From NCBI RefSeq assembly GCF_000622365.1, contig NZ_JASC01000014.1, forward strand, positions 930,001 to 994,000: DNA of 64,000 bases. Direction: 5' to 3'. The notes beneath the pieces were generated by a model. That model saw only the letters and a list, made by a program, of their open reading frames with translations. It did no database searches and had not been told where the DNA came from. Made by a program: the position numbers and the translations under genes. Positions 1-64,000 of this stretch are shown here, one piece after another. Positions within the stretch are counted from its first letter, which is position 1; each line of letters begins with the position of its first letter. The stretch is from Sulfitobacter noctilucae. GTDB lineage: Bacteria > Pseudomonadota > Alphaproteobacteria > Rhodobacterales > Rhodobacteraceae.

Positions 1-1
1 G

Positions 2-148
2 GAACGTCTTATGCGCGACGCGGATGCGGCGGTCATTCTTGAGCGCCGATCCGTCTTTCTTAGCGACACCGGGATCGAGATCACCGACGACGCGATCGCG
101 CTTCTGAACGAAACACTGGGCAGCGGCGCACCCCCTGCAAAGCCCTGA
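2..148 (+). CDS. OmpH/Skp family outer membrane chaperone, C-terminal part
   Basis: The last 48 codons of a gene that begins before the window. The reading frame contains the run LERRSVFLS followed by an ITDDAI segment and a short Ala/Pro tail, which matches the C-terminus of OmpH (Skp-like) proteins. These periplasmic chaperones escort outer membrane proteins to the BAM complex. The gene sits just upstream of fabZ and lpxA, the usual bamA-ompH-fabZ-lpx order, which supports the call. The N-terminus and signal peptide are outside the window. Confidence 0.85.
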   Translation, partial: ERLMRDADAAVILERRSVFLSDTGIEITDDAIALLNETLGSGAPPAKP

Positions 149-234
149 AACGCTTGCGGTCGCTTGCCCCCGGTGGGGCGAATTGATAGCCCTGAACTGC
201 CCGCATGGGGCACCGTCACTACAAAGGACACGTC

Positions 235-696
235 ATGAGCCAAGACCTTCAACGCGCCGACATCCAGATGATCCAGCGTATTCTGCCGCACCGCTATCCG
301 TTTCTTCTGGTGGACAAGGTCGAGGAAATTGACGGGACAGCCTCTGCAGTCGGTTACAAGAACGTCACCATGAACGAGCCACATTTTCAGGGACATTTCC
401 CGGGCACACCGATCATGCCCGGTGTCACGATTGTCGAAGCAATGGCCCAGACCGCAGGCGTGATGGTTGGCGTGGCGCTTGAGCAGATGGACAAGGACAT
501 GCTGATCTATTTCATGTCCATCGACAACTGCAAGTTCCGCCGCAAGGTGGTGCCCGGTGATGTGCTGCGCATGGATCTGAAAACCCTGCGCGGCAAAGCG
601 GGCGGCAAAATCTGGAAATTTTCGGGCGTTGCTACGGTAGAGGGCGAAATGGCGGCCGAAGCGGAGTTTATGGCGATGCTGGACCTGCCGAAATGA
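235..696 (+). CDS. fabZ: 3-hydroxyacyl-[acyl-carrier-protein] dehydratase FabZ
   Basis: Hot-dog-fold dehydratase of type II fatty acid synthesis, removing water from 3-hydroxyacyl-ACP. At 153 residues it has family length. The motif [11 protein letters not shown] begins with the catalytic His54, and Glu68 (in TIVEAM) is the partner residue. I chose the ATG at 235 because AAAGGA ends seven bases upstream; an ATG at 205 in the same frame would add ten residues with no family match and lacks a ribosome site. The stop overlaps the lpxA start by four bases (ATGA), so translation is probably coupled with lipid A synthesis. Confidence 0.97.
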
Positions 697-1475
697 GCAA
701 CATTCACCCCTCAGCCGTGATCGAAGAGGGTGCTCAGATCGACGCTTCGGTGCGCATCGGGCCGTTTTGCCTTGTCGGGTCAGAAGTCGTTCTCAAGGCC
801 GGAGTCGAGTTGAAATCCCACGCGGTTGTCAAAGGCCGGACGGAGGTCGGGGAGGACACCGTGATCTTCTCTTTCGCTGTGATCGGGGAAATCCCCCAGG
901 ACCTTAAATTCAAGGGCGAGGCGAGCCGCTTGGTGATCGGCAAACGCAACCGGATCCGCGAGCATGTCACGATGAACTGCGGCACCGAGGGCGGGGGAGG
1001 CCTCACCCAGATCGGTGATGACGGGTTATTCATGGCGGGCTGCCATATTGCCCATGATGCCATTCTGGGTGACCGCGTGATTGTGGTGAATTCCGCCGCC
1101 GTGGCGGGTCACTGCATTATCGAGGATGACGTGATCATCGGCGGGCTTGCAGGCATTCATCAGTTTGTGCGCATCGGGCAGGGGGCCATCATCGGTGCTG
1201 TGACGATGGTGACGAATGATGTCATTCCCTACGGTCTGGTCCAGGCGCCCCGCGGTGACCTAGACGGGCTCAACCTTGTCGGTCTGAAACGCCGCGGTGT
1301 GGCGCGAACGGATATCACGGCCCTGCGCGCGGCGTTCCAGATGTTGGCACAGGGCGAAGGCACCTTTCACGACCGCGCCCGCCGCTTGGGCGACGAGACC
1401 GAAAGCGCTTATGTGCGCCAGATCGTCGAATTTGTTATGGCTGATACGGGCCGCCATTTTCTGACGCCGAAATGA
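693..1475 (+). CDS. lpxA: UDP-N-acetylglucosamine O-acyltransferase LpxA
   Basis: First enzyme of lipid A synthesis: moves a 3-hydroxyacyl chain from ACP to UDP-GlcNAc in the cytoplasm. The protein has 260 residues with the left-handed beta-helix hexapeptide pattern over about residues 5-190 (for example [12 protein letters not shown]) and a C-terminal helical part. His121 in HIAHD corresponds to the catalytic histidine of E. coli LpxA (His125). It overlaps fabZ and lpxI by four bases on each side, so the three are one operon. Confidence 0.97.
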
Positions 1476-2272
1476 CGCTGGCGCTGGTGGCGGGACGCGG
1501 GCGCCTGCCCGTTGAAGTGGCTGCAGCGCAGGCGTCGCCGCCGCTGATTTGCGCTTACGAGAATGTGCCTCCAGAGGGGCTTGAGGTCGACCTGACTTTC
1601 CGCCTCGAAACCCTTGGCACCTTGCTGGTGGCGCTTGGCGAACGTGGTGTGACACAGGTGTGTTTTTGTGGGGCCATTGACCGCCCCGAGCTTGATCCCG
1701 CCAAGCTGGATGCAGAGACACTGCCGCTTGTGCCTTTGTTCCAGCAGGCTTTGGCCGCAGGGGACAACGGTGCCTTGCAGATCTTGAAGGAAATATTCGA
1801 GCAAACCGGTTTTGAGGTCCTAGGCGCTGACAGCTTACTGCCTGATCTTGTTGCCGAGCAGGGCGTCTTGTCCGAAGCCTGGCCGGATGCACAGATGCGA
1901 CGTGACGCAGCCCGTGGGGAGGCCGTGCTGGCGGGATTGGCACCTTTAGATATCGGACAGGCCTGTGTCATAGGTGCTGAACAGGTTTTGGGGGTCGAGA
2001 CCGCTGCCGGCACGGACCATCTGCTGGGAACCTTGCCAGAGACCGTGAGAGGAATGCGGGCCATTCTATGCAAAGGCCCCAAGTTCGGACAGATCAGAGA
2101 GATTGACCTGCCGACGATAGGTCCGGCCACGATAGAGGCTGCGCACCGCGCAGGGCTTGCAGGTGTTGTCGTAGATGCAGGGGATGTGATTGTGCTGGAG
2201 GCGGACCGCTGTGCAGCGTTGGCCGATGCGTTCGGGTTGGTCCTGTGGTCCCGTTCCGGGGGGACGGAATGA
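1472..2272 (+). CDS. lpxI: UDP-2,3-diacylglucosamine pyrophosphatase LpxI
   Basis: LpxI (DUF1009) family protein of 266 residues, hydrolysing UDP-2,3-diacylglucosamine to 2,3-diacylglucosamine-1-phosphate. LpxI replaces LpxH in alphaproteobacteria. The N-terminus LALVAGRGRLPVEVA and the C-terminal block with GPKFGQIREIDLP and AGLAGVVVDAGD match the family. It lies between lpxA and lpxB with ATGA overlaps on both sides, exactly where the pathway step belongs. Confidence 0.93.
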   Translation: MTLALVAGRGRLPVEVAAAQASPPLICAYENVPPEGLEVDLTFRLETLGTLLVALGERGVTQVCFCGAIDRPELDPAKLDAETLPLVPLFQQALAAGDNGALQILKEIFEQTGFEVLGADSLLPDLVAEQGVLSEAWPDAQMRRDAARGEAVLAGLAPLDIGQACVIGAEQVLGVETAAGTDHLLGTLPETVRGMRAILCKGPKFGQIREIDLPTIGPATIEAAHRAGLAGVVVDAGDVIVLEADRCAALADAFGLVLWSRSGGTE

Positions 2273-3423
2273 AGGTGTTTATTCTGGCGGGTGAGCCTTC
2301 GGGCGACCGCTTGGGTGGCGCGCTGATGGCCGGGTTGAAGAGCCTGCGCGCGGATGTCGCGTTTGAAGGGATCGGCGGCCCCGCAATGGGAGCAGAAGGC
2401 TTGGTCAGCCGGTTTGATATGTCGGAACTCAGCGTGATGGGGTTGGCTGAAATCTTGCCGAAGTACCGATCATTGATGCGGCGGATCAATGAGACCGCAG
2501 AGGCCGTCGTGCAGATGCAGCCCGATGTTCTGATCACAATAGACAGCCCCGACTTTTCCTTGCGTGTGGCGCGCAAAGTGAAGGAACGCAGCGATATCCG
2601 CTGCGTCCATTATGTCGCCCCGACAGTCTGGGCCTGGCGGCCGGGAAGGGCCGAAAAGATGGCGCGTTCCATCGATCAGGTGTTGGCGCTATTTCCTTTC
2701 GAGCCGCCCTATATGGAAGCGGTTGGCATGCGCTGCGATTTTGTCGGGCATCCGGTGGTATCCGAGCCGGTGGCGACGCAAGCGGAGGCTTCGCATTTTC
2801 GCGCGCGCCACGCACTCGGCGAAGCGCCGCTTCTTCTCGTGTTGCCGGGATCGCGCCAAAGTGAGGTGTCGCGTTTGGGGCCGGTGTTCCAGCAGGTCGT
2901 GGCGCGGTTGCAAATCGAACGACCGGAGATGCGCGTGGTTATCCCCGCTGCTGCCCCTGTTGTCGGTGCTGTGCGTCGGTTGACCCAGAATTGGGTCCCT
3001 GCGCCCGTGATCCTCGATCCGTTGGACCGTGATCTGGCGGATCCGGCATCTGAGAAACGCGCGGCCTTTGCCGCCGCTGATGTCGCTTTGGCAACGTCCG
3101 GAACCGTATCGTTGGAACTCGCGGCCTCCGCCACGCCGATGGTCATTGCCTATGACATGAATTGGCTGAGCCGGCAGGTGATCGGGCGCATGGTCAAGGT
3201 CGACACGATGACGCTGGTCAATCTAGTATCCGAAACCCGCGCTGTGCCTGAGTTTATCGGGGCCAACTGCCGCCCCGGTCCCATTGCGCAGGGGGTGTTG
3301 AAGGTGTTCGACAATCCGGAGTCTCAGCAGTCGGCAATGGCCGTCACGATGGAGCGGCTGGGCCGGAATGGAGAGGCCCCGGGGCTGCGCGCGGCAAAGG
3401 CTGTTCTGGACGGTATGCAATAA
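2269..3423 (+). CDS. lpxB: Lipid-A-disaccharide synthase LpxB
   Basis: Glycosyltransferase (GT19) of 384 residues that joins UDP-2,3-diacylglucosamine and 2,3-diacylglucosamine-1-phosphate at the inner membrane. The N-terminus VFILAGEPSGDRLGG, the YVAPTVWAWRPGR block and LPGSRQSEV are family signatures. I chose the ATG at 2269, which overlaps the lpxI stop (ATGA), over a GTG at 2245 that would add eight residues inside lpxI. It is the last gene of the envelope operon and converges on mnmA. Confidence 0.96.
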   Translation: MKVFILAGEPSGDRLGGALMAGLKSLRADVAFEGIGGPAMGAEGLVSRFDMSELSVMGLAEILPKYRSLMRRINETAEAVVQMQPDVLITIDSPDFSLRVARKVKERSDIRCVHYVAPTVWAWRPGRAEKMARSIDQVLALFPFEPPYMEAVGMRCDFVGHPVVSEPVATQAEASHFRARHALGEAPLLLVLPGSRQSEVSRLGPVFQQVVARLQIERPEMRVVIPAAAPVVGAVRRLTQNWVPAPVILDPLDRDLADPASEKRAAFAAADVALATSGTVSLELAASATPMVIAYDMNWLSRQVIGRMVKVDTMTLVNLVSETRAVPEFIGANCRPGPIAQGVLKVFDNPESQQSAMAVTMERLGRNGEAPGLRAAKAVLDGMQ

Positions 3424-3451
3424 CCTGGCGTTTTGCGCGTGGTTTGATGCC

Positions 3452-3500
3452 TTGGGGCTCTGCCCCAAACCCCGCGGGATATAAGGCCAAAAAGAGAAAG
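3452..3500 (+). repeat. Intergenic repeat, copy 1 (hairpin plus 31-base conserved block)
   Basis: Between the convergent genes lpxB and mnmA lies a perfect hairpin (TTGGGGC, loop TCT, GCCCCAA; 3452-3468) followed by a 31-base block at 3470-3500. The block contains the palindrome CCCGCGGG and then GATATAAGGCCAAAAAGAG. The same 31 bases recur exactly at 20427-20457, again 3' of a plus-strand gene and again preceded by hairpins. No T-tract follows on either strand, so it is not a standard intrinsic terminator. Confidence 0.8.
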
Positions 3501-3510
3501 GGAGGGTGGT

Positions 3511-4653
3511 TCAGCCTTTGTGAATCCATCCTCCGCCAAAGATGCGACTGCTATCGGGATCATAGAAGACGCAGGCCTGTCCGGGCGAGACACCTTCTTC
3601 TGCATTCAGGAGTTCCACCTCGGCAGTGGTGTCGCTGAGCGGTCGCAAAATGGCATCGCGGGGCGCGTGGGTGGAGCGGACTTTGACGGCGATGGGCCAT
3701 TCGGACCGCGACATCATAGGTTGATCGCCAAGCCAATTGATTTCTTTGAGGGGAACGTTGCGCGTGGCGAGCATGGATTTGGGGCCCACAACGACCTCTT
3801 TGCGATCGGCATCGAGCTTGATTACGTAAAGCGGATCAGCGAGGCCGCCGATACCAAGGCCGCGGCGCTGACCGATCGTATAGTGGATGATGCCGTTGTG
3901 CTGCGCCAGCACGTTGCCTTCGGTGTCGACGATCTCGCCGGGATCGGCGGCTTCGGGGCGCAGTTTGCGGATCACGGCCGCGTAGTCGCCGTTGGGCACA
4001 AAGCAGATATCCTGGCTGTCGGGTTTCATCGCCACGCTCAGCCCGTATTTCGCGGCCAGCGCGCGGGTATCATCCTTTGAAGGCAAGTGACCCAGCGGGA
4101 AGCGCAGGAAATCCAGTTGTTCAGCCGTGGTGGAGAACAGGAAGTAGCTTTGGTCGCGGCTGGCGTCCGCGGCGGCGTGCAGTTCCGCGCCTTCGGCACC
4201 GACTTTTCGTTGGATGTAGTGGCCCGTGGCCATACAATCAGCCTCCAGATCGCGGGCAGTGGCCAGCAGGTCTTTGAACTTGACCCGTTCGTTGCAGCGG
4301 ATGCAGGGCACAGGTGTCGCACCGCCCAGATAGCTGTCGGCAAACTCGTCAATCACCGCGTCTTGGAATATGTTTTCGTAGTCGAGGACATAGTGGGGAA
4401 AGCCCATATCTTCGGCGACGCGGCGGGCGTCGTGAATATCGATCCCGGCGCAGCAGGCCCCTTTTTTGGCCAGCGCAGCCCCGTGGTCATAGAGCTGCAG
4501 CGTCACCCCCACCACGTCATAGCCTTCTTCGGCCAACATCGCCGCGACAACGGAACTGTCGACGCCACCCGACATTGCCACCACCACACGCGTGTCGGCA
4601 GGCGCTTTGGCAAAGCCAAGCGAATTCAGCGGTGGGGTCTGATCAAGGGGCAT
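3511..4653 (-). CDS. mnmA: tRNA-specific 2-thiouridylase MnmA
   Basis: Adenylates and thiolates U34 in the wobble position of tRNA-Lys, -Glu and -Gln. The 380-residue protein has the PP-loop SGGVDSS at residues 28-34. Cysteines in the PCIRCN block and in SQDICFVP match the catalytic pair of the family, and the C-terminal domain contains [11 protein letters not shown]. It is transcribed away from sciP; the 126 bases between them must hold both promoters. Its 3' end faces lpxB across the repeat at 3452-3500. Confidence 0.97.
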
Positions 4654-4779
4654 TGGCGCTCCGCTACATGGTTTAGAATGGAATATAGGAAAATGCTAAC
4701 TACTCACAAGGGGCCGCTTCATCCAGCGTTAAGGGCAATGCCAGATGGTGCTGCTGGTATAAAAAGTTGGATGGTGCTG

Positions 4780-5058
4780 ATGTATCTCAAGAAAGTGGAT
4801 GGGCCACGTTCCGTAACGCTGGCAGACGGCAGCGTCATGAGCCAGGCGGATCTGCCCCCGCCGCAGACCCGGCGGTGGGTGGCATCACGCAAGGCGGCTG
4901 TGGTGCGGGGGGTCGTCTATGGTCTGATCAGCCAGGCGGAGGCACTGCAACGCTACCAGATCAGCGAAGACGAATTTCTTGAGTGGGTCCGCGCGGTTAC
5001 CGAACATGGTGAAGCTGCTTTGAAGGCGACGGCCTTGCAAAAGTATAGACAACCTTAA
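4780..5058 (+). CDS. sciP: CtrA inhibitor SciP (DUF1153 family)
   Basis: Small helical protein of 92 residues matching DUF1153, the SciP family. In Caulobacter SciP binds CtrA or its promoters and blocks CtrA-driven transcription. The core blocks DGPRSVTLADG, ADLPPPQTRRWVASRK and VRGVVYGLIS are visible. I take the ATG at 4780 (MYLKK); an ATG at 4771 would add three residues and cannot be excluded. A TATAAA sits at 4758-4763, very near the start. It lies 97 bases upstream of ctrA on the same strand, which supports the functional link. Confidence 0.88.
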   Translation: MYLKKVDGPRSVTLADGSVMSQADLPPPQTRRWVASRKAAVVRGVVYGLISQAEALQRYQISEDEFLEWVRAVTEHGEAALKATALQKYRQP

Positions 5059-5085
5059 GTTGTCTGTATAGTTTATCCGACGACG

Positions 5086-5101
5086 GTAACGGGTGGTTAA
5101 C
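5086..5101 (+). promoter_or_regulatory. Candidate CtrA-binding site upstream of ctrA
   Basis: The sequence GTAA-N7-TTAAC matches the CtrA consensus TTAA-N7-TTAAC at all but one position. It lies 55 bases before the ctrA start, in the sciP-ctrA gap. This is where CtrA autoregulation would act. CtrA autoregulation is known in Caulobacter; here it is inferred from the site alone. Confidence 0.5.
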
Positions 5102-5155
5102 CTTTCTTGGTCACGATCCAATCCAAAGGCGAAGATGTCCAATCGGAGAAATCGA

Positions 5156-10165
<5,010 letters not shown>

Positions 10166-10192
10166 TCGATAAATCCCACTTTGTTCACGAAT

Positions 10193-10207
10193 GTTCCTAA
10201 AAAGTTC
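10193..10207 (+). promoter_or_regulatory. LexA-binding SOS box, GTTC-N7-GTTC
   Basis: A perfect match to the alphaproteobacterial LexA operator (GTTC-N7-GTTC, spacer CTAAAAA). Further GTTC copies at 10183 and 10217 and a GAAC at 10231 flank it, although only the central pair has the correct 11-base period. It lies 28 bases after the recG stop and 55 bases before the start of the 42-residue gene, a typical operator position. The consensus is established knowledge; regulation here is inferred. Confidence 0.72.
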
Positions 10208-10261
10208 TTTACAGATGTTCTGAAAAATGAGAACAAAGAGGTAACAAAGACGGAGGTTCAG

Positions 10262-10390
10262 ATGACAACGCTCAAGACACTCAAATCCATCGCGACACGC
10301 TCTCAAGAGACGTTGTTGCAGGACAGTATCGGTGCGGCAGCGCTGGTCGTGATCTTGGTTGTCGGTTTGTACCTGCCTGCTTTTGTTTGA
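10262..10390 (+). CDS. Small single-span membrane protein (42 residues), predicted SOS-regulated
   Basis: The 42-residue protein starts with a polar, basic stretch (residues 1-20, TLKTLKSIATRSQ) and ends with a membrane span (about 24-40, GAAALVVILVVGLYLP) that runs almost to the C-terminus. The ATG at 10262 has a strong GGAGG five bases upstream. A TTG at 10181 in the same frame would place the SOS box inside the gene, so it is unlikely. I do not recognise a functional family. The layout, an SOS box plus a tiny inner-membrane protein, is like SidA of Caulobacter, but no sequence match is claimed. Confidence 0.75.
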   Translation: MTTLKTLKSIATRSQETLLQDSIGAAALVVILVVGLYLPAFV

Positions 10391-10424
10391 TTTCTGCCTG
10401 CGCTCTCGTGCCACTTTGCCTTTT

Positions 10425-10567
10425 GCATCCGTCCCAACAGATGCTGCCGTCTGACACTGCCTGTCCATTCCGGCACCCGGGGGTAACACCCCAAAGGCTA
10501 AACTGGGTCCCACATGTGAGTTGCTTTCCTCGCGCCGCCATTCTCTGGAATGTGCGGCGCTTTTTTT
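10425..10567 (+). ncRNA. Structured 3' region; possible 3'UTR-derived small RNA
   Basis: After the 42-residue gene stops at 10390, transcription should continue about 175 bases to the terminator. The stretch contains hairpins at 10425-10444 (GCATC/GATGC), at 10480-10492 (GGGGT, AAC, ACCCC) and the terminator stem. It has no open frame with a ribosome site on the plus strand. A long structured 3' UTR ending in a strong U-tract is how many Hfq-bound small RNAs arise. I do not recognise a known RNA family, so this is a weak call. Confidence 0.3.
10532..10567 (+). terminator. Intrinsic terminator, plus strand
   Basis: Stem GCGCCGC/GCGGCGC with inner CATTC/GAATG and loop TCTG, followed by seven T residues (10561-10567). 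It ends the transcript that starts at the SOS-box promoter. The T-tract overlaps the stop codon of the minus-strand chemoreceptor gene. Confidence 0.88.
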
Positions 10568-11963
10568 ATGAGTATGTGTAGGCGAGGCGAAGACCACCCC
10601 AATGGCGTCCTGCCACTATGATCGGCGCTGACAGATCCTTCATCGTGGCAAACTGGCCGCCGCCCATATCACGTCTGTAGACCTGAAGAAGGAAGGGGGA
10701 TGTATTACGGCCCGCTTTCAGACCGACGCGATCATCGAAAATACGCCGATTGCGCGCATTGGCCATGTTCCAAACCGGATCATTGCGCTGCGGTTGAGAG
10801 AACTTCCTATTGTGCGTCGGCAGATACCCGTTGGTGTCGACAGCCGCGCAAAAGACGATCGATGGATCGTACTCAAGCGCCGCTTCCTGAAATTCGGGCA
10901 AAAACCGATCCAGAAATTCGGTGGAGGCGGTCATCATCTGCTGTGGGTCGGTCCCTGGAATGGGGGTGTAATTTCGGTCAAACAGGGCCGCCATGCTGAT
11001 GGCACCTTTGGCTATGGCGTCGTCCAGCCGTGTTGAGATTGCTTTGGCCGTGCGTTGCACCATCACGATAAAATGCGCGTCACTGGTTTCACCGCCCATG
11101 CCAGCACTAAGTTGTACGATCCTTTCGGATTGATCGATCAACTTGTGCACCCGCGAATGGGTGTCGTTGATGCCCTGCATGGTCATCTGCACGGCCTGGT
11201 CGATATGTTTAACGGCAGGGGTCAGGCGTCCAAAACTTTCTGCCATCCGAGCGGATTGTGCTGCGATCTGTGTGCTTTGCGCGTGCTCTTCGCTGATCGT
11301 TGCTTCCATGCGGCTCAATGCGGTGTCGGTCTCGCCCGATTGGGACAGCACCACACTCGCGCTTTCGGCAACCGTCTGCGCTTCCTTGCCCAACTCGCTG
11401 ATCCAATTCGTCAAATTTTCGATGTTTTCTGTAATCTTGGTCGCCGCCGTGCGCGTTTTTTGGGACAAATCGTTGATCGCATCGGCAACCACAGCGAAAC
11501 CGCGGCCGGCGTCACCAGCGCGGGCGGCTTCGATTTTGGCATTGATCGCCAAAGTGTTCACCTGAGCGGCAATCGAAGCAATTTCGCTGTTGTTCTCGGT
11601 GACCGCGCGCAGGGTGTCGCTAACCGTGTCTGTCCGGTCCCGCACCGCATTGACCCAAACGGCAACTTCGCGGGTCTTGTCGCCCACATTGCGCACAAGC
11701 ATCACAGATGTTCTCACATCCCGCCGGGACTTGTCAGCAATTGCGCTTAACCCTTTGACCAGATGACTAACATCGGTGTTCGCCTCCGTCATATCACGCG
11801 CACAGGCATTCAAAGCGCTGAGCGCGCCACGTTGTTCTTTGGCCTGTTGATCAACCAAATCCAGAAAACCGGCAATATCAACAATTTCGAACCCAAGTTC
11901 GGAGGCTGTTTTGGCCAAAGCGTCCAGATTTTTCGTACCGTCGACCGGAAACTGCGCTGACAT
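10566..11963 (-). CDS. Soluble methyl-accepting chemotaxis protein with C-terminal sensor-like domain
   Basis: The 465-residue protein has no membrane span. The N-terminal two thirds are a coiled-coil chemoreceptor signalling domain with the hairpin tip [22 protein letters not shown] near residues 138-160, which contacts CheA and CheW. The last 150 residues form a domain ending in DLSAPIIVAGRHWGGLRLAY, a pattern seen at the end of PAS/Cache-like sensor domains in similar receptors. So sensing is probably cytoplasmic and C-terminal, the reverse of the usual order. No che genes are adjacent. The ligand is unknown. Confidence 0.85.
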   Translation of the reverse strand: MSAQFPVDGTKNLDALAKTASELGFEIVDIAGFLDLVDQQAKEQRGALSALNACARDMTEANTDVSHLVKGLSAIADKSRRDVRTSVMLVRNVGDKTREVAVWVNAVRDRTDTVSDTLRAVTENNSEIASIAAQVNTLAINAKIEAARAGDAGRGFAVVADAINDLSQKTRTAATKITENIENLTNWISELGKEAQTVAESASVVLSQSGETDTALSRMEATISEEHAQSTQIAAQSARMAESFGRLTPAVKHIDQAVQMTMQGINDTHSRVHKLIDQSERIVQLSAGMGGETSDAHFIVMVQRTAKAISTRLDDAIAKGAISMAALFDRNYTPIPGTDPQQMMTASTEFLDRFLPEFQEAALEYDPSIVFCAAVDTNGYLPTHNRKFSQPQRNDPVWNMANARNRRIFDDRVGLKAGRNTSPFLLQVYRRDMGGGQFATMKDLSAPIIVAGRHWGGLRLAYTYS

Positions 11964-12020
11964 AAGATTCCCGCTCTACCGCTGATGGTCCAGCAATTTC
12001 ACGAAATACCTTAGAAAATG

Positions 12021-12485
12021 CTAATGTCCGGCGAGGTCGGCCTGTTTCTGGATCACAGTTTCCATCGCCTCTGCGATGGCTTCCATGCTCAGCAGGATAG
12101 AAGCATGGCGGTTTTTGTAGGCGACAGCCGGGCTAAGCACCTCAAACCCGTCAAAAGGCGCATCTGGCACCGGTCCGGCATCTTTTAGCATGGCACGCAA
12201 CTGGTCCCGGCCCTTTGTAATCTCTGCAAACGTGGCATTCATGGCGGCACCACCTGCGACAGCAGCGGCGGCCTGACCCAGTGCGCAGGCTTTGACGTCC
12301 TGTCCAAGGCCGGTCAACCGGTCATCGCTCACCTGCACATCCACAGTCACGGCAGAACCGCACAGCGGGGAGCGGCGCTTGACTGTGGCATCAGGTGTGT
12401 CCAGCCTGCCTGTCTGCGGAATATCCGCGGCGAGGGCCAAAATCCGGGCCGAGTAAAGTTTGATAAGGTCTGTCTCGCTCGACAT
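12021..12485 (-). CDS. IscU/NifU-N-like iron-sulfur cluster assembly scaffold protein
   Basis: A 154-residue protein of the IscU/NifU N-terminal fold. Cys42 (SPLCGS) and Cys67 (VKACALGQAAAA) fit the first two cluster-binding cysteines of scaffold proteins. At the position of the usual third cysteine there is NRHASILL, so that ligand appears to be missing. Database entries for this family in Rhodobacteraceae call it an iron-sulfur scaffold; whether it holds a cluster is unclear. It is divergent from hisI, with 75 bases between. Confidence 0.8.
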   Translation of the reverse strand: MSSETDLIKLYSARILALAADIPQTGRLDTPDATVKRRSPLCGSAVTVDVQVSDDRLTGLGQDVKACALGQAAAAVAGGAAMNATFAEITKGRDQLRAMLKDAGPVPDAPFDGFEVLSPAVAYKNRHASILLSMEAIAEAMETVIQKQADLAGH

Positions 12486-12560
12486 CGCTGTTTCCTTTGT
12501 TCCCGTAACCCTACATAAACGCCGCGCCTACAGAAGCAAATAATCCCGAAAGGAAATCGG

Positions 12561-12917
12561 ATGACTTTCGATCCTCACAGCCTGAGCTTCAACGACGCAG
12601 GTCTTATCCCGGCCATTGCGCAGGACGCCCAAAGCGGGGATGTGCTGATGCTGGCGTGGATGAACGCGGACAGCATCGCGCAGACCGTGGCGACGGGCAA
12701 GGTCACTTACTGGAGCCGGTCGCGGCAGGCTTTCTGGATCAAAGGGGAAACCAGCGGCAATACGCAGGAACTGGTCGATCTGCGGTATGATTGCGATCAG
12801 GATTGTTTGTTGCTGATGGTCAACCAGACCGGCCCGGCGTGCCATACAGGTCGTCCCAATTGTTTCTACAGGGCCGTGCGCGACGGCGAAGTAGTAGAGC
12901 TTTCACAGCCCGTTTAA
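12561..12917 (+). CDS. hisI: Phosphoribosyl-AMP cyclohydrolase HisI
   Basis: Third step of histidine synthesis: opens the adenine ring of phosphoribosyl-AMP. The 118-residue single-domain enzyme has the metal-binding signatures YDCDQDCLL and CHTGRPNCFYR and the conserved block VTYWSRSRQAFWIKGETSGN. There is no HisE domain attached, as in other alphaproteobacteria where hisE is separate. Its last 15 bases overlap the 3' end of gluQ on the opposite strand. Confidence 0.97.
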   Translation: MTFDPHSLSFNDAGLIPAIAQDAQSGDVLMLAWMNADSIAQTVATGKVTYWSRSRQAFWIKGETSGNTQELVDLRYDCDQDCLLLMVNQTGPACHTGRPNCFYRAVRDGEVVELSQPV

Positions 12918-13796
12918 CTTAAAGTCCTGCGTTAGCATTGCGCGGTAAACATCTAGTTTTGCTAAAATATCCCTGCGAGCTAAGCCTTCGCTGCGGTAGA
13001 GCGAGATCGCGCGGGCGTCATCCCGCTTGGCCAGCCTTTTGCCTTGTTCGTCTCGGACCAAGGGGTGGTGCAGATAGTGCGGCGTAGGAAGGTCTAGCAC
13101 CTGCTGGAGCAACACATGAATCTGTGTTGCATCAAACAGGTCTACTCCGCGCACCACATGGGTGATCGCTTGAGCGTCATCATCAAGAACGACCGCCAGA
13201 TGATAGGACGTTCCCATATCCCGCCGGGCAATGACGAAATCACCCACGGTTTTGGGCAAACGAGACACATCCAACGAAACCTTACCGGCGTTCATGCCGT
13301 GCTCTTCGAACCCCAGACGCGACAGATCGCCGTGCAGCGCCTTCGCAATGTCGAAGCGGAGTGTGACGTTACGGGGGCGTGGCCCGATACGCGGGGAAAG
13401 GTCACGGCAGGTGCCGGGATAGACGACACCGTCCGGCCCAAGCTGCGGCGCGCCTTCCTGTGGGGCAGAGGTGGCAGCGGCGATATCGGAACGGGAGCAG
13501 TGGCAGGGATACAGCAGGCCCTGTTCCCAAAGCCTGTCCAGTGCCGCACCATAATCAGCCATACGTTCTGATTGACGCATCACCGGGCGGGGCCAGGTCA
13601 CGCCCAACCAGGTCAGGTCTTCATAGATTTGTGATTCCCATTCTGGCCGTGCACGACTTTGGTCGATATCTTCGATCCTGAGCAGAAATTCGCCGCCCTG
13701 CGCTTGGGCCCAATCATAGGCGACGAGCGCGGAAAACGCATGACCCAGATGCAGCGGTCCCGTTGGAGACGGGGCAAATCGGGTGCGGAATGTCAC
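12903..13796 (-). CDS. gluQ: Glutamyl-Q tRNA(Asp) synthetase
   Basis: A shortened glutamyl-tRNA synthetase (297 residues) without anticodon-binding domain. It attaches glutamate to queuosine-34 of tRNA-Asp. The class I signature is PSPTGPLHLGH at residues 9-19, the KMSKS equivalent is KRLAKRD near 250, and the CHCSRSD and YPGTCR cysteines fit the zinc site of GluQRS. The methyltransferase gene upstream ends four bases inside this gene's start, so the two are co-transcribed. Confidence 0.94.
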   Translation of the reverse strand: MTFRTRFAPSPTGPLHLGHAFSALVAYDWAQAQGGEFLLRIEDIDQSRARPEWESQIYEDLTWLGVTWPRPVMRQSERMADYGAALDRLWEQGLLYPCHCSRSDIAAATSAPQEGAPQLGPDGVVYPGTCRDLSPRIGPRPRNVTLRFDIAKALHGDLSRLGFEEHGMNAGKVSLDVSRLPKTVGDFVIARRDMGTSYHLAVVLDDDAQAITHVVRGVDLFDATQIHVLLQQVLDLPTPHYLHHPLVRDEQGKRLAKRDDARAISLYRSEGLARRDILAKLDVYRAMLTQDFKLNGL

Positions 13797-14401
13797 TTTT
13801 TTTCAAGCACATAAACGTTGGACTGCATACCAAGCCCGGGAAGGTGTGGCCCGCGTTCGCGCAGCAGCAACCGCGCCGCACCGCAATCCGTCCATTCGTT
13901 GATCCGGGCCTCGTGAACCGGATCTTCGAGCGTATGGTCATTGAAGGAAAACACAAGTTTCCCGTCTTTAGGCAAAGCATGCATCAACCGGTCAAGCGCC
14001 GATACGGGCGCGGCCCCGGCGCCGATCACACCGATGGCGGCGATCAGGCTGTAGGCTCCTTCGTCCAGTGACGCATCTGCGCTGACCTGGGTCAGTTTAC
14101 GGTACACTGATTTGCTTTTGGCCTGCGCCAGCATTTCATGTGATACATCAATGCCATCGACTGTTGTAAAACCGGCCAGTGAAAAAGCCAGACCGGAGAG
14201 CCCGGTGCCACAGCCGAAATCGAGGATTGGGGGCGTCAGATCGTTACAGCAACTGGCCAATGCCGCCGCGCATCGCCCTGGCGTGGCATAACCGTTTGCG
14301 CCCACCTCGGCCTCGTAACTCGCGGCCCATGCATCGTAAATCGTGCGCGTCTCTTCCGCGCTTCGCGCGGCATAAACCTTGTCCAAAAAGTTGTCACTCA
14401 T
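13793..14401 (-). CDS. Class I SAM-dependent methyltransferase
   Basis: Rossmann-fold methyltransferase of 202 residues with the SAM-binding glycine motif DFGCGTG at 61-67 and acidic post-motif II region (DGIDVSHEML). The N-terminal part (YDAWAASYEAEV) resembles small methyltransferases of the UbiE/WBSCR27 kind. The substrate cannot be told from the sequence. It is followed by gluQ with a four-base overlap and preceded by trmFO on the same strand, so it lies among tRNA-modification genes, which makes an RNA or translation substrate possible but unproven. Confidence 0.82.
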   Translation of the reverse strand: MSDNFLDKVYAARSAEETRTIYDAWAASYEAEVGANGYATPGRCAAALASCCNDLTPPILDFGCGTGLSGLAFSLAGFTTVDGIDVSHEMLAQAKSKSVYRKLTQVSADASLDEGAYSLIAAIGVIGAGAAPVSALDRLMHALPKDGKLVFSFNDHTLEDPVHEARINEWTDCGAARLLLRERGPHLPGLGMQSNVYVLEKK

Positions 14402-14410
14402 ACAAGTAAC

Positions 14411-15763
14411 TTAGGCAGGCACCGTGTCCCTGTCCAGCCAGCGCTGCCAATCGACCTTGGCCCGGTCGGTATAGGCCTTGTAGCGATCCTTGCGGCCACG
14501 GCGCCCGGATTTCAGGCCCTCGACGGGTGGAAACAGGCCAAAGTTCACGTTCATCGGCTGGAACGTCTTGGCTTCGGCGCCGCCAGTGATGTGGGTCATC
14601 AGGGCGCCCATCGCGGTAGTGTCAGGCGGGGTGGGCGCACCACCTCCCAGGATCTCGGCAGCGGCCATACGGCCCGCCAGCAACCCCATTGCGGCACTTT
14701 CGACATAACCTTCGACACCGGTGATCTGGCCGGCAAACCGGATATTCGGACGAGAGCGCAGGCGCATCTGATCGTCCAGCAAAGTGGGCGAGTTGATAAA
14801 TGAATTGCGGTGGATGCCACCAAGTCGCGCGAAAGACGCCTCTTCCAGACCGGGAATCATTTTAAAAACAGCGGTTTGTGCGCCGTACTTCATCTTGGTC
14901 TGAAAGCCCACAATGTTATAGAGCGTGCCCAGTTTGTTATCGCGGCGCAGCTGCACCACTGCATAGGGTTTCACTTCGGGCGCATTGGCGTTGGTCAGGC
15001 CCACGGGCTTCATCGGGCCAAAGCGCAAGGTTTCGCGGCCCCGTTCGGCCATCACTTCAATAGGCAAACAGCCATCGAAATAACCGGCGGTCTCGCCTTC
15101 ACGGAACTCGGTCTTGTCGGCGGCCAGCAAGGCATCGATAAAAGCCTCGTACTGATCCTTGTCCATCGGGCAATTCAGATAGGCCGTCCGCTCTTCTTCG
15201 GTCTCGCCCTTGTCATAGCGCGACTGCATCCAGGCTTTGCTCATGTCAATGCTGTCAAAATACACGATGGGTGCGATAGCGTCGAAAAAGGCCAGCGCCT
15301 CGGCGCCGGTTTCGGCAGCAATCGCCTCAGCCAAAGAGCCCGAAGTCAGCGGGCCGGTCGCGATAATCCATTGGCCGTCTTGGGGCAGGGTGGTCACCTC
15401 GCCGTATTCCACCGTCACATTCGGATGTGCCATCAGCGCATCAGTCACCGATTGTGCAAAGGGGTCGCGGTCCACCGCCAGCGCACCACCAGCAGGCAGC
15501 CGGTGTTTGTCCGCCGTTGCCATGATCAACCCGTTCGCTGCACGCATTTCCCAATGTAGCAGGCCCACGGCGTTCTGTTCAGAATCGTCGGAGCGGAAGG
15601 AGTTGGAGCAGACCATCTCGCCCAGAAGGCCGGTCTGATGGGCGAAAGTGCCAACGTCGGGCCGCATTTCGTGGATCACGACCTGCACGCCAGCGTTTGC
15701 GGCCTGCCATGCGGCCTCTGATCCGGCCATGCCGCCGCCGATGATATGGAGTTTTTCTGTCAT
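14411..15763 (-). CDS. trmFO: Folate/FAD-dependent tRNA (uracil-54-C5) methyltransferase TrmFO
   Basis: Makes ribothymidine-54 in the T loop of tRNA using methylenetetrahydrofolate and FADH2. At 450 residues it has family length. The FAD-binding motif [12 protein letters not shown] spans residues 7-18 and the block [11 protein letters not shown] near 50-60 is typical. C-terminal [20 protein letters not shown] fits the family. It is the upstream gene of the trmFO, methyltransferase, gluQ run. Its 5' side faces the long palindrome at 15865-15934. Confidence 0.97.
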
Positions 15764-15864
15764 GGGTCGGATTTAGGCCAGCGCCTGCGCAAGCGCAATG
15801 GTCAGCGTGTCGCATTCACCAAGCCGGATGTCTCTGCGCGGGACGTTCATATCAGGGGATTTTG

Positions 15865-15934
15865 GGGTCGCCGCTGCGGGAATGGTCGATCAGTGAGAGG
15901 CTGATCTGGAGGGACCTTCCGCCGGCGGCGACCC
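15865..15934. repeat. Long imperfect palindrome (70-base hairpin)
   Basis: Nested complementary arms: GGGTCGCCGC (15865-15874) with GCGGCGACCC (15925-15934), GGAA with TTCC, GGTC with GACC, and GATCAG (15888-15893) with CTGATC (15901-15906) around a 7-base loop. Either strand would fold into one long hairpin. No T-tract follows, so it is not a plain terminator. It sits in the 295-base gap (15764-16058) upstream of trmFO and downstream of the crotonase gene. I see no convincing gene in the gap. Confidence 0.7.
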
Positions 15935-16058
15935 AAATGGTCAGGCGCATCTGCGCTCTGCCCTATTGATGCCCCATTTCTGCCCAGATTGAAAGCGCTG
16001 TTCTTGCAACAATGGGCATACGGTTTCGAAACAATGGTCCGAAGGGAACCACGGGTCG

Positions 16059-16844
16059 CTATTGATCCCAGTTCGGGTCGCGTTTTTCCAAAAATGCGTC
16101 GATGCCTTCGGCGGTGTCGTCGCGCAGCATATTCTGCACCATCACCTCGCCTGTATAGGCATAGGCGTCGGCGGTTGGCATCACGGCCTGCGCATAAAAC
16201 GCCTGTTTGCCGATGCGTACGGCGGCACCCAGCTTGGCGGCAACCTGTTCGGCAAGTGTTTTGGTGACGGGGGCCAGTTCGTCGGCGGGCACAACGCGGT
16301 TGATAAGCCCAAGCGCCTCGGCACGCTCAGCCTGAATGAATTCACCGGTAGTCAGCATCTCGAACGCCTGTTTGCGCGGGATGTTGCGCGTCAGCGCCAC
16401 CATCGGGGTCGAGCAGAACAGGCCAATATTTACCCCGTTGACGCCAAACCGGGTGCCTTGGGCCGCCACGGCCATATCGCAGGTCGCCACCAGCTGGCAT
16501 CCGGCCGCTGTGGCGATGCCGTGGACCTGCGCGATGACAGGTTGCGGCATGGATTGCACGCGGGCCATCACGGCGGCGCAACGGTCGAACAAATCCTTGA
16601 AGGCAGCCGCGCCGCCATCTTCGGCCTGCCGCATCGCGGTCATCTGGCGCAGATCGTGGCCGGCACAGAACGCTTTGCCCGCGCCGGACAGGGTAATCAC
16701 CCGTGTTGTTGGATCATCGGCAAGCTGATCCAATGTCGTATGCAGCGCCGCCAACATCTCGTCCGACAGCGCATTCAGCCTTTCGGGCGCGTTCATCGTC
16801 AGCTGGGCCACCGCGCCACGTTGCGTCACATCCAGGATTGCCAT
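16059..16844 (-). CDS. Enoyl-CoA hydratase/isomerase family protein (ECHDC3-like)
   Basis: Crotonase-fold protein of 261 residues. Oxyanion-hole segments are visible at GKAFCAGHDL (56-65) and GIATAAGCQLVATCD (109-123). The run NIGLFCSTPMVALTRNIPRKQAFEML is close to the ECHDC3 subgroup rather than fatty-acid oxidation hydratases. The typical catalytic glutamates of hydratases are not obvious, so the true reaction is uncertain. It is divergent from a PaaI-type thioesterase, with only 59 bases between starts, suggesting shared control in acyl-CoA metabolism. Confidence 0.85.
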   Translation of the reverse strand: MAILDVTQRGAVAQLTMNAPERLNALSDEMLAALHTTLDQLADDPTTRVITLSGAGKAFCAGHDLRQMTAMRQAEDGGAAAFKDLFDRCAAVMARVQSMPQPVIAQVHGIATAAGCQLVATCDMAVAAQGTRFGVNGVNIGLFCSTPMVALTRNIPRKQAFEMLTTGEFIQAERAEALGLINRVVPADELAPVTKTLAEQVAAKLGAAVRIGKQAFYAQAVMPTADAYAYTGEVMVQNMLRDDTAEGIDAFLEKRDPNWDQ

Positions 16845-16903
16845 CTTGTCACCTCGCCTGTTTCAGCGCCAACTCTAGGCCAAGCAAGAAGGAGAGAGCA
16901 ACA

Positions 16904-17344
16904 ATGACGGCAACCTTAGAGCCTGTGATGAGCGCAGAAGAGTTGAACGCATTTCTGGTAGAGGTCTTTGAGCAGGTCGCCGACGACTTTGCTGTAGACG
17001 AAGTGGCACCAGGGGCGGTGACCATGCGCTTGCTGACCTCTGACAAACATCTGCGCCCTGGCGGCACGATTTCAGGGCCTGCCATGTTCGGTTTGGTGGA
17101 TGTCGCGGCCTATGTGGTGACATTGGCCCACATCGGACCCAAAGCGCTGGCGGTGACCACCAATTGTTCCATTGATTTCATGCGCAAGCCCGAAGCCGGT
17201 GTCGCCTTGGTGGCAAAGGCGCGGCTACTGAAGCTGGGTAAACAGCTTTCCGTAACCGATGTGCTTTTGTTCTCTGAAGGCATGGACCAGCCGGTTGCCC
17301 GGGCGAGCCTGACTTATGCGATACCGCCTGCGCATGTGCGCTAA
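16904..17344 (+). CDS. PaaI-family hot-dog thioesterase
   Basis: A 146-residue hot-dog-fold protein. The block GGTISGPAMFGLVDVAAYVV holds the helix and Asp typical of PaaI/YdiI acyl-CoA thioesterases, and NCSIDFMRKP follows as in the family. The ATG at 16904 has AAGGAGA nine bases upstream; an open frame extends to 16703 but lacks a ribosome site and overlaps the divergent gene. It probably releases CoA from aryl- or acyl-CoA thioesters; the substrate is not known. Confidence 0.88.
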   Translation: MTATLEPVMSAEELNAFLVEVFEQVADDFAVDEVAPGAVTMRLLTSDKHLRPGGTISGPAMFGLVDVAAYVVTLAHIGPKALAVTTNCSIDFMRKPEAGVALVAKARLLKLGKQLSVTDVLLFSEGMDQPVARASLTYAIPPAHVR

Positions 17345-17364
17345 GTCACCCTAGCGAACTGACG

Positions 17365-17391
17365 AAAAAAGGGCCGGGAATGTCCCGGCCC
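17365..17391 (-). terminator. Intrinsic terminator, minus strand (DUF1127 gene)
   Basis: Perfect nine-base stem GGGCCGGGA / TCCCGGCCC with loop ATG. On the minus strand it is followed by TTTTTT (A residues 17365-17370 on the plus strand). It lies 35 bases after the stop of the DUF1127 gene, and on the other side it is close to the 3' end of the thioesterase gene. Confidence 0.88.
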
Positions 17392-17425
17392 AGTATGGAG
17401 AGGTCTGGTGGCCGCCACGGGGAAG

Positions 17426-17656
17426 TTACGGTTGCCAGAACACACGGCCGGATTCCGCATCGGCCTCCGACGGTGTCAGTCCCACATCCGCCAACTGCCA
17501 CGGCTCAAGTTGCGCGAGTGCAAGCCGGGTGCGGCGGCGTGTGGCCCATGCCGTAGCCAGAACCGCGAATTTGACCGCCCAATGTGCCGCAACCGGCATA
17601 TGGGCGTCGCTCAGAATGCTCAGGGCATTGGGCGCAAGGGCTCTGGTCTGTGTCAT
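17426..17656 (-). CDS. DUF1127 domain protein
   Basis: A 76-residue basic protein whose C-terminal half (RRRTRLALAQLEPWQLADVGLTPSEAD) matches the DUF1127 pattern of short arginine-rich proteins. In Agrobacterium and Rhodobacter such proteins have been linked to RNA binding, phosphate metabolism and stress responses. A ribosome site AGGAG lies seven bases before the ATG. It is transcribed divergently from the MocR-type regulator, with 97 bases between starts, and has its own terminator, so it is a monocistronic unit likely controlled by that regulator. Confidence 0.85.
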   Translation of the reverse strand: MTQTRALAPNALSILSDAHMPVAAHWAVKFAVLATAWATRRRTRLALAQLEPWQLADVGLTPSEADAESGRVFWQP

Positions 17657-17680
17657 GGGAAACTCCTATCTCTAAATGTA

Positions 17681-17708
17681 TTGACACAATATAGCGAATT
17701 GCTACAAT
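17681..17708 (+). promoter_or_regulatory. Predicted sigma-70 promoter of the MocR gene
   Basis: TTGACA at 17681-17686 and TACAAT at 17703-17708, separated by 16 bases, are near-consensus -35 and -10 boxes for the regulator gene starting at 17754. The -10 box is itself one of the TACAA repeats of this region. Confidence 0.6.
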
Positions 17709-17764
17709 CAGACCGTACAAAAAATGATACAAAGCGGCTAGGGATATATTGTAGTGGGTACAAT
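17703..17764 (+). promoter_or_regulatory. Candidate MocR operators: TACAA direct repeats and an inverted repeat
   Basis: TACAA occurs as direct repeats at 17703, 17716 and 17728 (13 and 12 bases apart, about one helical turn). A perfect inverted repeat ATTGTA-N5-TACAAT spans 17748-17764 and includes the GTG start codon at 17754. MocR regulators are known to bind direct repeats. Binding here would cover the regulator's own promoter and lie near that of the DUF1127 gene. Confidence 0.5.
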
Positions 17765-19184
17765 TTGGACGCCAGAGGCGCTTGAGGGGATCAAGCCCAA
17801 GTACAAAGCGGTCGTCGCTATGATACGCGAGAGCATTGCGGTGGGAGAGTTGACCGTCGGGGCAAAGCTGCCGCCGGTGCGTGATCTGGCCTGGGATTTG
17901 AAGATTACACCGGGCACTGTTGCGAGGGCCTATACCGTTTTGACGGACAGTGGCGTGCTGCGCGCCGAAGTCGGGCGCGGCACCTTTGTCGCTGACAGCA
18001 GTGACAGCATTGGTGCCGATCTGACTGAACCGTTGATAAATCTGATTGAAATCGACTCGGTGCGGCACATGACGGGAGGCGACACTGATCATGCGAACCT
18101 TTTCTCGCCTCATTTGCCGAATGGAGGACAAGCGGAACTGATCCGTAAGTTGCTTGGAGAAATTGCGGCCGACCCGCCATCAGGCATCATGCACTATCCG
18201 TCGCGGCGTACCGCAACGGCCGCACGGCAAGCGATGGCCCATTGGCTGCAGGGGGCACCGATTGGCCGGGTCGATCCCGATGATATTGTACTGTCGATGG
18301 GCGGGCAGAACGCGATTCTCCTGGTGTTCCAGACCGTCCTGCGCGGGCGACGGCCCACCGTCTTTGTCGAGGATCTGGCCTATCCCGGTTTCAGGCGGGC
18401 GGCAGATCTTCTGCGTGCTGATATTGTGGCGATACAATGTGATAAGGACGGGATCATCCCCGAAGCGTTGGCAGAGGCAGCGGCCAAACATCCCGAGGCG
18501 CAGGTGCTTTGCACATCACCCGAAGTGCACAGCCCGACCTGTGGTTTCACACCAATGACGCGAAGACATGAGCTGGTGGATGTGGCGCGTAAAGCCGATT
18601 TGCAGATTCTCGAGGATGACTGCTACCGGATGGGCCGGGCCGAAGGGGAGGGGTATCGCCAGCTTGCGCCGGAACGCGGCTGGTATGTAGCGTCCATTTC
18701 AAAGTCGATTACACCCGCCCTCCGTCTTGGCTGCGCCATCGGTCCTCGAGGCATGTCTGGGGCTTTGCAACGATCATCCGAGAACGGGTTTTTCGGGCTC
18801 TCAACGCCCATGATCGACCTGACCGCAAGTTTGCTGGGCCATCCAGACCTGCCAGCAATCATGGAGCGGACACGACAGGGTGTGCAGCGCTATGTAGAGG
18901 TCGCGGTGAACACATTAGGCAGCTTTGATCTGTCATGGCGGGCAGACGTGCCCTTTGTCTGGCTGCACCTGCCACAGGGCTGGCGCGCCTCGGCTTTTTG
19001 CCAGGCTGCCGAAAAGCGGGGCGTGCAAATCAGGGCAGCAGAAGAGTTTGCGGGACGCGACGCGCCAAGTCCCCATGCGGTGCGGATTGCGATAAATGGA
19101 GGCATATCCCTGCGCAGCTTCGAGGCCGCGATGGGCCGGCTGCGCGATCTGCTAGAGCATCCGCCTGAGCAAATCAGCGTTTAG
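17754..19184 (+). CDS. MocR-type transcriptional regulator (GntR HTH fused to aminotransferase-like domain)
   Basis: A 476-residue fusion: N-terminal GntR winged helix (about 15-78, with LPPVRDLAWDLKITPGTVARAY) and a fold-type I PLP domain (about 115-470). Lys317 in SISKSITPALRLG is the expected PLP lysine. MocR proteins use PLP or amino-acid-PLP adducts as effectors and normally regulate genes next to them; here the divergent neighbour is the DUF1127 gene. The start is GTG at 17754. An ATG alternative is not near. The effector is not identifiable, and no pdxS/pdxT lies adjacent, so PdxR is not favoured. Confidence 0.88.
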   Translation: MGTIWTPEALEGIKPKYKAVVAMIRESIAVGELTVGAKLPPVRDLAWDLKITPGTVARAYTVLTDSGVLRAEVGRGTFVADSSDSIGADLTEPLINLIEIDSVRHMTGGDTDHANLFSPHLPNGGQAELIRKLLGEIAADPPSGIMHYPSRRTATAARQAMAHWLQGAPIGRVDPDDIVLSMGGQNAILLVFQTVLRGRRPTVFVEDLAYPGFRRAADLLRADIVAIQCDKDGIIPEALAEAAAKHPEAQVLCTSPEVHSPTCGFTPMTRRHELVDVARKADLQILEDDCYRMGRAEGEGYRQLAPERGWYVASISKSITPALRLGCAIGPRGMSGALQRSSENGFFGLSTPMIDLTASLLGHPDLPAIMERTRQGVQRYVEVAVNTLGSFDLSWRADVPFVWLHLPQGWRASAFCQAAEKRGVQIRAAEEFAGRDAPSPHAVRIAINGGISLRSFEAAMGRLRDLLEHPPEQISV

Positions 19185-19252
19185 GCGTGGGGTAACATGA
19201 TACCTAAATTTTAAACCGCTGTATTTGCTTGGTTTTTCGCGGAATATGGCGC

Positions 19253-19280
19253 TTGACCGTGCGGGAGGCGGGCTTATAAC
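19253..19280 (+). promoter_or_regulatory. Predicted promoter of rplM-rpsI
   Basis: TTGACC at 19253-19258 and TATAAC at 19275-19280, 16 bases apart, about 62 bases before the rplM start. This is the best sigma-70-like match in the 157-base gap after the MocR gene. Confidence 0.5.
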
Positions 19281-19341
19281 CCCAGCCATCAGGACCGGGC
19301 TTGGCCTTTGGCCTTGCCATACAACACTTTAGGAAACCCGA

Positions 19342-19803
19342 ATGAAAACCTTTTCTGCAACACCGGCAGACATCGACAAGAAATGGATCATCATTGACGC
19401 CGAAGGCGTCGTGCTGGGCCGTCTTGCATCGATCGTCGCCACACGCTTGCGCGGCAAGCACAAGCCTTCTTTCACGCCTCATATGGATTGTGGTGACAAT
19501 GTCATCATCATCAATGCCGAGAAAATCCAGATGACCGGTAAGAAGCGTGACGAGAAGTTCTATTGGCATACCGGACACCCCGGTGGCATCAAAGAGCGGA
19601 CCAAAGCGCAGATCCTTGAGGGTGCGCACCCAGAGCGCGTCGTGACCCTCGCGGTCAAGCGTATGCTGCCTGGTAACCGTTTGAGCCGCCAGATCATGAC
19701 AAACCTGCGCGTGTATGCAGGGGCGGATCACCCACATGAGGCGCAAAGCCCCGAAGTTCTGGACGTTAAAGTCATGAACAAGAAAAACACCCGGAGCGCA
19801 TGA
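19342..19803 (+). CDS. rplM: 50S ribosomal protein L13
   Basis: Early-assembly protein of the large ribosomal subunit. The 153-residue sequence contains [17 protein letters not shown] near the N-terminus and GMLPGNRLS-type block ([11 protein letters not shown]), typical of L13. It is followed directly by rpsI, the standard L13-S9 pair; the rplM stop lies two bases before the rpsI start. Confidence 0.98.
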
Positions 19804-19805
19804 CA

Positions 19806-20309
19806 ATGGCTGACGAAATCAAAACACTCGAAGACCTTGCAGAGGTTGTGACCGAGGATATCGGTGCTGTGCAAGGCACGCCTGCGGTTGAAATGGTCTC
19901 TCACGAGCCTGTGCGCGACGACCTGGGTCGCTCCTATGCGACTGGCAAGCGGAAGGACGCGGTTGCCCGTGTCTGGATCAAGCCCGGTTCCGGCAAAGTG
20001 TCTGTGAACGGCAAGCCGCAGAACGAATATTTTGCACGCCCCGTGCTGCAGATGATCCTGGCGCAGCCTTTCGGCATTACCAACACAGAAGGCCAGTTTG
20101 ACGTCTATGCGACAGTCAAAGGTGGCGGTCTGTCCGGTCAGGCCGGTGCGGTCAAGCACGGTATTTCCAAAGCACTGCAGCTGTATGAGCCCTCCTTGCG
20201 AGGCGCGTTGAAAGCCGCAGGCTTCCTGACACGCGACAGCCGTGTGGTTGAGCGTAAGAAATACGGTAAGGCAAAAGCGCGTAAGAGCTTCCAGTTCTCC
20301 AAGCGCTAA
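19806..20309 (+). CDS. rpsI: 30S ribosomal protein S9
   Basis: Small-subunit protein whose C-terminal tail reaches the P-site tRNA. It has 167 residues: an acidic N-terminal extension of about 38 residues common in alphaproteobacteria, then the S9 core ([29 protein letters not shown]) and the basic tail ending KSFQFSKR. I prefer the ATG at 19806 (MADEIK), ten bases after GGAG; an ATG at 19800 overlapping the rplM stop would add only two residues. Confidence 0.97.
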
Positions 20310-20331
20310 GTTTTTCTGCAAATTTTGGGGA

Positions 20332-20361
20332 AGGGCCGTACCGTGGGGTGCGGCCCTTTTT
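20332..20361 (+). terminator. Intrinsic terminator after rpsI
   Basis: Stem AGGGCCG plus TACC pairing with GGTG plus CGGCCC around loop GTGG, followed by five T residues (20357-20361). It lies 23 bases after the rpsI stop. Confidence 0.9.
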
Positions 20362-20393
20362 CGTTTCACGGCACAAAATGCCGCGACCGGGGA

Positions 20394-20457
20394 GGGGGGC
20401 TATGCCCCCGTCAGCAAAGCTGACTCCCCCGCGGGATATAAGGCCAAAAAGAGAAAG
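20394..20457 (+). repeat. Intergenic repeat, copy 2 (hairpins plus 31-base conserved block)
   Basis: Two hairpins (GGGGGC-TAT-GCCCCC near 20395-20409 and GTCAGC-AAA-GCTGAC at 20410-20424) lead into the 31-base block at 20427-20457, identical to 3470-3500. It lies downstream of the rpsI terminator, in the same orientation relative to the preceding gene as copy 1. The hairpins differ in sequence between copies while the block is fixed. Confidence 0.8.
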
Positions 20458-20565
20458 CGGCGGCGGCGGCAAGAATAATTGAATGGCGAACTTGATTGAA
20501 TGGATGCGAAGGGTTTTCCGCAGGACCGACAGTGCTTAGGTTCAATTCAAACAATGAGGTGACCC

Positions 20566-21582
20566 ATGCAGTATTCTCTTCTCGACCTTGCGCCGGTTCC
20601 AGAGGGAACCGACATTCCGCAGGCTTTGAAAAACACAGGCGATCTGGCCCAGCATGCCGAACGGCTCGGGTATCACCGCTATTGGTTGGCGGAGCACCAT
20701 AATATGCCGGGCATCGCCAGTGCAGCGACCTCTGTTCTGATCGGGCATGTGGCGGGGTTGACCAAAACAATGCGGGTAGGTGCGGGCGGTATCATGTTGC
20801 CGAACCATGCGCCTTTGACGATTGCGGAGCAATTCGGCACTTTGGCCGGGCTTTATGGTGATCGGATTGATCTGGGGCTGGGCCGTGCGCCGGGCGGCGA
20901 TCAGGCCGTCTATCACGCGTTGCGGCGGGCGGGGAGCGATGATTTCCCGGGCGATGTAGCCGAACTGCTCGGCTATCTGGGCGATCCGCGGGACGGGGCC
21001 GCAGTACGGGCCTTACCGGGGGAAGGAAGCCATGTGCCGCTATGGATTCTGGGATCTTCGCTTTATGGGGCGCAACTGGCTGCGCATTTCGGATTGCCTT
21101 ATGCTTTTGCCTCGCATTTCGCGCCTGATGCATTGGAACAGGCAGCAGAGATTTACCGCCGTACCTTCAAGCCATCGGTCTATTCCGAGAAGCCGCTTTT
21201 CATGTTGGCGGCCAATGTCTTTGCGGCGGATACGGATGCGGAGGGCGCCTATTTGCGGACCTCGATGCAGCAGGCTTTCGCGCGGATGCGGACGGGGACG
21301 CGGGGCAAGCTGCCGCGTCCGGTCGAGGATATTGATGCGGTGATCGGCGCAGGTGTGCGCCGGGCGGTGGACCAGATGATGCAGGTCTCTGCGACCGGGG
21401 GGCGCGAGAAAGTGCGCACGGAACTGGCCGGTTTGATCGAGCGCTATCAGCCGGATGAGGTGATCCTCACCTGCCAGATCCACGATCCTGTGGCGCGCAA
21501 ACACTCAGTTGCGATCGCGGCTGAGGTGATGCAGGAGCTGGGCGCGGATCAATCGAAGCATTTGGTGGGTGCCGCCAGCTGA
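20566..21582 (+). CDS. LLM-class flavin-dependent oxidoreductase (luciferase-like monooxygenase)
   Basis: TIM-barrel flavoprotein of 338 residues of the bacterial luciferase superfamily. The pattern [22 protein letters not shown] and [13 protein letters not shown] is typical of the YhbW/alkanal-monooxygenase-like subgroup that lacks a beta subunit. It should use reduced FMN; the substrate is not predictable. A GAGGTGA ribosome site lies just before the ATG. It appears to be transcribed alone. Confidence 0.9.
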
Positions 21583-21651
21583 ATGACCGGCACTGCGCTG
21601 CTGCCTGTAAAAAGCCTGCGGCGGCGCAGAAGAGCGATCCGGTAGGCCAGC

Positions 21652-22269
21652 CTATTCGTCGGGTTGCACCAGTCCCAGTCCCCGCAGGTATATCCCGATG
21701 CCGGTCTCCAGCAGGTCTTCCGGCGGGAAGGGTGAGGCGCGCCCCGGTGAGTTGCGGGCGAAAAGCTCAACCACGCCGTGGCTCATTGCCCAGATGTGCG
21801 CGGAAAACATCGAGGCAGGGGGGCGCTTGTCTTCAGGGATGTGCTGGCTGAGATCAGTTGCCGCTTTTTCAAGCACACCGTTCGCGCGGTTTGCGACCAA
21901 GGCCAGTTCAGTCGTTCGGTTGATCGAAATGCCGCTTTCGAACATGGCGATGTAGTGACCGGGATATTTGCGGGCAAAGGCAAGATAGGCACGGCCCGTG
22001 GCCTCGAACGCTTTCAGTGCGGAGGGTTGGCCGGACTGATAGGCGTAGTCCATCAGATCGGCAAAGATTTCATACCCTTGTTGGGCGGCTTCCGCGATCA
22101 GCGCCTCGCGGCCATCGAAATGCCGATAGACCGCTGCCGGGGTGACACCCGCCTGTTTGGCGGCCTCGGACAGGGTGAAGCCCATTGGCCCACGCACCTC
22201 GATCAACTCGAGAGCGGCGTCGATTAATGCCTGACGCAGATTGCCGTGATGGTAGCCCTTCTTAGGCAT
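21652..22269 (-). CDS. TetR/AcrR family transcriptional regulator
   Basis: A 205-residue repressor with an N-terminal TetR HTH (about 8-52; [26 protein letters not shown]) and a C-terminal WHG-type ligand domain ([13 protein letters not shown]). I take [13 protein letters not shown] as the N-terminus because this motif is the classic start of its subgroup; the frame stays open for 25 more codons inside ppk2. Its start overlaps the ppk2 stop by eight bases, so it is translated with ppk2. The ligand and targets are unknown. Confidence 0.88.
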
Positions 22270-23131
22270 CCCAAATGTCCGGCCCACCGCAAATGCTTGT
22301 ATCGATCTTGCCGATGGCAGCTGCATCCTTGCGGTCATAGTCAAGCGCGTGCAGCACCGTACGAATAGCGTTCAGCCGCGCACGGCGCTTGTCATCCGAG
22401 CGCACAACGGTCCAGGGGGCTTGCGGCACATGGCTGCGGGCCAGCGTTTCCTGAATGGCACCTGAATATGCGTCCCATTTGGCGAGGCCTTTGACGTCGA
22501 TCCCGCTGAGTTTCCATTGCTTCAGCGGATCGGATTCGCGCGCAAGCATCCGGCGCAATTGTTCGGCGCGGCCCACGTTCAGCCAGAACTTGAACAGATG
22601 CACACCGTCTTCGACCAGCATCGTCTCGAATGGAGTCACTTGCGCAAAGAAATGCTCGCGCTGCTCTGGTGTGCAAAAGCCGAACACATGCTCTACCACG
22701 CCGCGATTGTACCACGAACGATCAAACAGAACCACATCACCTGCAGCGGGCAAGTGGCTGATATAGCGCTGGAAATACCATTGCGTCTGTTCAGTTTCGG
22801 TGGGTTTCGGCAACGCCACAACGCGTGCGGCACGGGGATTCAGGTTGGCGCGAAAACGGCTGATGGTGCCACCCTTGCCAGCCGCATCGCGCCCCTCAAA
22901 GACACACGCGATACGCGCACCGGTCTCACGCGCCCAGGCCTGCAACTTCACCAGTTCGATCTGAAGCCGGTCCATTTCCTTGTCGTATTGCTTGCGCCCC
23001 ATGCGTTCGGAATGGGGGTAGCTGGCAGTTATGACATCGTCTTTGTCGGCGCGCTTTAGCGCGGCGCGGATTTCATCGGGGGCGTCGTTGTTGAAGTATG
23101 CGCTGATTGCGCCGTCAAAAGGCAGGTCCAT
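22262..23131 (-). CDS. ppk2: Polyphosphate kinase 2 family protein
   Basis: A 289-residue P-loop kinase of the PPK2 family, which uses polyphosphate to phosphorylate nucleoside mono- or diphosphates. Walker A is [10 protein letters not shown] (79-88) and the lid/Walker B region [11 protein letters not shown] spans 137-147. Single-domain length fits class I (NDP-phosphorylating). I take ATG at 23131 with GGAG eight bases upstream; a GTG at 23152 would add seven residues. The TetR gene follows with an overlap. Confidence 0.92.
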
Positions 23132-23181
23132 GCGGGCTCCGAATGCTGTCACTCTGCCCTCTATATGGGATGTTAAGGCGC

Positions 23182-24153
23182 TTAACGCAAACCCGCGCGT
23201 GCGGCGGCGCGGTCGATGGCGGCGGCGACCTCGGCCGGGGCCGTGTGTTGCAGCATGTGCCCCTGACCCGGCAAAACGGTCAGATTGCCATTCGGCACAT
23301 CGCCCATCAGCACCTCTGCGTGAACCGACAGCGGCACCGTCGTATCCGCATCGCCATGCACCGCTTCGATGGGCATGGTGAGGGCGTCATAGCGCTGGCG
23401 CATGTCGACCACATGGGGGCGCAATTGATCGACCTGCTGGGCATTGGCCCGCAAGCTCTCTCGGCGCAGGGTCATCCCGACACCGATATGCTCACCGTAT
23501 CCGGCCGGCGCATGCTGAGGTGCAAAGGTCGCATCAATGCTTTGCTTTATATAGCTTTTCGGCACAAAGGCCGACACCATCGGCACAAAAAGCGCACCCC
23601 CCAAAGGTGAGCCATTAACCGTATAGATCCAGCCCAGCTCACCCGGCCAAGGCTCTGCCACGGCAGAGGCCAACACGAGGGCTGCGGTTTCATCCGGACG
23701 GTTGAGTGCCCATGCGATGGCGACGATGCCGCCAAAGGAATGGCCCATGACTATAGGGCTGCTGACGCCGATCTGGTCAGCGACCTTTTGCAAAAGGGCG
23801 GCCTGTTCCAGCGGGCTTTCGGATGCGGTGTTCCATGGCCCCGATTTGCCCGGCAGGCGCCCCGTCCAGCCTAAACCGGGGCGGTCAAAGAGGATCACGC
23901 GATAGCGATCGGTCAGCTGCGCGGTCAGATTCATCGTCAGGTCTTTGATATTGCCGCTGGCCCCGTGAAGGAGCACCAGATCAGGACCGCTGCCCATGAT
24001 CCTGTAGTGCACCGGCGTGCCATCGACCGTGATGATCGTACCCGTGGGCGGATTGGTTTCTTTAGCCTGTTGTTCACGCGCGCGGGCCTGCCACTGAACC
24101 AGCAAGACAACACCCACGACGAAGAGCGCCAGAAAGATCAGGAGACGGCCCAT
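23182..24153 (-). CDS. Alpha/beta hydrolase, membrane-anchored
   Basis: A 323-residue alpha/beta-hydrolase. An N-terminal membrane anchor (about residues 4-22, [17 protein letters not shown]) puts the enzyme domain outside the cytoplasm. The oxyanion motif LLHGASGN (61-68), nucleophile elbow GHSFGG (Ser139), an Asp in HGDADTTVP and a His in GQGHML form the expected triad. The family includes esterases and haloperoxidase-like enzymes; substrate unknown. Its ATG lies one base after the metA stop, so it is the second gene of a metA transcript. Confidence 0.88.
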
Positions 24154-24154
24154 G

Positions 24155-25075
24155 CTACGCTTGTCCGATGCGCGTGATATCAAAGGGGGTAGATTGGTAT
24201 ATCTCGTTGATCCAATTGCCATAAAGCAAATGCGCATGGCTGCGCCAGCGATTGAGCGGCGTGCGGCTTGGGTCGTCGTCGGGGTAGTAGTTGCCCGGCA
24301 CGTTGATCGGTGTGTTCGAGGCCACGTCGCGGTCATATTCCTGTTTCAGCGTGTCGCTGTCGTACTCAAAATGGTTGAATACATAAAGCGCCCGGTGATC
24401 GGGATCTTCGATCAGACAGGGGCCGACTTCGTCACTGCCCAGCAGGGTTTTGAGCGCGGGCTTGGCATCGACCTCTGCCTGACGCATTTCAGTCCAGCGC
24501 GACACGGGCATCACGCAATCGTCTGAAAACCCGCGCAGATAGGGCGAGGAGGGATCAAGATTACGGTGGCGGAAACAGCCGAAGGCTTTGTGGTCCAGAA
24601 TATGTTTCTGCACGCCATGAAAATGGTTGATCATCGCCATGCCGCCCCAGCACACGCCAAAGGTCGAGTGCACATTGGTCTGTGTCCAATCCATTACACG
24701 GCGCAGTTCGTCCCAGTACGACACCTCGGTAAACGGCAGATGTTCTATGGGTGCGCCGGTGATGATCAGACCATCGAATTTCTCGTCCCAAGCGTCGCTG
24801 ACGGGGCGGTAGAAGCTTTCCATATGCTCTGCGGCGGTGTTGCGGGTCTGGTGGTCGGACATCCGCAAGAGGCTCAGCTCGATCTGTAAGGGCGTGGCGC
24901 CGATCAGGCGGGCAAACTGGTTCTCTGTCTGGATTTTCTTGGGCATCAGGTTGAGGAGAGCGATGCGCAAGGGCCGGATATCCTGCGTCGCCGCCTGATC
25001 CTCGTCCAGCACCATCACCCCTTCGCGCGTCAGCACGTCAAAGGCAGGCAGGTCGGAAGGCAGTTTAATAGGCAT
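24155..25075 (-). CDS. metA: Homoserine O-acyltransferase MetA (probable acetyltransferase)
   Basis: Activates homoserine in methionine synthesis. The 306-residue protein is a MetA-type (glutamine amidotransferase-like) enzyme with nucleophile Cys142 in FGVCWGG. Residue 111 is Glu (GAPIEHLPF). Work on MetA from Bacillus and E. coli links Glu111 to acetyl-CoA use and Gly111 to succinyl-CoA use, so O-acetylhomoserine is the likely product despite the common succinyltransferase label. I looked upstream for a SAM-II riboswitch and did not recognise one. A hydrolase gene follows one base later. Confidence 0.95.
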
Positions 25076-25155
25076 GGGTCAGGTCCGTTTTGGTGAAGCG
25101 GTTAGATAGGGCGCGAAAGCACCTCTGCCAAGGGTAGGGCGCGGAGTGCGCTGCG

Positions 25156-26010
25156 TTATGCGGGAAGAGTGTTTGCAATCAGGTCCACAAAATCGTCTTG
25201 GGTTTCCAAGGCGCTGATCTGGTCGGGGGTTATCGTCACGCCCCATTTTGCCATAGCCTCATACCGCGGTTGTCGATGCGACAGCGCCTGTGCGTAGGTC
25301 CAGCGCACAAAGGCATCGGGATCAACCTCTGCTTCGGTGCAATCGTGCTGCGTCAGATACTCCTGCCAGACACGCGCCAGGAACTCGGGCTGATAGGCCA
25401 TCGGCTTGGGCGCACGGTCAAAGCGGCGGATCAATTCCTGGGTATGCGCCTCATCCCCTTCGATCCATACCATCAGGCATTCATCAGAGAGCGCGCGCAG
25501 CAAGGGGTCTTCGGGGTTAGCGGCGTCGACCCATTCACAGATCGACCCACCCGTGTCGCAGATGAAGTGGTCATAGCCATAAAGCGCCTGTGCGCGGTCC
25601 GCGAAGTGAGGTGTGTCGTAAAGAGCGGCAATCTCGCCTTGGCGAAAAGCTTCCTGACGGGTGGCATATTCGGCCATGGGCAGACCACCTTTTGCGGGAT
25701 CACCCGGCTTGCCCAGCCATGTGGCAACCGGCGAAAGGTTCTCAAAGGTGATGTTCGACGCAATATAGATGCTGTCGCTCATCAGAAGATCGCGCAGGAA
25801 GGGCACCTTCATCGCTTCGGATTTGGCATTGTCCACAATGGCTTCGCCCAGATAGCGGGTGCCGATGCGGTAATCGATGGAGTAGTGAAACCAATCGCCG
25901 GAGCCGCGCAGGAGACCGGACAGATGGGTCTTGCCAAGGCCTGACATCCCGAAGACCAGAACCTTGCGGTGCGGCGCGGCACGCCAGTCGGAAGCGGAAG
26001 AATAAAGCAT
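25156..26010 (-). CDS. P-loop NTPase of unknown function
   Basis: A 284-residue protein with Walker A GMSGLGKTH at 21-29 near its N-terminus. A kinase-like Walker B or lid is suggested by YDHFICDTGGSICEW around residue 145. The rest (NITFENLSPVATWLG, APKPMAYQPEFLARVW) looks like a conserved protein family I know from Rhodobacteraceae annotations only as ATPase. No membrane span or extra domain is seen. It lies upstream of metA on the same strand with 80 bases between, and downstream of an EamA transporter. I cannot assign a substrate. Confidence 0.75.
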   Translation of the reverse strand: MLYSSASDWRAAPHRKVLVFGMSGLGKTHLSGLLRGSGDWFHYSIDYRIGTRYLGEAIVDNAKSEAMKVPFLRDLLMSDSIYIASNITFENLSPVATWLGKPGDPAKGGLPMAEYATRQEAFRQGEIAALYDTPHFADRAQALYGYDHFICDTGGSICEWVDAANPEDPLLRALSDECLMVWIEGDEAHTQELIRRFDRAPKPMAYQPEFLARVWQEYLTQHDCTEAEVDPDAFVRWTYAQALSHRQPRYEAMAKWGVTITPDQISALETQDDFVDLIANTLPA

Positions 26011-26040
26011 GGGGCAGGGTCCGGCGCTGTCTGTTTTGTC

Positions 26041-26955
26041 TTACCTAGCGCGAACCCGCCCAAGGCGCCAGATGCGCCCGTCGAGCAGCATCAATCCAAG
26101 CGCCAGCAAGGCAAATCCGGCGTAGGCCGAGGGATGCAGGGTCTCGGTCAGCAAGACTGCCCCCAGGACGATGCCGAACGGCGGAATCAGCAAGGTCACC
26201 ACCATCAGATTGCCGCTGCCCGCCATAGCCAGCACACGGTAATATAGCAGGTAGGCAACCGCGGTGCCCAGCAAGGCGTAGTAACCGATTGCGCTAATTG
26301 TGCGCGTTTGCAGATTCAGCGTGAGCGGACCTTCAACCCACCACGCCAGAGGCAACATGATAAGCGTGGCCCCGGTGACCATCCCGGCGGCCGCGACCTG
26401 CGGCGGCTGACCGGACAAAGTCTTGCGCGCCCACACGCTGGCCAGGGCATAGGACACGGTGCCGGTGATCACAGCAAGTTGCGCAAGCGAGCGAAGATCG
26501 AAATGGCTGAGGTTCTCAACTCCGATGGCCACGGCCAACCCGACAAAGCCAAGACAAACGCCCACCGCTTTGCGCGGGGTAATGCGTTCATCGGCAAAGA
26601 AGATCGACGCGGCGATCACGCCGAAAATCGCAGTGGCACCGTTGAGGATCGAGGTCAGCCCGCTTTCGATATAGAGCTGACCCCATGCCATGAGACCGAA
26701 GGGGATGACATTGTTCAAAAGCCCCATGCCCAAAAACGCGCCCCAGACTTTCGGCGCACGCGGCACGGGCAACCGCATGGCGATGACCACCACCCAAAGC
26801 ACAAGCGCTGCCCAACCGACACGGTGTGCCACTGCAGTCAGCGGGCCAATCTCGTCCAGTGCCACCCGGACCGACACAAAAGACGCGCCCCAGATCGCCG
26901 CCAGGAGCAGCAGTTCGGCCCATGCATGAAGCGATATTGATTTCTGTTCAGTCAT
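26041..26955 (-). CDS. EamA/DMT family transporter
   Basis: A 304-residue inner-membrane protein with about ten hydrophobic spans arranged as two EamA halves (roughly 12-145 and 155-295). Conserved drug/metabolite-transporter features include WGASFVSVRVAL in span 1 and the PPFGIVLGAVLLTE block in the second half. Such carriers export amino acids or other metabolites. I take the ATG at 26955; a TTG at 26961 is the other option. A second EamA gene lies directly upstream on the same strand. Confidence 0.9.
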   Translation of the reverse strand: MTEQKSISLHAWAELLLLAAIWGASFVSVRVALDEIGPLTAVAHRVGWAALVLWVVVIAMRLPVPRAPKVWGAFLGMGLLNNVIPFGLMAWGQLYIESGLTSILNGATAIFGVIAASIFFADERITPRKAVGVCLGFVGLAVAIGVENLSHFDLRSLAQLAVITGTVSYALASVWARKTLSGQPPQVAAAGMVTGATLIMLPLAWWVEGPLTLNLQTRTISAIGYYALLGTAVAYLLYYRVLAMAGSGNLMVVTLLIPPFGIVLGAVLLTETLHPSAYAGFALLALGLMLLDGRIWRLGRVRAR

Positions 26956-26997
26956 GGACAAAGGTGAACCAGACTGCGCAAGCAGCGGCGACCCGAT

Positions 26998-27861
26998 TCA
27001 TGCGGCTTTGCGTGTCTCAAACCAGATGTTCAGATAATTGCCCGCGAAAATTACCACCGCGCCGACGATCACCCAGATATCCAAAGCTTCGTTATAGAGC
27101 AGCATCGCCACCAGTGCGATGATCGGCAGGCGCGCAAAATCAATAGGTGCCACGACCGAGGCCGGCGCCAGCGTGAGCGCCTTTGTGATACAAAAGTGCG
27201 CCAGCAAGCCGCAGAGCCCAACGGCGACCAGAAGCGGCAGATCGGACGGGCGGGGCAGGGCGATGTCGCCATCATAGCCTGCCGTCAAAAGGCCAAAGAT
27301 CAACTGGAAGAAGGTCAGATAGAACATGATCGCGGTGATCGTTTCGGTTTCGGTCAAACGCTTTGTGAAGACATAGGTCAGCGCAAAGAAAACCGCGCAG
27401 CCTGCGGCGGCGGCGAGGTTCGGATCAAGCCCTGCCATATCGGGACGGGCAACGATTAGAATGCCGACAAACCCCATCAGAGCCGAGATCGCCCGTATCT
27501 GTGTGAGCCTTTCGCCCAGAAACAACGCAGATAGGATAATCACCCACAGCGGCGCAGTGAACTCGAAAGCAAAGACTTGAGCCAGGGGCAGCACTGTCAC
27601 GGCATAGAACCACATGTTCTGACCCGTAAAATGAAAGATATTCCGGATCAAATGGACTTTGACCGCGCCTGTCCCGATCTGGCGATAGCTGCTGGTGGCG
27701 GCGGCAAGTACCAGAACAATTAGCAGCCCGATGGCGGAGCGGTACATCATTATTTCGAAGGTATCGAACTGCGCAGACAGCTCGCGCCCGGCGATCGCCA
27801 TGGTGGTAAAGCTGAAAATCGCACCCAGCATCCAGATCGCGGCCTGTATCGATGGGGTCAT
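26998..27861 (-). CDS. EamA/DMT family transporter, second copy
   Basis: A 287-residue protein with ten predicted spans and two EamA repeats. Features include FSFTTMAIAGRELS in the first span and APLWVIILSALFLGERLT closing the first half. It differs clearly from the downstream copy, so the pair is not a recent tandem duplication. The last four bases of the monooxygenase gene overlap its start, placing it in the guaA-side transcript. The substrate is unknown. Confidence 0.9.
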   Translation of the reverse strand: MTPSIQAAIWMLGAIFSFTTMAIAGRELSAQFDTFEIMMYRSAIGLLIVLVLAAATSSYRQIGTGAVKVHLIRNIFHFTGQNMWFYAVTVLPLAQVFAFEFTAPLWVIILSALFLGERLTQIRAISALMGFVGILIVARPDMAGLDPNLAAAAGCAVFFALTYVFTKRLTETETITAIMFYLTFFQLIFGLLTAGYDGDIALPRPSDLPLLVAVGLCGLLAHFCITKALTLAPASVVAPIDFARLPIIALVAMLLYNEALDIWVIVGAVVIFAGNYLNIWFETRKAA

Positions 27862-28136
27862 TCTAGGCCTGTGATCGTATAGTCGCGCGGGATGCCAGCG
27901 GTTTTTAGCGCCCAGTCAGAGGCCTTGGTGCGCTCCTGATGCGCTTCAAAAGCTTCCGTGTCGGTAAATTCCTCGGCTACGGTCCAGACCAATGGGTCTT
28001 CGGTAGCGGAGACTTCGAACGACACACAGCCCGGTTCGGCGCGGGTCAGTTGGATATGGGTGTACAAAGCCGCACGCACCTTATCCGCTTGCGCCGGCGT
28101 TTCGCAGCGCAACGTGCCGTTCAAGATCACTCCCAT
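27858..28136 (-). CDS. Putative quinol monooxygenase (ABM family)
   Basis: A 92-residue dimeric alpha/beta-barrel protein of the antibiotic biosynthesis monooxygenase (YgiN-like) family: [13 protein letters not shown] at the start, EPGCVSFEV in the middle and [13 protein letters not shown] towards the end. YgiN-like proteins oxidise quinols without cofactor. It overlaps the guaA 3' end by ten bases and the next transporter by four, so translation is coupled. Confidence 0.85.
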
Positions 28137-29701
28137 TCGATTGTGCCGGGAGGTTTGGACGTGATGTCATAGGTCACGCGGTTGATGCCGGGGACCTCGT
28201 TAATAATGCGCGTGGCGGTTTCGCCCAGAAATTCATGGGTAAAAGGATAATAGTCCGCCGTCATGCCATCGACGGAGGTCACAGCCCGCAGCGCACAGGC
28301 GAAATCGTACGTCCGCCCGTCGCCCATGACACCCACGGTACGCACCGGCAGGATCGCGACAAATGCTTGCCAGATATCATCATAAAGCCCGTGCTTGCGG
28401 ATCTGGTCGATATAGACCGCATCGGCCTCGCGCAGAATGTCGAGTTTCGCCCGCGTGATCTCTCCAGGGCAGCGAATCGCAAGGCCGGGGCCGGGGAAAG
28501 GATGCCGCCCGATGAAAGATTTTGGCAATCCGAGTTCGACGCCAAGGGCGCGAACCTCGTCTTTGAAAAGTTCGCGCAACGGTTCGACCAATTTTAAACC
28601 CATCTTTTCGGGCAATCCACCAACGTTGTGATGGCTCTTGATGGTCACAGAGGGCCCGCCAGAGAAGCTGACTGATTCGATAACGTCCGGGTAAAGCGTG
28701 CCTTGGGCGAGAAATTTGGCGTCGCCCACCTCGGTTGCGTGTTTCTGAAAGACGTCGATGAAGAGCTTGCCGATGATCTTGCGCTTCGCTTCGGGGTCAT
28801 CCTGACCGTCAAGTTCACCAAGAAACAGGTCCTGCTCGTCCGCGTGAATAAGCGGCATGTTGTAGTGGTCGCGGAACATGGTGACGACCTCTTCGGCCTC
28901 GCCCTTGCGCAGCAATCCGTGATCAACAAAGACGCAGGTCAACTGATCGCCGATCGCTTCATGGATAAGGACCGCCGCAACCGAGGAATCAACACCGCCC
29001 GAGAGGCCACAGATCACCTTATCATCGCCAACGGTCTCGCGGATTTTGGCAATCGCTTCTTCGCGGTAGGCGCTCATCGTCCAGTCGCCCTTGAAACCTG
29101 CCAGCCGGACAAAGTTCTCGTAGAGCTTTGCGCCATTGGGTGTGTGGTGCACTTCCGGATGGAATTGCACGGCATAAAAATGGCGATCGGGGTCGGCGGT
29201 AACGGCAAATGGCGCGTTGGGCGAAGTGCCGAAGACGCGGAAACCGGGTGCGATCCTGCTGACGTGGTCGCCGTGGCTCATCCAAACCTGTTCCCGTTCG
29301 GTCAGGAACCATCCTTCTAAGAGGTCAAGTTGTTCGGTTTCTGGCGTGACATAGGCACGGCCAAACTCGGCGGTGTTATGGCCGCGCTCGACTTTACCAC
29401 CCAGCATTTCCATCATCACTTGCTGACCATAACAGATCCCAAGGATCGGAACGTTCAGCTCGAACACCTGCTCCGGCGGGCGCGGTGCCCCTTCGGCAAA
29501 GACCGACGCGGGCCCGCCCGACAGAATCACGGCCTTGGGCGCGAACTCTGCCAAAAATTCGGGGGTGACTGCATTGAAGGGGTGAATTTCGCAGTAGACA
29601 TGCAGTTCGCGCAAACGGCGGGCAATCAACTGAGTGACCTGGCTGCCGAAGTCGATGATCAGCAAACGGTCGTGGTCGGTGGGGGCATGGATCTGGGTCA
29701 T
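28127..29701 (-). CDS. guaA: GMP synthase (glutamine-hydrolysing)
   Basis: Converts XMP to GMP with glutamine as nitrogen donor. The 524-residue enzyme has the class I amidotransferase domain (Cys90 in GICYGQQ), the ATP-pyrophosphatase motif GLSGGVDSS near residue 235, and the C-terminal dimerisation domain ending [17 protein letters not shown], which closes the XMP site. It heads the run guaA, monooxygenase, EamA, EamA. The 196 bases between its start and the MttB-like gene at 29898 hold both divergent promoters; I see no riboswitch or tRNA there. Confidence 0.98.
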
Positions 29702-29897
29702 GCTGTCTGATTATGGGGGGACGGGGGTGCTGGCAAGAGCCGGATTGCCTGAGGCCCTGCGAACCCGCCATCTGATTGCAGGCAAAAACAGGCGACAGAG
29801 GATGGATGTCGGTTTTTGACCCACAAAGACGGTATCTGCGCGAAGGGGGTGCAGGGAATAGAGTAGCAGAGGAGAAAATTTGTGTGAGGGACAGAGA

Positions 29898-31436
29898 ATG
29901 GCGGAATCAGCACGGCGCGGACGGGGCGGCGGTGGCGCGGCCCGGCGGGCAGAACGCAACACGGTGTCCTTCGAGACCGCACGCTATATCGAGCGCAATA
30001 TTCCCAATTTCGAGGTGCTGACCGAAGAAGCACTCGAGCTCATCGAGACCAACGCAGAGACGATTCTCGAAGAGGTCGGCGTGAACTTCCCTGAAAACCC
30101 CGCCGCTTTGGCCCGCTGGCGCGACGCAGGTGCAGATGTGCAGGGCGAACGCGTGCGCATTCCGCGTGGTCTGGCACGCCAGCTTTGCGCAACCGCACCC
30201 TCTGAATATACCCAGCACGCCCGTAACCCGGCCCGCAACGTCGTGGTCGGCGGCAAGAACCTCGTGCTTGCCCCGGTCTATGGCCCGCCCTTCGTACGCG
30301 ATGCCGCAGGCGGGCGGCGCTATGCCACAATGGCGGATTTCAACAAATTCGTGAAGCTGGGGTATATGTCGAAGTGGCTGCACCATTCAGGCGGCACCGT
30401 CTGCGAACCCACAGACCTGCCCGTGAACAAGCGCCATCTGGATATGCTGCATGCCCATATGACCCTGAGCGATAAACCGTTCATGGGATCAGTGACCGAG
30501 CCGAGCCGCGCACAGGATTCGGTAGATATGTGCAAAATCCTCTTCGGTGAGGAATTTGTGCAGCAAAACACTGTGATGACGTCGCTGATCAACATCAACT
30601 CGCCGATGACGTTCGATGATGTGATGATGGGTGCGCTGGAGGTTTATGCGCAGAATAATCAGGCCTGCATCATCTCGCCCTTTATCGTGGGTGGCGCGAT
30701 GGCACCGGTTTCGGTCGCTGGCACACTGACGCAGGTCATGGCCGAAGCGCTGGCGGGTATTGCCTATTCCCAATTGTGCTGCGCGGGGGCCCCGGTCATC
30801 ATGGGGGCATTCGTCACATCGATCGATATGAATTCGGGCGCGCCGACCTTTGGCACGCCAGAGGCGTCGCATGTCACCTATGGCGTGGGACAACTGGCAC
30901 GACGGATGAACCTGCCTTACCGGTCTGCGGGGGGCTTCTGTGGCTCGAAACTGCCCGATGCACAGGCCGCTTACGAAAGTGCGAACAGCCTGAATATGGG
31001 GCTTCTCTCAGGGGTGAATTTCATGCTGCATGCCTGCGGTTGGCTGGAAGGCGGGCTGGTCAGCTCGTTCGAGAAATTCGTGATGGATGCCGATCAGTTG
31101 GGCGCGCTGCACCATTTCGCCCGTGGGGTCGAGATTGACGAGAACGCGCAGGCGATGGATGCGATCCGCGAGGTGGGACCAGGTGGCCATTATCTGGGGT
31201 GCGCACACACCCAGGGCAATTTCAAGAACGCTTTCTGGAAATCTGACCTGCTGGATTACAAACCGTTCGAGACCTGGGAAGATGACGGCGCCCGCGATAC
31301 GCAGGCCTTGGCCAGCTTGCGCGTGGAAAAGATGCTGGGCGACTATCAGCAACCGGCGCTTGATCCGGCCATCCGCGAAGCGCTCGACGCCTTTGTAGCG
31401 CAGAAGAAAGCGGCCGAGCCTGACAGCTTTATGTGA
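29898..31436 (+). CDS. MttB-superfamily methyltransferase (no pyrrolysine codon)
   Basis: A 512-residue TIM-barrel protein of the trimethylamine methyltransferase (MttB) superfamily, recognisable from TLTQVMAEALAGIAYSQL and GAPTFGTPEASH. Archaeal MttB reads an in-frame amber codon as pyrrolysine; here the frame is open throughout, so this is a non-Pyl homologue like glycine betaine methyltransferases, which demethylate quaternary amines to a corrinoid protein. I take ATG at 29898 (MAESARRGRGG) with GAGG upstream. The N-terminal 20 residues are Arg/Gly/Ala-rich. No corrinoid protein gene is adjacent, so its partner is elsewhere. Confidence 0.88.
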   Translation: MAESARRGRGGGGAARRAERNTVSFETARYIERNIPNFEVLTEEALELIETNAETILEEVGVNFPENPAALARWRDAGADVQGERVRIPRGLARQLCATAPSEYTQHARNPARNVVVGGKNLVLAPVYGPPFVRDAAGGRRYATMADFNKFVKLGYMSKWLHHSGGTVCEPTDLPVNKRHLDMLHAHMTLSDKPFMGSVTEPSRAQDSVDMCKILFGEEFVQQNTVMTSLININSPMTFDDVMMGALEVYAQNNQACIISPFIVGGAMAPVSVAGTLTQVMAEALAGIAYSQLCCAGAPVIMGAFVTSIDMNSGAPTFGTPEASHVTYGVGQLARRMNLPYRSAGGFCGSKLPDAQAAYESANSLNMGLLSGVNFMLHACGWLEGGLVSSFEKFVMDADQLGALHHFARGVEIDENAQAMDAIREVGPGGHYLGCAHTQGNFKNAFWKSDLLDYKPFETWEDDGARDTQALASLRVEKMLGDYQQPALDPAIREALDAFVAQKKAAEPDSFM

Positions 31437-31474
31437 AAGCAACCGAGAGTCGCGGTTCAGAGCCGAGGCGCGCC

Positions 31475-31771
31475 TCAAGATGCAACGGGCTGCGCGGCTT
31501 TAAATTCGCGGGCCTCGCCGACCATCGCGATGAGTACATCAACATGGCGGACCAGACTGTAGTTGGCGTCCCCAAGGGTGCGTTGATCTTCCAGTTCAGC
31601 CTCGATCTCGATCAGCTTCATCAGGGCGGCCCCGTGCCGCGGCAGCACGCCATAGCCCAGCAGACGCGGCAGATGCATTGCGCGGCGGTAGTCCTGTGCA
31701 CCAATCCTTGCGGCCCGCATCATCAACCGTGGACGGTGCAGCGCGTTCAGCATAGTTAACAAATCTTGCAT
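31475..31771 (-). CDS. DUF6477 family protein
   Basis: A 98-residue helical, basic protein matching the DUF6477 family known from Rhodobacteraceae. The N-terminal block LNALHRPRLMMRAARIGAQDY and DLL start are typical; the middle contains RHVDVLIAMVGEAREFK. Function unknown. It is divergent from the DUF6456 gene across a 246-base intergenic region. Confidence 0.75.
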   Translation of the reverse strand: MQDLLTMLNALHRPRLMMRAARIGAQDYRRAMHLPRLLGYGVLPRHGAALMKLIEIEAELEDQRTLGDANYSLVRHVDVLIAMVGEAREFKAAQPVAS

Positions 31772-31895
31772 TTTCTCTTCCTCGATTTGTGATTGATCAG
31801 ACCGAATTGGCCGAACTGCTCACAGGATGACACAACCTAAGAGGGTGTTGCGTGCCTTGGTGAGGGTCCGTGCGGGGGTTTCACAACTGTTTACC

Positions 31896-31909
31896 GTTTC
31901 GAAACAATG
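31896..31909 (+). repeat. GTTTCGAAACAATG motif, copy 2
   Basis: A ten-base palindrome GTTTCGAAAC followed by AATG. The same 14 bases occur at 16023-16036. This copy is in the promoter region between the DUF6477 and DUF6456 genes; the other is just downstream of the crotonase gene. Two copies are too few to assign a regulator. Confidence 0.45.
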
Positions 31910-31928
31910 CTGCCTAAACGGCGAGATT

Positions 31929-31943
31929 TTAACGAACAGGTAA
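31929..31943 (+). promoter_or_regulatory. Candidate CtrA half-consensus site upstream of DUF6456
   Basis: TTAA-N7-GTAA matches the CtrA consensus TTAA-N7-TTAA at seven of eight positions. It lies 75 bases before the DUF6456 start and 20 bases ahead of the TGTGGAT cluster. The closeness of CtrA-like and DnaA-like sites recalls replication-origin and cell-cycle promoters, but one mismatch makes chance possible. Confidence 0.35.
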
Positions 31944-31962
31944 GAAATGCAGCCATAGGTTG

Positions 31963-31991
31963 TGTGGATATATCTGTGGATAAAATCCACA
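31963..31991. promoter_or_regulatory. TGTGGAT cluster: DnaA boxes or autoregulatory operator
   Basis: TGTGGATAT (31963-31971), TGTGGATAA (31975-31983, an exact DnaA box on the reverse strand, TTATCCACA) and ATCCACA (31985-31991). The last two form a perfect inverted repeat TGTGGAT-AAA-ATCCACA. The first two are direct repeats with a 12-base period. The cluster ends 26 bases before the DUF6456 start codon. DnaA and the HTH protein encoded downstream are the two plausible binders. Confidence 0.6.
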
Positions 31992-32017
31992 AGGCTAGAT
32001 CACTCGAAGGAACGCGT

Positions 32018-33139
32018 ATGTTTGAACAAGTTGAAATCTGCACCGCAGGTAACACGAAGGCACTTCCGGAATGGGTGCCGGCAGGTGCGTTGCATTATCT
32101 TGCGCATACCGAAAAAGGCACACCGATCAGAGGCTTGGCGCGTGCGGCGGGCTGCCACGCGTCGACAATCCTGCGCCAGATTCGCAAGATCGAAATGAGG
32201 CGGGACGATCCATTGGTCGATGGTGCTTTGCGCCGTCTTGGGGCGCAGGCCCAGAACAACGTCGGACATGTGCAATCAGCGCGCGTTAAGGATCAGAAGG
32301 TACCCTCCATTCCGGACGACGCAACTTTGACACGAGAAGCCATGCGCGTGCTGCGCCGTTTATGTGAAAACGGCGCGGTGCTCGCGGTGGCGGCTGAACT
32401 CGACAAGGCCGTGGTGGTGCGCGATGGCCCTTCGGGCATTCCGACGCGGACCGCCGTGGTAGACACGCCAATTGCTCAGGCGATGGCGCTTAAGGATTGG
32501 ATCACCCCGTCAAACGCGGGTCGGATCCTGCGCTACCACATCACGGGCACCGGGCGCACGGCGCTTGCGGGCTTTATTGACCGATTTGGCGGCCCGGCCT
32601 ATCCAATTGCAGGCGTGGAAGAGGCGCAGGCCGACTTCGTTCATCACGCCGAGACGTTGGGTGACACTGAAGAAGACGGTGGAGCAAACAGAAGCCGATA
32701 TTGCGCCGGTGAAAGCCCGCTGGCCGCTTTGGCCCGGCGCCGCGACAAGGACGGCAAACCGTTTCTGGCCGATACATTGGTACACGCCGGAGAGCGCCTG
32801 CGCGAAGATTTTGAACTGGCACAAATGGATGCTTCGGTCGCTCAAAACTGGGATCACTTCCTGACCGCAGGCACCCAGAAGACCCATGCCACAGGAGGCG
32901 GCGAGGGCGGCGCGCCGGCGCAGGCACGGGCGCGGGTCAGGTCGGCGCTGGACCATCTTGGGGTAGGGCTAGCCGATGTGGTTTTGCGCTGCTGCTGCTT
33001 CCTGGAAGGGCTGGAAATCACGGAAAAGCGGCTGGGGTGGTCGGCACGATCGGGCAAGATCGTTCTGCGCATCGCGCTGATCCGGCTGAAACGGCACTAT
33101 GATGAAACCGTGGGGCCGGGCGGGCCGCTGATCGGCTGA
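32018..33139 (+). CDS. HTH protein of the DUF6456 family
   Basis: A 373-residue protein. Residues 20-60 (GTPIRGLARAAGCHASTILRQIRKIE) look like a helix-turn-helix; the middle is a variable linker; the C-terminal part (SPLAALARRRDKDGKPFL, then QNWDHFLT) matches DUF6456, an alphaproteobacterial family of unknown function. The last 60 residues include an HTH-like segment (GLEITEKRLGWSARSGKIVLRIAL). The ATG at 32018 has GAAGGAA upstream; the longer open frame back to 31907 would swallow the promoter motifs. It is probably a DNA-binding regulator. Confidence 0.78.
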   Translation: MFEQVEICTAGNTKALPEWVPAGALHYLAHTEKGTPIRGLARAAGCHASTILRQIRKIEMRRDDPLVDGALRRLGAQAQNNVGHVQSARVKDQKVPSIPDDATLTREAMRVLRRLCENGAVLAVAAELDKAVVVRDGPSGIPTRTAVVDTPIAQAMALKDWITPSNAGRILRYHITGTGRTALAGFIDRFGGPAYPIAGVEEAQADFVHHAETLGDTEEDGGANRSRYCAGESPLAALARRRDKDGKPFLADTLVHAGERLREDFELAQMDASVAQNWDHFLTAGTQKTHATGGGEGGAPAQARARVRSALDHLGVGLADVVLRCCCFLEGLEITEKRLGWSARSGKIVLRIALIRLKRHYDETVGPGGPLIG

Positions 33140-33226
33140 AAAGGTCACAACCGCGTGTAAGAGCGCGGTAGCCCTTGTCCCGGCGGGCGGGCTTTGCGAG
33201 CCAATAGGCTGTGAAGGGAGCGTGCC

Positions 33227-33682
33227 ATGACCAGCCAAGACCACCGCGATGCCCTTGCCGTGCTGATTTTGCGGCTGGGTCTGACGTGGTTCATGTTTCT
33301 TTGGGCGGTCCACAAGGTGATTACACCGGGGCAATACCGTGCTCTGGCGCGCAATTTTGACAGCGTAGATCTGTCGTTCACACAAATCTATCTGGTTGCA
33401 GGCGTGCAGATTGCCATTTGTGCGCTTGCCGCTGTTGGTATTCTCAGATTTGCCAGCTACGGCGCATTAGCGGGCATGCACTTCTATACGCTGACCCGCC
33501 GGTGGGAGGGGTTCTTTGACCCATTCGCACTGAACGACAGCGGCTTTCCGATCCACCGCAATCAGGTGATTGATTTGGCAGTCTTTGGTGCCTTTGTAGC
33601 GCTTTTGCTGCTGGTCGCACGCGATCACTACAGTCTTGGCGGTGCCCTGCGCCGCCGCATCGGTCCGCGGTGGTGGCAATAG
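33227..33682 (+). CDS. Small DoxX-like integral membrane protein
   Basis: A 151-residue protein with four hydrophobic segments (about 10-30, 50-72, 75-90 and 115-132). The order of a first span with LRLGLTWFMFLWAVHK and GVQIAICALAAVGILRF is like DoxX/DoxD-type membrane proteins, but I am not certain of the family. GGGAG lies nine bases before the ATG. It sits between the DUF6456 gene and lipA; a GCGGGC-TTTT-GCCCGC hairpin without T-tract (33706-33721) separates it from lipA. Confidence 0.7.
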   Translation: MTSQDHRDALAVLILRLGLTWFMFLWAVHKVITPGQYRALARNFDSVDLSFTQIYLVAGVQIAICALAAVGILRFASYGALAGMHFYTLTRRWEGFFDPFALNDSGFPIHRNQVIDLAVFGAFVALLLLVARDHYSLGGALRRRIGPRWWQ

Positions 33683-33764
33683 ACACATGGCCGCAATGCG
33701 CCGCTGCGGGCTTTTGCCCGCGCTACAATGTGTTACATAAGGTTGAGCCAAGCGGAGACTTCCC

Positions 33765-34718
33765 ATGCGTGATCTGAAAATCCCCGAACAACGTCACCCT
33801 GAAAAGGCGCGCAAACCCGATCAGGCACAGCCGAAAAAACCAAGCTGGATCCGGGTCAAGGCCCCGGGCGGTCAGGGCTATGCCGAAACCGCCAAGATCA
33901 TGCGCGAGAACAAGCTGGTGACGGTCTGCGAGGAAGCGGGTTGTCCGAACGTGGGCGAATGTTGGTCGCAGGGTCATGCCACAATGATGATTATGGGCGA
34001 GGTCTGTACCCGCGCCTGTACCTTCTGCAACATCGCGACAGGCAAGCCGCCCGAAGCCCTCGATGCCTTCGAGCCGGGCCGTGTGGCCGACGCGGTGCAA
34101 AAGCTTGGGTTGAACCATGTGGTTATCACGTCTGTGGACCGCGACGACGTCGAAGATGGCGGGGCGGAGCATTTTTCCCAGACGATCCGCGCCATTCGTC
34201 ACCGCAGCCCTGACACGACGATTGAAATTCTCACGCCAGACTTCATCCGCTGCGGGCCCGAAGCGCTGGAAAAGGTCGTCGAAGCGCGGCCCGATGTGTT
34301 CAACCACAACCTCGAAACCGTGCCGGGATTGTACCCCGAAGTGCGCCCCGGCGCGCGCTATTTCCATTCACTGCGCCTGTTGCAGCGGGTCAAGGAACTG
34401 GACCCGTCGATGTTCACCAAATCGGGCATCATGGTAGGTCTGGGCGAGGACCGCCAAGCGGTCATTCAGGTCATGGAAGACATGCGCGCGGCCGACATCG
34501 ACTTTCTGACGATCGGCCAATATTTGCAGCCGACGCCAAAGCATCACCGTGTAGACCGCTTTGTGCATCCCGATGAATTTGCCGCCTATGAGAAAGCCGC
34601 TTATGGCAAGGGGTTCCACATGGTCTCGGCCAAGCCGCTGACGCGCTCGTCCTATCACGCAGGCGACGATTTTGCGCGGTTGCGGGCAGCGCGGAACAAG
34701 AAGCTGGGGCTAGGGTAG
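33765..34718 (+). CDS. lipA: Lipoyl synthase
   Basis: Radical SAM enzyme inserting two sulfur atoms into protein-bound octanoyl groups. The 317-residue protein has the auxiliary cluster cysteines 55, 60 and 66 ([13 protein letters not shown]) and the radical SAM triad Cys81, 85 and 88 (CTRACTFC); the C-terminal RSSYHAGDD carries the serine that ligates the auxiliary cluster. Its last nine bases overlap the 3' end of the convergent cytochrome gene. No lipB lies beside it. Confidence 0.98.
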
Positions 34719-35588
34719 TGCTTTGAGATAGGCGGCAATTGCGGTGCGGTCGCTTTCGGGCAATTGCGCCAGGTTGTCGATCACAGCCGCCATCGACCCA
34801 CCGACGCTGTCGTAGTCAGGTGTCAGGCCGCTTTCAAAATAATAGACCAAATCTGCCTCAGACCATTCAAGCGCGGCGGGTGTGATGTCGGGAATGCGAC
34901 CCTTGCCCGACGGGTTCGGCGCGCCCGTTAACCATGCGGTACGCTCCAGCCCACCCAACGCATTGCGCGGCGTATGACATTCGCCGCAATGGGCCAGTGC
35001 TTCGACCAGATAGCGGCCACGTTCAAGTTCTGGCGTGGGGGCATCGGTGACGACGAAGTCAGGCTCCAGGAACAGAGCTTTCCACAGACCGAGACCGCGC
35101 CGTATGTTAAACGGAAAGCCCAAATCATGTATTCGGCTGTCGCTGTCTGAAACGGGCAGCGTCTGCATGTAGGCATAAAGATCGGCGACATCCGCATCTG
35201 TCATATGGGCATAGGCGGCGTAGGGGAACGCTGGATAGAGATGCTCACCTTGAGGCGAAACGCCCTTGGTCACGGCGCGGGCAAATTCCGGCAGGCTCCA
35301 GTCACCGGTTCCTTTGGGACCGGGTGATATGTTGGGCGCGTAAAAGGTACCGAAATCGCTGGCGAGGGCATGCCCCCCAGCCAACACCAACTTGTCCGCT
35401 CCTTCAGCATCGGGTGCCGCATGGCAGGAGGCACAGCCGGAGGCGATGAATACCTGCGCTCCATTGTCAGGATCAGCCGTGTGCCCTGCGGCGAAATCCT
35501 CGGCCAGCGGAGGTGGCCGTGTCAGAAACCAAAAGACCGCCGCGCCGAAGAAGGCGCAGGCGATCAGGATTTTAAGCAAACCGCGCAA
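34710..35588 (-). CDS. Membrane-anchored dihaem cytochrome c
   Basis: A 292-residue protein with an N-terminal anchor (about residues 4-22, [19 protein letters not shown]) and two class I cytochrome c domains. Haem sites are CASCH at 52-56 and CGECH near residue 200; methionines in each half could be sixth ligands. It should act in the periplasm as an electron carrier, similar to dihaem subunits that accept electrons from alcohol or sugar dehydrogenases. The cytochrome c' gene lies three bases upstream on the same strand, so they form a pair. Confidence 0.9.
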
Positions 35589-35591
35589 GGC

Positions 35592-36062
35592 TTAATTCTT
35601 GGGGCCGCGGTATTTCTCGTGGCAGGCTTTGCAGGCCCCGCCCAGATCGCCCATGCCGGCCCCTACGGCTGCCGCGTCCGAGGCGTCTGTCAATGCTGTC
35701 GCAGCATCCGCAAGCGCTTGGAAGCTTTGCGCAAACCCGTTCGGATCGCTCCAGATTTCGGCTTTAGCACGCGAGCCTGCCGTGGTTCCCTGCTCGGTAC
35801 CTTCGATCCACAGAGTGGCGCGTTCCATCGTCGCGAGCGATGCGAGATTTTGCGCTGCAGCCGAGACCATAGCCGCGTCATAGTCCATCTCGCCCTTGGC
35901 AATGGCCCCCAGAATCCCTGTGTGATAGCCGATCATTTGCATCTGGTGGTGACGTGCGGCTACGGCAGGATCGAGTTTGGCATGGCTTTCAGCAAATAGG
36001 GCGGTGCCGATAGTTGCTGCGAGGATGCCTGTGAGGATCGGTTTGAGTGTCGAGCTGCGCAT
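35592..36062 (-). CDS. Cytochrome c' / c-556 family protein
   Basis: A 156-residue secreted four-helix-bundle cytochrome with signal peptide (about 1-24, cleavage after FA in TALFAES) and the C-terminal haem motif CKACHEKYRG (CKACH at 144-148), the class II hallmark. Cytochromes c' bind NO or serve as electron carriers. The ATG at 36062 follows a GGGGAAAG ribosome site; the frame stays open far upstream but without a plausible start. It forms a pair with the dihaem cytochrome gene. Confidence 0.9.
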   Translation of the reverse strand: MRSSTLKPILTGILAATIGTALFAESHAKLDPAVAARHHQMQMIGYHTGILGAIAKGEMDYDAAMVSAAAQNLASLATMERATLWIEGTEQGTTAGSRAKAEIWSDPNGFAQSFQALADAATALTDASDAAAVGAGMGDLGGACKACHEKYRGPKN

Positions 36063-36105
36063 GAGCTTTCCCCTTTGGTAAGATAAATTACAGTTTCTCT
36101 TGATC

Positions 36106-36151
36106 CACAGCCTACGCGCAGCGGCGCGCGGATGTCGATCACAAGGCTGTG
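36106..36151. repeat. Inverted repeat between the 57-residue gene and cytochrome c'
   Basis: CACAGCCT (36106-36113) and AGGCTGTG (36144-36151) are perfect inverted copies; the GC-rich interior (CGCGC and GCGCG) can pair as well. On the minus strand it lies after the 57-residue gene and before cytochrome c'. No T-tract follows, so it may be an RNA processing or partial termination point. Confidence 0.4.
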
Positions 36152-36166
36152 AACAGCGGTTCCGCG

Positions 36167-36340
36167 TTAGAAACGGCGCGGGACCCGCTCGGTTTTGGCC
36201 CATTCCGGCCACCACCCCAGCCATTCGATGCCCCAGATCACGGCAGCAATCGCGATGATGCCAAAGACAAGCTTTACCCGTGTGGCTGACGGCGGGTTGC
36301 GTGCCCACTTCGACATACGCAACAACCAGGTCGGATTCAT
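36167..36340 (-). CDS. Small membrane protein (57 residues) coupled to hpt
   Basis: A 57-codon gene easily missed because of its size. The N-terminus [18 protein letters not shown] is amphipathic and basic, a membrane span follows (about 24-42, [21 protein letters not shown]) and the tail is [15 protein letters not shown]. Its ATG overlaps the hpt stop (ATGA), which argues that it is really translated. I believe close relatives sit beside hpt in other Rhodobacteraceae, but that is memory rather than a search. Function unknown. Confidence 0.75.
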
Positions 36341-36873
36341 AGGAAGCGGACCTTGCCGATGAAGGGCAGATTGCGGTCACGCTGCGCATAATCGATGCCG
36401 TAGCCCACCACGAACTCGTCGGGTATCTCGAACCCCGTCCAGTCGGCCCGCATATCGACTTCGCGTCGCGTGGGTTTATCCAGCAAGGCGATGGTCTTGA
36501 GCCGCGCGGGTTCGCGGGATTTCAGCAGGTTCGTGACATGGTGAAGCGTATGGCCGGTGTCCACGATATCCTCGACCACCAGCACATCGCGTCCTTCAAT
36601 CGCGCCACGCAAGTCCTTGAGAATACGCACCTCCCGACTGCTCTCCATCCCGTCGCCATAGCTTGAGGCCTCAAGGAAATCGACCTCGATCGGCAGGTCC
36701 AATTCGCGCACAAGATCGGCGATGAAGACAAAGCTTCCGCGCAGCAGCCCGACGACCACCACTTTGTCGGTGCCTTCGAATTCTTCCTGTATCTCGCGAC
36801 ACAGCGCTTCGATCCGCGCCGCAATCGACTTGGCCGAGATCATTTCATCTATGACATAGCGACGATCTGTCAT
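36337..36873 (-). CDS. hpt: Hypoxanthine phosphoribosyltransferase
   Basis: Purine salvage: converts hypoxanthine or guanine plus PRPP to IMP or GMP. The 178-residue type I phosphoribosyltransferase has the PRPP-binding motif [13 protein letters not shown] (97-109) and the hood/pyrophosphate residues in LRGSFVF (44-50). C-terminal FVVGYGIDY matches the base-binding region. It is divergent from the COQ10-like gene by 67 bases and overlaps the small membrane protein gene downstream. Confidence 0.97.
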
Positions 36874-36940
36874 GCCTTAGCCCTTGAATTTGCGAAGCTT
36901 ATCGGTGACACAGGGCTACCCTGAGCAAGCGCGGAAAGCA

Positions 36941-37393
36941 ATGCCGACCCATTCCGAGATTAAAAAATTACCCTATACCGCAGACCAGATGTACGATCTG
37001 GTGGCGGATGTGGCCAAATACCCCGAATTTCTGCCCTGGACCGCGGCTGCCCGCATCCGAAAGGATGAGGTTGTGGGCGATCACCGCGTCATGGAAGCGG
37101 ATCTGGTGATCAGTTTCAAAGTGTTCCGCGAAAGGTTCACCTCCCGCGTGATGCTGTGGCCTGACGACCGCAAGATCGACACGGAATATTTGGACGGACC
37201 GTTCAAACATATGAAGTCAAACTGGGCCTTCGAGGATGCCGAGGGCGGGTGCAAGGTGCATTTCCACGTCGACTTCGAATTCAAGAACGCGATCTTGCAA
37301 AAGATCATTGGCGTTGTGTTCAACGAAGCGATGCAGAGGGTCGTACGTGCCTTTGAAGCCCGCGCCAAGGCGCTGTACGGGACGCCGAGCTGA
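36941..37393 (+). CDS. COQ10/RatA-like START-domain protein
   Basis: A 150-residue polyketide-cyclase/START-type lipid-binding protein. The opening THSEIKKLPYTADQMYDLVADVAKYPEFLPW is the signature of the COQ10/RatA group. In mitochondria COQ10 binds coenzyme Q and supports its use in respiration; E. coli RatA has been described as a ribosome-associated toxin, but the ubiquinone role is more likely here. I take ATG at 36941. The stop overlaps the next start by one base (TGATG), so translation is coupled with the MmgE/PrpD protein. Confidence 0.9.
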   Translation: MPTHSEIKKLPYTADQMYDLVADVAKYPEFLPWTAAARIRKDEVVGDHRVMEADLVISFKVFRERFTSRVMLWPDDRKIDTEYLDGPFKHMKSNWAFEDAEGGCKVHFHVDFEFKNAILQKIIGVVFNEAMQRVVRAFEARAKALYGTPS

Positions 37394-38676
37394 TGGCAAC
37401 GATCACGGACGGGTTGCTGGCTTTTGCCACCACGGCCGTACCCGCAGACGCTGCGGGAATGATGCGACTGTCCCTGTTTGATTGGGCCGCATGTGGCGTC
37501 GCTGGCGCGCAGGAAACCGAGTTCGCGGGATTTCGCAGCACGCAGACAGCGATGAACCCCGGACCGCATGTGATCTTGGGCGGGGGCACCGCCAATGCCC
37601 CGACCGCGGCCCTGATCAACGGCACATTGTCCCACGCGCTTGACTATGACGACACACATTTCGCCCATATCGGCCACCCATCAGTGGCCGTTGTACCAGC
37701 CGTGTTGGCCTTGGCTCAAACGGTTGGCGCCGATCTGGCCACTTTGACCGACGCTGCCACCATCGGGGTCGAGGCGTCAATTGCTGTGGGCCTTTGGCTG
37801 GGCCGCGACCACTATCAAGTGGGTTATCACCAGACGGCCACCGCGGGGGCCTTCGGGGCGACACTGGCGGCCTGCCGACTGCTGGATCTTGATCCGGTGC
37901 AAAGCCGCTATGCGCTCGGCCTTTGTGCCAGTATGGCGTCGGGGATCAAGGCGCAATTCGGCACGATGGCCAAGCCTTTGAATGCAGGGCTTGCGGCCCG
38001 CACGGGAGTAGAAGCCGCACTTTGGGCGCAGGCGGGCATGACGGCTGCGGAGGACGGGCTGGCTGGCCCTCTGGGCTTTGGCGCAACACACCACGGGCAG
38101 GGGGCCACCGTGGACCTGCCGCGAGGTTCGGCTGACTGGCACATCCTGACCATCAGCCATAAGTTTCACGCCTGCTGTCACGGTCTGCACGCGATGCTCG
38201 AAGCATTGGCAACTGCCAAATTGAGCGCGGATGAGGTGGCACAAATGCACATTCGCACCCATCCGCGCTGGATGTCTGTGTGCAACATCCTGACACCGCA
38301 AACCGGTCTTGCGGCGAAATTCAGCTATGGCCAGACCGCTGCAATGACGCTGACAGGGCGCTCTACGTCGCGCATCGACAGCTTTACTGATGCGGTCACC
38401 CAAGACCCTGTAATCCGCGATTTGCGCGCCCGGATCACGGTCAGCGAAGATGCACGGTTGACTGAAACGCAGTCCGAAATTGCGGTCACCCTGGCGGATG
38501 GCTCGGTGCGTCATCTGCGCCATGATCTGATGACCCCAATGACGCTGGACCAGCGGGCGAACAAGCTCAGGTCCAAAGCCCAAGCGCTTTTGGGTGACGC
38601 GCCATCACAGGCATTATGGCAGGCCGCACAAGAGCGCGATCTGCAGGCGTTTACGGATCAGCTTGTAATATCGTAG
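37393..38676 (+). CDS. MmgE/PrpD family protein
   Basis: A 427-residue protein of the MmgE/PrpD family, which includes 2-methylcitrate dehydratase and cis-aconitate decarboxylase. Family features visible are FDWAACGVAGAQ near the start, ALINGTLSHALDYDDTH (the conserved dehydratase block) and GHPSVAVVPAVLALA. No prpB or prpC is adjacent, so methylcitrate metabolism is not indicated. Its last 19 bases overlap the convergent amtB gene. Confidence 0.9.
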   Translation: MATITDGLLAFATTAVPADAAGMMRLSLFDWAACGVAGAQETEFAGFRSTQTAMNPGPHVILGGGTANAPTAALINGTLSHALDYDDTHFAHIGHPSVAVVPAVLALAQTVGADLATLTDAATIGVEASIAVGLWLGRDHYQVGYHQTATAGAFGATLAACRLLDLDPVQSRYALGLCASMASGIKAQFGTMAKPLNAGLAARTGVEAALWAQAGMTAAEDGLAGPLGFGATHHGQGATVDLPRGSADWHILTISHKFHACCHGLHAMLEALATAKLSADEVAQMHIRTHPRWMSVCNILTPQTGLAAKFSYGQTAAMTLTGRSTSRIDSFTDAVTQDPVIRDLRARITVSEDARLTETQSEIAVTLADGSVRHLRHDLMTPMTLDQRANKLRSKAQALLGDAPSQALWQAAQERDLQAFTDQLVIS

Positions 38677-39839
38677 GCCCGCTCGCCGTGTACGGCGAGG
38701 TCCAAACCGCCGTTTTCGGTTTCGGCATCAACGCGAATCGGCACGATCATCCGGCAGACCAGCGCGATCACGACAGACACAACAAGAGTGAAAACACCAA
38801 CAATAGCGAGTGATCCCAATTGTGCGGCCCAGGACCCGGCACCAAGCGCGGCGATCATGATGGTGCCAAAGATGCCACCAACCCCGTGCACCGCGAAAAC
38901 GTCCAGCGTGTCATCGACCTTCAGCTTGTTGCGGATCAGCACAACCGCTTCCTGACAAAGGATACCGGCAACCGCACCGATCAGCAGCGCCGCCCAGGGA
39001 CCCACGAAACCGGAGGCCGGCGTAATAGAGGCAAGACCGGCAATGGTACCGGTGACGATGCCGACAAGCGAGGCTTTGCCGAACTTGATCCGCTCCCACA
39101 ACGCCCAGGTCAGCGAGGCGGTTGCGGCGGAAATATGGGTGACCGTGATCGCCATCGCGGCCCCGCCATCTGCGGCCAGTTGCGAGCCGCCATTAAAGCC
39201 GAACCAGCCCACCCACAAAAGCGCGGCACCGATCATCACGAGACCGGGGTTGTGCGGCGGTTTGCTGTGGTCCTTGCGCGCGCCCAGCATAACAGCCAGC
39301 ACCAGCGCTGCAATCCCTGCGGTTTCATGCACCACAATACCGCCCGCGAAATCACGCACGCCGGTTTCACCAAAGATACCGCCATCGGCCAGCATACCGC
39401 CGCCCCAGACCCAATGGACGACCGGCGCATAGCACAAGAGCATCCAGAGCCCGGAAAACAACAGAATGAACGGAAAGCTGATACGCTCCACATAGGCACC
39501 GACAATCAACGCCGGCGTGATGATGGCGAATGTCATCTGGAAGGCAAAGAACAGGATCTCGGGCAGGGTGCCGGACAAGCTGTCCGCATCCACGCCGCTC
39601 AAACCCGCCTTCGCCAGACCGCCCCAAAAGCCACTTTCACCGGGACCAAAGGCGATCGAATAGCCGACGAGAAACCACAAAACGGACATAAGGCATGCGA
39701 TGGCGTAGCATTGCATAAAAACGCTTAGCACATTGCGCGCGCGGACAAGGCCGCCGTAGAATAAAGCGAGACCCGGTAGGGTCATCAAAAGCACGAGCGC
39801 CGTGGCGGTCATGATCCATGCAGTATCGGCAGCGTTCAT
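38658..39839 (-). CDS. amtB: Ammonium transporter AmtB
   Basis: A 393-residue channel with eleven predicted spans. Pore features include the phenylalanine-gate region near FAFQMTFAIITPALIVGA, the Asp in RDFAGGIVVHETAG (first pore His) and FAVHGVGGIFGT (second pore His). The ATG at 39839 follows GGGAAGAG. No glnK gene sits beside it, unlike the common glnK-amtB pair, so PII control would come from another locus. I do not see a sigma-54 promoter upstream, which fits with the atypical NtrC of this genome. Confidence 0.96.
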   Translation of the reverse strand: MNAADTAWIMTATALVLLMTLPGLALFYGGLVRARNVLSVFMQCYAIACLMSVLWFLVGYSIAFGPGESGFWGGLAKAGLSGVDADSLSGTLPEILFFAFQMTFAIITPALIVGAYVERISFPFILLFSGLWMLLCYAPVVHWVWGGGMLADGGIFGETGVRDFAGGIVVHETAGIAALVLAVMLGARKDHSKPPHNPGLVMIGAALLWVGWFGFNGGSQLAADGGAAMAITVTHISAATASLTWALWERIKFGKASLVGIVTGTIAGLASITPASGFVGPWAALLIGAVAGILCQEAVVLIRNKLKVDDTLDVFAVHGVGGIFGTIMIAALGAGSWAAQLGSLAIVGVFTLVVSVVIALVCRMIVPIRVDAETENGGLDLAVHGERAYDITS

Positions 39840-39978
39840 TGTTCTCTTCCCTCGTAACAAATCCTAACGGCGGAGATTGCGCAGGGATGCTGCTCGGAAA
39901 ACCCCCAAGACGCTAAATCATTGTGCAAATATCAAACTGCCGAAGTTATGGGCGACTTTGGGGGCGATTTGCCGAATT

Positions 39979-40455
39979 TCAAGGCATGTTTTGAAGTGTT
40001 TGCAGGATCAGCGACAAAGCGTGATCCCGCGCCGCTGTTCTGACCGCGCCGCGGCCCAAAGCGCCGAACTCCTGTGTCTCGACGATCGTGCTTTGCGCTG
40101 TCGCGATGCCAAAACAGACCCGTCCTTCGGGTTTATGCTCAGATCCGCCGGGGCCTGCGATCCCGGTGGTCGAAACGGCGATCTGCGCGCCGGAGTGGGC
40201 CAGGGCACCTGACGCCATCTCGCCCGCGACGTCTTCGGAGACTGCGCCAACCGCATCAAGCGTGGCCTGCGCTACGCCCAGCAGGTCGACCTTGGCGCTA
40301 TTGGTATAGGTGACAAACCCCCGCTCCATCATGGCGGACGATCCCGGCAGATCGGTCAGCGCTGCAGCGACCATCCCACCAGTGCAGCTTTCGGCGCAAG
40401 CGATCATCACATTCTTCTGGACCGCCAGCTCTAGGATTTGCGCCGCGAGGCTCAT
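39979..40455 (-). CDS. CinA C-terminal family amidohydrolase (PncC-like)
   Basis: A 158-residue stand-alone CinA C-terminal domain. PncC-type enzymes deamidate nicotinamide mononucleotide in NAD recycling. The motifs CAESCTGGMVAAALTDLPGSS (20 onward) and STTGIAGPGG are diagnostic. The fused N-terminal COG1058 domain of full CinA is absent. It begins directly after the pgpA stop with no gap, and ends 140 bases before the amtB start region; it is the last gene of the ispF-pgpA-cinA run. Confidence 0.93.
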   Translation of the reverse strand: MSLAAQILELAVQKNVMIACAESCTGGMVAAALTDLPGSSAMMERGFVTYTNSAKVDLLGVAQATLDAVGAVSEDVAGEMASGALAHSGAQIAVSTTGIAGPGGSEHKPEGRVCFGIATAQSTIVETQEFGALGRGAVRTAARDHALSLILQTLQNMP

Positions 40456-40947
40456 TTACAAGACCCCGTGGTAAAGCGCGGCCAGTGCCAGAACACCAAG
40501 TGCCGCAAGAACGCCTGCGATGACATCATCCAACATCACTCCCAAGGGGGTGTCCATACGGTCGGCCCAGCCGACGGGCCCCAGTTTGGTGATGTCAAAC
40601 AACCGAAAGAGCGCGAAAGCCGCGATCCAGCCGGGCCACATCGCGAGGATCGAAATCTCCATCGACCAGGCTGCGTAGCTAAGAGGCAAGATCGCAATCC
40701 ACTGGCCGATCAACTCGTCGACCACGATCTCGGATGGATCATGATTGTCCTGATCCTGTGTCATCGTGGCCGTGGCCCACCAGCCTTTGAAGAAACCCAC
40801 AACGATGGCAAGCACCAGCAAGGGGAAGCCACCAATCACATGCAAAGCCCAGGCCCAAGGCAGCGCGACCAGCGAGCCCCACGTACCCGGCGCTGGGCGG
40901 ATATAACCGACGCCCAGAACCGTACCGATCACAGATGCCAGTTTCAT
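40456..40947 (-). CDS. pgpA: Phosphatidylglycerophosphatase A
   Basis: Inner-membrane enzyme that dephosphorylates phosphatidylglycerol phosphate. The 163-residue protein has the family start [20 protein letters not shown], the active-site block DPSEIVVDE near 70-78 and a conserved [10 protein letters not shown] motif near the end, with about four membrane segments between. It overlaps ispF by four bases and abuts the cinA-like gene. Confidence 0.95.
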
Positions 40948-41423
40948 AATTTCACCAATGTTGTTGTTGCAAGGCAGGCAATGCCTTCGCCGCGGCCCGT
41001 AAATCCAAGCCGCTCAGAGGTCGTTGCCTTGACCGAGACACGGTCCACGTCCAGCCCCATAATCTCGCTCATCCGCGCCCGCATCGCCTGTGCATGGGGG
41101 CCGACCTTGGGAAACTCGCAAATCAGCGTGCAATCAACATGGGTGATAGTGAACCCCGTCTTGTCGGCCAGAGCCACCGCATGCCGAAGGAAAATATCAC
41201 TCGCGGCACCTTTCCACTGCGGATCAGAGGGCGGGAAATGCTGGCCGATGTCACCCTGTACCAGAGCACCGTAAATTGCATCTGTCACCGTGTGCATGCC
41301 CACATCAGCATCCGAGTGGCCCACCAGCCCATGCGAATGCGGCACCCGCACACCGCAGAGCACGACATGATCACCGGGGCCGAAGGCATGCACGTCAAAG
41401 CCGTTGCCGGTTCGAATATCCAT
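40944..41423 (-). CDS. ispF: 2-C-methyl-D-erythritol 2,4-cyclodiphosphate synthase
   Basis: MEP-pathway isoprenoid enzyme. The 159-residue protein has metal ligands Asp10 and His12 (NGFDVHAF), HSDADV at 36-41 and the C-terminal [17 protein letters not shown]. Many alphaproteobacteria carry a fused IspDF; here the chain starts at the IspF domain and the upstream 200 bases show no IspD coding, so ispD must be elsewhere. It is the first gene of a three-gene run and is divergent from dusB. Confidence 0.97.
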
Positions 41424-41622
41424 TGCATCCCGCTCCCATTGATGTGACGGCCGGCCGTCTATGGCATCTATCTAGGGGCAGACAGGGGCGCATGCAATCG
41501 CAAGGCCGAAGCGCTCATTTTTTGGGCAGATGCGCGGATGTCCACCTGAATTATGCTGCTGAAATATTGTACTATAACCAACATTTCACTACACCGCTGT
41601 TAACTGCACAAGGATTAGGCGT

Positions 41623-42612
41623 TTGACTGCGCTCGCATTACCTCTTGATTTGACACCGCCTGTTTTGCTGGCACCGATGGCTGGAATCACCGATTTGCCC
41701 ACCCGCAGCCTGGTGGCAAGCTTTGGCGCGGGTCTGGTGGTATCGGAAATGGTCGCCAGCCACGAGTTATTGACGCGCCGCCCCGGTACCCGCGAAAAAG
41801 CGGAGCTGGGTCTGGGCGTGGAGGGCACATCCGTACAAATCGCTGGCCGTGAGGCCGCCCCGATGGCAGAGGCGGCCCGCATCATCGCCGCACAGGGCGC
41901 GCGGATCATCGACATCAACATGGGCTGTCCTGCCAAGAAGGTCACGCAGGGGCTGTCCGGCTCTGCCCTCATGCGGACCCCCGATCATGCGTTGCGCCTG
42001 ATTGAAGCGGTGGTGGGCGCGGTTGACGTGCCAGTGACGTTGAAAACCCGGCTGGGCTGGAACGACGATCTGCTGAACGCACCCGATATCGCTCGCCGCG
42101 CCGAAGCCGCTGGGGTGCAAATGATCACCATTCACGGTCGTACAAGGTGCCAGTTCTACAAAGGCTCCGCAGACTGGCGGGCGATCGCACAGGTCAAGGA
42201 AAGCGTCAGCATTCCCGTCATCGCGAACGGGGATATCACCTCGGCTGACGACGCTCGTACTGCGTTGGCCCAATCCGGTGCGGATGGCGTGATGATCGGA
42301 CGCGGCGCACAAGGGCGGCCTTGGCTTCTGGCACAGGTCGCGCATGAGATATACGGCACGCCAGCGCCCGAAGTGCCCCAAAGGGCTACCTTTGCCGATA
42401 TGGTTCTGTCCCATTATGAGGCGATGCAGGAATTCTACGGCCTGCCGCTTGGTCCGCGTGTCGCCCGCAAACATCTGGGTTGGTACATGGATACTTGCGG
42501 CACACCGCCTGATTTGCGCCGCGCTGTGCTGACGGCCGCAACGCCGCGCGATACCCGTCGCTTGATCGCGCAGGCGATGTATTATGAACCGGACGCGCAG
42601 GTGGCCGCATGA
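41623..42612 (+). CDS. dusB: tRNA-dihydrouridine synthase DusB (NifR3)
   Basis: Flavin-dependent reduction of uridines in tRNA. The 329-residue TIM barrel has the catalytic cysteine in [20 protein letters not shown]-binding [10 protein letters not shown] and IANGDI. In Rhodobacter capsulatus this gene is nifR3, first gene of the nifR3-ntrB-ntrC operon, as here. The start is TTG at 41623 with AAGGA eight bases ahead; no ATG lies nearby. The AT-rich stretch at 41550-41580 probably holds the operon promoter. It overlaps ntrB by four bases (ATGA). Confidence 0.95.
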
Positions 42613-43694
42613 AAACCGATACACGCATCTGGGCCTCCTTGCCGATCCCCACGCTGATGATCGACGCAGAAGACAAGATCGCCGACATCAATCCCGCCGC
42701 AGAAGGTTTTTTCAACGCCTCTGCCAAATCCGTCACCGGCGTTCCGGTCTGGGACATGGTGGCAGTCGACTTCCCGATCGAGGATTCCTTTGCCCGCGCC
42801 CGCGCACAGGAAACAGCGCTTTTTGTAAATGATGTGGATGTGGGCAGCGGTCACCGTGCGCCGCAAAAATCCGCGCTTGAGATCGCACCCCTGCAAGGCA
42901 TTCCGGGCTATATGATCATGATGATCTCTGCCCGCGAATTGACCGGACGCATGACGCAGAACCACTCGGTTAAATCAGCTGCCAAATCTGCCATCGGCAT
43001 GGCCGAAATGCTGGCGCATGAGATCAAGAACCCGCTGGCAGGGATCACCGGAGCTGCACAACTTTTATCGATGAACCTTGATGCAGATGAGTTGGAACTG
43101 ACAGATCTGATTGTCGCCGAAAGCCGGCGTATCGTGAAACTGCTCGACCGGGTCGAACAATTCGGCAACCTGACAGAGCCGGTACGCGCGCCGGTCAACC
43201 TACACGATGTGTTGGACCGCGCACGCCGTTCCGCACTGCTGGGCTTTGGCAGCCAGATGAAGATCATCGAGGATTATGATCCGTCCTTGCCCGTGGCGAT
43301 GGGCGACAAGGACCAGTTGTTGCAAGTGGTGTTGAACCTGCTCAAAAACGCGTCTGAGGCAGCAGGCGACGGCGGCGGCACGATCCGTTTGCATAGCTAC
43401 TTTGAACATTCCTTCCGCATGCGCCGCGCCGATGGCACGGGCCAGTCCCTGCCATTGCAGATCGAAGTGATTGACGATGGACCGGGCCTGCCCGAAAACA
43501 TCCGCGGTGATGTGTTCGACCCCTTCGTCTCGGGCCGCGAAAACGGCACAGGTCTTGGCCTCGCCCTGGTGTCCAAGATCATTTCCGAACACGACGGCTG
43601 GATTTCCGTCGAGTCGGTGCCCGGCCACACCGTGTTTCGGATTTCTCTGCCCCGCGCCGCCACGGCCAAACCAAATTCAACAACGGAGAGTTAA
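42609..43694 (+). CDS. ntrB: Nitrogen-regulation sensor histidine kinase NtrB
   Basis: Cytoplasmic kinase of 361 residues: PAS domain (about 5-110), HisKA box [12 protein letters not shown] with phospho-acceptor His137, and HATPase domain with N box [13 protein letters not shown]1 DDGPGLPE and G2 [12 protein letters not shown]. It phosphorylates NtrC under nitrogen limitation, with PII protein as the sensor input. It overlaps dusB by four bases and lies three bases ahead of ntrC. Confidence 0.96.
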
Positions 43695-43697
43695 GCA

Positions 43698-45071
43698 ATG
43701 GATGGTACCGTATTGGTCGCAGATGATGACCGCACAATCCGAACTGTCCTGACACAGGCGCTCACCCGTGCGGGCTGCAAGGTGCATGCCACGTCAAGCC
43801 TGACCACTTTGATGCGCTGGGTTGGCGAGGGCAGGGGCGATGCGGTGATCACCGATGTGGCCATGCCCGATGGCAATGGTCTCGAGATGTTGCCAAAGAT
43901 CAGTCAGGACCGGCCCGATCTGCCGGTCATCGTAATCTCAGCACAAAACACCATCATGACGGCGATCAAGGCGGCGGAGGCAGATGCCTTTGACTATCTG
44001 CCCAAACCTTTTGATCTGCCCGACCTGATGAAGCGCACAGCCCGCGCGCTGGACCGCAAAGGGGCTGCACCGCGTCCGCAGCCGACGACGGATGCAGGAC
44101 AGGCGGAGCGCGATGATCTGCCGCTGGTGGGGCGCACGCCGGTGATGCAAGCGCTGTACCGGCTTGTCGCCCGCGTCATGAACACCGATTTGCCGGTGCT
44201 GATCTGGGGCGAAAGCGGCACGGGCAAGTCGCTGATCGGCAAGGCAATCCACGACTTTTCCGATCGGCGCACACTGCCGTTTGTCACCATCACCAGCGTC
44301 GATCTGCAAGACCTCGAAGGACCGGCCCGCGTGCTGGCCCGTGTCCGCGGCGGCACGTTGTTGATCGACGAGATCGGCGACATCTCTCTTGAGCTACAGG
44401 CCCGGATCGCACGGATGATGGACGCACCGGGCGAATACAGCCCGCGTTTCCTTGCCACCAGCCAATCTGATCTGGCCGAAGCGATGAAGAAAGGCAGCCT
44501 GCGCCGGGATCTTTACTACCGGCTGTCGGGCGCCACAGTGCATGTGCCTGCGTTGCGCGACCGGGTCGAAGATATTGATCTGCTTTCGGCGCATTTTCTG
44601 GAACGTACCGAGGGCGGCAGCGGACTGCCGCGCAGCCTGTCGGATGGGGCGCGCAAGGTCTTTACCAATTATTCGTGGCCCGGCAACGTCCGACAGCTTG
44701 AACATGCGATGCGCCAGCTGGCCCTGACCAGCCGGGCACCGCAAATAAGCCAGACCGAAGCCGAACAGGTGCTTGGCGCACAGCCTGCGACCGAGCCTGT
44801 ACATGCGCAGGCAAATACCGAACGGCTTGGCGCATCGGTTGAACGCCATCTGCGCCGCTACTTCGATCAGCATGGCGCGATGCTGCCGCCACCGGGTCTC
44901 TATGCCCGCATCCTGCGTGAAATCGAGGCACCGCTCATCGAAATCGCACTCGCGGCGACCTCCGGAAATCAGGCCAAATGTGCGGATTTGCTGGGCATCA
45001 ACCGCAATACCTTGCGTAAGAAGATCACCGACCTCGATATAGAGGTGACAAGAGGACGCAAGATGATGTAA
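43698..45071 (+). CDS. ntrC: Nitrogen-regulation response regulator NtrC lacking the GAFTGA loop
   Basis: A 457-residue regulator: receiver (Asp53 in ITDVAMPD), AAA+ domain with Walker A GESGTGKS near 171-178 and Walker B-like [11 protein letters not shown], and a Fis-type HTH at the end ([20 protein letters not shown]). Between Walker A and B, where enhancer-binding proteins carry GAFTGA, the sequence runs [16 protein letters not shown] with a shortened segment; the sigma-54 contact loop is absent. R. capsulatus NtrC has the same trait and works with sigma-70 RNA polymerase, so this one probably does too. Confidence 0.95.
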
Positions 45072-45145
45072 AACCGCCACATAACCGTGGCCATCTTGTC
45101 TCAACCAACAACTGAGCGGGGTTAGGACCACATAATATGGCGGTA

Positions 45146-45161
45146 GGTGCGCATGCGCACC
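45146..45161. repeat. 16-base perfect palindrome upstream of ntrY
   Basis: GGTGCGCATGCGCACC is self-complementary over all 16 bases. It lies 22 bases before the GTG start of ntrY and about 75 bases after the ntrC stop, so it could be an operator or an RNA hairpin that modulates ntrY translation. A weaker hairpin GCCAC-N6-GTGGC follows the ntrC stop. Confidence 0.5.
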
Positions 45162-45183
45162 ACATCATCGGTGAGGGCAGCGG

Positions 45184-47478
45184 GTGGCAACCCTGTCACG
45201 CAGTTTTACACTCGACCAATTGGGCCGTTTGCGGCGCCTGAAACGCTTGCGCAATCTTGCGACGCTGGGTTTGGTTGTTCTGGGCCCCGTTCTGGCGCTT
45301 GGCACGTATCTCGTGCTGGGGCCTTTGGGGCAGGGGGCCAATACGCTGTCGTTGCGGCTGATGCTGCTGACCGATCTGGTCTACATTTTGCTGGTCGCCG
45401 CCCTTGTGCTCAGCCAAGTGGCCCGCCTGATCGCGGCACGGCGCGACAAATCCGCAGGCTCGCGATTGCATTTGCGCCTGACGGGCGTCTTTGCGCTGAT
45501 GGCGCTGATCCCGACGGTGACGGTGGCCGTCTTTGCCGGTCTGACCGTGAATGTGGGTCTTGAAGGCTGGTTCTCGGACCGGGTGCGCGGCGTGGTCGGC
45601 TCTTCCCTCGCAGCGGCGCAGGCCTACGAATCCGAACAGCGCGAAGATCTGATCCTCGATGCGCAAAGCCTCGCCCGCAGTCTGGATACTGCCCGCAATC
45701 AGGGCATCAATCTGTCTGACAGCGCGCTTTTGGGCGAAGGACAACGACAGGTGCAGCGCGGCCTGCGCGAAGCTTATCTGATTGATGGGACAGGCCAAAT
45801 TCGCGCGCGCGGTGACCGGTCCTATCTGTTCGATTTTGAACAACCCAGTGTCGAAGATCTCAGCACAGCCCGCGAAGAGGGCCTTGTGATCATCGAGGAT
45901 TGGGCTAACAACGAATTCCGCGCCTTGGTACAAATGGCGTCCTTTGCCGATAGGTATCTCTATGTAAGCCGCGAGGTCGACGGCGAAATCCTTGCCCTGC
46001 TGGACGACACCACCGAAACAGTGCGCCTCTACCAACAGCTCGAATCCGAGCGCGGTCGGCTGCTCTTTGAGTTTGGCCTCTTGTACCTCGGCTTTGCCGT
46101 CATCCTGATCCTTGCCGCTGTCTGGCTGGGGCTATGGTTTGCCGAACGCCTGTCCGGTCCGGTGGGGCGGCTCACTGGTGCCGCTCAACAGGTCGGTGCG
46201 GGTAATCTCAACGTGCAGGTCCGTGAAGAGGACGGCGATGATGAGATCGCCATGCTGAGCCGCTATTTCAACCAAATGACCAAGCAACTGCAGGGCCAGC
46301 GCGAGACACTGTTGGACAACACCCGTCAGATTGAACGTCGCCGACGGTTGTTTGATTCTGTTTTGTCGTCAGTGACTTCGGGTGTTGTGGGCCTTGATCC
46401 TGAGGGCCGCGTGACCTTCGTCAACCGCTCTGCCGCGCGCTTGCTGGATTGGAGCGAAGACCAGCAATCGGTGGCACTTGCCGTTGCCATTCCCGAATTT
46501 GGCCCGTTGTTTGAAACAGTCTCGAAGGGCTCAGGTGAGGTGGCGCAGGGCGAGGTCAAAGTCTCGAGGGGCGGCGCGATGGAGAACCTATTGGTGCGTA
46601 TGGCCACGCGCCGCTCGGAAGACTGGCGGCTGGAAGGCTATGTGGTGGCTTTTGATGATGTGACTGATCTGGTCAGCGCACAGCGTATGGCCGCATGGGG
46701 CGACGTGGCACGGCGCATCGCACATGAAATCAAAAACCCGCTGACACCGATCCAACTGAGCGCGGAGCGCATACAGCGCAAATTCTCGCCCAAACTGGGC
46801 GCGGACGCCGATAGCCTTGAACAAATGACCGGGGTGATCATCCGCCAGACAGGTGATCTGCGCCGTATCGTTGACGAATTTTCCAAATTCGCCCGCATGC
46901 CCGAACCTGAAACGTCGCGTCAGGATCTGCGCCAATTGCTGCGTGACGCGGTCTTCTTGCAGCAATCCGGCCAGCCTGATGTGCGCATCCGTGCCACGCT
47001 GCCCGATGACCCCGCGGTGGTCGAGATTGACGCCACGATGATCTCTCAAGCCCTCACAAACTTGATTAAGAACGCTGGAGAAGCGATTGAAAGCTTGAAG
47101 GAAAAAGGTGCGCCAGAAGGTATGAAGCCGCAGATTGCGGTTCATTTGACCTGCACTGATACAACGGCAAATCTGACCATCGCAGACAACGGCATCGGAT
47201 TGCCAGAAGACCGGGCTCGGCTCTTTGAGCCTTATGTGACCACCCGCAGCGAAGGCACAGGACTGGGCTTGCCCATCGTCAAGAAGATTATCGAGGAACA
47301 TGGCGGTACGCTCGCCCTCGAAAACGCCCCTGTCTTTGACGGACAGGACCATTTTGGTGCGATGGCGGTGATTACTTTGCCGCTCGTGCCGCAGCCGGAA
47401 CAGTCCGGCACAGAGCATAAAGGCCCGAATGACAAGGGCCAGAAACCAACGGATTTAGTGGAGACAGCGCATGAGTGA
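45184..47478 (+). CDS. ntrY: Membrane sensor histidine kinase NtrY
   Basis: A 764-residue kinase. About four membrane segments lie at residues 20-40, 50-75, 95-120 and 290-320, with a periplasmic loop between the third and fourth. HAMP (about 320-370) and PAS (about 385-490) follow, then the HisKA box [15 protein letters not shown] with His near 514 and the ATPase domain (LTNLIKNAGEAIESL, DNGIGLPEDRARLF, SEGTGLGLPIV). Start is GTG at 45184. NtrY/NtrX govern nitrogen and redox-linked genes. The 3' end overlaps ntrX by eight bases. Confidence 0.95.
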   Translation: MATLSRSFTLDQLGRLRRLKRLRNLATLGLVVLGPVLALGTYLVLGPLGQGANTLSLRLMLLTDLVYILLVAALVLSQVARLIAARRDKSAGSRLHLRLTGVFALMALIPTVTVAVFAGLTVNVGLEGWFSDRVRGVVGSSLAAAQAYESEQREDLILDAQSLARSLDTARNQGINLSDSALLGEGQRQVQRGLREAYLIDGTGQIRARGDRSYLFDFEQPSVEDLSTAREEGLVIIEDWANNEFRALVQMASFADRYLYVSREVDGEILALLDDTTETVRLYQQLESERGRLLFEFGLLYLGFAVILILAAVWLGLWFAERLSGPVGRLTGAAQQVGAGNLNVQVREEDGDDEIAMLSRYFNQMTKQLQGQRETLLDNTRQIERRRRLFDSVLSSVTSGVVGLDPEGRVTFVNRSAARLLDWSEDQQSVALAVAIPEFGPLFETVSKGSGEVAQGEVKVSRGGAMENLLVRMATRRSEDWRLEGYVVAFDDVTDLVSAQRMAAWGDVARRIAHEIKNPLTPIQLSAERIQRKFSPKLGADADSLEQMTGVIIRQTGDLRRIVDEFSKFARMPEPETSRQDLRQLLRDAVFLQQSGQPDVRIRATLPDDPAVVEIDATMISQALTNLIKNAGEAIESLKEKGAPEGMKPQIAVHLTCTDTTANLTIADNGIGLPEDRARLFEPYVTTRSEGTGLGLPIVKKIIEEHGGTLALENAPVFDGQDHFGAMAVITLPLVPQPEQSGTEHKGPNDKGQKPTDLVETAHE

Positions 47479-48886
47479 CATCCTGATCGTAGACGACGAA
47501 CGTGATATTCGGGAATTGATTTCCGACATCCTGGAGGACGAAGGATTTGCCACCCGGCTCGCCGGCAACTCCGATGATGCCATGGCTGCGATCAATACCG
47601 AACCGCCTGCGCTGATGATCCTCGACATCTGGCTCAAGGACAGCCGGATGGACGGGATCGATATCCTCAAGACCGTGAAACGCGATAACCCGGATGTACC
47701 GGTGGTGATCATTTCGGGCCATGGCAACATCGAGATTGCCGTCGCCGCGATCAAACAGGGCGCTTACGACTTTATCGAAAAGCCCTTTAACATCGACCAG
47801 TTGCTGGTGGTGATCCGCCGCGCCATGGAAACCGCGCGCTTACGCCGCGAGAACCAGAGCCTCAAACGCCGCGATGTGTCCAGCGCGGACATGCTGGGCG
47901 CGTCCGGAGCGTTCCGCGCTTTGATGAGCCAGTTGGACAAGGTCACCAAATCCAATGGCCGCGTGATGCTGACCGGCCCCGCCGGTGCCGGGAAAGAAGT
48001 CGCTGCACGCTATATCCACGCAAATTCCAACCGCGCGTCCGCTCCCTTTGTCACCGTCAATTGCGCGGGTGTTGAGCCAGACCGCATGGAAGAAGTCCTC
48101 TTTGGCCGCGAGAGCGCGGAACGAGGCATTGAGCCGGGCCTGCTGGAACAGGCCCATGGCGGCGTCATCTATTTTGACGAAGTCGCCGACATGCCGTTGG
48201 GCACGCAGGGCAAGATCCTGCGCGTTCTGGTCGATCAGCAATTCCACCGCGTTGGCGGCAATGACAAAGTGCGCGTTGATCTGCGAGTGATCTCTTCGAC
48301 CAACAAGAATCTGGAAACCGCCATCGCCGCCGATACGTTCCGACAGGAGTTGTTCCACCGCCTGAACGTGGTGCCAATCGCCGTGCCCTCGCTGGAAGAA
48401 CGCCGGGAGGATATCCCGCTTCTGGCCGAGCATTTCATCGCGGAATTCAATAGCTCCCAAGGCTTGCCCCAGCGCCCCCTGACAGAGGATGCGATCGCGC
48501 TGATGCAGACGATGGTCTGGCCCGGCAACGTGCGACAGCTTAAAAATCTGGTCGAACGGGTGCTGATCCTTGGAGACGGCACTGGCCCGATTGAAGCACG
48601 CGAATTGCCCGGCGAAGAAACCGCTGCCGAAGAAGATGGCCGCGTTGTCCTCTCCTCTGCCCTGGCCACGCTGCCCCTGCGGGAAGCCCGCGAGGCTTTT
48701 GAGCGCGAATATTTGCTCACCCAAATCAATCGCTTTGGCGGCAATATCTCCCGCACTGCCAATTTTGTCGGCATGGAAAGATCAGCGCTGCACCGCAAGC
48801 TGAAATCGCTTGGTGTTGTGACATCGGCCAAATCGGGTGTTCGGGTGGCGCATATGGACGAAGACACCGAGGAAACCGCCAATTAA
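47471..48886 (+). CDS. ntrX: Response regulator NtrX lacking GAFTGA
   Basis: A 471-residue NtrC-family regulator: receiver with Asp52 (LDIWLKDS), AAA+ domain with Walker A-like GPAGAGKEV and Walker B YFDEVADMP, and Fis-type HTH (NISRTANFVGMERSALHRKL). At the GAFTGA position the sequence is RESAERGIEPGLLEQAHGG, so it cannot make the standard sigma-54 contact. This loss is common to NtrX proteins. It is coupled to ntrY by an eight-base overlap. A weak hairpin near 48889-48920 may end the transcript. Confidence 0.95.
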   Translation: MSDILIVDDERDIRELISDILEDEGFATRLAGNSDDAMAAINTEPPALMILDIWLKDSRMDGIDILKTVKRDNPDVPVVIISGHGNIEIAVAAIKQGAYDFIEKPFNIDQLLVVIRRAMETARLRRENQSLKRRDVSSADMLGASGAFRALMSQLDKVTKSNGRVMLTGPAGAGKEVAARYIHANSNRASAPFVTVNCAGVEPDRMEEVLFGRESAERGIEPGLLEQAHGGVIYFDEVADMPLGTQGKILRVLVDQQFHRVGGNDKVRVDLRVISSTNKNLETAIAADTFRQELFHRLNVVPIAVPSLEERREDIPLLAEHFIAEFNSSQGLPQRPLTEDAIALMQTMVWPGNVRQLKNLVERVLILGDGTGPIEARELPGEETAAEEDGRVVLSSALATLPLREAREAFEREYLLTQINRFGGNISRTANFVGMERSALHRKLKSLGVVTSAKSGVRVAHMDEDTEETAN

Positions 48887-48982
48887 GGGCTGAACGGCCC
48901 CGTTTCACCCTTTTAAAAATACCATAGAACGTCAGTTCCAGCAGATGCGCTACAACAATAGGGCGCAACACCGACGGGATAC

Positions 48983-49447
48983 TTACCCGCGCGTCACGAT
49001 CTGGAAACTGCCATCACCGTTCCGGATCACGCAAGATCCCTCGTTCAGCTGCGGCAGGCGCGTGGTGGCCGCCAGAGGTGCTGCTTTGGCCACGCGGTCA
49101 GGGCAGGGCGGGATCGACACCGGCGCATAGCCTTTGTCGGCCATACATTGCCGCTCCACCCGTTGGCGTAGGGCGACATTGGGATCGTAGCTTTCGACAC
49201 CACCGTCGATATAGTATCCGGGTTTCTGTTTGCAGTTTCCATCCGCGTCACACACACGCCTGCCAGGAATGAAACGTGGTGGTTTGCGTATGATCTGCAT
49301 CACTTGCGGGACATCTTCCAACGCTTGAACCGCGCAGGCGGTGGTGTCGCGGTTTACAGCTGCGACAGAGGCACCCGGCTTGTAATAGGTCTCAAGCGGG
49401 GCGCAGGCAGTCAGGGTGATAAGGGCGAGAAGAGAAAAATGTTTCAT
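48983..49447 (-). CDS. Secreted lipoprotein of unknown function
   Basis: A 154-residue protein with a lipoprotein signal (MKHFSLLALITLTAC, lipobox LTAC, lipidated Cys15). The mature part is cysteine-rich (for example GRRVCDADGNCKQKPGYYIDGG and RQCMADKGYAPVSIPPCPD), suggesting disulfides in the periplasm. The last block ends GSCVIRNGDGSFQIVTRG. I know no functional family. The frame continues far upstream antisense to trkA, which I treat as a shadow; the signal peptide fixes this start. It is convergent with ntrX. Confidence 0.8.
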   Translation of the reverse strand: MKHFSLLALITLTACAPLETYYKPGASVAAVNRDTTACAVQALEDVPQVMQIIRKPPRFIPGRRVCDADGNCKQKPGYYIDGGVESYDPNVALRQRVERQCMADKGYAPVSIPPCPDRVAKAAPLAATTRLPQLNEGSCVIRNGDGSFQIVTRG

Positions 49448-49588
49448 CCCCCAATCCTGCACCCATCGGTCCCCTAGCGCAATGCATTTGCCCCTTGCTT
49501 TGGAGGGCGGCATGTCTTCTAACCATGATGATCCGCGGGAGCAGGGCCAGTGCTGGCCTTCCCGCACAGGCTGCGTTAGGGGCCAGGC

Positions 49589-50965
49589 ATGAAAGTAATT
49601 ATTTGCGGTGCCGGTCAGGTCGGTTGGCAAATCGCCCGGCATCTGAGTGGCGAGCGAAACGATGTAACGGTTGTGGACAGCGACCCCGATCTTGTGCGCC
49701 GCGCCACCGAAACGCTTGATGTGCAAGGGGTCGCTGGCTTTGCGAGCTACCCTGATGTGCTGGACCGCGCTGGTGCCCGTGATGCCGAGATGATCATCGC
49801 CGCGACGCATTCGGACGAGGTCAATATGGTCACCTGCCAGGTGGCCCATTCGGTCTTTGGCATCAATCGCAAGATTGCCCGCCTGCGCAGCCAATCCTAT
49901 CTGACGGCGATCTATTCCGATCTTTACCGCCGCGATCACATGCCCATCGATGTGGTCATCAGCCCCGAGAAAGAAGTCGCCGCCGCCGCGCTGCAACGGC
50001 TTTCGGCACCCGCGTCCTTTGATACCGAAACCTTTATGGACGGCATGGCGCACTTGCTGGGCATTACCATCGAAGACGAATGTCCGGTGGTCAACACCCC
50101 CCTGCGCCAGCTCAGCGATCTCTTTTCGACCCTGAGAGCCGTGGTGGTCGGGGTACGCCGCGATGGCACGCTGTTTGCGCCGGAAGCCAAAGACCAGCTC
50201 TTCGTGGGTGACGATTGTTATGTCTTTTGTCACCGCGATGACATCTCGCGCACGATGGAGATCTTTGGCAAGACTGTCAGCAAGCAAGAACGCGTGGTTC
50301 TGGTGGGCGGCGGCAATGTCGGCTTGGCCGTGGCCAAGGCGCTGGAGGCCGATCCCCGCCGCATCCGCACCAAAGTGATCGAAAAGAACCGCCGCTGCGC
50401 CGAACGTGCCGCCGAAGCGCTCGAGCGGACGATTGTGTTGAACGGCGACGGTCTGGACGCGACCTTGCTGGCCGAGGCTGGCATTGCACGGGCGGACGCC
50501 ATGCTGGCGATTACCGACGACGACAAGACAAATATGTTGACCTGTGTTCGTGCCAAGGCAGAGGGCTGCCAATATGTCATTGCCCTGATTAACGACCCGA
50601 CGTTGGTACCATTGATGACGCCACTCGGCATTGATGCCTATATCAATCCCCGCGCCACGACCGTTTCGTCCATTCTGCGCCACATCCGGCACGGGCGCGT
50701 GCGGGCGGTTTACTCCATCGGTGATGCAGAGGCCGAGGTGATTGAGGCCGAGGTGCTCTCGACCTCGCCCATCGCAGGCAAAACCGTCTCGGAAATCGAT
50801 TTTCCCGAAGGCGTTCTGATCGGGATGCTGCGCAAAGGTGACAAGGTGATCCGGCCGCTGGGTAAAACCCGCATCGAGGAAGGTGACACGATCGCGGTCT
50901 TTGCACTGGCCGAAGACGTGCCCGAGGTGGAGCAGCTGTTGCAGGTCTCCATCGACTTTTTCTAG
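49589..50965 (+). CDS. trkA: Trk potassium uptake regulatory protein TrkA
   Basis: A cytoplasmic NAD-binding gating subunit of the Trk potassium system. The 458-residue protein is duplicated: two Rossmann TrkA-N domains (GAGQVGWQIA near 7 and GGGNVGLAVAKAL near 240) and two TrkA-C domains. It precedes trkH by 29 bases, the same order as in R. capsulatus behind ntrYX. Confidence 0.97.
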   Translation: MKVIICGAGQVGWQIARHLSGERNDVTVVDSDPDLVRRATETLDVQGVAGFASYPDVLDRAGARDAEMIIAATHSDEVNMVTCQVAHSVFGINRKIARLRSQSYLTAIYSDLYRRDHMPIDVVISPEKEVAAAALQRLSAPASFDTETFMDGMAHLLGITIEDECPVVNTPLRQLSDLFSTLRAVVVGVRRDGTLFAPEAKDQLFVGDDCYVFCHRDDISRTMEIFGKTVSKQERVVLVGGGNVGLAVAKALEADPRRIRTKVIEKNRRCAERAAEALERTIVLNGDGLDATLLAEAGIARADAMLAITDDDKTNMLTCVRAKAEGCQYVIALINDPTLVPLMTPLGIDAYINPRATTVSSILRHIRHGRVRAVYSIGDAEAEVIEAEVLSTSPIAGKTVSEIDFPEGVLIGMLRKGDKVIRPLGKTRIEEGDTIAVFALAEDVPEVEQLLQVSIDFF

Positions 50966-50994
50966 CGCTGCCACGCCAAAAGGAGCCGTCCTGA

Positions 50995-52533
50995 GTGAGC
51001 CGCAAAAGCTATATGCGCAAAGAACTGTTGCACCTACCGCTGTTGTTGCAGCTGTTCGGCACCGTTGCGCTATCGATGTTCGCGCCTGCGGTGCACGGTC
51101 TGGTGGTGCGCGACTTGGACAGTGCGCGCGCGTTTTTCTACGCCGGGCTTCTGGGTCTGGTGATCTTCTTGATGATGGCCGCCGTGCTGAACGGCAGGCG
51201 CAACCAGCAGACTGCATTGGGGCCGCTGCTGTCCTTGTTCGGTGCCTTTGTGCTCTTGCCCTTCTACTGCGCCGTGCCCTTTCTCGAAGCGCTGCCGACC
51301 ACGCGCCCGTTGAACGCCTATTTCGAGATGGTCAGCGCAATGACCACCACTGGCGCTACGATGTTTCAGGACCCGGAACGCCTGAGCGGGACGCTGCATA
51401 TGTGGCGCGCGCAAGTGGGCTGGATGGGTGGATTGCTGATGTGGGTTGCAGCCTCTGCCATTCTGGCACCGTTGCATCTTGGCGGTTTCGAAGTCACTGC
51501 CCAGGCCGAACCTGGCCGCCGGGATGCGGCCGGTAGTGCGCGTTCCGCGCCGTTGGACCCCCATTTGCGGGTGTGGCGTGCCACCCGTGCGCTGGCTCCG
51601 ATCTATGCAGGACTGACCCTGCTTTTATGGCTCTTGCTTCTCGGCGGCGGGGAAACCCCGTTGACCGCGCTGTGTCACGCAATGTCGGTGCTGGCGACTT
51701 CCGGCATATCGAATGTGGGCGGCGTGCAAATCGGGTCTGTCGGGATCACCGGCGAAGCGGTGATGTTGCTTTTCATGCTCTTCGCGCTCTCGCGTCTCAC
51801 GTTTTCAAAAGACACCGTAACCGCCACCCAGGGCGGTCTGAGAACCGATCCGGAATTCCGCATCGGCATCTTTCTTGTGACGGCGGTGCCGGTGTTCATC
51901 TTCATGCGCCATTTTCTGGGGGCCTATGACGTGGCCGCGATGGAGAATCTGACAGACGCGGGATATGCGCTTTGGGGCGCTGTGTTTACCGTGATGTCGT
52001 TCCTGACCACGACGGGCTTTGTCTCCGAGCATTGGGCGGCCGCGCAAAACTGGTCGGGGCTGGGCACGCCTGGCCTGGTGTTGATGGGGCTCGCCTTGAC
52101 CGGCGGCGGTGTGGCCACGACCGCGGGCGGTGTGAAGCTGCTGCGTGTTTTTGCGCTCTATCTCAATGGCCGCCGCGAGTTGGAACGGCTGGTCCATCCC
52201 CATTCGGTAAGCGGGCAGGGGGTGGCGGGGCGCCGCCTGCAAAGCAATGGGGCCTTTATCGCCTGGATCTTTTTCATGCTCTTCGCGCTGTCTTTGGCCG
52301 CGATCATGCTGGCGCTGACCCTTGCGGGCAGTACCTTTGAACAGGCGCTTGTGCTGTCGGTGGCCAGCCTGTCGACTACTGGGCCGTTAACGCAATTTGC
52401 CGCAGATGCGCCCATCCGTCTGATTGAACTCAGCGATGCGGCCAAGATGATCCTCTGTGGTGCTATGGTGCTGGGACGGCTTGAAACCTTGGCGATCATC
52501 GCGCTACTGACTCCGGATCTCTGGCGCTCTTAA
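50995..52533 (+). CDS. trkH: Trk potassium uptake channel TrkH
   Basis: A 512-residue ion-translocating subunit with four pore repeats; selectivity-filter-like stretches include TTTGATM, ATSGISNVGG, LTTTGFV and STTGPLTQ. Start is GTG at 50995, with AGGAG ten bases ahead. The C-terminal pair of membrane segments ends LIALLTPDLWRS-like. With TrkA it imports potassium using the proton or sodium gradient and ATP/NADH-controlled gating. Confidence 0.96.
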   Translation: MSRKSYMRKELLHLPLLLQLFGTVALSMFAPAVHGLVVRDLDSARAFFYAGLLGLVIFLMMAAVLNGRRNQQTALGPLLSLFGAFVLLPFYCAVPFLEALPTTRPLNAYFEMVSAMTTTGATMFQDPERLSGTLHMWRAQVGWMGGLLMWVAASAILAPLHLGGFEVTAQAEPGRRDAAGSARSAPLDPHLRVWRATRALAPIYAGLTLLLWLLLLGGGETPLTALCHAMSVLATSGISNVGGVQIGSVGITGEAVMLLFMLFALSRLTFSKDTVTATQGGLRTDPEFRIGIFLVTAVPVFIFMRHFLGAYDVAAMENLTDAGYALWGAVFTVMSFLTTTGFVSEHWAAAQNWSGLGTPGLVLMGLALTGGGVATTAGGVKLLRVFALYLNGRRELERLVHPHSVSGQGVAGRRLQSNGAFIAWIFFMLFALSLAAIMLALTLAGSTFEQALVLSVASLSTTGPLTQFAADAPIRLIELSDAAKMILCGAMVLGRLETLAIIALLTPDLWRS

Positions 52534-52712
52534 AGGACGCTTGGTTGGTACTCGACGGGCGCGATGTTGCTGCGTTGACACTGATCCGCGTCAAAACTGC
52601 AACCATCTAAAATATTTGGGGTGGAAACTCCGGCGCGTGACATTCATAGTCGGTCAAAACGGGGGGCCCGACATGCGGGTGCCAGCAAGAAAAAAAGAAG
52701 CGAGAACCTAAA

Positions 52713-52952
52713 ATGGCGTCTGACAGACAGAATCTTCAGGATGCGTTCCTGAATCATGTGCGTAAAACCAAAGTACCCGTCACCATCTTTTTGATCAACG
52801 GTGTTAAGCTGCAAGGTGTGATCACTTGGTTTGACAACTTCTGCGTTCTGCTGCGCCGCGATGGACAATCCCAGCTTGTGTATAAGCACGCGATTTCAAC
52901 CATCATGCCAAGCCAGCCGATCAGCCTGTATGAAGGCGAAGACGCTTCTTGA
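52713..52952 (+). CDS. hfq: RNA chaperone Hfq
   Basis: A 79-residue Sm-like protein with [13 protein letters not shown] at the N-terminus, Sm1 ([17 protein letters not shown]) and Sm2 core [10 protein letters not shown]. The C-terminal tail is very short, as in alphaproteobacteria. It binds small RNAs and mRNAs. The 179 bases between trkH and hfq contain an inverted repeat TTGAC-N10-GTCAA near 52574-52593 that may belong to the promoter. The stop overlaps the hflX start codon. Confidence 0.98.
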
Positions 52953-54247
52953 GCAAAGCGCCCTTTCAGATCGACGATACAGAAGGCCCACGCGTCACCC
53001 GCGCTTGGGTTCTGCATCCCGAAATCCGCAACAATCCCGACCGCCGCGATCCCGGCCCAGCCTTGGCCGAGGCTGTTTCATTGGCGCGTGCCTTGCCCGC
53101 GCTGGACGTGGTCGGCTCCGACATCGTGCCGCTGCGCAACGTGGATGCGGGCAAGCTTTTCGGGAAGGGCAAGATCAAGGAAGTCCATGATCTGCTGGAG
53201 GAAAACGAGGTTGAACTGGTGCTAGTCGATGGCCCCGTTAGCCCCGTGCAGCAGCGCAATCTGGAAAAGGCTTGGGGTGTCAAACTGCTTGACCGCACCG
53301 GGCTGATCCTCGAGATCTTCAGCGACCGTGCCGCCACACGCGAAGGTGTGTTGCAGGTTGAAATGGCCGCGCTCAACTATCAGCGCACACGACTGGTCCG
53401 CGCCTGGACCCACCTTGAGCGTCAGCGAGGCGGGCTTGGTTTTGTCGGCGGTCCCGGCGAGACTCAGATCGAAGCGGACCGCCGTGCCATTGACGACCAG
53501 TTGGTGCGCCTGAAACGCCAGTTGGAAAAGGTGGTAAAGACACGCGCATTGCACCGTGCGGCACGGGCCAAGGTTCCTTATCCGATTGTCGCCTTGGTGG
53601 GATATACCAACGCCGGGAAATCCACCCTCTTCAACCGTCTAACGGGGGCGGAAGTGATGGCTAAGGACATGCTCTTTGCCACCCTCGACCCTACGATGCG
53701 CAGTCTCGTCCTGCCGGATGGCCCCGAGATTATCCTCTCTGATACGGTGGGCTTTATCTCCGATCTGCCGACTGAATTGGTCGCAGCGTTCCGCGCCACA
53801 TTGGAAGAAGTGCTCGCAGCGGACATCATTCTGCATGTGCGCGACATCAGCCACGCGGAGACGGAAGAACAGGCGCAGAATGTTGCCGATATTCTCTCTT
53901 CTCTCGGTGTGCCAAAGGAAACCCGCAGTTTCGAGGTCTGGAACAAGGTTGATCTGCTGCCCACCGATGCCGCCGATGCCGTGCGCGCGCGGGCAGAAAG
54001 GGACGAAGACGTCATCGCCATTTCCGCCATTACGGGTGAAGGGCTGGACGGGTTACAAGAGGTCGTCGCCATTGCGCTGCAAGGCGCAGTGCGCGAGGCT
54101 GACCTAAGCTTGAGTTTTGCCGAGGGCAAAAAGCGCGCATGGCTGTTTGCACAGGATGTGGTGATACGAGAGGCCCAGACGGAAGAGGGCTTTGACCTGA
54201 CGGTCCGCTGGTCGGCCAAGCAAGAAGCGCAGTTCCAGCTTCTCTAG
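52949..54247 (+). CDS. hflX: Ribosome-associated GTPase HflX
   Basis: A 432-residue GTPase that splits stalled ribosomes under stress. It has the HflX N-terminal domain, the linker signature [10 protein letters not shown]1 GYTNAGKST near 216, G3 DTVGFI and G4 NKVD. The start is TTG at 52949, whose last two bases form part of the hfq stop (TTGA), giving tight coupling with hfq. It is the last gene of the ntr-trk-hfq-hflX block. Confidence 0.96.
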
Positions 54248-54261
54248 AGCCTAAGCAGACA

Positions 54262-54294
54262 TCAAAAGCTTTTGACCTGAAAATTCGAATTTTC
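54262..54294. repeat. Two adjacent AT-rich perfect palindromes
   Basis: TCAAAAGCTTTTGA (54262-54275, 14 bases) and GAAAATTCGAATTTTC (54279-54294, 16 bases), three bases apart. Both are fully self-complementary. They lie after hflX and 44 bases ahead of the DUF2177 start, a likely operator position. They could instead form a cruciform or RNA hairpins. Confidence 0.6.
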
Positions 54295-54337
54295 CAATCT
54301 GTGCTACATATCAAGTGCATCACACTGGAGCACTGTT

Positions 54338-54739
54338 ATGCAAATCATCACTCTTTACCTGTCGACTTTCGTGATCTTCATGGGGCTGGATTATCTCGGC
54401 CTCAGCTATCTGATCAAACCCACGTTCGAGAGGGACATCGGCCCCTTGTTGCTCGATCAGTTCCGCATCGGCCCGGCAATCATGTTCTATGCCTTCTATA
54501 TTGCAGTGCTGTTGTGGTTCGTCTCATATCCCGCGATGAGCCAAGACAAGAGCCTGCTGTGGGTACTGGGGAATGCCGCGCTGATCGGCGCGATGGGCTA
54601 TGGCACCTACGAATTCACGTCGCTTGCGGTGATGAAGGACTGGACATGGACTATGACGCTGACCGATTTTGCATGGGGCACCTGCCTGACCGCAGTATCG
54701 GCAACCGCCGGCGTGGCGATCACCCGCGCTGTTTTGTAG
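54338..54739 (+). CDS. DUF2177 family membrane protein
   Basis: A 133-residue inner-membrane protein with four hydrophobic segments (about 5-22, 45-65, 70-92 and 108-130). The start MQIITLYLSTFVIFMGLDYLGL and the later GYGTYEFTSLAVMKDWTW motif match DUF2177, a family with no assigned function. Tandem palindromes at 54262-54294 lie upstream, so it may be under specific control. It converges on rluE. Confidence 0.85.
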   Translation: MQIITLYLSTFVIFMGLDYLGLSYLIKPTFERDIGPLLLDQFRIGPAIMFYAFYIAVLLWFVSYPAMSQDKSLLWVLGNAALIGAMGYGTYEFTSLAVMKDWTWTMTLTDFAWGTCLTAVSATAGVAITRAVL

Positions 54740-54784
54740 GCCGTTTAGGCGCTCATCAAGGTGAAGGGACGGGATTGCTTTTGG

Positions 54785-55345
54785 TCAGGCACCTGTCTCT
54801 GTTGCCCAACGCCATGCGCCGGGGGCCAGATCATTCAGGTGCCAGTCGCCGACGCTGGCCCGGATCAGGCGTAGCGTTGGCAGGCCCACATGGGCCGTCA
54901 TTCGCCGCACCTGCCTGTTGCGGCCCTCGCGGATGGTGATGCGCAGCCAGGCATCAGGCACCGTCTTGCGGAACCGCACAGGCGGGTCGCGGGGCCAGAG
55001 ATCAGGTGCCTCGATTTGGGCCACCTCAGCGGGAGCGGTCTTGCCATCTTTCAGCACAACACCGCTGCGCAGTGCAGCTAAGGCTTCAGCCTCGGGTGTT
55101 CCTTCGACCTGCACCAAATAGGTCTTGGGGCGCTTGTACTTCGGATGCGCGATCCGGGCTTGCAGCGCGCCATTGTCGGTCAGCACCATGAGGCCTTCGC
55201 TGTCACGGTCCAGCCGCCCGGCGGGATAGAAGCCGGGCTCGTTGATAAAACCAGATAGCGTTGGTCTGCTGCTGCCCTCGGTTCCCTTGTCGGTGAATTG
55301 CGACAGAACCCCAAAGGGCTTGTTGAAGAGGATTACGCGGTTCAT
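54785..55345 (-). CDS. rluE: 23S rRNA/RsuA-family pseudouridine synthase (RluE-like)
   Basis: A 186-residue pseudouridine synthase. The catalytic Asp is in the signature [12 protein letters not shown] near 43-54. The absence of an S4 domain and the short length fit RluE, which modifies U2457 of 23S rRNA. The first base of its start overlaps the acylase stop (four bases), so they are coupled. Confidence 0.9.
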
Positions 55346-57810
55346 TCGGATGCAGGGGTCAATGTTGTCACACCAACCGACGCCGCGCGGGCGAGGTCTG
55401 CGTCCAGCGACATGGGGATATACTCACCGCGCCGCCAAAGCTGCGCCATATCGTCATAATGCCGCGACAGGAAATGCCCTGACTGACCCGTCGAGGTTAC
55501 AAAGACAGACGAATTAGGATCCGCGAAATCATATACTCCACGGTATCCGGCACCGTGTACGTTATGAAACGGATTGGGCATGCTGCCCTTGGTCTTGCCA
55601 CGCTGCAGCGTATTATCCCCGCCGCTGGTGGATTGGCGGATGTTCACAAAATACCGCAGCACCGGCACGTTGCCCAGCACCTGATGGTCATGCGTTGCCT
55701 GATGCGCATCGCCCCAGCGCAGGCTTTCCAGCTGCGTGCCCCATGTCTCGTTGATCCACAAAAGCGCATCATCCAGTGCCAGCCGCGCCATCTCGGCGCA
55801 GGTTTCCACGCGGGCCGACTGGCGCACATCACACCAGACAGACGCCCCGTCGACATCGCGGAACACCCGCTCGATGAACAAAGGCTGCACATGGTCAAAT
55901 TCGTCCGCCAAGGGGCCCAGTTCGTCCTGTATAAGCCGCGCCTGCAAGCTGCGCAGCCAGGCCGCATAGATGAGCGGTTCGGGCAAATGTTCGTTCATCT
56001 CGCCCGACCAGCCCGCCAGCAGGATCAATGCACGCTGGCGCTGGCGCTCGGGCGTGCCATCGGGGGCGGCCTCGCCGGTGAACCACAGCTCGGCACCGAT
56101 CAGCGGCAGCAACGACCGCGCGGTAAAGCTGACCGTGTCTAACTGCGCCTCGATAAAGCTGTCGCGGGTATGCACCTGCCGCGTCTGCATCAGCCGTTGC
56201 CAACGCTGCACGCGCTGGGTGTCACCCCAGACATAGGACACATGACTGGGGAAGGGCCGGTCCACCATTTTATTGTTCGTATTGCCCAGAATGCCGCCCT
56301 GAGGTGCGATAAACTCCGGATTGTTCGCATAGGGCATGCGGCCTTGCCAGCGGTTCGTCTCGACCCATCCCTGGCTCGGCATCCGGCCTTGCGAAGCATG
56401 GGCGGCATCGCGCTTTGGAATGGCACCGATGGTCTTCATGGCGATGTTCTCGCGGTCGACCAGTGTAAGGTTTTGCGAGGGCGCGAGATAGGTTTCAGCA
56501 GCCGCGATGCCTTGCTCGACGCTTTTCGCCTCCATCAACCGCATCGCGGCCCCAAGCGAGGTATCGGCCGAGTCAAGCACGGTCCAGTTCACTGTGGCCA
56601 CATGACCGGGGGGCGTTATGCTGGCGAGGTTGTAATGACTGCCGGGCAGAACCGGCCCGTTGTCTGTCCAACGCAGCGTGAGAGTGACGGGATCTGCATT
56701 TTTCACGGTAATGATCGAAGCCCGCGTGGTGAAGTCCTTGAACCCGTCTGGCGTGCGGTACTGGCCAGAGTTGTCGGGGTTCAGCTCTTCGACATAGACA
56801 TCCTGATCGTCCATATAGGAGGACGTCAGCCCCCAGCCCAATGCATCGCTGCGTCCGGTCAGTACAACTGGCATGCCGGGGATCGTCCCCCCGATCACAC
56901 CACCAGATTGCAGCTCGAGCCGTGCAAGATACCAGATCGCCGGCGCGGTAAAGCCAAGGTGCGGATCGTTGGCAAGAAGCGTCCCGCCCGAGGCCGAGCG
57001 GGCAGGGGCCGCGGCCCATGCGTTTGACGCGCCCGCCAGTGCGCGATCCTTGAAAGGGCTAAGCGGATGCGGATAAAGCGGCTGATTTTCGGCATAGCGC
57101 GGTACGCTGGGCACAAGTGCGGCATATTCAGGCAAGGCCGCGATGCCGGCACCGGGGCTGTCGGGCAGAATATCCAGCAACCGCTTTTGATCCGGCAGCG
57201 CCAAAGAGGTACGCGCACGGATCACCTCGGCCTGAAGATGGCCTGACAATTGGACACCCATGAGTTTGGTGATCGCGATTGAATCCGCCCCGCGCCAGGG
57301 TGCCATTGGCGCATTGAACAAAAGCATTTCCGGCGCACCACGTCCCAAAGCTTCGCTGTTGATCTGCTCAAGTCGGGCATTCACGCCCGCTGCATAAGCC
57401 TCCAGAGCGGCACTGGTTTCGCTGTCCAAAACTTCTGCCGACTGGACCGAGAGCCGATACAGATCCAATCTGCGCAGCAGACGGTCGATATCCAGCGTGG
57501 CACTGCCAAAAACTTCGCTCAACCGACCTTGCGCCGTGCGGCGCAGCATGATCATCTGCCACATGCGGTCCTGCGCATGGGCAAAGCCGAGACCAAAGAA
57601 GACATCCTTGTCGGACTGCCCGAAAATATGCGGTACATTGGCATTATCACGGACAATCTCGACCGGGGAGTTCAGGCCGCGCACGGCGACGTCGTCAGTG
57701 TAGTCCGGCAAGGACCGCGAGGCGAGCCAATAGACTGTCGCGATGCTGAGCACGCTCAACATGATCAGGCCAGCGGCAAGGCGGATAAGCCAGCGAAAGA
57801 TCAAGGCCAT
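55342..57810 (-). CDS. Penicillin-acylase family (Ntn hydrolase) protein
   Basis: An 822-residue, membrane-anchored or secreted precursor. The N-terminus has a hydrophobic segment (about 12-30, [19 protein letters not shown]). After an alpha chain of about 261 residues, the motif GASNAW presents Ser262, the expected N-terminal nucleophile after autocleavage into two chains. The family includes penicillin and acyl-homoserine-lactone acylases; quorum quenching or peptide-amide hydrolysis are both possible. I take ATG at 57810, preceded by GGAGCG. The substrate cannot be fixed from sequence. Confidence 0.9.
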
Positions 57811-58013
57811 AGGACGCTCCGATTGGCACGACAGCCATCGGTTCGGCTCGCGCGGATGCAAGGATAACCTTCGCATAGCGTACCTGAGTGTGGAGGAAAA
57901 GCGGCAGCCTGTGGATTGGCGGCTAACGTGTAGCTCTCACGCTGCGTCAAGGGGCGTGCATTGCGCCCACGAGGTCTTGAAGGTCTTTGGAAGAAGTATT
58001 GATATTGAGAAAG

Positions 58014-58049
58014 TAAAAATCGCGCCATCGCAGTAAACTACGGCGCGAT
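58014..58049 (-). terminator. Intrinsic terminator, minus strand (SYLF gene)
   Basis: An eight-base stem ATCGCGCC/GGCGCGAT (58019-58026 and 58042-58049) is followed on the minus strand by a T run (A residues 58015-58019 on plus). It lies 33 bases after the SYLF gene stop. The remaining bases 57877-58013 show nothing clear apart from the acylase promoter region. Confidence 0.85.
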
Positions 58050-58081
58050 CTTAAACTTCGGTCAAATGATTTACGGCGGGT

Positions 58082-58648
58082 TCAAGGAATGATCCGCGTG
58101 TATTTCGTGCCGTCCAATGTCGCACCAATGCGCAGGCCTGCACGGCCAAAGACAGCGGCAAGCACTGGGGCAAGCGCTGTGGTTGTCTCGGCTTCAACGG
58201 AATCGCCACGGTCGGAGATAACATATTCGAGGTTGGCCCCAGCAGCCCAACCCGGCGAACGACGAAAGCTCATCAGCGCGTCTTCGGTCATGAAAAACAG
58301 CACATGCGCGTATTGCTGCGCACCGATCTGCAGCCCGCCGGACCCTTTGACCACCGAGTAATAATCAACTGTAATATCGTCGATCAACAGTGCACCGCGG
58401 CCGTATGCGCCGCCCAGACCCAGACCCGCTTCGGTCACCAGCGGCATCACAAGCATGCCGTTCGATTTTTGCGCAAGCTGCACCGTGTTGGGATAGGAGT
58501 TATACATCTCGTTCAGCGTTGCCCTGACCCGTGCGTCGATCAGTTGGGAGCCGCGCCCGCCCACACCGTTACCGCAAGCGGCAAGCGCCGTTCCTGCTGC
58601 CATAGCGCCCAGCGTAAAGCCGCGCCGCGAATAGATCGGATTGCTCAT
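58082..58648 (-). CDS. SYLF-domain (YSC84-like) lipid-binding protein, exported
   Basis: A 188-residue protein with a twin-arginine-type signal (SRRGFTLGAMAAGTALAACG), ending in a lipobox-like LAAC, so probably a Tat-exported lipoprotein. The mature domain has the SYLF pattern (LMSFRRSPGWAAGANLEYV, ALAPVLAAVFGRAGLRIG). Eukaryotic SYLF proteins bind phosphoinositides; in bacteria the role is unknown. It is monocistronic with its own terminator. Confidence 0.88.
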   Translation of the reverse strand: MSNPIYSRRGFTLGAMAAGTALAACGNGVGGRGSQLIDARVRATLNEMYNSYPNTVQLAQKSNGMLVMPLVTEAGLGLGGAYGRGALLIDDITVDYYSVVKGSGGLQIGAQQYAHVLFFMTEDALMSFRRSPGWAAGANLEYVISDRGDSVEAETTTALAPVLAAVFGRAGLRIGATLDGTKYTRIIP

Positions 58649-58791
58649 TTTGTCTGCCCGTCATTGTTGCCTGGTGCCGGTTTGCCCGGCTTGGCAAAAA
58701 CTATAAGCGGTTTTTCGCGATCTGTCATGGGCTTAAGTCGCTTGGGCGAAAATGTGCTGTTCTTTCTTGCAGGGCAAATTCCTGTGGCCAT

Positions 58792-58806
58792 TTAAGTCCG
58801 TATTAA
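58792..58806 (+). promoter_or_regulatory. CtrA-binding site (perfect TTAA-N7-TTAA)
   Basis: TTAAGTCCGTATTAA is a perfect match to the CtrA consensus TTAA-N7-TTAA. It lies 23 bases before the start of the 97-residue membrane protein and ahead of the chemoreceptor gene. CtrA control of chemotaxis genes is known in Rhodobacterales; the binding here is predicted from the motif. Confidence 0.62.
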
Positions 58807-58829
58807 TCCATACGCGTTTATTGGAAGGC

Positions 58830-59123
58830 ATGAAGTCATCTTTTGAAAATTTTGCCATCGCTGTTTTGATCGGTTTTGCCGTTTTGGTTGGTCCGCTTGC
58901 AGCACTTGCAGGCAGTCCGGTCACCGCTGACAGCAATCTTTTCCTCGTGATTGGTCCGAACGCGGCAGAGATCGCTGCACAGGCTGGAGGGCAAGAAGTT
59001 GGCCCGATTTCCGCCCCCCTTGCGGTTATTGCCGCGGGCGGTGCCTTGTTTGCGCAGAACCTCCGTGGGTCCGGTGCATGGGCAGTGCGTGACGCAGGTC
59101 GGCTGGCATTCTTGTGCAGTTAG
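58830..59123 (+). CDS. Small hydrophobic membrane protein (97 residues) ahead of a chemoreceptor
   Basis: A 97-residue protein with an N-terminal span or signal (about 8-28, AIAVLIGFAVLVGPLAALAG) and a second hydrophobic stretch (about 65-80, LAVIAAGGALFAQNL). The linker is Ala/Gly-rich. The ATG at 58830 has GGAAGG three bases before it, an unusually short spacing. It lies 27 bases before the chemoreceptor gene in the same direction. I do not recognise a family. Pairing suggests a ligand-binding or accessory partner, but this is only inferred. Confidence 0.65.
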   Translation: MKSSFENFAIAVLIGFAVLVGPLAALAGSPVTADSNLFLVIGPNAAEIAAQAGGQEVGPISAPLAVIAAGGALFAQNLRGSGAWAVRDAGRLAFLCS

Positions 59124-59150
59124 AAACCCATTATCCGAAGAGGCCACTAA

Positions 59151-60854
59151 ATGATTAAGAATTTGGGTCGTTTATCTGCACAGCAGTTCATCACGGGGAT
59201 GGTCATTGCGATGGTGCCCTTCGTTTCCTTGGCCAGCGTTATCGCAGGGACACCCTTCTTTGTAGGGCCGCTGTTCTCTGTGATGATGGCATGTATCGCC
59301 ATCGCCATGTCTGTCTCGGATCGACAATCAAAACCCGTTCTGGGTCTGGCTCTCATCGGGCAGTCAATCGCCTTGACGGCGGCCTTTTCCGGCCATGCCT
59401 TGCAGATTGACAGCCATATGACATTCTTCGCATTCTTGGCCTGTCTGGTTGCCCTGCACGATGTGCGCACCGTGGTTTTTGCGACCGTGGCGATTGCACT
59501 GCATCACCTGTCATTGGCAGTCTTGTTTCCCAACCTCATCTATCCCTCCGCATCTCTATTGTTCAGCATTGAGCGGACGGCCATGCATGCGGTCATCGTT
59601 TTGATCGAAGCAGTCGCGCTGGTGGCGTCTATCATCCGGATAAAGCAGTTGTTGGCCGAGAACGAAAGGCAGATTGCCGAAGTGAAGGTGGCCACCGCGA
59701 ATTCGGAAAAAGCGCGCACCGATGCCCTCACTGCCAAAGCCAGAGCGGAAGCCAATGACAGGGTCGCTCAGGAAGCGAAACGGGCGGCAGAAGCGGCGTT
59801 AAAAGCCGCTGAAACCGATCGTGCAACAGCGCAGGAGGCCGAAAAACGCAACCGCGAGCTTGATCATGCACGGCAAGAGGAAGCGATGCAGAACTCCGAG
59901 GAATTGCGGGGGGTCATTGTGGCGCTAGGGCAGGGACTAGAAGCGCTTTCGCAGAAAAACGTGAGCGTCCGTCTAGAGACTGCCTTTCCAGCTGAATACG
60001 AAGATCTGAGATCGGATTTCAACGTCACCTCAACGGCCCTGAACCACGCTTTGCGGCAGATGTCGGAAGAAAGCCATCAAATGCTTGAGGAAGCGCGGCG
60101 TATGGGCGATCGCATAGATATGGTCACGCAAACCGCCTCTGCGCAGGCGACACGAACCGAACTTGCGTCGGGCGAGATGCGATCGGTCGTGCAGGGCGTG
60201 CGCGATACGGCCTCCGAAGCGTCCGCAACCTCTGCTGCGGTAATGGATGTGGAACGCTCGACCGAGGCCAGTGCGGATGTGGTAGCGCGCGCCTCGGCTG
60301 CAATGACGGAAATTGATCAATCAGCCTCACAAATTTCGGCAATTATCGACGTGATCGAACAAATCGCATTTCAAACCAATCTACTTGCCCTCAATGCGGG
60401 GGTCGAGGCGGCGCGGGCAGGGGATGCGGGTCGCGGTTTTGCGGTGGTCGCATCAGAAGTGCGCGCCCTTGCGCAGAGGTCCTCTGATGCCGCGCAAAAC
60501 ATCAGTGAATTGATCATCAAAAGTCAGAAACACGTCAAACTTGGCGTCAAACATGTCTCGGACACCGTTGGATCGCTGCATTCGGTCAAATCGGGCGTCG
60601 AGGCGATCTCGGAGCGGATGCAGACCATCGCCTCGCGGTCCCTTCAGCAAGCGGATGTGATCGGCGGTATCAGCGATACCATCCAGACGGTGGAGCGGGA
60701 GAGCAAGCAAAGTGCGGTCGCGATGGACACAATGGCGAAAGACACCCAGCGGTTGACGCAACGCGCAGGCGATCTGATGTGCCAATCCGCTGAATTCGTC
60801 ACCGAGGGCGGCTCGACCATTCCGCCAGTGCAATTACACAGACGAAGCGGATAA
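59151..60854 (+). CDS. Methyl-accepting chemotaxis protein with six-span membrane sensor
   Basis: A 567-residue chemoreceptor. Residues 1-165 form about six close-packed membrane spans with almost no periplasmic loop; the spans carry [10 protein letters not shown] and [10 protein letters not shown] motifs. An Ala/Glu-rich coiled coil (170-250) and HAMP-like region lead to the signalling domain with tip [25 protein letters not shown] near 405-430. Sensing is therefore likely within the membrane or through a partner such as the 97-residue protein ahead of it. A perfect CtrA box is upstream. Confidence 0.88.
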
Positions 60855-60862
60855 TTGCGATA

Positions 60863-61861
60863 TCAAGCGTTCAGCAGACGCGCTGCTTGCGGAGCGAAAT
60901 AAGTGAGCACGCCGTCACAGCCTGCGCGTTTAAACGCCATCAGACTTTCAAGCATGATACGCTCTTGGTCGATCCAGCCGTTCTGCGCGGCGGCCATGAT
61001 CATCGCGTATTCCCCCGACACTTGATAGGCGAAGGTCGGCGCACCAAAGGCGTCTTTCACCCGGCGGCAAATATCCAGATAGGGCAGGCCGGGTTTGACC
61101 ATGACCATATCCGCACCTTCGGCCAGATCACGGGCGACAAGGCGCAATGCCTCGTCTGAATTGGCGGGATCCATCTGATAGGTCTTCTTATCGCCCGTCA
61201 GCGCACCGGAGGCACCCACCGCATCGCGAAACGGTCCATAAAACGCAGAGGCATATTTCGCGGCATAACTCAGGATCATCACGTCGGAATGGCCCGCGCC
61301 CTCCAGCGCGGTGCGGATCGCGGCAATCCGGCCATCCATCATGTCGGACGGTCCGATGATATCGACGCCCGCCTCGGCCTGCGCGAGGGACATCTTGACC
61401 AAGGCCTCGACCGTGCGGTCATTCACGATGATGCCATCCTCGACAAAGCCATCGTGACCATTGATGTTGTAGGTATCCAGCGCCACATCGCTCATCACGG
61501 CCATGTTTGGAAATTTCGCCTTGATTGCGGCGATGGCGCGGTTGGCGTGATTTTGCGGATCCCACGCGCCCGCGCAATCCTCTGTCCGCTCTTCCAGGCC
61601 TGTGTAGGGAAAGATGCACATCGCGCCGATCCCCAGGGCATCCGCCTCTGCCGCCGCTTCGACCACCTTGTCGACAGAGCGGCGCATCACGCCGGGCATC
61701 GACGGCACCGACTCCTCTATGCCCTCACCAGAGCGCACGAAGACCGGCCAGATCAGATCGCCGGCTTCTAGGCTGTTCTCGCTCACCAAGGCCCGCACGG
61801 CAGGGGTGGCACGGGTGCGGCGCAGACGGGCGGCGGGGAAGGGGGCGACAATGGGGTTCAT
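60863..61861 (-). CDS. hemB: Delta-aminolevulinic acid dehydratase (porphobilinogen synthase)
   Basis: Second common step of tetrapyrrole synthesis. The 332-residue TIM barrel has both active-site lysines, in LSYAAKYASAF and VMVKPGLPYLDI. The zinc-binding cysteine triad of the animal and E. coli enzyme is replaced by DVALDTYNINGHDG, so this is the metal-type found in alphaproteobacteria that needs magnesium or potassium. I take the ATG at 61861; upstream codons to 61900 lack family similarity. It is divergent from the next gene. Confidence 0.97.
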   Translation of the reverse strand: MNPIVAPFPAARLRRTRATPAVRALVSENSLEAGDLIWPVFVRSGEGIEESVPSMPGVMRRSVDKVVEAAAEADALGIGAMCIFPYTGLEERTEDCAGAWDPQNHANRAIAAIKAKFPNMAVMSDVALDTYNINGHDGFVEDGIIVNDRTVEALVKMSLAQAEAGVDIIGPSDMMDGRIAAIRTALEGAGHSDVMILSYAAKYASAFYGPFRDAVGASGALTGDKKTYQMDPANSDEALRLVARDLAEGADMVMVKPGLPYLDICRRVKDAFGAPTFAYQVSGEYAMIMAAAQNGWIDQERIMLESLMAFKRAGCDGVLTYFAPQAARLLNA

Positions 61862-61974
61862 GCAAAAATACCTCAGATTTCCTGCTCTCAGTCTTTCCAT
61901 GAAAAATCTGGTGGCTCAAGGGTAGGAATTGCCTGCAACCTTGGGTATGTCGGGCAAACTTTGACCGCAGAGGC

Positions 61975-62508
61975 GTGAACTTGGATTGGTACCAGACGAT
62001 ATTCGAATTGATCGAGTTGCGGTCTTTCTCGAACCTGTGGTTCTGGATCGCGCTGGCCGTGGTTTGGTCAACGGCAAGTCACTGGGTGCTTGGTGTCCCC
62101 TATGACATGGTGTTGCGTGCAAAACGCCACGGCGATCAGGCGATGGTCGATCTGGAAGACATGGTGCGCATCAATGTGAATCGCTTGATTTATATCGGTC
62201 AGGTGTCGGGGCTTTGGCTGGCGGCCTTTGCCTGTTTCTTCCTGACCATGCTGGCGCTTTTGGGGTTCTACTATGGAATGGAATTTGCGCAGGCCGTGTT
62301 CTTGCTGGGCTTTCCGCTGTCGATCATTGGCATGCTCAGCCTCTCAACCGCCCGTGTGATCCGGTCAGATGACGAGATGGGAACCACAATGATCCGGCGG
62401 CTGAACCGGCATCGCCTGTATACCCAGATCATCGGCATGATTTCGATCTTTATCACGGCCCTTTGGGGCATGTACCAGAACATGTCCATTGGCCCTTTGG
62501 GCGGTTGA
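61975..62508 (+). CDS. SufBCD-associated four-span membrane protein
   Basis: A 177-residue protein with four predicted spans (about 20-42, 75-98, 103-122 and 150-170). In Rhodobacteraceae databases this family is labelled component of SufBCD complex, but the basis of that name is unclear and no suf genes are near. A conserved-looking basic segment (VLRAKRHGDQAMVDLEDMVRINVNRL) lies in the cytoplasmic loop after the first span. Start is GTG at 61975 behind CAGAGG. The mfd gene starts 32 bases after its stop. Confidence 0.72.
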   Translation: MNLDWYQTIFELIELRSFSNLWFWIALAVVWSTASHWVLGVPYDMVLRAKRHGDQAMVDLEDMVRINVNRLIYIGQVSGLWLAAFACFFLTMLALLGFYYGMEFAQAVFLLGFPLSIIGMLSLSTARVIRSDDEMGTTMIRRLNRHRLYTQIIGMISIFITALWGMYQNMSIGPLGG

Positions 62509-62539
62509 CACCCGGCCCGCCAGCGCCAATTGAACGGCC

Positions 62540-64000
62540 ATGACCGAAAACAGCAAAATCACCCTCTCCGGCGTGCCCGAAGGTTTCGACGCCCGCGCCA
62601 TTCTGGACGAGGTCGCCCGCAGCGGCCCGGTGCTTCATGTGGCCCGCGATGCCAAACGGATGGCCGCGATGCAGGCGGCACTGGCGTTCTTCGCGCCCGA
62701 CATGCCCGTGGTGATCTTTCCCGGTTGGGATTGCCTGCCTTATGACCGTGTCTCTCCCAACGCCGATATCTCGGCCCAGCGGATGGCAACGTTGGCGGCC
62801 TTGGTGCACGGGATGCCGGAGCAGTTCATTCTGCTGACCACACTAAACGCAGCGACACAGCGGGTTCCCGCGCGCAGCGTGTTGCGCGATGCGGCATGGT
62901 CCGCGCAGGTGGGCGGGCGCGTGGATGAAGCGGCGTTGCGGGCGTTTCTGGTGCGTATGGGTTTTGTGCAAAGCCCCACGGTGATGGAACCCGGCGACTA
63001 CGCGATCCGGGGGGGTATCATCGACATCTACCCGCCCGGCGATCTGGGGCCTGTCCGGCTCGATCTGTTTGGCGATACGCTGGACGGTGCCCGCCGGTTC
63101 GACCCCGAAACCCAGCGGACGACAGAAAAGCTGGACGTGGTCGAGCTGGCCCCGGTCAGCGAGGTTATTCTGGACGAGCCCGCGATCACGCGCTTCCGTC
63201 AAAACTACCGGATCGAATTTGGCGCAGCAGGCACGGATGACCCTTTGTACGAGGCGGTCTCGGCTGGCAGCAAACGACAGGGTGCCGAGCACTGGCTCGC
63301 ATTTTTTCACGAAAGCATGGAGACCCTGTTCGATTATCTGCCCCGCGCAACGATCACGCTGGACGATCAGGTGACCGCATCAAGATTGGCCCGGTGGGAT
63401 AGCATCGTGGATCAATACGAGACCCGCAAAAACGCGATGAGCAACCGCTCGAAAATGGACAGCGTTTATAAACCCGCCCCGCCCGAGGGTCTCTATCTTG
63501 ATGACGAGGCGTGGTTGCTGGCAACGCAGGATCACCGCGTGATCCAGTTTCACCCGCTGCCACAGCCGACGGGCCCGGGCGTGCTGGATGCCGGTGGACG
63601 GATTGGGCGCAGTTTTGCGCCGGAGCGCCAGCAGGAATCCATCAGTCTTTTCGGCGCCCTAGCGAGCCATATCAAAGATAAACTCCAAGATGGGCCCGTA
63701 TTGATTGCCAGTTTTTCCGAAGGTGCGCGCGAACGTCTGACTGGATTGATCGAAGATGAAGGGCTTGCCGAAGCGATTCCCGTGCCTAATGCCAGCCGGA
63801 TCGGTAAGCGCGGCCTGCATCTGGCCGTTTGGGCGCTGGAACAGGGGTTCGAGGCCAAGGGCCTGACGGTGATCTCGGAGCAGGACGTGCTTGGCGATCG
63901 GCTGGTACGTGGGCCCAAACGCAAAAAACGCGCCGAAAACTTCCTCACAGAAGCGCAAAGCCTAACACCTGCCGATCTAGTGGTGCATGTGGATCACGGC
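62540..64000 (+). CDS. mfd: Transcription-repair coupling factor Mfd, N-terminal 487 residues
   Basis: Removes RNA polymerase stalled at lesions and recruits UvrA. The window holds the UvrB-like module (VLHVARDAKRMAAM, FFAPDMPVVIFPGWDCLPYDR, and IRGGIIDIYPPG) and the start of the linker region; the RNA-polymerase-binding and helicase domains lie past the right edge. The frame is open to the last base. Start is ATG at 62540. No SOS box was seen upstream. Confidence 0.95.
   Translation, partial: MTENSKITLSGVPEGFDARAILDEVARSGPVLHVARDAKRMAAMQAALAFFAPDMPVVIFPGWDCLPYDRVSPNADISAQRMATLAALVHGMPEQFILLTTLNAATQRVPARSVLRDAAWSAQVGGRVDEAALRAFLVRMGFVQSPTVMEPGDYAIRGGIIDIYPPGDLGPVRLDLFGDTLDGARRFDPETQRTTEKLDVVELAPVSEVILDEPAITRFRQNYRIEFGAAGTDDPLYEAVSAGSKRQGAEHWLAFFHESMETLFDYLPRATITLDDQVTASRLARWDSIVDQYETRKNAMSNRSKMDSVYKPAPPEGLYLDDEAWLLATQDHRVIQFHPLPQPTGPGVLDAGGRIGRSFAPERQQESISLFGALASHIKDKLQDGPVLIASFSEGARERLTGLIEDEGLAEAIPVPNASRIGKRGLHLAVWALEQGFEAKGLTVISEQDVLGDRLVRGPKRKKRAENFLTEAQSLTPADLVVHVDHG

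Follow-up and report, generated by a model that had tools for sequence, protein, structure and literature searches.

A LexA-type motif between recG and a very small gene

Does a LexA-type motif that lies between recG and an open reading frame (ORF) of 42 codons mark a gene of the SOS response, and what might the product of such a gene do? The question is raised by a locus of Sulfitobacter noctilucae within a 64-kb stretch of DNA (64,000 nucleotides), here called the window. The upstream neighbour is recG (8051–10165, plus strand, an ORF of 704 amino acids), considered for context only. The small ORF (10262–10390, plus strand) encodes the protein P0001, MTTLKTLKSIATRSQETLLQDSIGAAALVVILVVGLYLPAFV, read below as a 42-residue, single-helix membrane protein from the ORF, its relatives, dN/dS and an AlphaFold model, and called the micropeptide. 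An earlier note had reported GTTC-N7-GTTC at 10193–10207, between the two genes, and a strong ribosome site ahead of the small ORF. Both are seen in the sequence. The motif is at these positions, between the end of recG at 10165 and the start of the ORF at 10262, and a GGAGG (10252–10256, plus strand) stands five nucleotides ahead of the ATG, with an SD-like core found in 124 of 134 homologues.

Downstream of the ORF, a 12-pair stem with one bulge followed by seven T (10532–10567, plus strand) folds at −21.1 kcal/mol. We regard it as a probable intrinsic terminator at which the transcript of the micropeptide gene can end; a consensus terminator scan of the locus did not list it. A convergent gene, chemoreceptor-like as named from its translation, occupies 10566–11963 on the minus strand. 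Jointly with the division-brake explanation given below, the reading of the locus as a single-gene SOS unit is one that we slightly favour.

The motif is conserved upstream of homologues

The window has a single GTTC-N7-GTTC where 1.86 are expected, and when its letters are shuffled 100 times, 84 of the shuffled versions contain one or more. The whole genome contains 105 copies, compared with 151 of the reversed pattern. In the window or the genome alone, the motif is not beyond chance, and from these counts a chance motif was a plausible explanation. Conservation across relatives lifts it far beyond chance. The exact motif is found upstream of 130 of the 134 homologues (108 of 110 loci, searched within 350 nt, and 22 of 24 loci, searched within 250 nt) but in only 5 of 1819 control stretches drawn from the first 110 loci, which rules out the chance explanation. 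The 134 homologues are every locus retrieved by a single-sequence search of the first 198 family genomes. The earlier note had itself staked its proposal on conservation of the box upstream of homologues, and on this point the proposal holds. A second set, of named loci (the best 80 of 230), has the box in 78 of 80. Six of these loci are identical to loci among the 134, and the two sets are not summed; once the six duplicates are removed, the box is present in 72 of 74.

The four homologues without the exact box are L040, which has none, L089, with one mismatch, and L309 and L313, in which it is degraded. In L040 (G157:C118), the lost operator array is accompanied by a C-terminal extension of the peptide, which looks like joint decay of gene and promoter.

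The same motif is associated with known SOS genes of this genome. On the minus strand, GTTC-N7-GTTC precedes the lexA match by about 33 nt and the recA match by about 110 nt, in agreement with the earlier assignment of the motif as an alphaproteobacterial LexA operator. It is also identical to the LexA motif of Caulobacter as described in PMC12700426. An extended form with three half-sites, GTTC-N6-GTTC-N7-GTTC, occurs at three places in the genome: the micropeptide promoter, a umuD-like gene and one site on contig C13. At the second of these (L350, G000:C14:459000-461000), the triple half-site is just upstream of the umuD-like gene (about 144 aa), behind which lies a umuC-like frame, both names being our reading of the translations. 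The three-copy array is thus shared with the umuD-like gene, and the full promoter module described below is found only at the micropeptide. As judged from these sequences, the micropeptide gene is very probably under LexA control.

Architecture of the promoter

A scan of positions 10170–10262 finds GTTC at 10183, 10193, 10204, 10217 and 10256, and GAAC at 10231. The first three GTTC copies form the tandem array GTTC-N6-GTTC-N7-GTTC, which we designate operator O1 (10183–10207, plus strand) based on its sequence and its conservation; the triple array is present in 114 of the 134 homologues. Pairs of GTTC in the first 110 loci are separated by 7 nt in 108 loci, by 6 in 98, by 17 in 98 and by 16 in 24, and each other spacing from 0 to 20 is seen in 0–6 loci. 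Pairs at spacing 17 join the first to the third half-site, and those at spacing 16 are due to a fourth half-site at N6, which is present in 22 of the 110 loci. In some loci (L032, L112, L298, L312 and L250) there are two overlapping GTTC-N7-GTTC pairs, with the extra half-site at 7 rather than 6.

Directly 3′ of the third half-site is a conserved TTTACA (10208–10213, plus strand), apparent in the position profile of 108 promoters. It is called −35-like by inference, because a sigma-70 consensus scan of the locus gave no promoter match. Exactly 23 nt past O1 lies GAAC-N7-TAAC (10231–10245, minus strand), a putative operator that we designate O2; this distance from O1 is kept to the nucleotide in 115 of 127 loci. 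GAAC-N7-NAAC is found in 126 of 130 loci, compared with 0 to 13 at spacings of 2–6 and 8–13, and in 6 of 130 the site at this position is a perfect GAAC-N7-GAAC. We take O2 to be a candidate second LexA operator, weaker, degenerate and reversed, that would lie over the −10 region. The consensus of the 108 box-aligned promoters (the box-bearing loci of the first 110) is TTTGTTC-N-CAAAT-GTTCTCAAAAAGTTC-TTTACA-N14-TGAGAACAAA-N4-CAACA. In this profile, the leader between O2 and the coding region is short and lacks conservation.

The earlier note had also described extra GTTC and GAAC copies flanking the box, and this description divides in two. The copies at 10183 (at N6 spacing) and 10231 (the start of GAAC-N7-TAAC) are genuine parts of the promoter because they are conserved across relatives; those at 10217 and 10256 are absent from the conserved profile.

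A search of 197 family genomes for a strict version of the promoter pattern, GTTC-N7-GTTCTTTAC-N8-24-GAGAACA, gives a single match apiece in 121 of them and no match to the reversed form in any. The strict pattern is present in 100 of the 134 fetched promoters. Matches beyond these promoters were inspected in G023 and G056, and both precede a small D-x-x-G peptide.

The small frame is a conserved protein

In 67 sequences of 42 codons (the window's own and those 66 of the 80 named loci with exactly this length), differences by codon position number 24,561, 12,194 and 51,586. Of 2211 sequence pairs, 1655 were used for dN/dS, and their median is 0.15, a rough ratio given that dS is near saturation; the other 556 pairs were left out as saturated or with dS of at most 0.1. 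The excess at third positions and the dN/dS rule out a spurious ORF, and the micropeptide frame is under purifying selection.

Conservation of individual residues was profiled over 109 relatives, with L040 left out. Asp21 is invariant (109 of 109), Gly24 and Leu36 are each kept in 108 of 109, and Pro39 in 105 of 108. Over residues 19–40, conservation follows the 100-degree period of a helix, a value reached by 0.6% of shuffles; since 13 angles were tried (120 degrees gave 4.3%), the 0.6% is modest unless 100 degrees was expected beforehand. Such a period fits what is expected of a docking helix.

The hydrophobic stretch comprises residues 22–38, and AlphaFold, run without an alignment, predicts one helix at 3–41 (mean pLDDT 84). 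Based on the sequence and this model, we read the micropeptide as a probable single-span membrane protein. According to the positive-inside rule, the basic side of a membrane protein stays inside. The basic residues of the micropeptide are in its N-terminal part and its C-terminus is uncharged, which suggests an N-in topology. Only about three residues follow Pro39.

The protein belongs to no family that we could identify in the collections searched. Pfam has no family for the window protein, and the 68 aligned relatives gave only weak single-member matches, taken as chance. NCBIfam, scanned with the window protein only, had no match, nor did the PDB (best E 6.9). Matches to PHROG families involved one or two members (best E 0.0089) and were likewise taken as chance. 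The phage, plasmid and viral collections contained no match to the micropeptide, and a phage, plasmid or viral origin was rejected on these grounds. An RNA gene was also considered. The only Rfam match at the locus is a sub-threshold one to Ysr141, antisense within recG (window 8893–9156, minus strand), which scores 27 bits where the gathering threshold is 196 and was taken as chance.

Distribution across the family and linkage to recG

With the single sequence as query, 134 of the 198 family genomes proved to contain the protein. A profile (A1) was then available from 68 relatives: its pool left out L040, L060, L113 and L118, and of 78 selected peptides 70 were used, less L082 and L032. With this profile the protein was found in 348 of 392 Rhodobacteraceae genomes, sampled at about one per genus (347 of 391 genera), and there was no match in the other 44. 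The best named relatives, among the matches listed, are from Sulfitobacter. In 385 alphaproteobacterial genomes, profile A1 found no credible relative outside the Rhodobacteraceae, the five credible matches all being within the family. Two class-level matches outside it, both at E 0.003, cover only short stretches of much longer frames (770 and 290 aa) and were taken as chance.

The C-terminus of RecG is encoded directly upstream, on the same strand, in 109 of 110 homologous loci. In the exception (L036, genome G108; also L348, G108:C27), the module and the gene are present, and the 7 kb of sequence retrieved contain no RecG. In G056 (L347, G056:C21), the module is on a different contig from recG and precedes a 38-residue D-x-x-G peptide; because this genome is a draft and the module lies close to the end of its contig, the case is weaker when taken alone. 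Together, G056 and G108 suggest that the operator module and the peptide gene move as one unit. The box belongs to the small gene, since the module accompanies that gene even at loci with no adjacent recG. A box that serves recG was considered and ruled out, given its position downstream of recG and its retention with the small gene in both genomes.

Genomes without a profile match were also inspected. In 20 of the 44, recG was matched in 15. Ten of these 15 recG loci have a box (seven GTTC-N7-GTTC, three only GAAC-N7-GAAC), and all ten have a hydrophobic ORF of 36–50 residues; D-x-x-G is present in six of these ten divergent peptides. The remaining five recG loci, including that of G056, have neither box nor hydrophobic ORF. 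At two loci, L259 and L260 (G090 and G033), only GAAC-N7-GAAC is present downstream of recG, before a hydrophobic ORF of 36–40 residues, which in L259 is without the D-x-x-G pattern. Extreme divergence or replacement are both possible in these cases.

Among recG loci from other alphaproteobacterial families, the box was found in none of 28 (450 nt downstream; one locus extended only 261 nt), these being the loci kept from 52 non-family genomes with a recG match. The two Rhodobacteraceae members in the same comparison have it.

Possible functions of the micropeptide

In the mechanism that we infer, LexA would bind O1 and O2, which flank and overlap the promoter, and the gene would be silent. 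Upon DNA damage, RecA-driven cleavage of LexA would release it. The product would be an inner-membrane peptide of roughly 40 residues with one span and its N-terminus inside. Its conserved face (Asp21, Gly24, Leu28, Leu32, Leu36 and Pro39) would dock on a protein in the membrane, for which the septal peptidoglycan synthase complex FtsW/FtsI/FtsN is the likeliest candidate, and the peptide would hold division until DNA repair is finished. Reasoning by analogy, division inhibition is the likeliest of the functions considered, and we lean towards a LexA-controlled, SidA-like division inhibitor. FtsW as the direct target is less likely than division inhibition itself. A match to SulA (PF03846) was found neither anywhere in the genome nor among the weak matches of the 68 relatives, and the genome would otherwise be without an SOS division brake of the kinds looked for.

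The most far-reaching version of this account can be offered only tentatively. It supposes that a single ancestral SOS checkpoint peptide, present in about nine-tenths of the sampled genera and equipped with a fixed two-operator LexA promoter for this gene alone, blocks septal wall synthesis by placing its helix face on FtsW and is the reason that loss of LexA stops division in these cells, as an independently evolved counterpart of SidA across the family.

The strongest alternative, which we nevertheless consider unlikely, is that the micropeptide, under LexA control, regulates a different membrane protein (a protease, a transporter, or an enzyme of respiration or lipid metabolism) to adjust the envelope after DNA damage, without a division block. 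The conserved helix face fits any membrane partner or self-association, and an SOS promoter and an invariant Asp would suit any membrane partner equally well; small membrane proteins are described as regulators of various processes (PMC11539335). However, the SOS-induced small membrane proteins treated in PMC4211646 and PMC13396833 act on division, with DinQ (PMC3567139) as a counter-example, and a regulator of this kind would leave a genome lacking SulA without the brake discussed above.

Next in standing, and also improbable, is a depolarising or dormancy peptide of the TisB/DinQ type, which under LexA control would lower the membrane potential and slow growth without binding a division protein. 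SOS control, small size and a single hydrophobic helix are what would be expected, and DinQ is reported to be an SOS-controlled toxic peptide with a single transmembrane segment (PMC3567139). Several features of the micropeptide speak against this reading. There are no charged residues inside the membrane span, Asp21 being at its edge, and unspecific insertion does not require that one face of the helix be conserved. The short, unconserved leader between O2 and the start codon leaves little room for control by a DinQ-like antisense RNA, and Rfam has no RNA at the locus except the sub-threshold match inside recG, although an antisense RNA of an undescribed kind may exist there.

Finally, it is very improbable that the array is an operator for a different regulator, or acts on recG or some other neighbouring gene, with the ORF incidental. 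Motif counts at or below chance in the single genome would be compatible with this, as would the statement that LexA appears to regulate recG in some alphaproteobacteria (PMC3323433). This reading is already contradicted by the strong codon-level constraint on the ORF and by the retention of the module with the ORF where recG is not adjacent, and the box is downstream of recG on the coding strand of the ORF and recurs at lexA, recA and the umuDC-like operon of the same genome.

Significance for the Rhodobacteraceae

The Rhodobacteraceae include the roseobacters, Rhodobacter and Paracoccus, and are major marine and model bacteria. Among the matches listed in our search of the open literature, the accessible texts describe no SOS division inhibitor for this family and contain no description of the micropeptide gene. 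The parts of PMC3323433 available to us predict a LexA regulon for Rhodobacter sphaeroides and Paracoccus denitrificans and name no such small gene. LexA sites are also predicted in Dinoroseobacter shibae (PMC6473078), whose supplementary tables may include the micropeptide site. Because Pfam and NCBIfam have no match for the protein, LexA regulon studies built on gene annotation would be likely to overlook it. The micropeptide appears to be a lineage-specific, SOS-induced small membrane protein that is apparently undescribed.

Through this gene, damage-induced division arrest in the Rhodobacteraceae becomes a directly testable question. If the division-inhibitor reading is true, the family would also provide very small, variable natural inhibitors with which to study how a membrane helix shuts off a septal wall synthase.

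Comparison with known systems

TisB of Escherichia coli is an SOS-controlled membrane peptide with a single helix. DinQ of the same species resembles the micropeptide in these respects (PMC3567139). DinQ, however, is a toxin paired with antisense RNAs, and the micropeptide locus has no sign of such an RNA or of a structured leader.

YneA of Bacillus, SosA of Staphylococcus and ChiZ of Mycobacterium are, like the micropeptide, small membrane proteins, and they are SOS- or damage-induced. Among SOS-induced small membrane proteins, SidA and YneA stop division at a late stage by way of FtsW, and late steps are also the target of SosA and ChiZ (PMC4211646, PMC13396833). The transmembrane helix of YneA binds transmembrane helix 7 of FtsW, and AlphaFold 3 places SidA, SosA and ChiZ on FtsW, which the authors describe as not of high confidence (PMC13396833). 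YneA and ChiZ have a periplasmic LysM domain, whereas the micropeptide has only the few residues after Pro39; this distinction is made by description and not by sequence. Of note, the YneA helix alone is sufficient for septal localisation and FtsW binding but does not block division, for which the LysM domain is needed (PMC13396833). A helix that binds without inhibiting, set beside a micropeptide with almost no periplasmic part, argues against the division-inhibitor reading.

The closest parallels are from Caulobacter. DidA is, like the micropeptide, small and single-span, and is a division inhibitor induced by DNA damage (PMC4211646). Unlike the micropeptide, it has 71 residues and is SOS-independent, being driven by DriD (PMC4211646). 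SidA of Caulobacter crescentus is similar to the micropeptide in belonging to an SOS regulon with the same motif (PMC12700426), and in being a very small inner-membrane protein of an alphaproteobacterium (PMC4211646). SidA has 29 residues and the micropeptide about 40, and the two are compared here by description rather than by sequence. Division inhibition has been demonstrated for SidA and is proposed for the micropeptide by analogy. SidA acts on FtsW, SidA and DidA block FtsW/I/N (PMC4211646), and a Caulobacter lexA deletion filaments owing to sidA (PMC12700426). With only 29 residues, SidA indicates that a helix can suffice for division inhibition.
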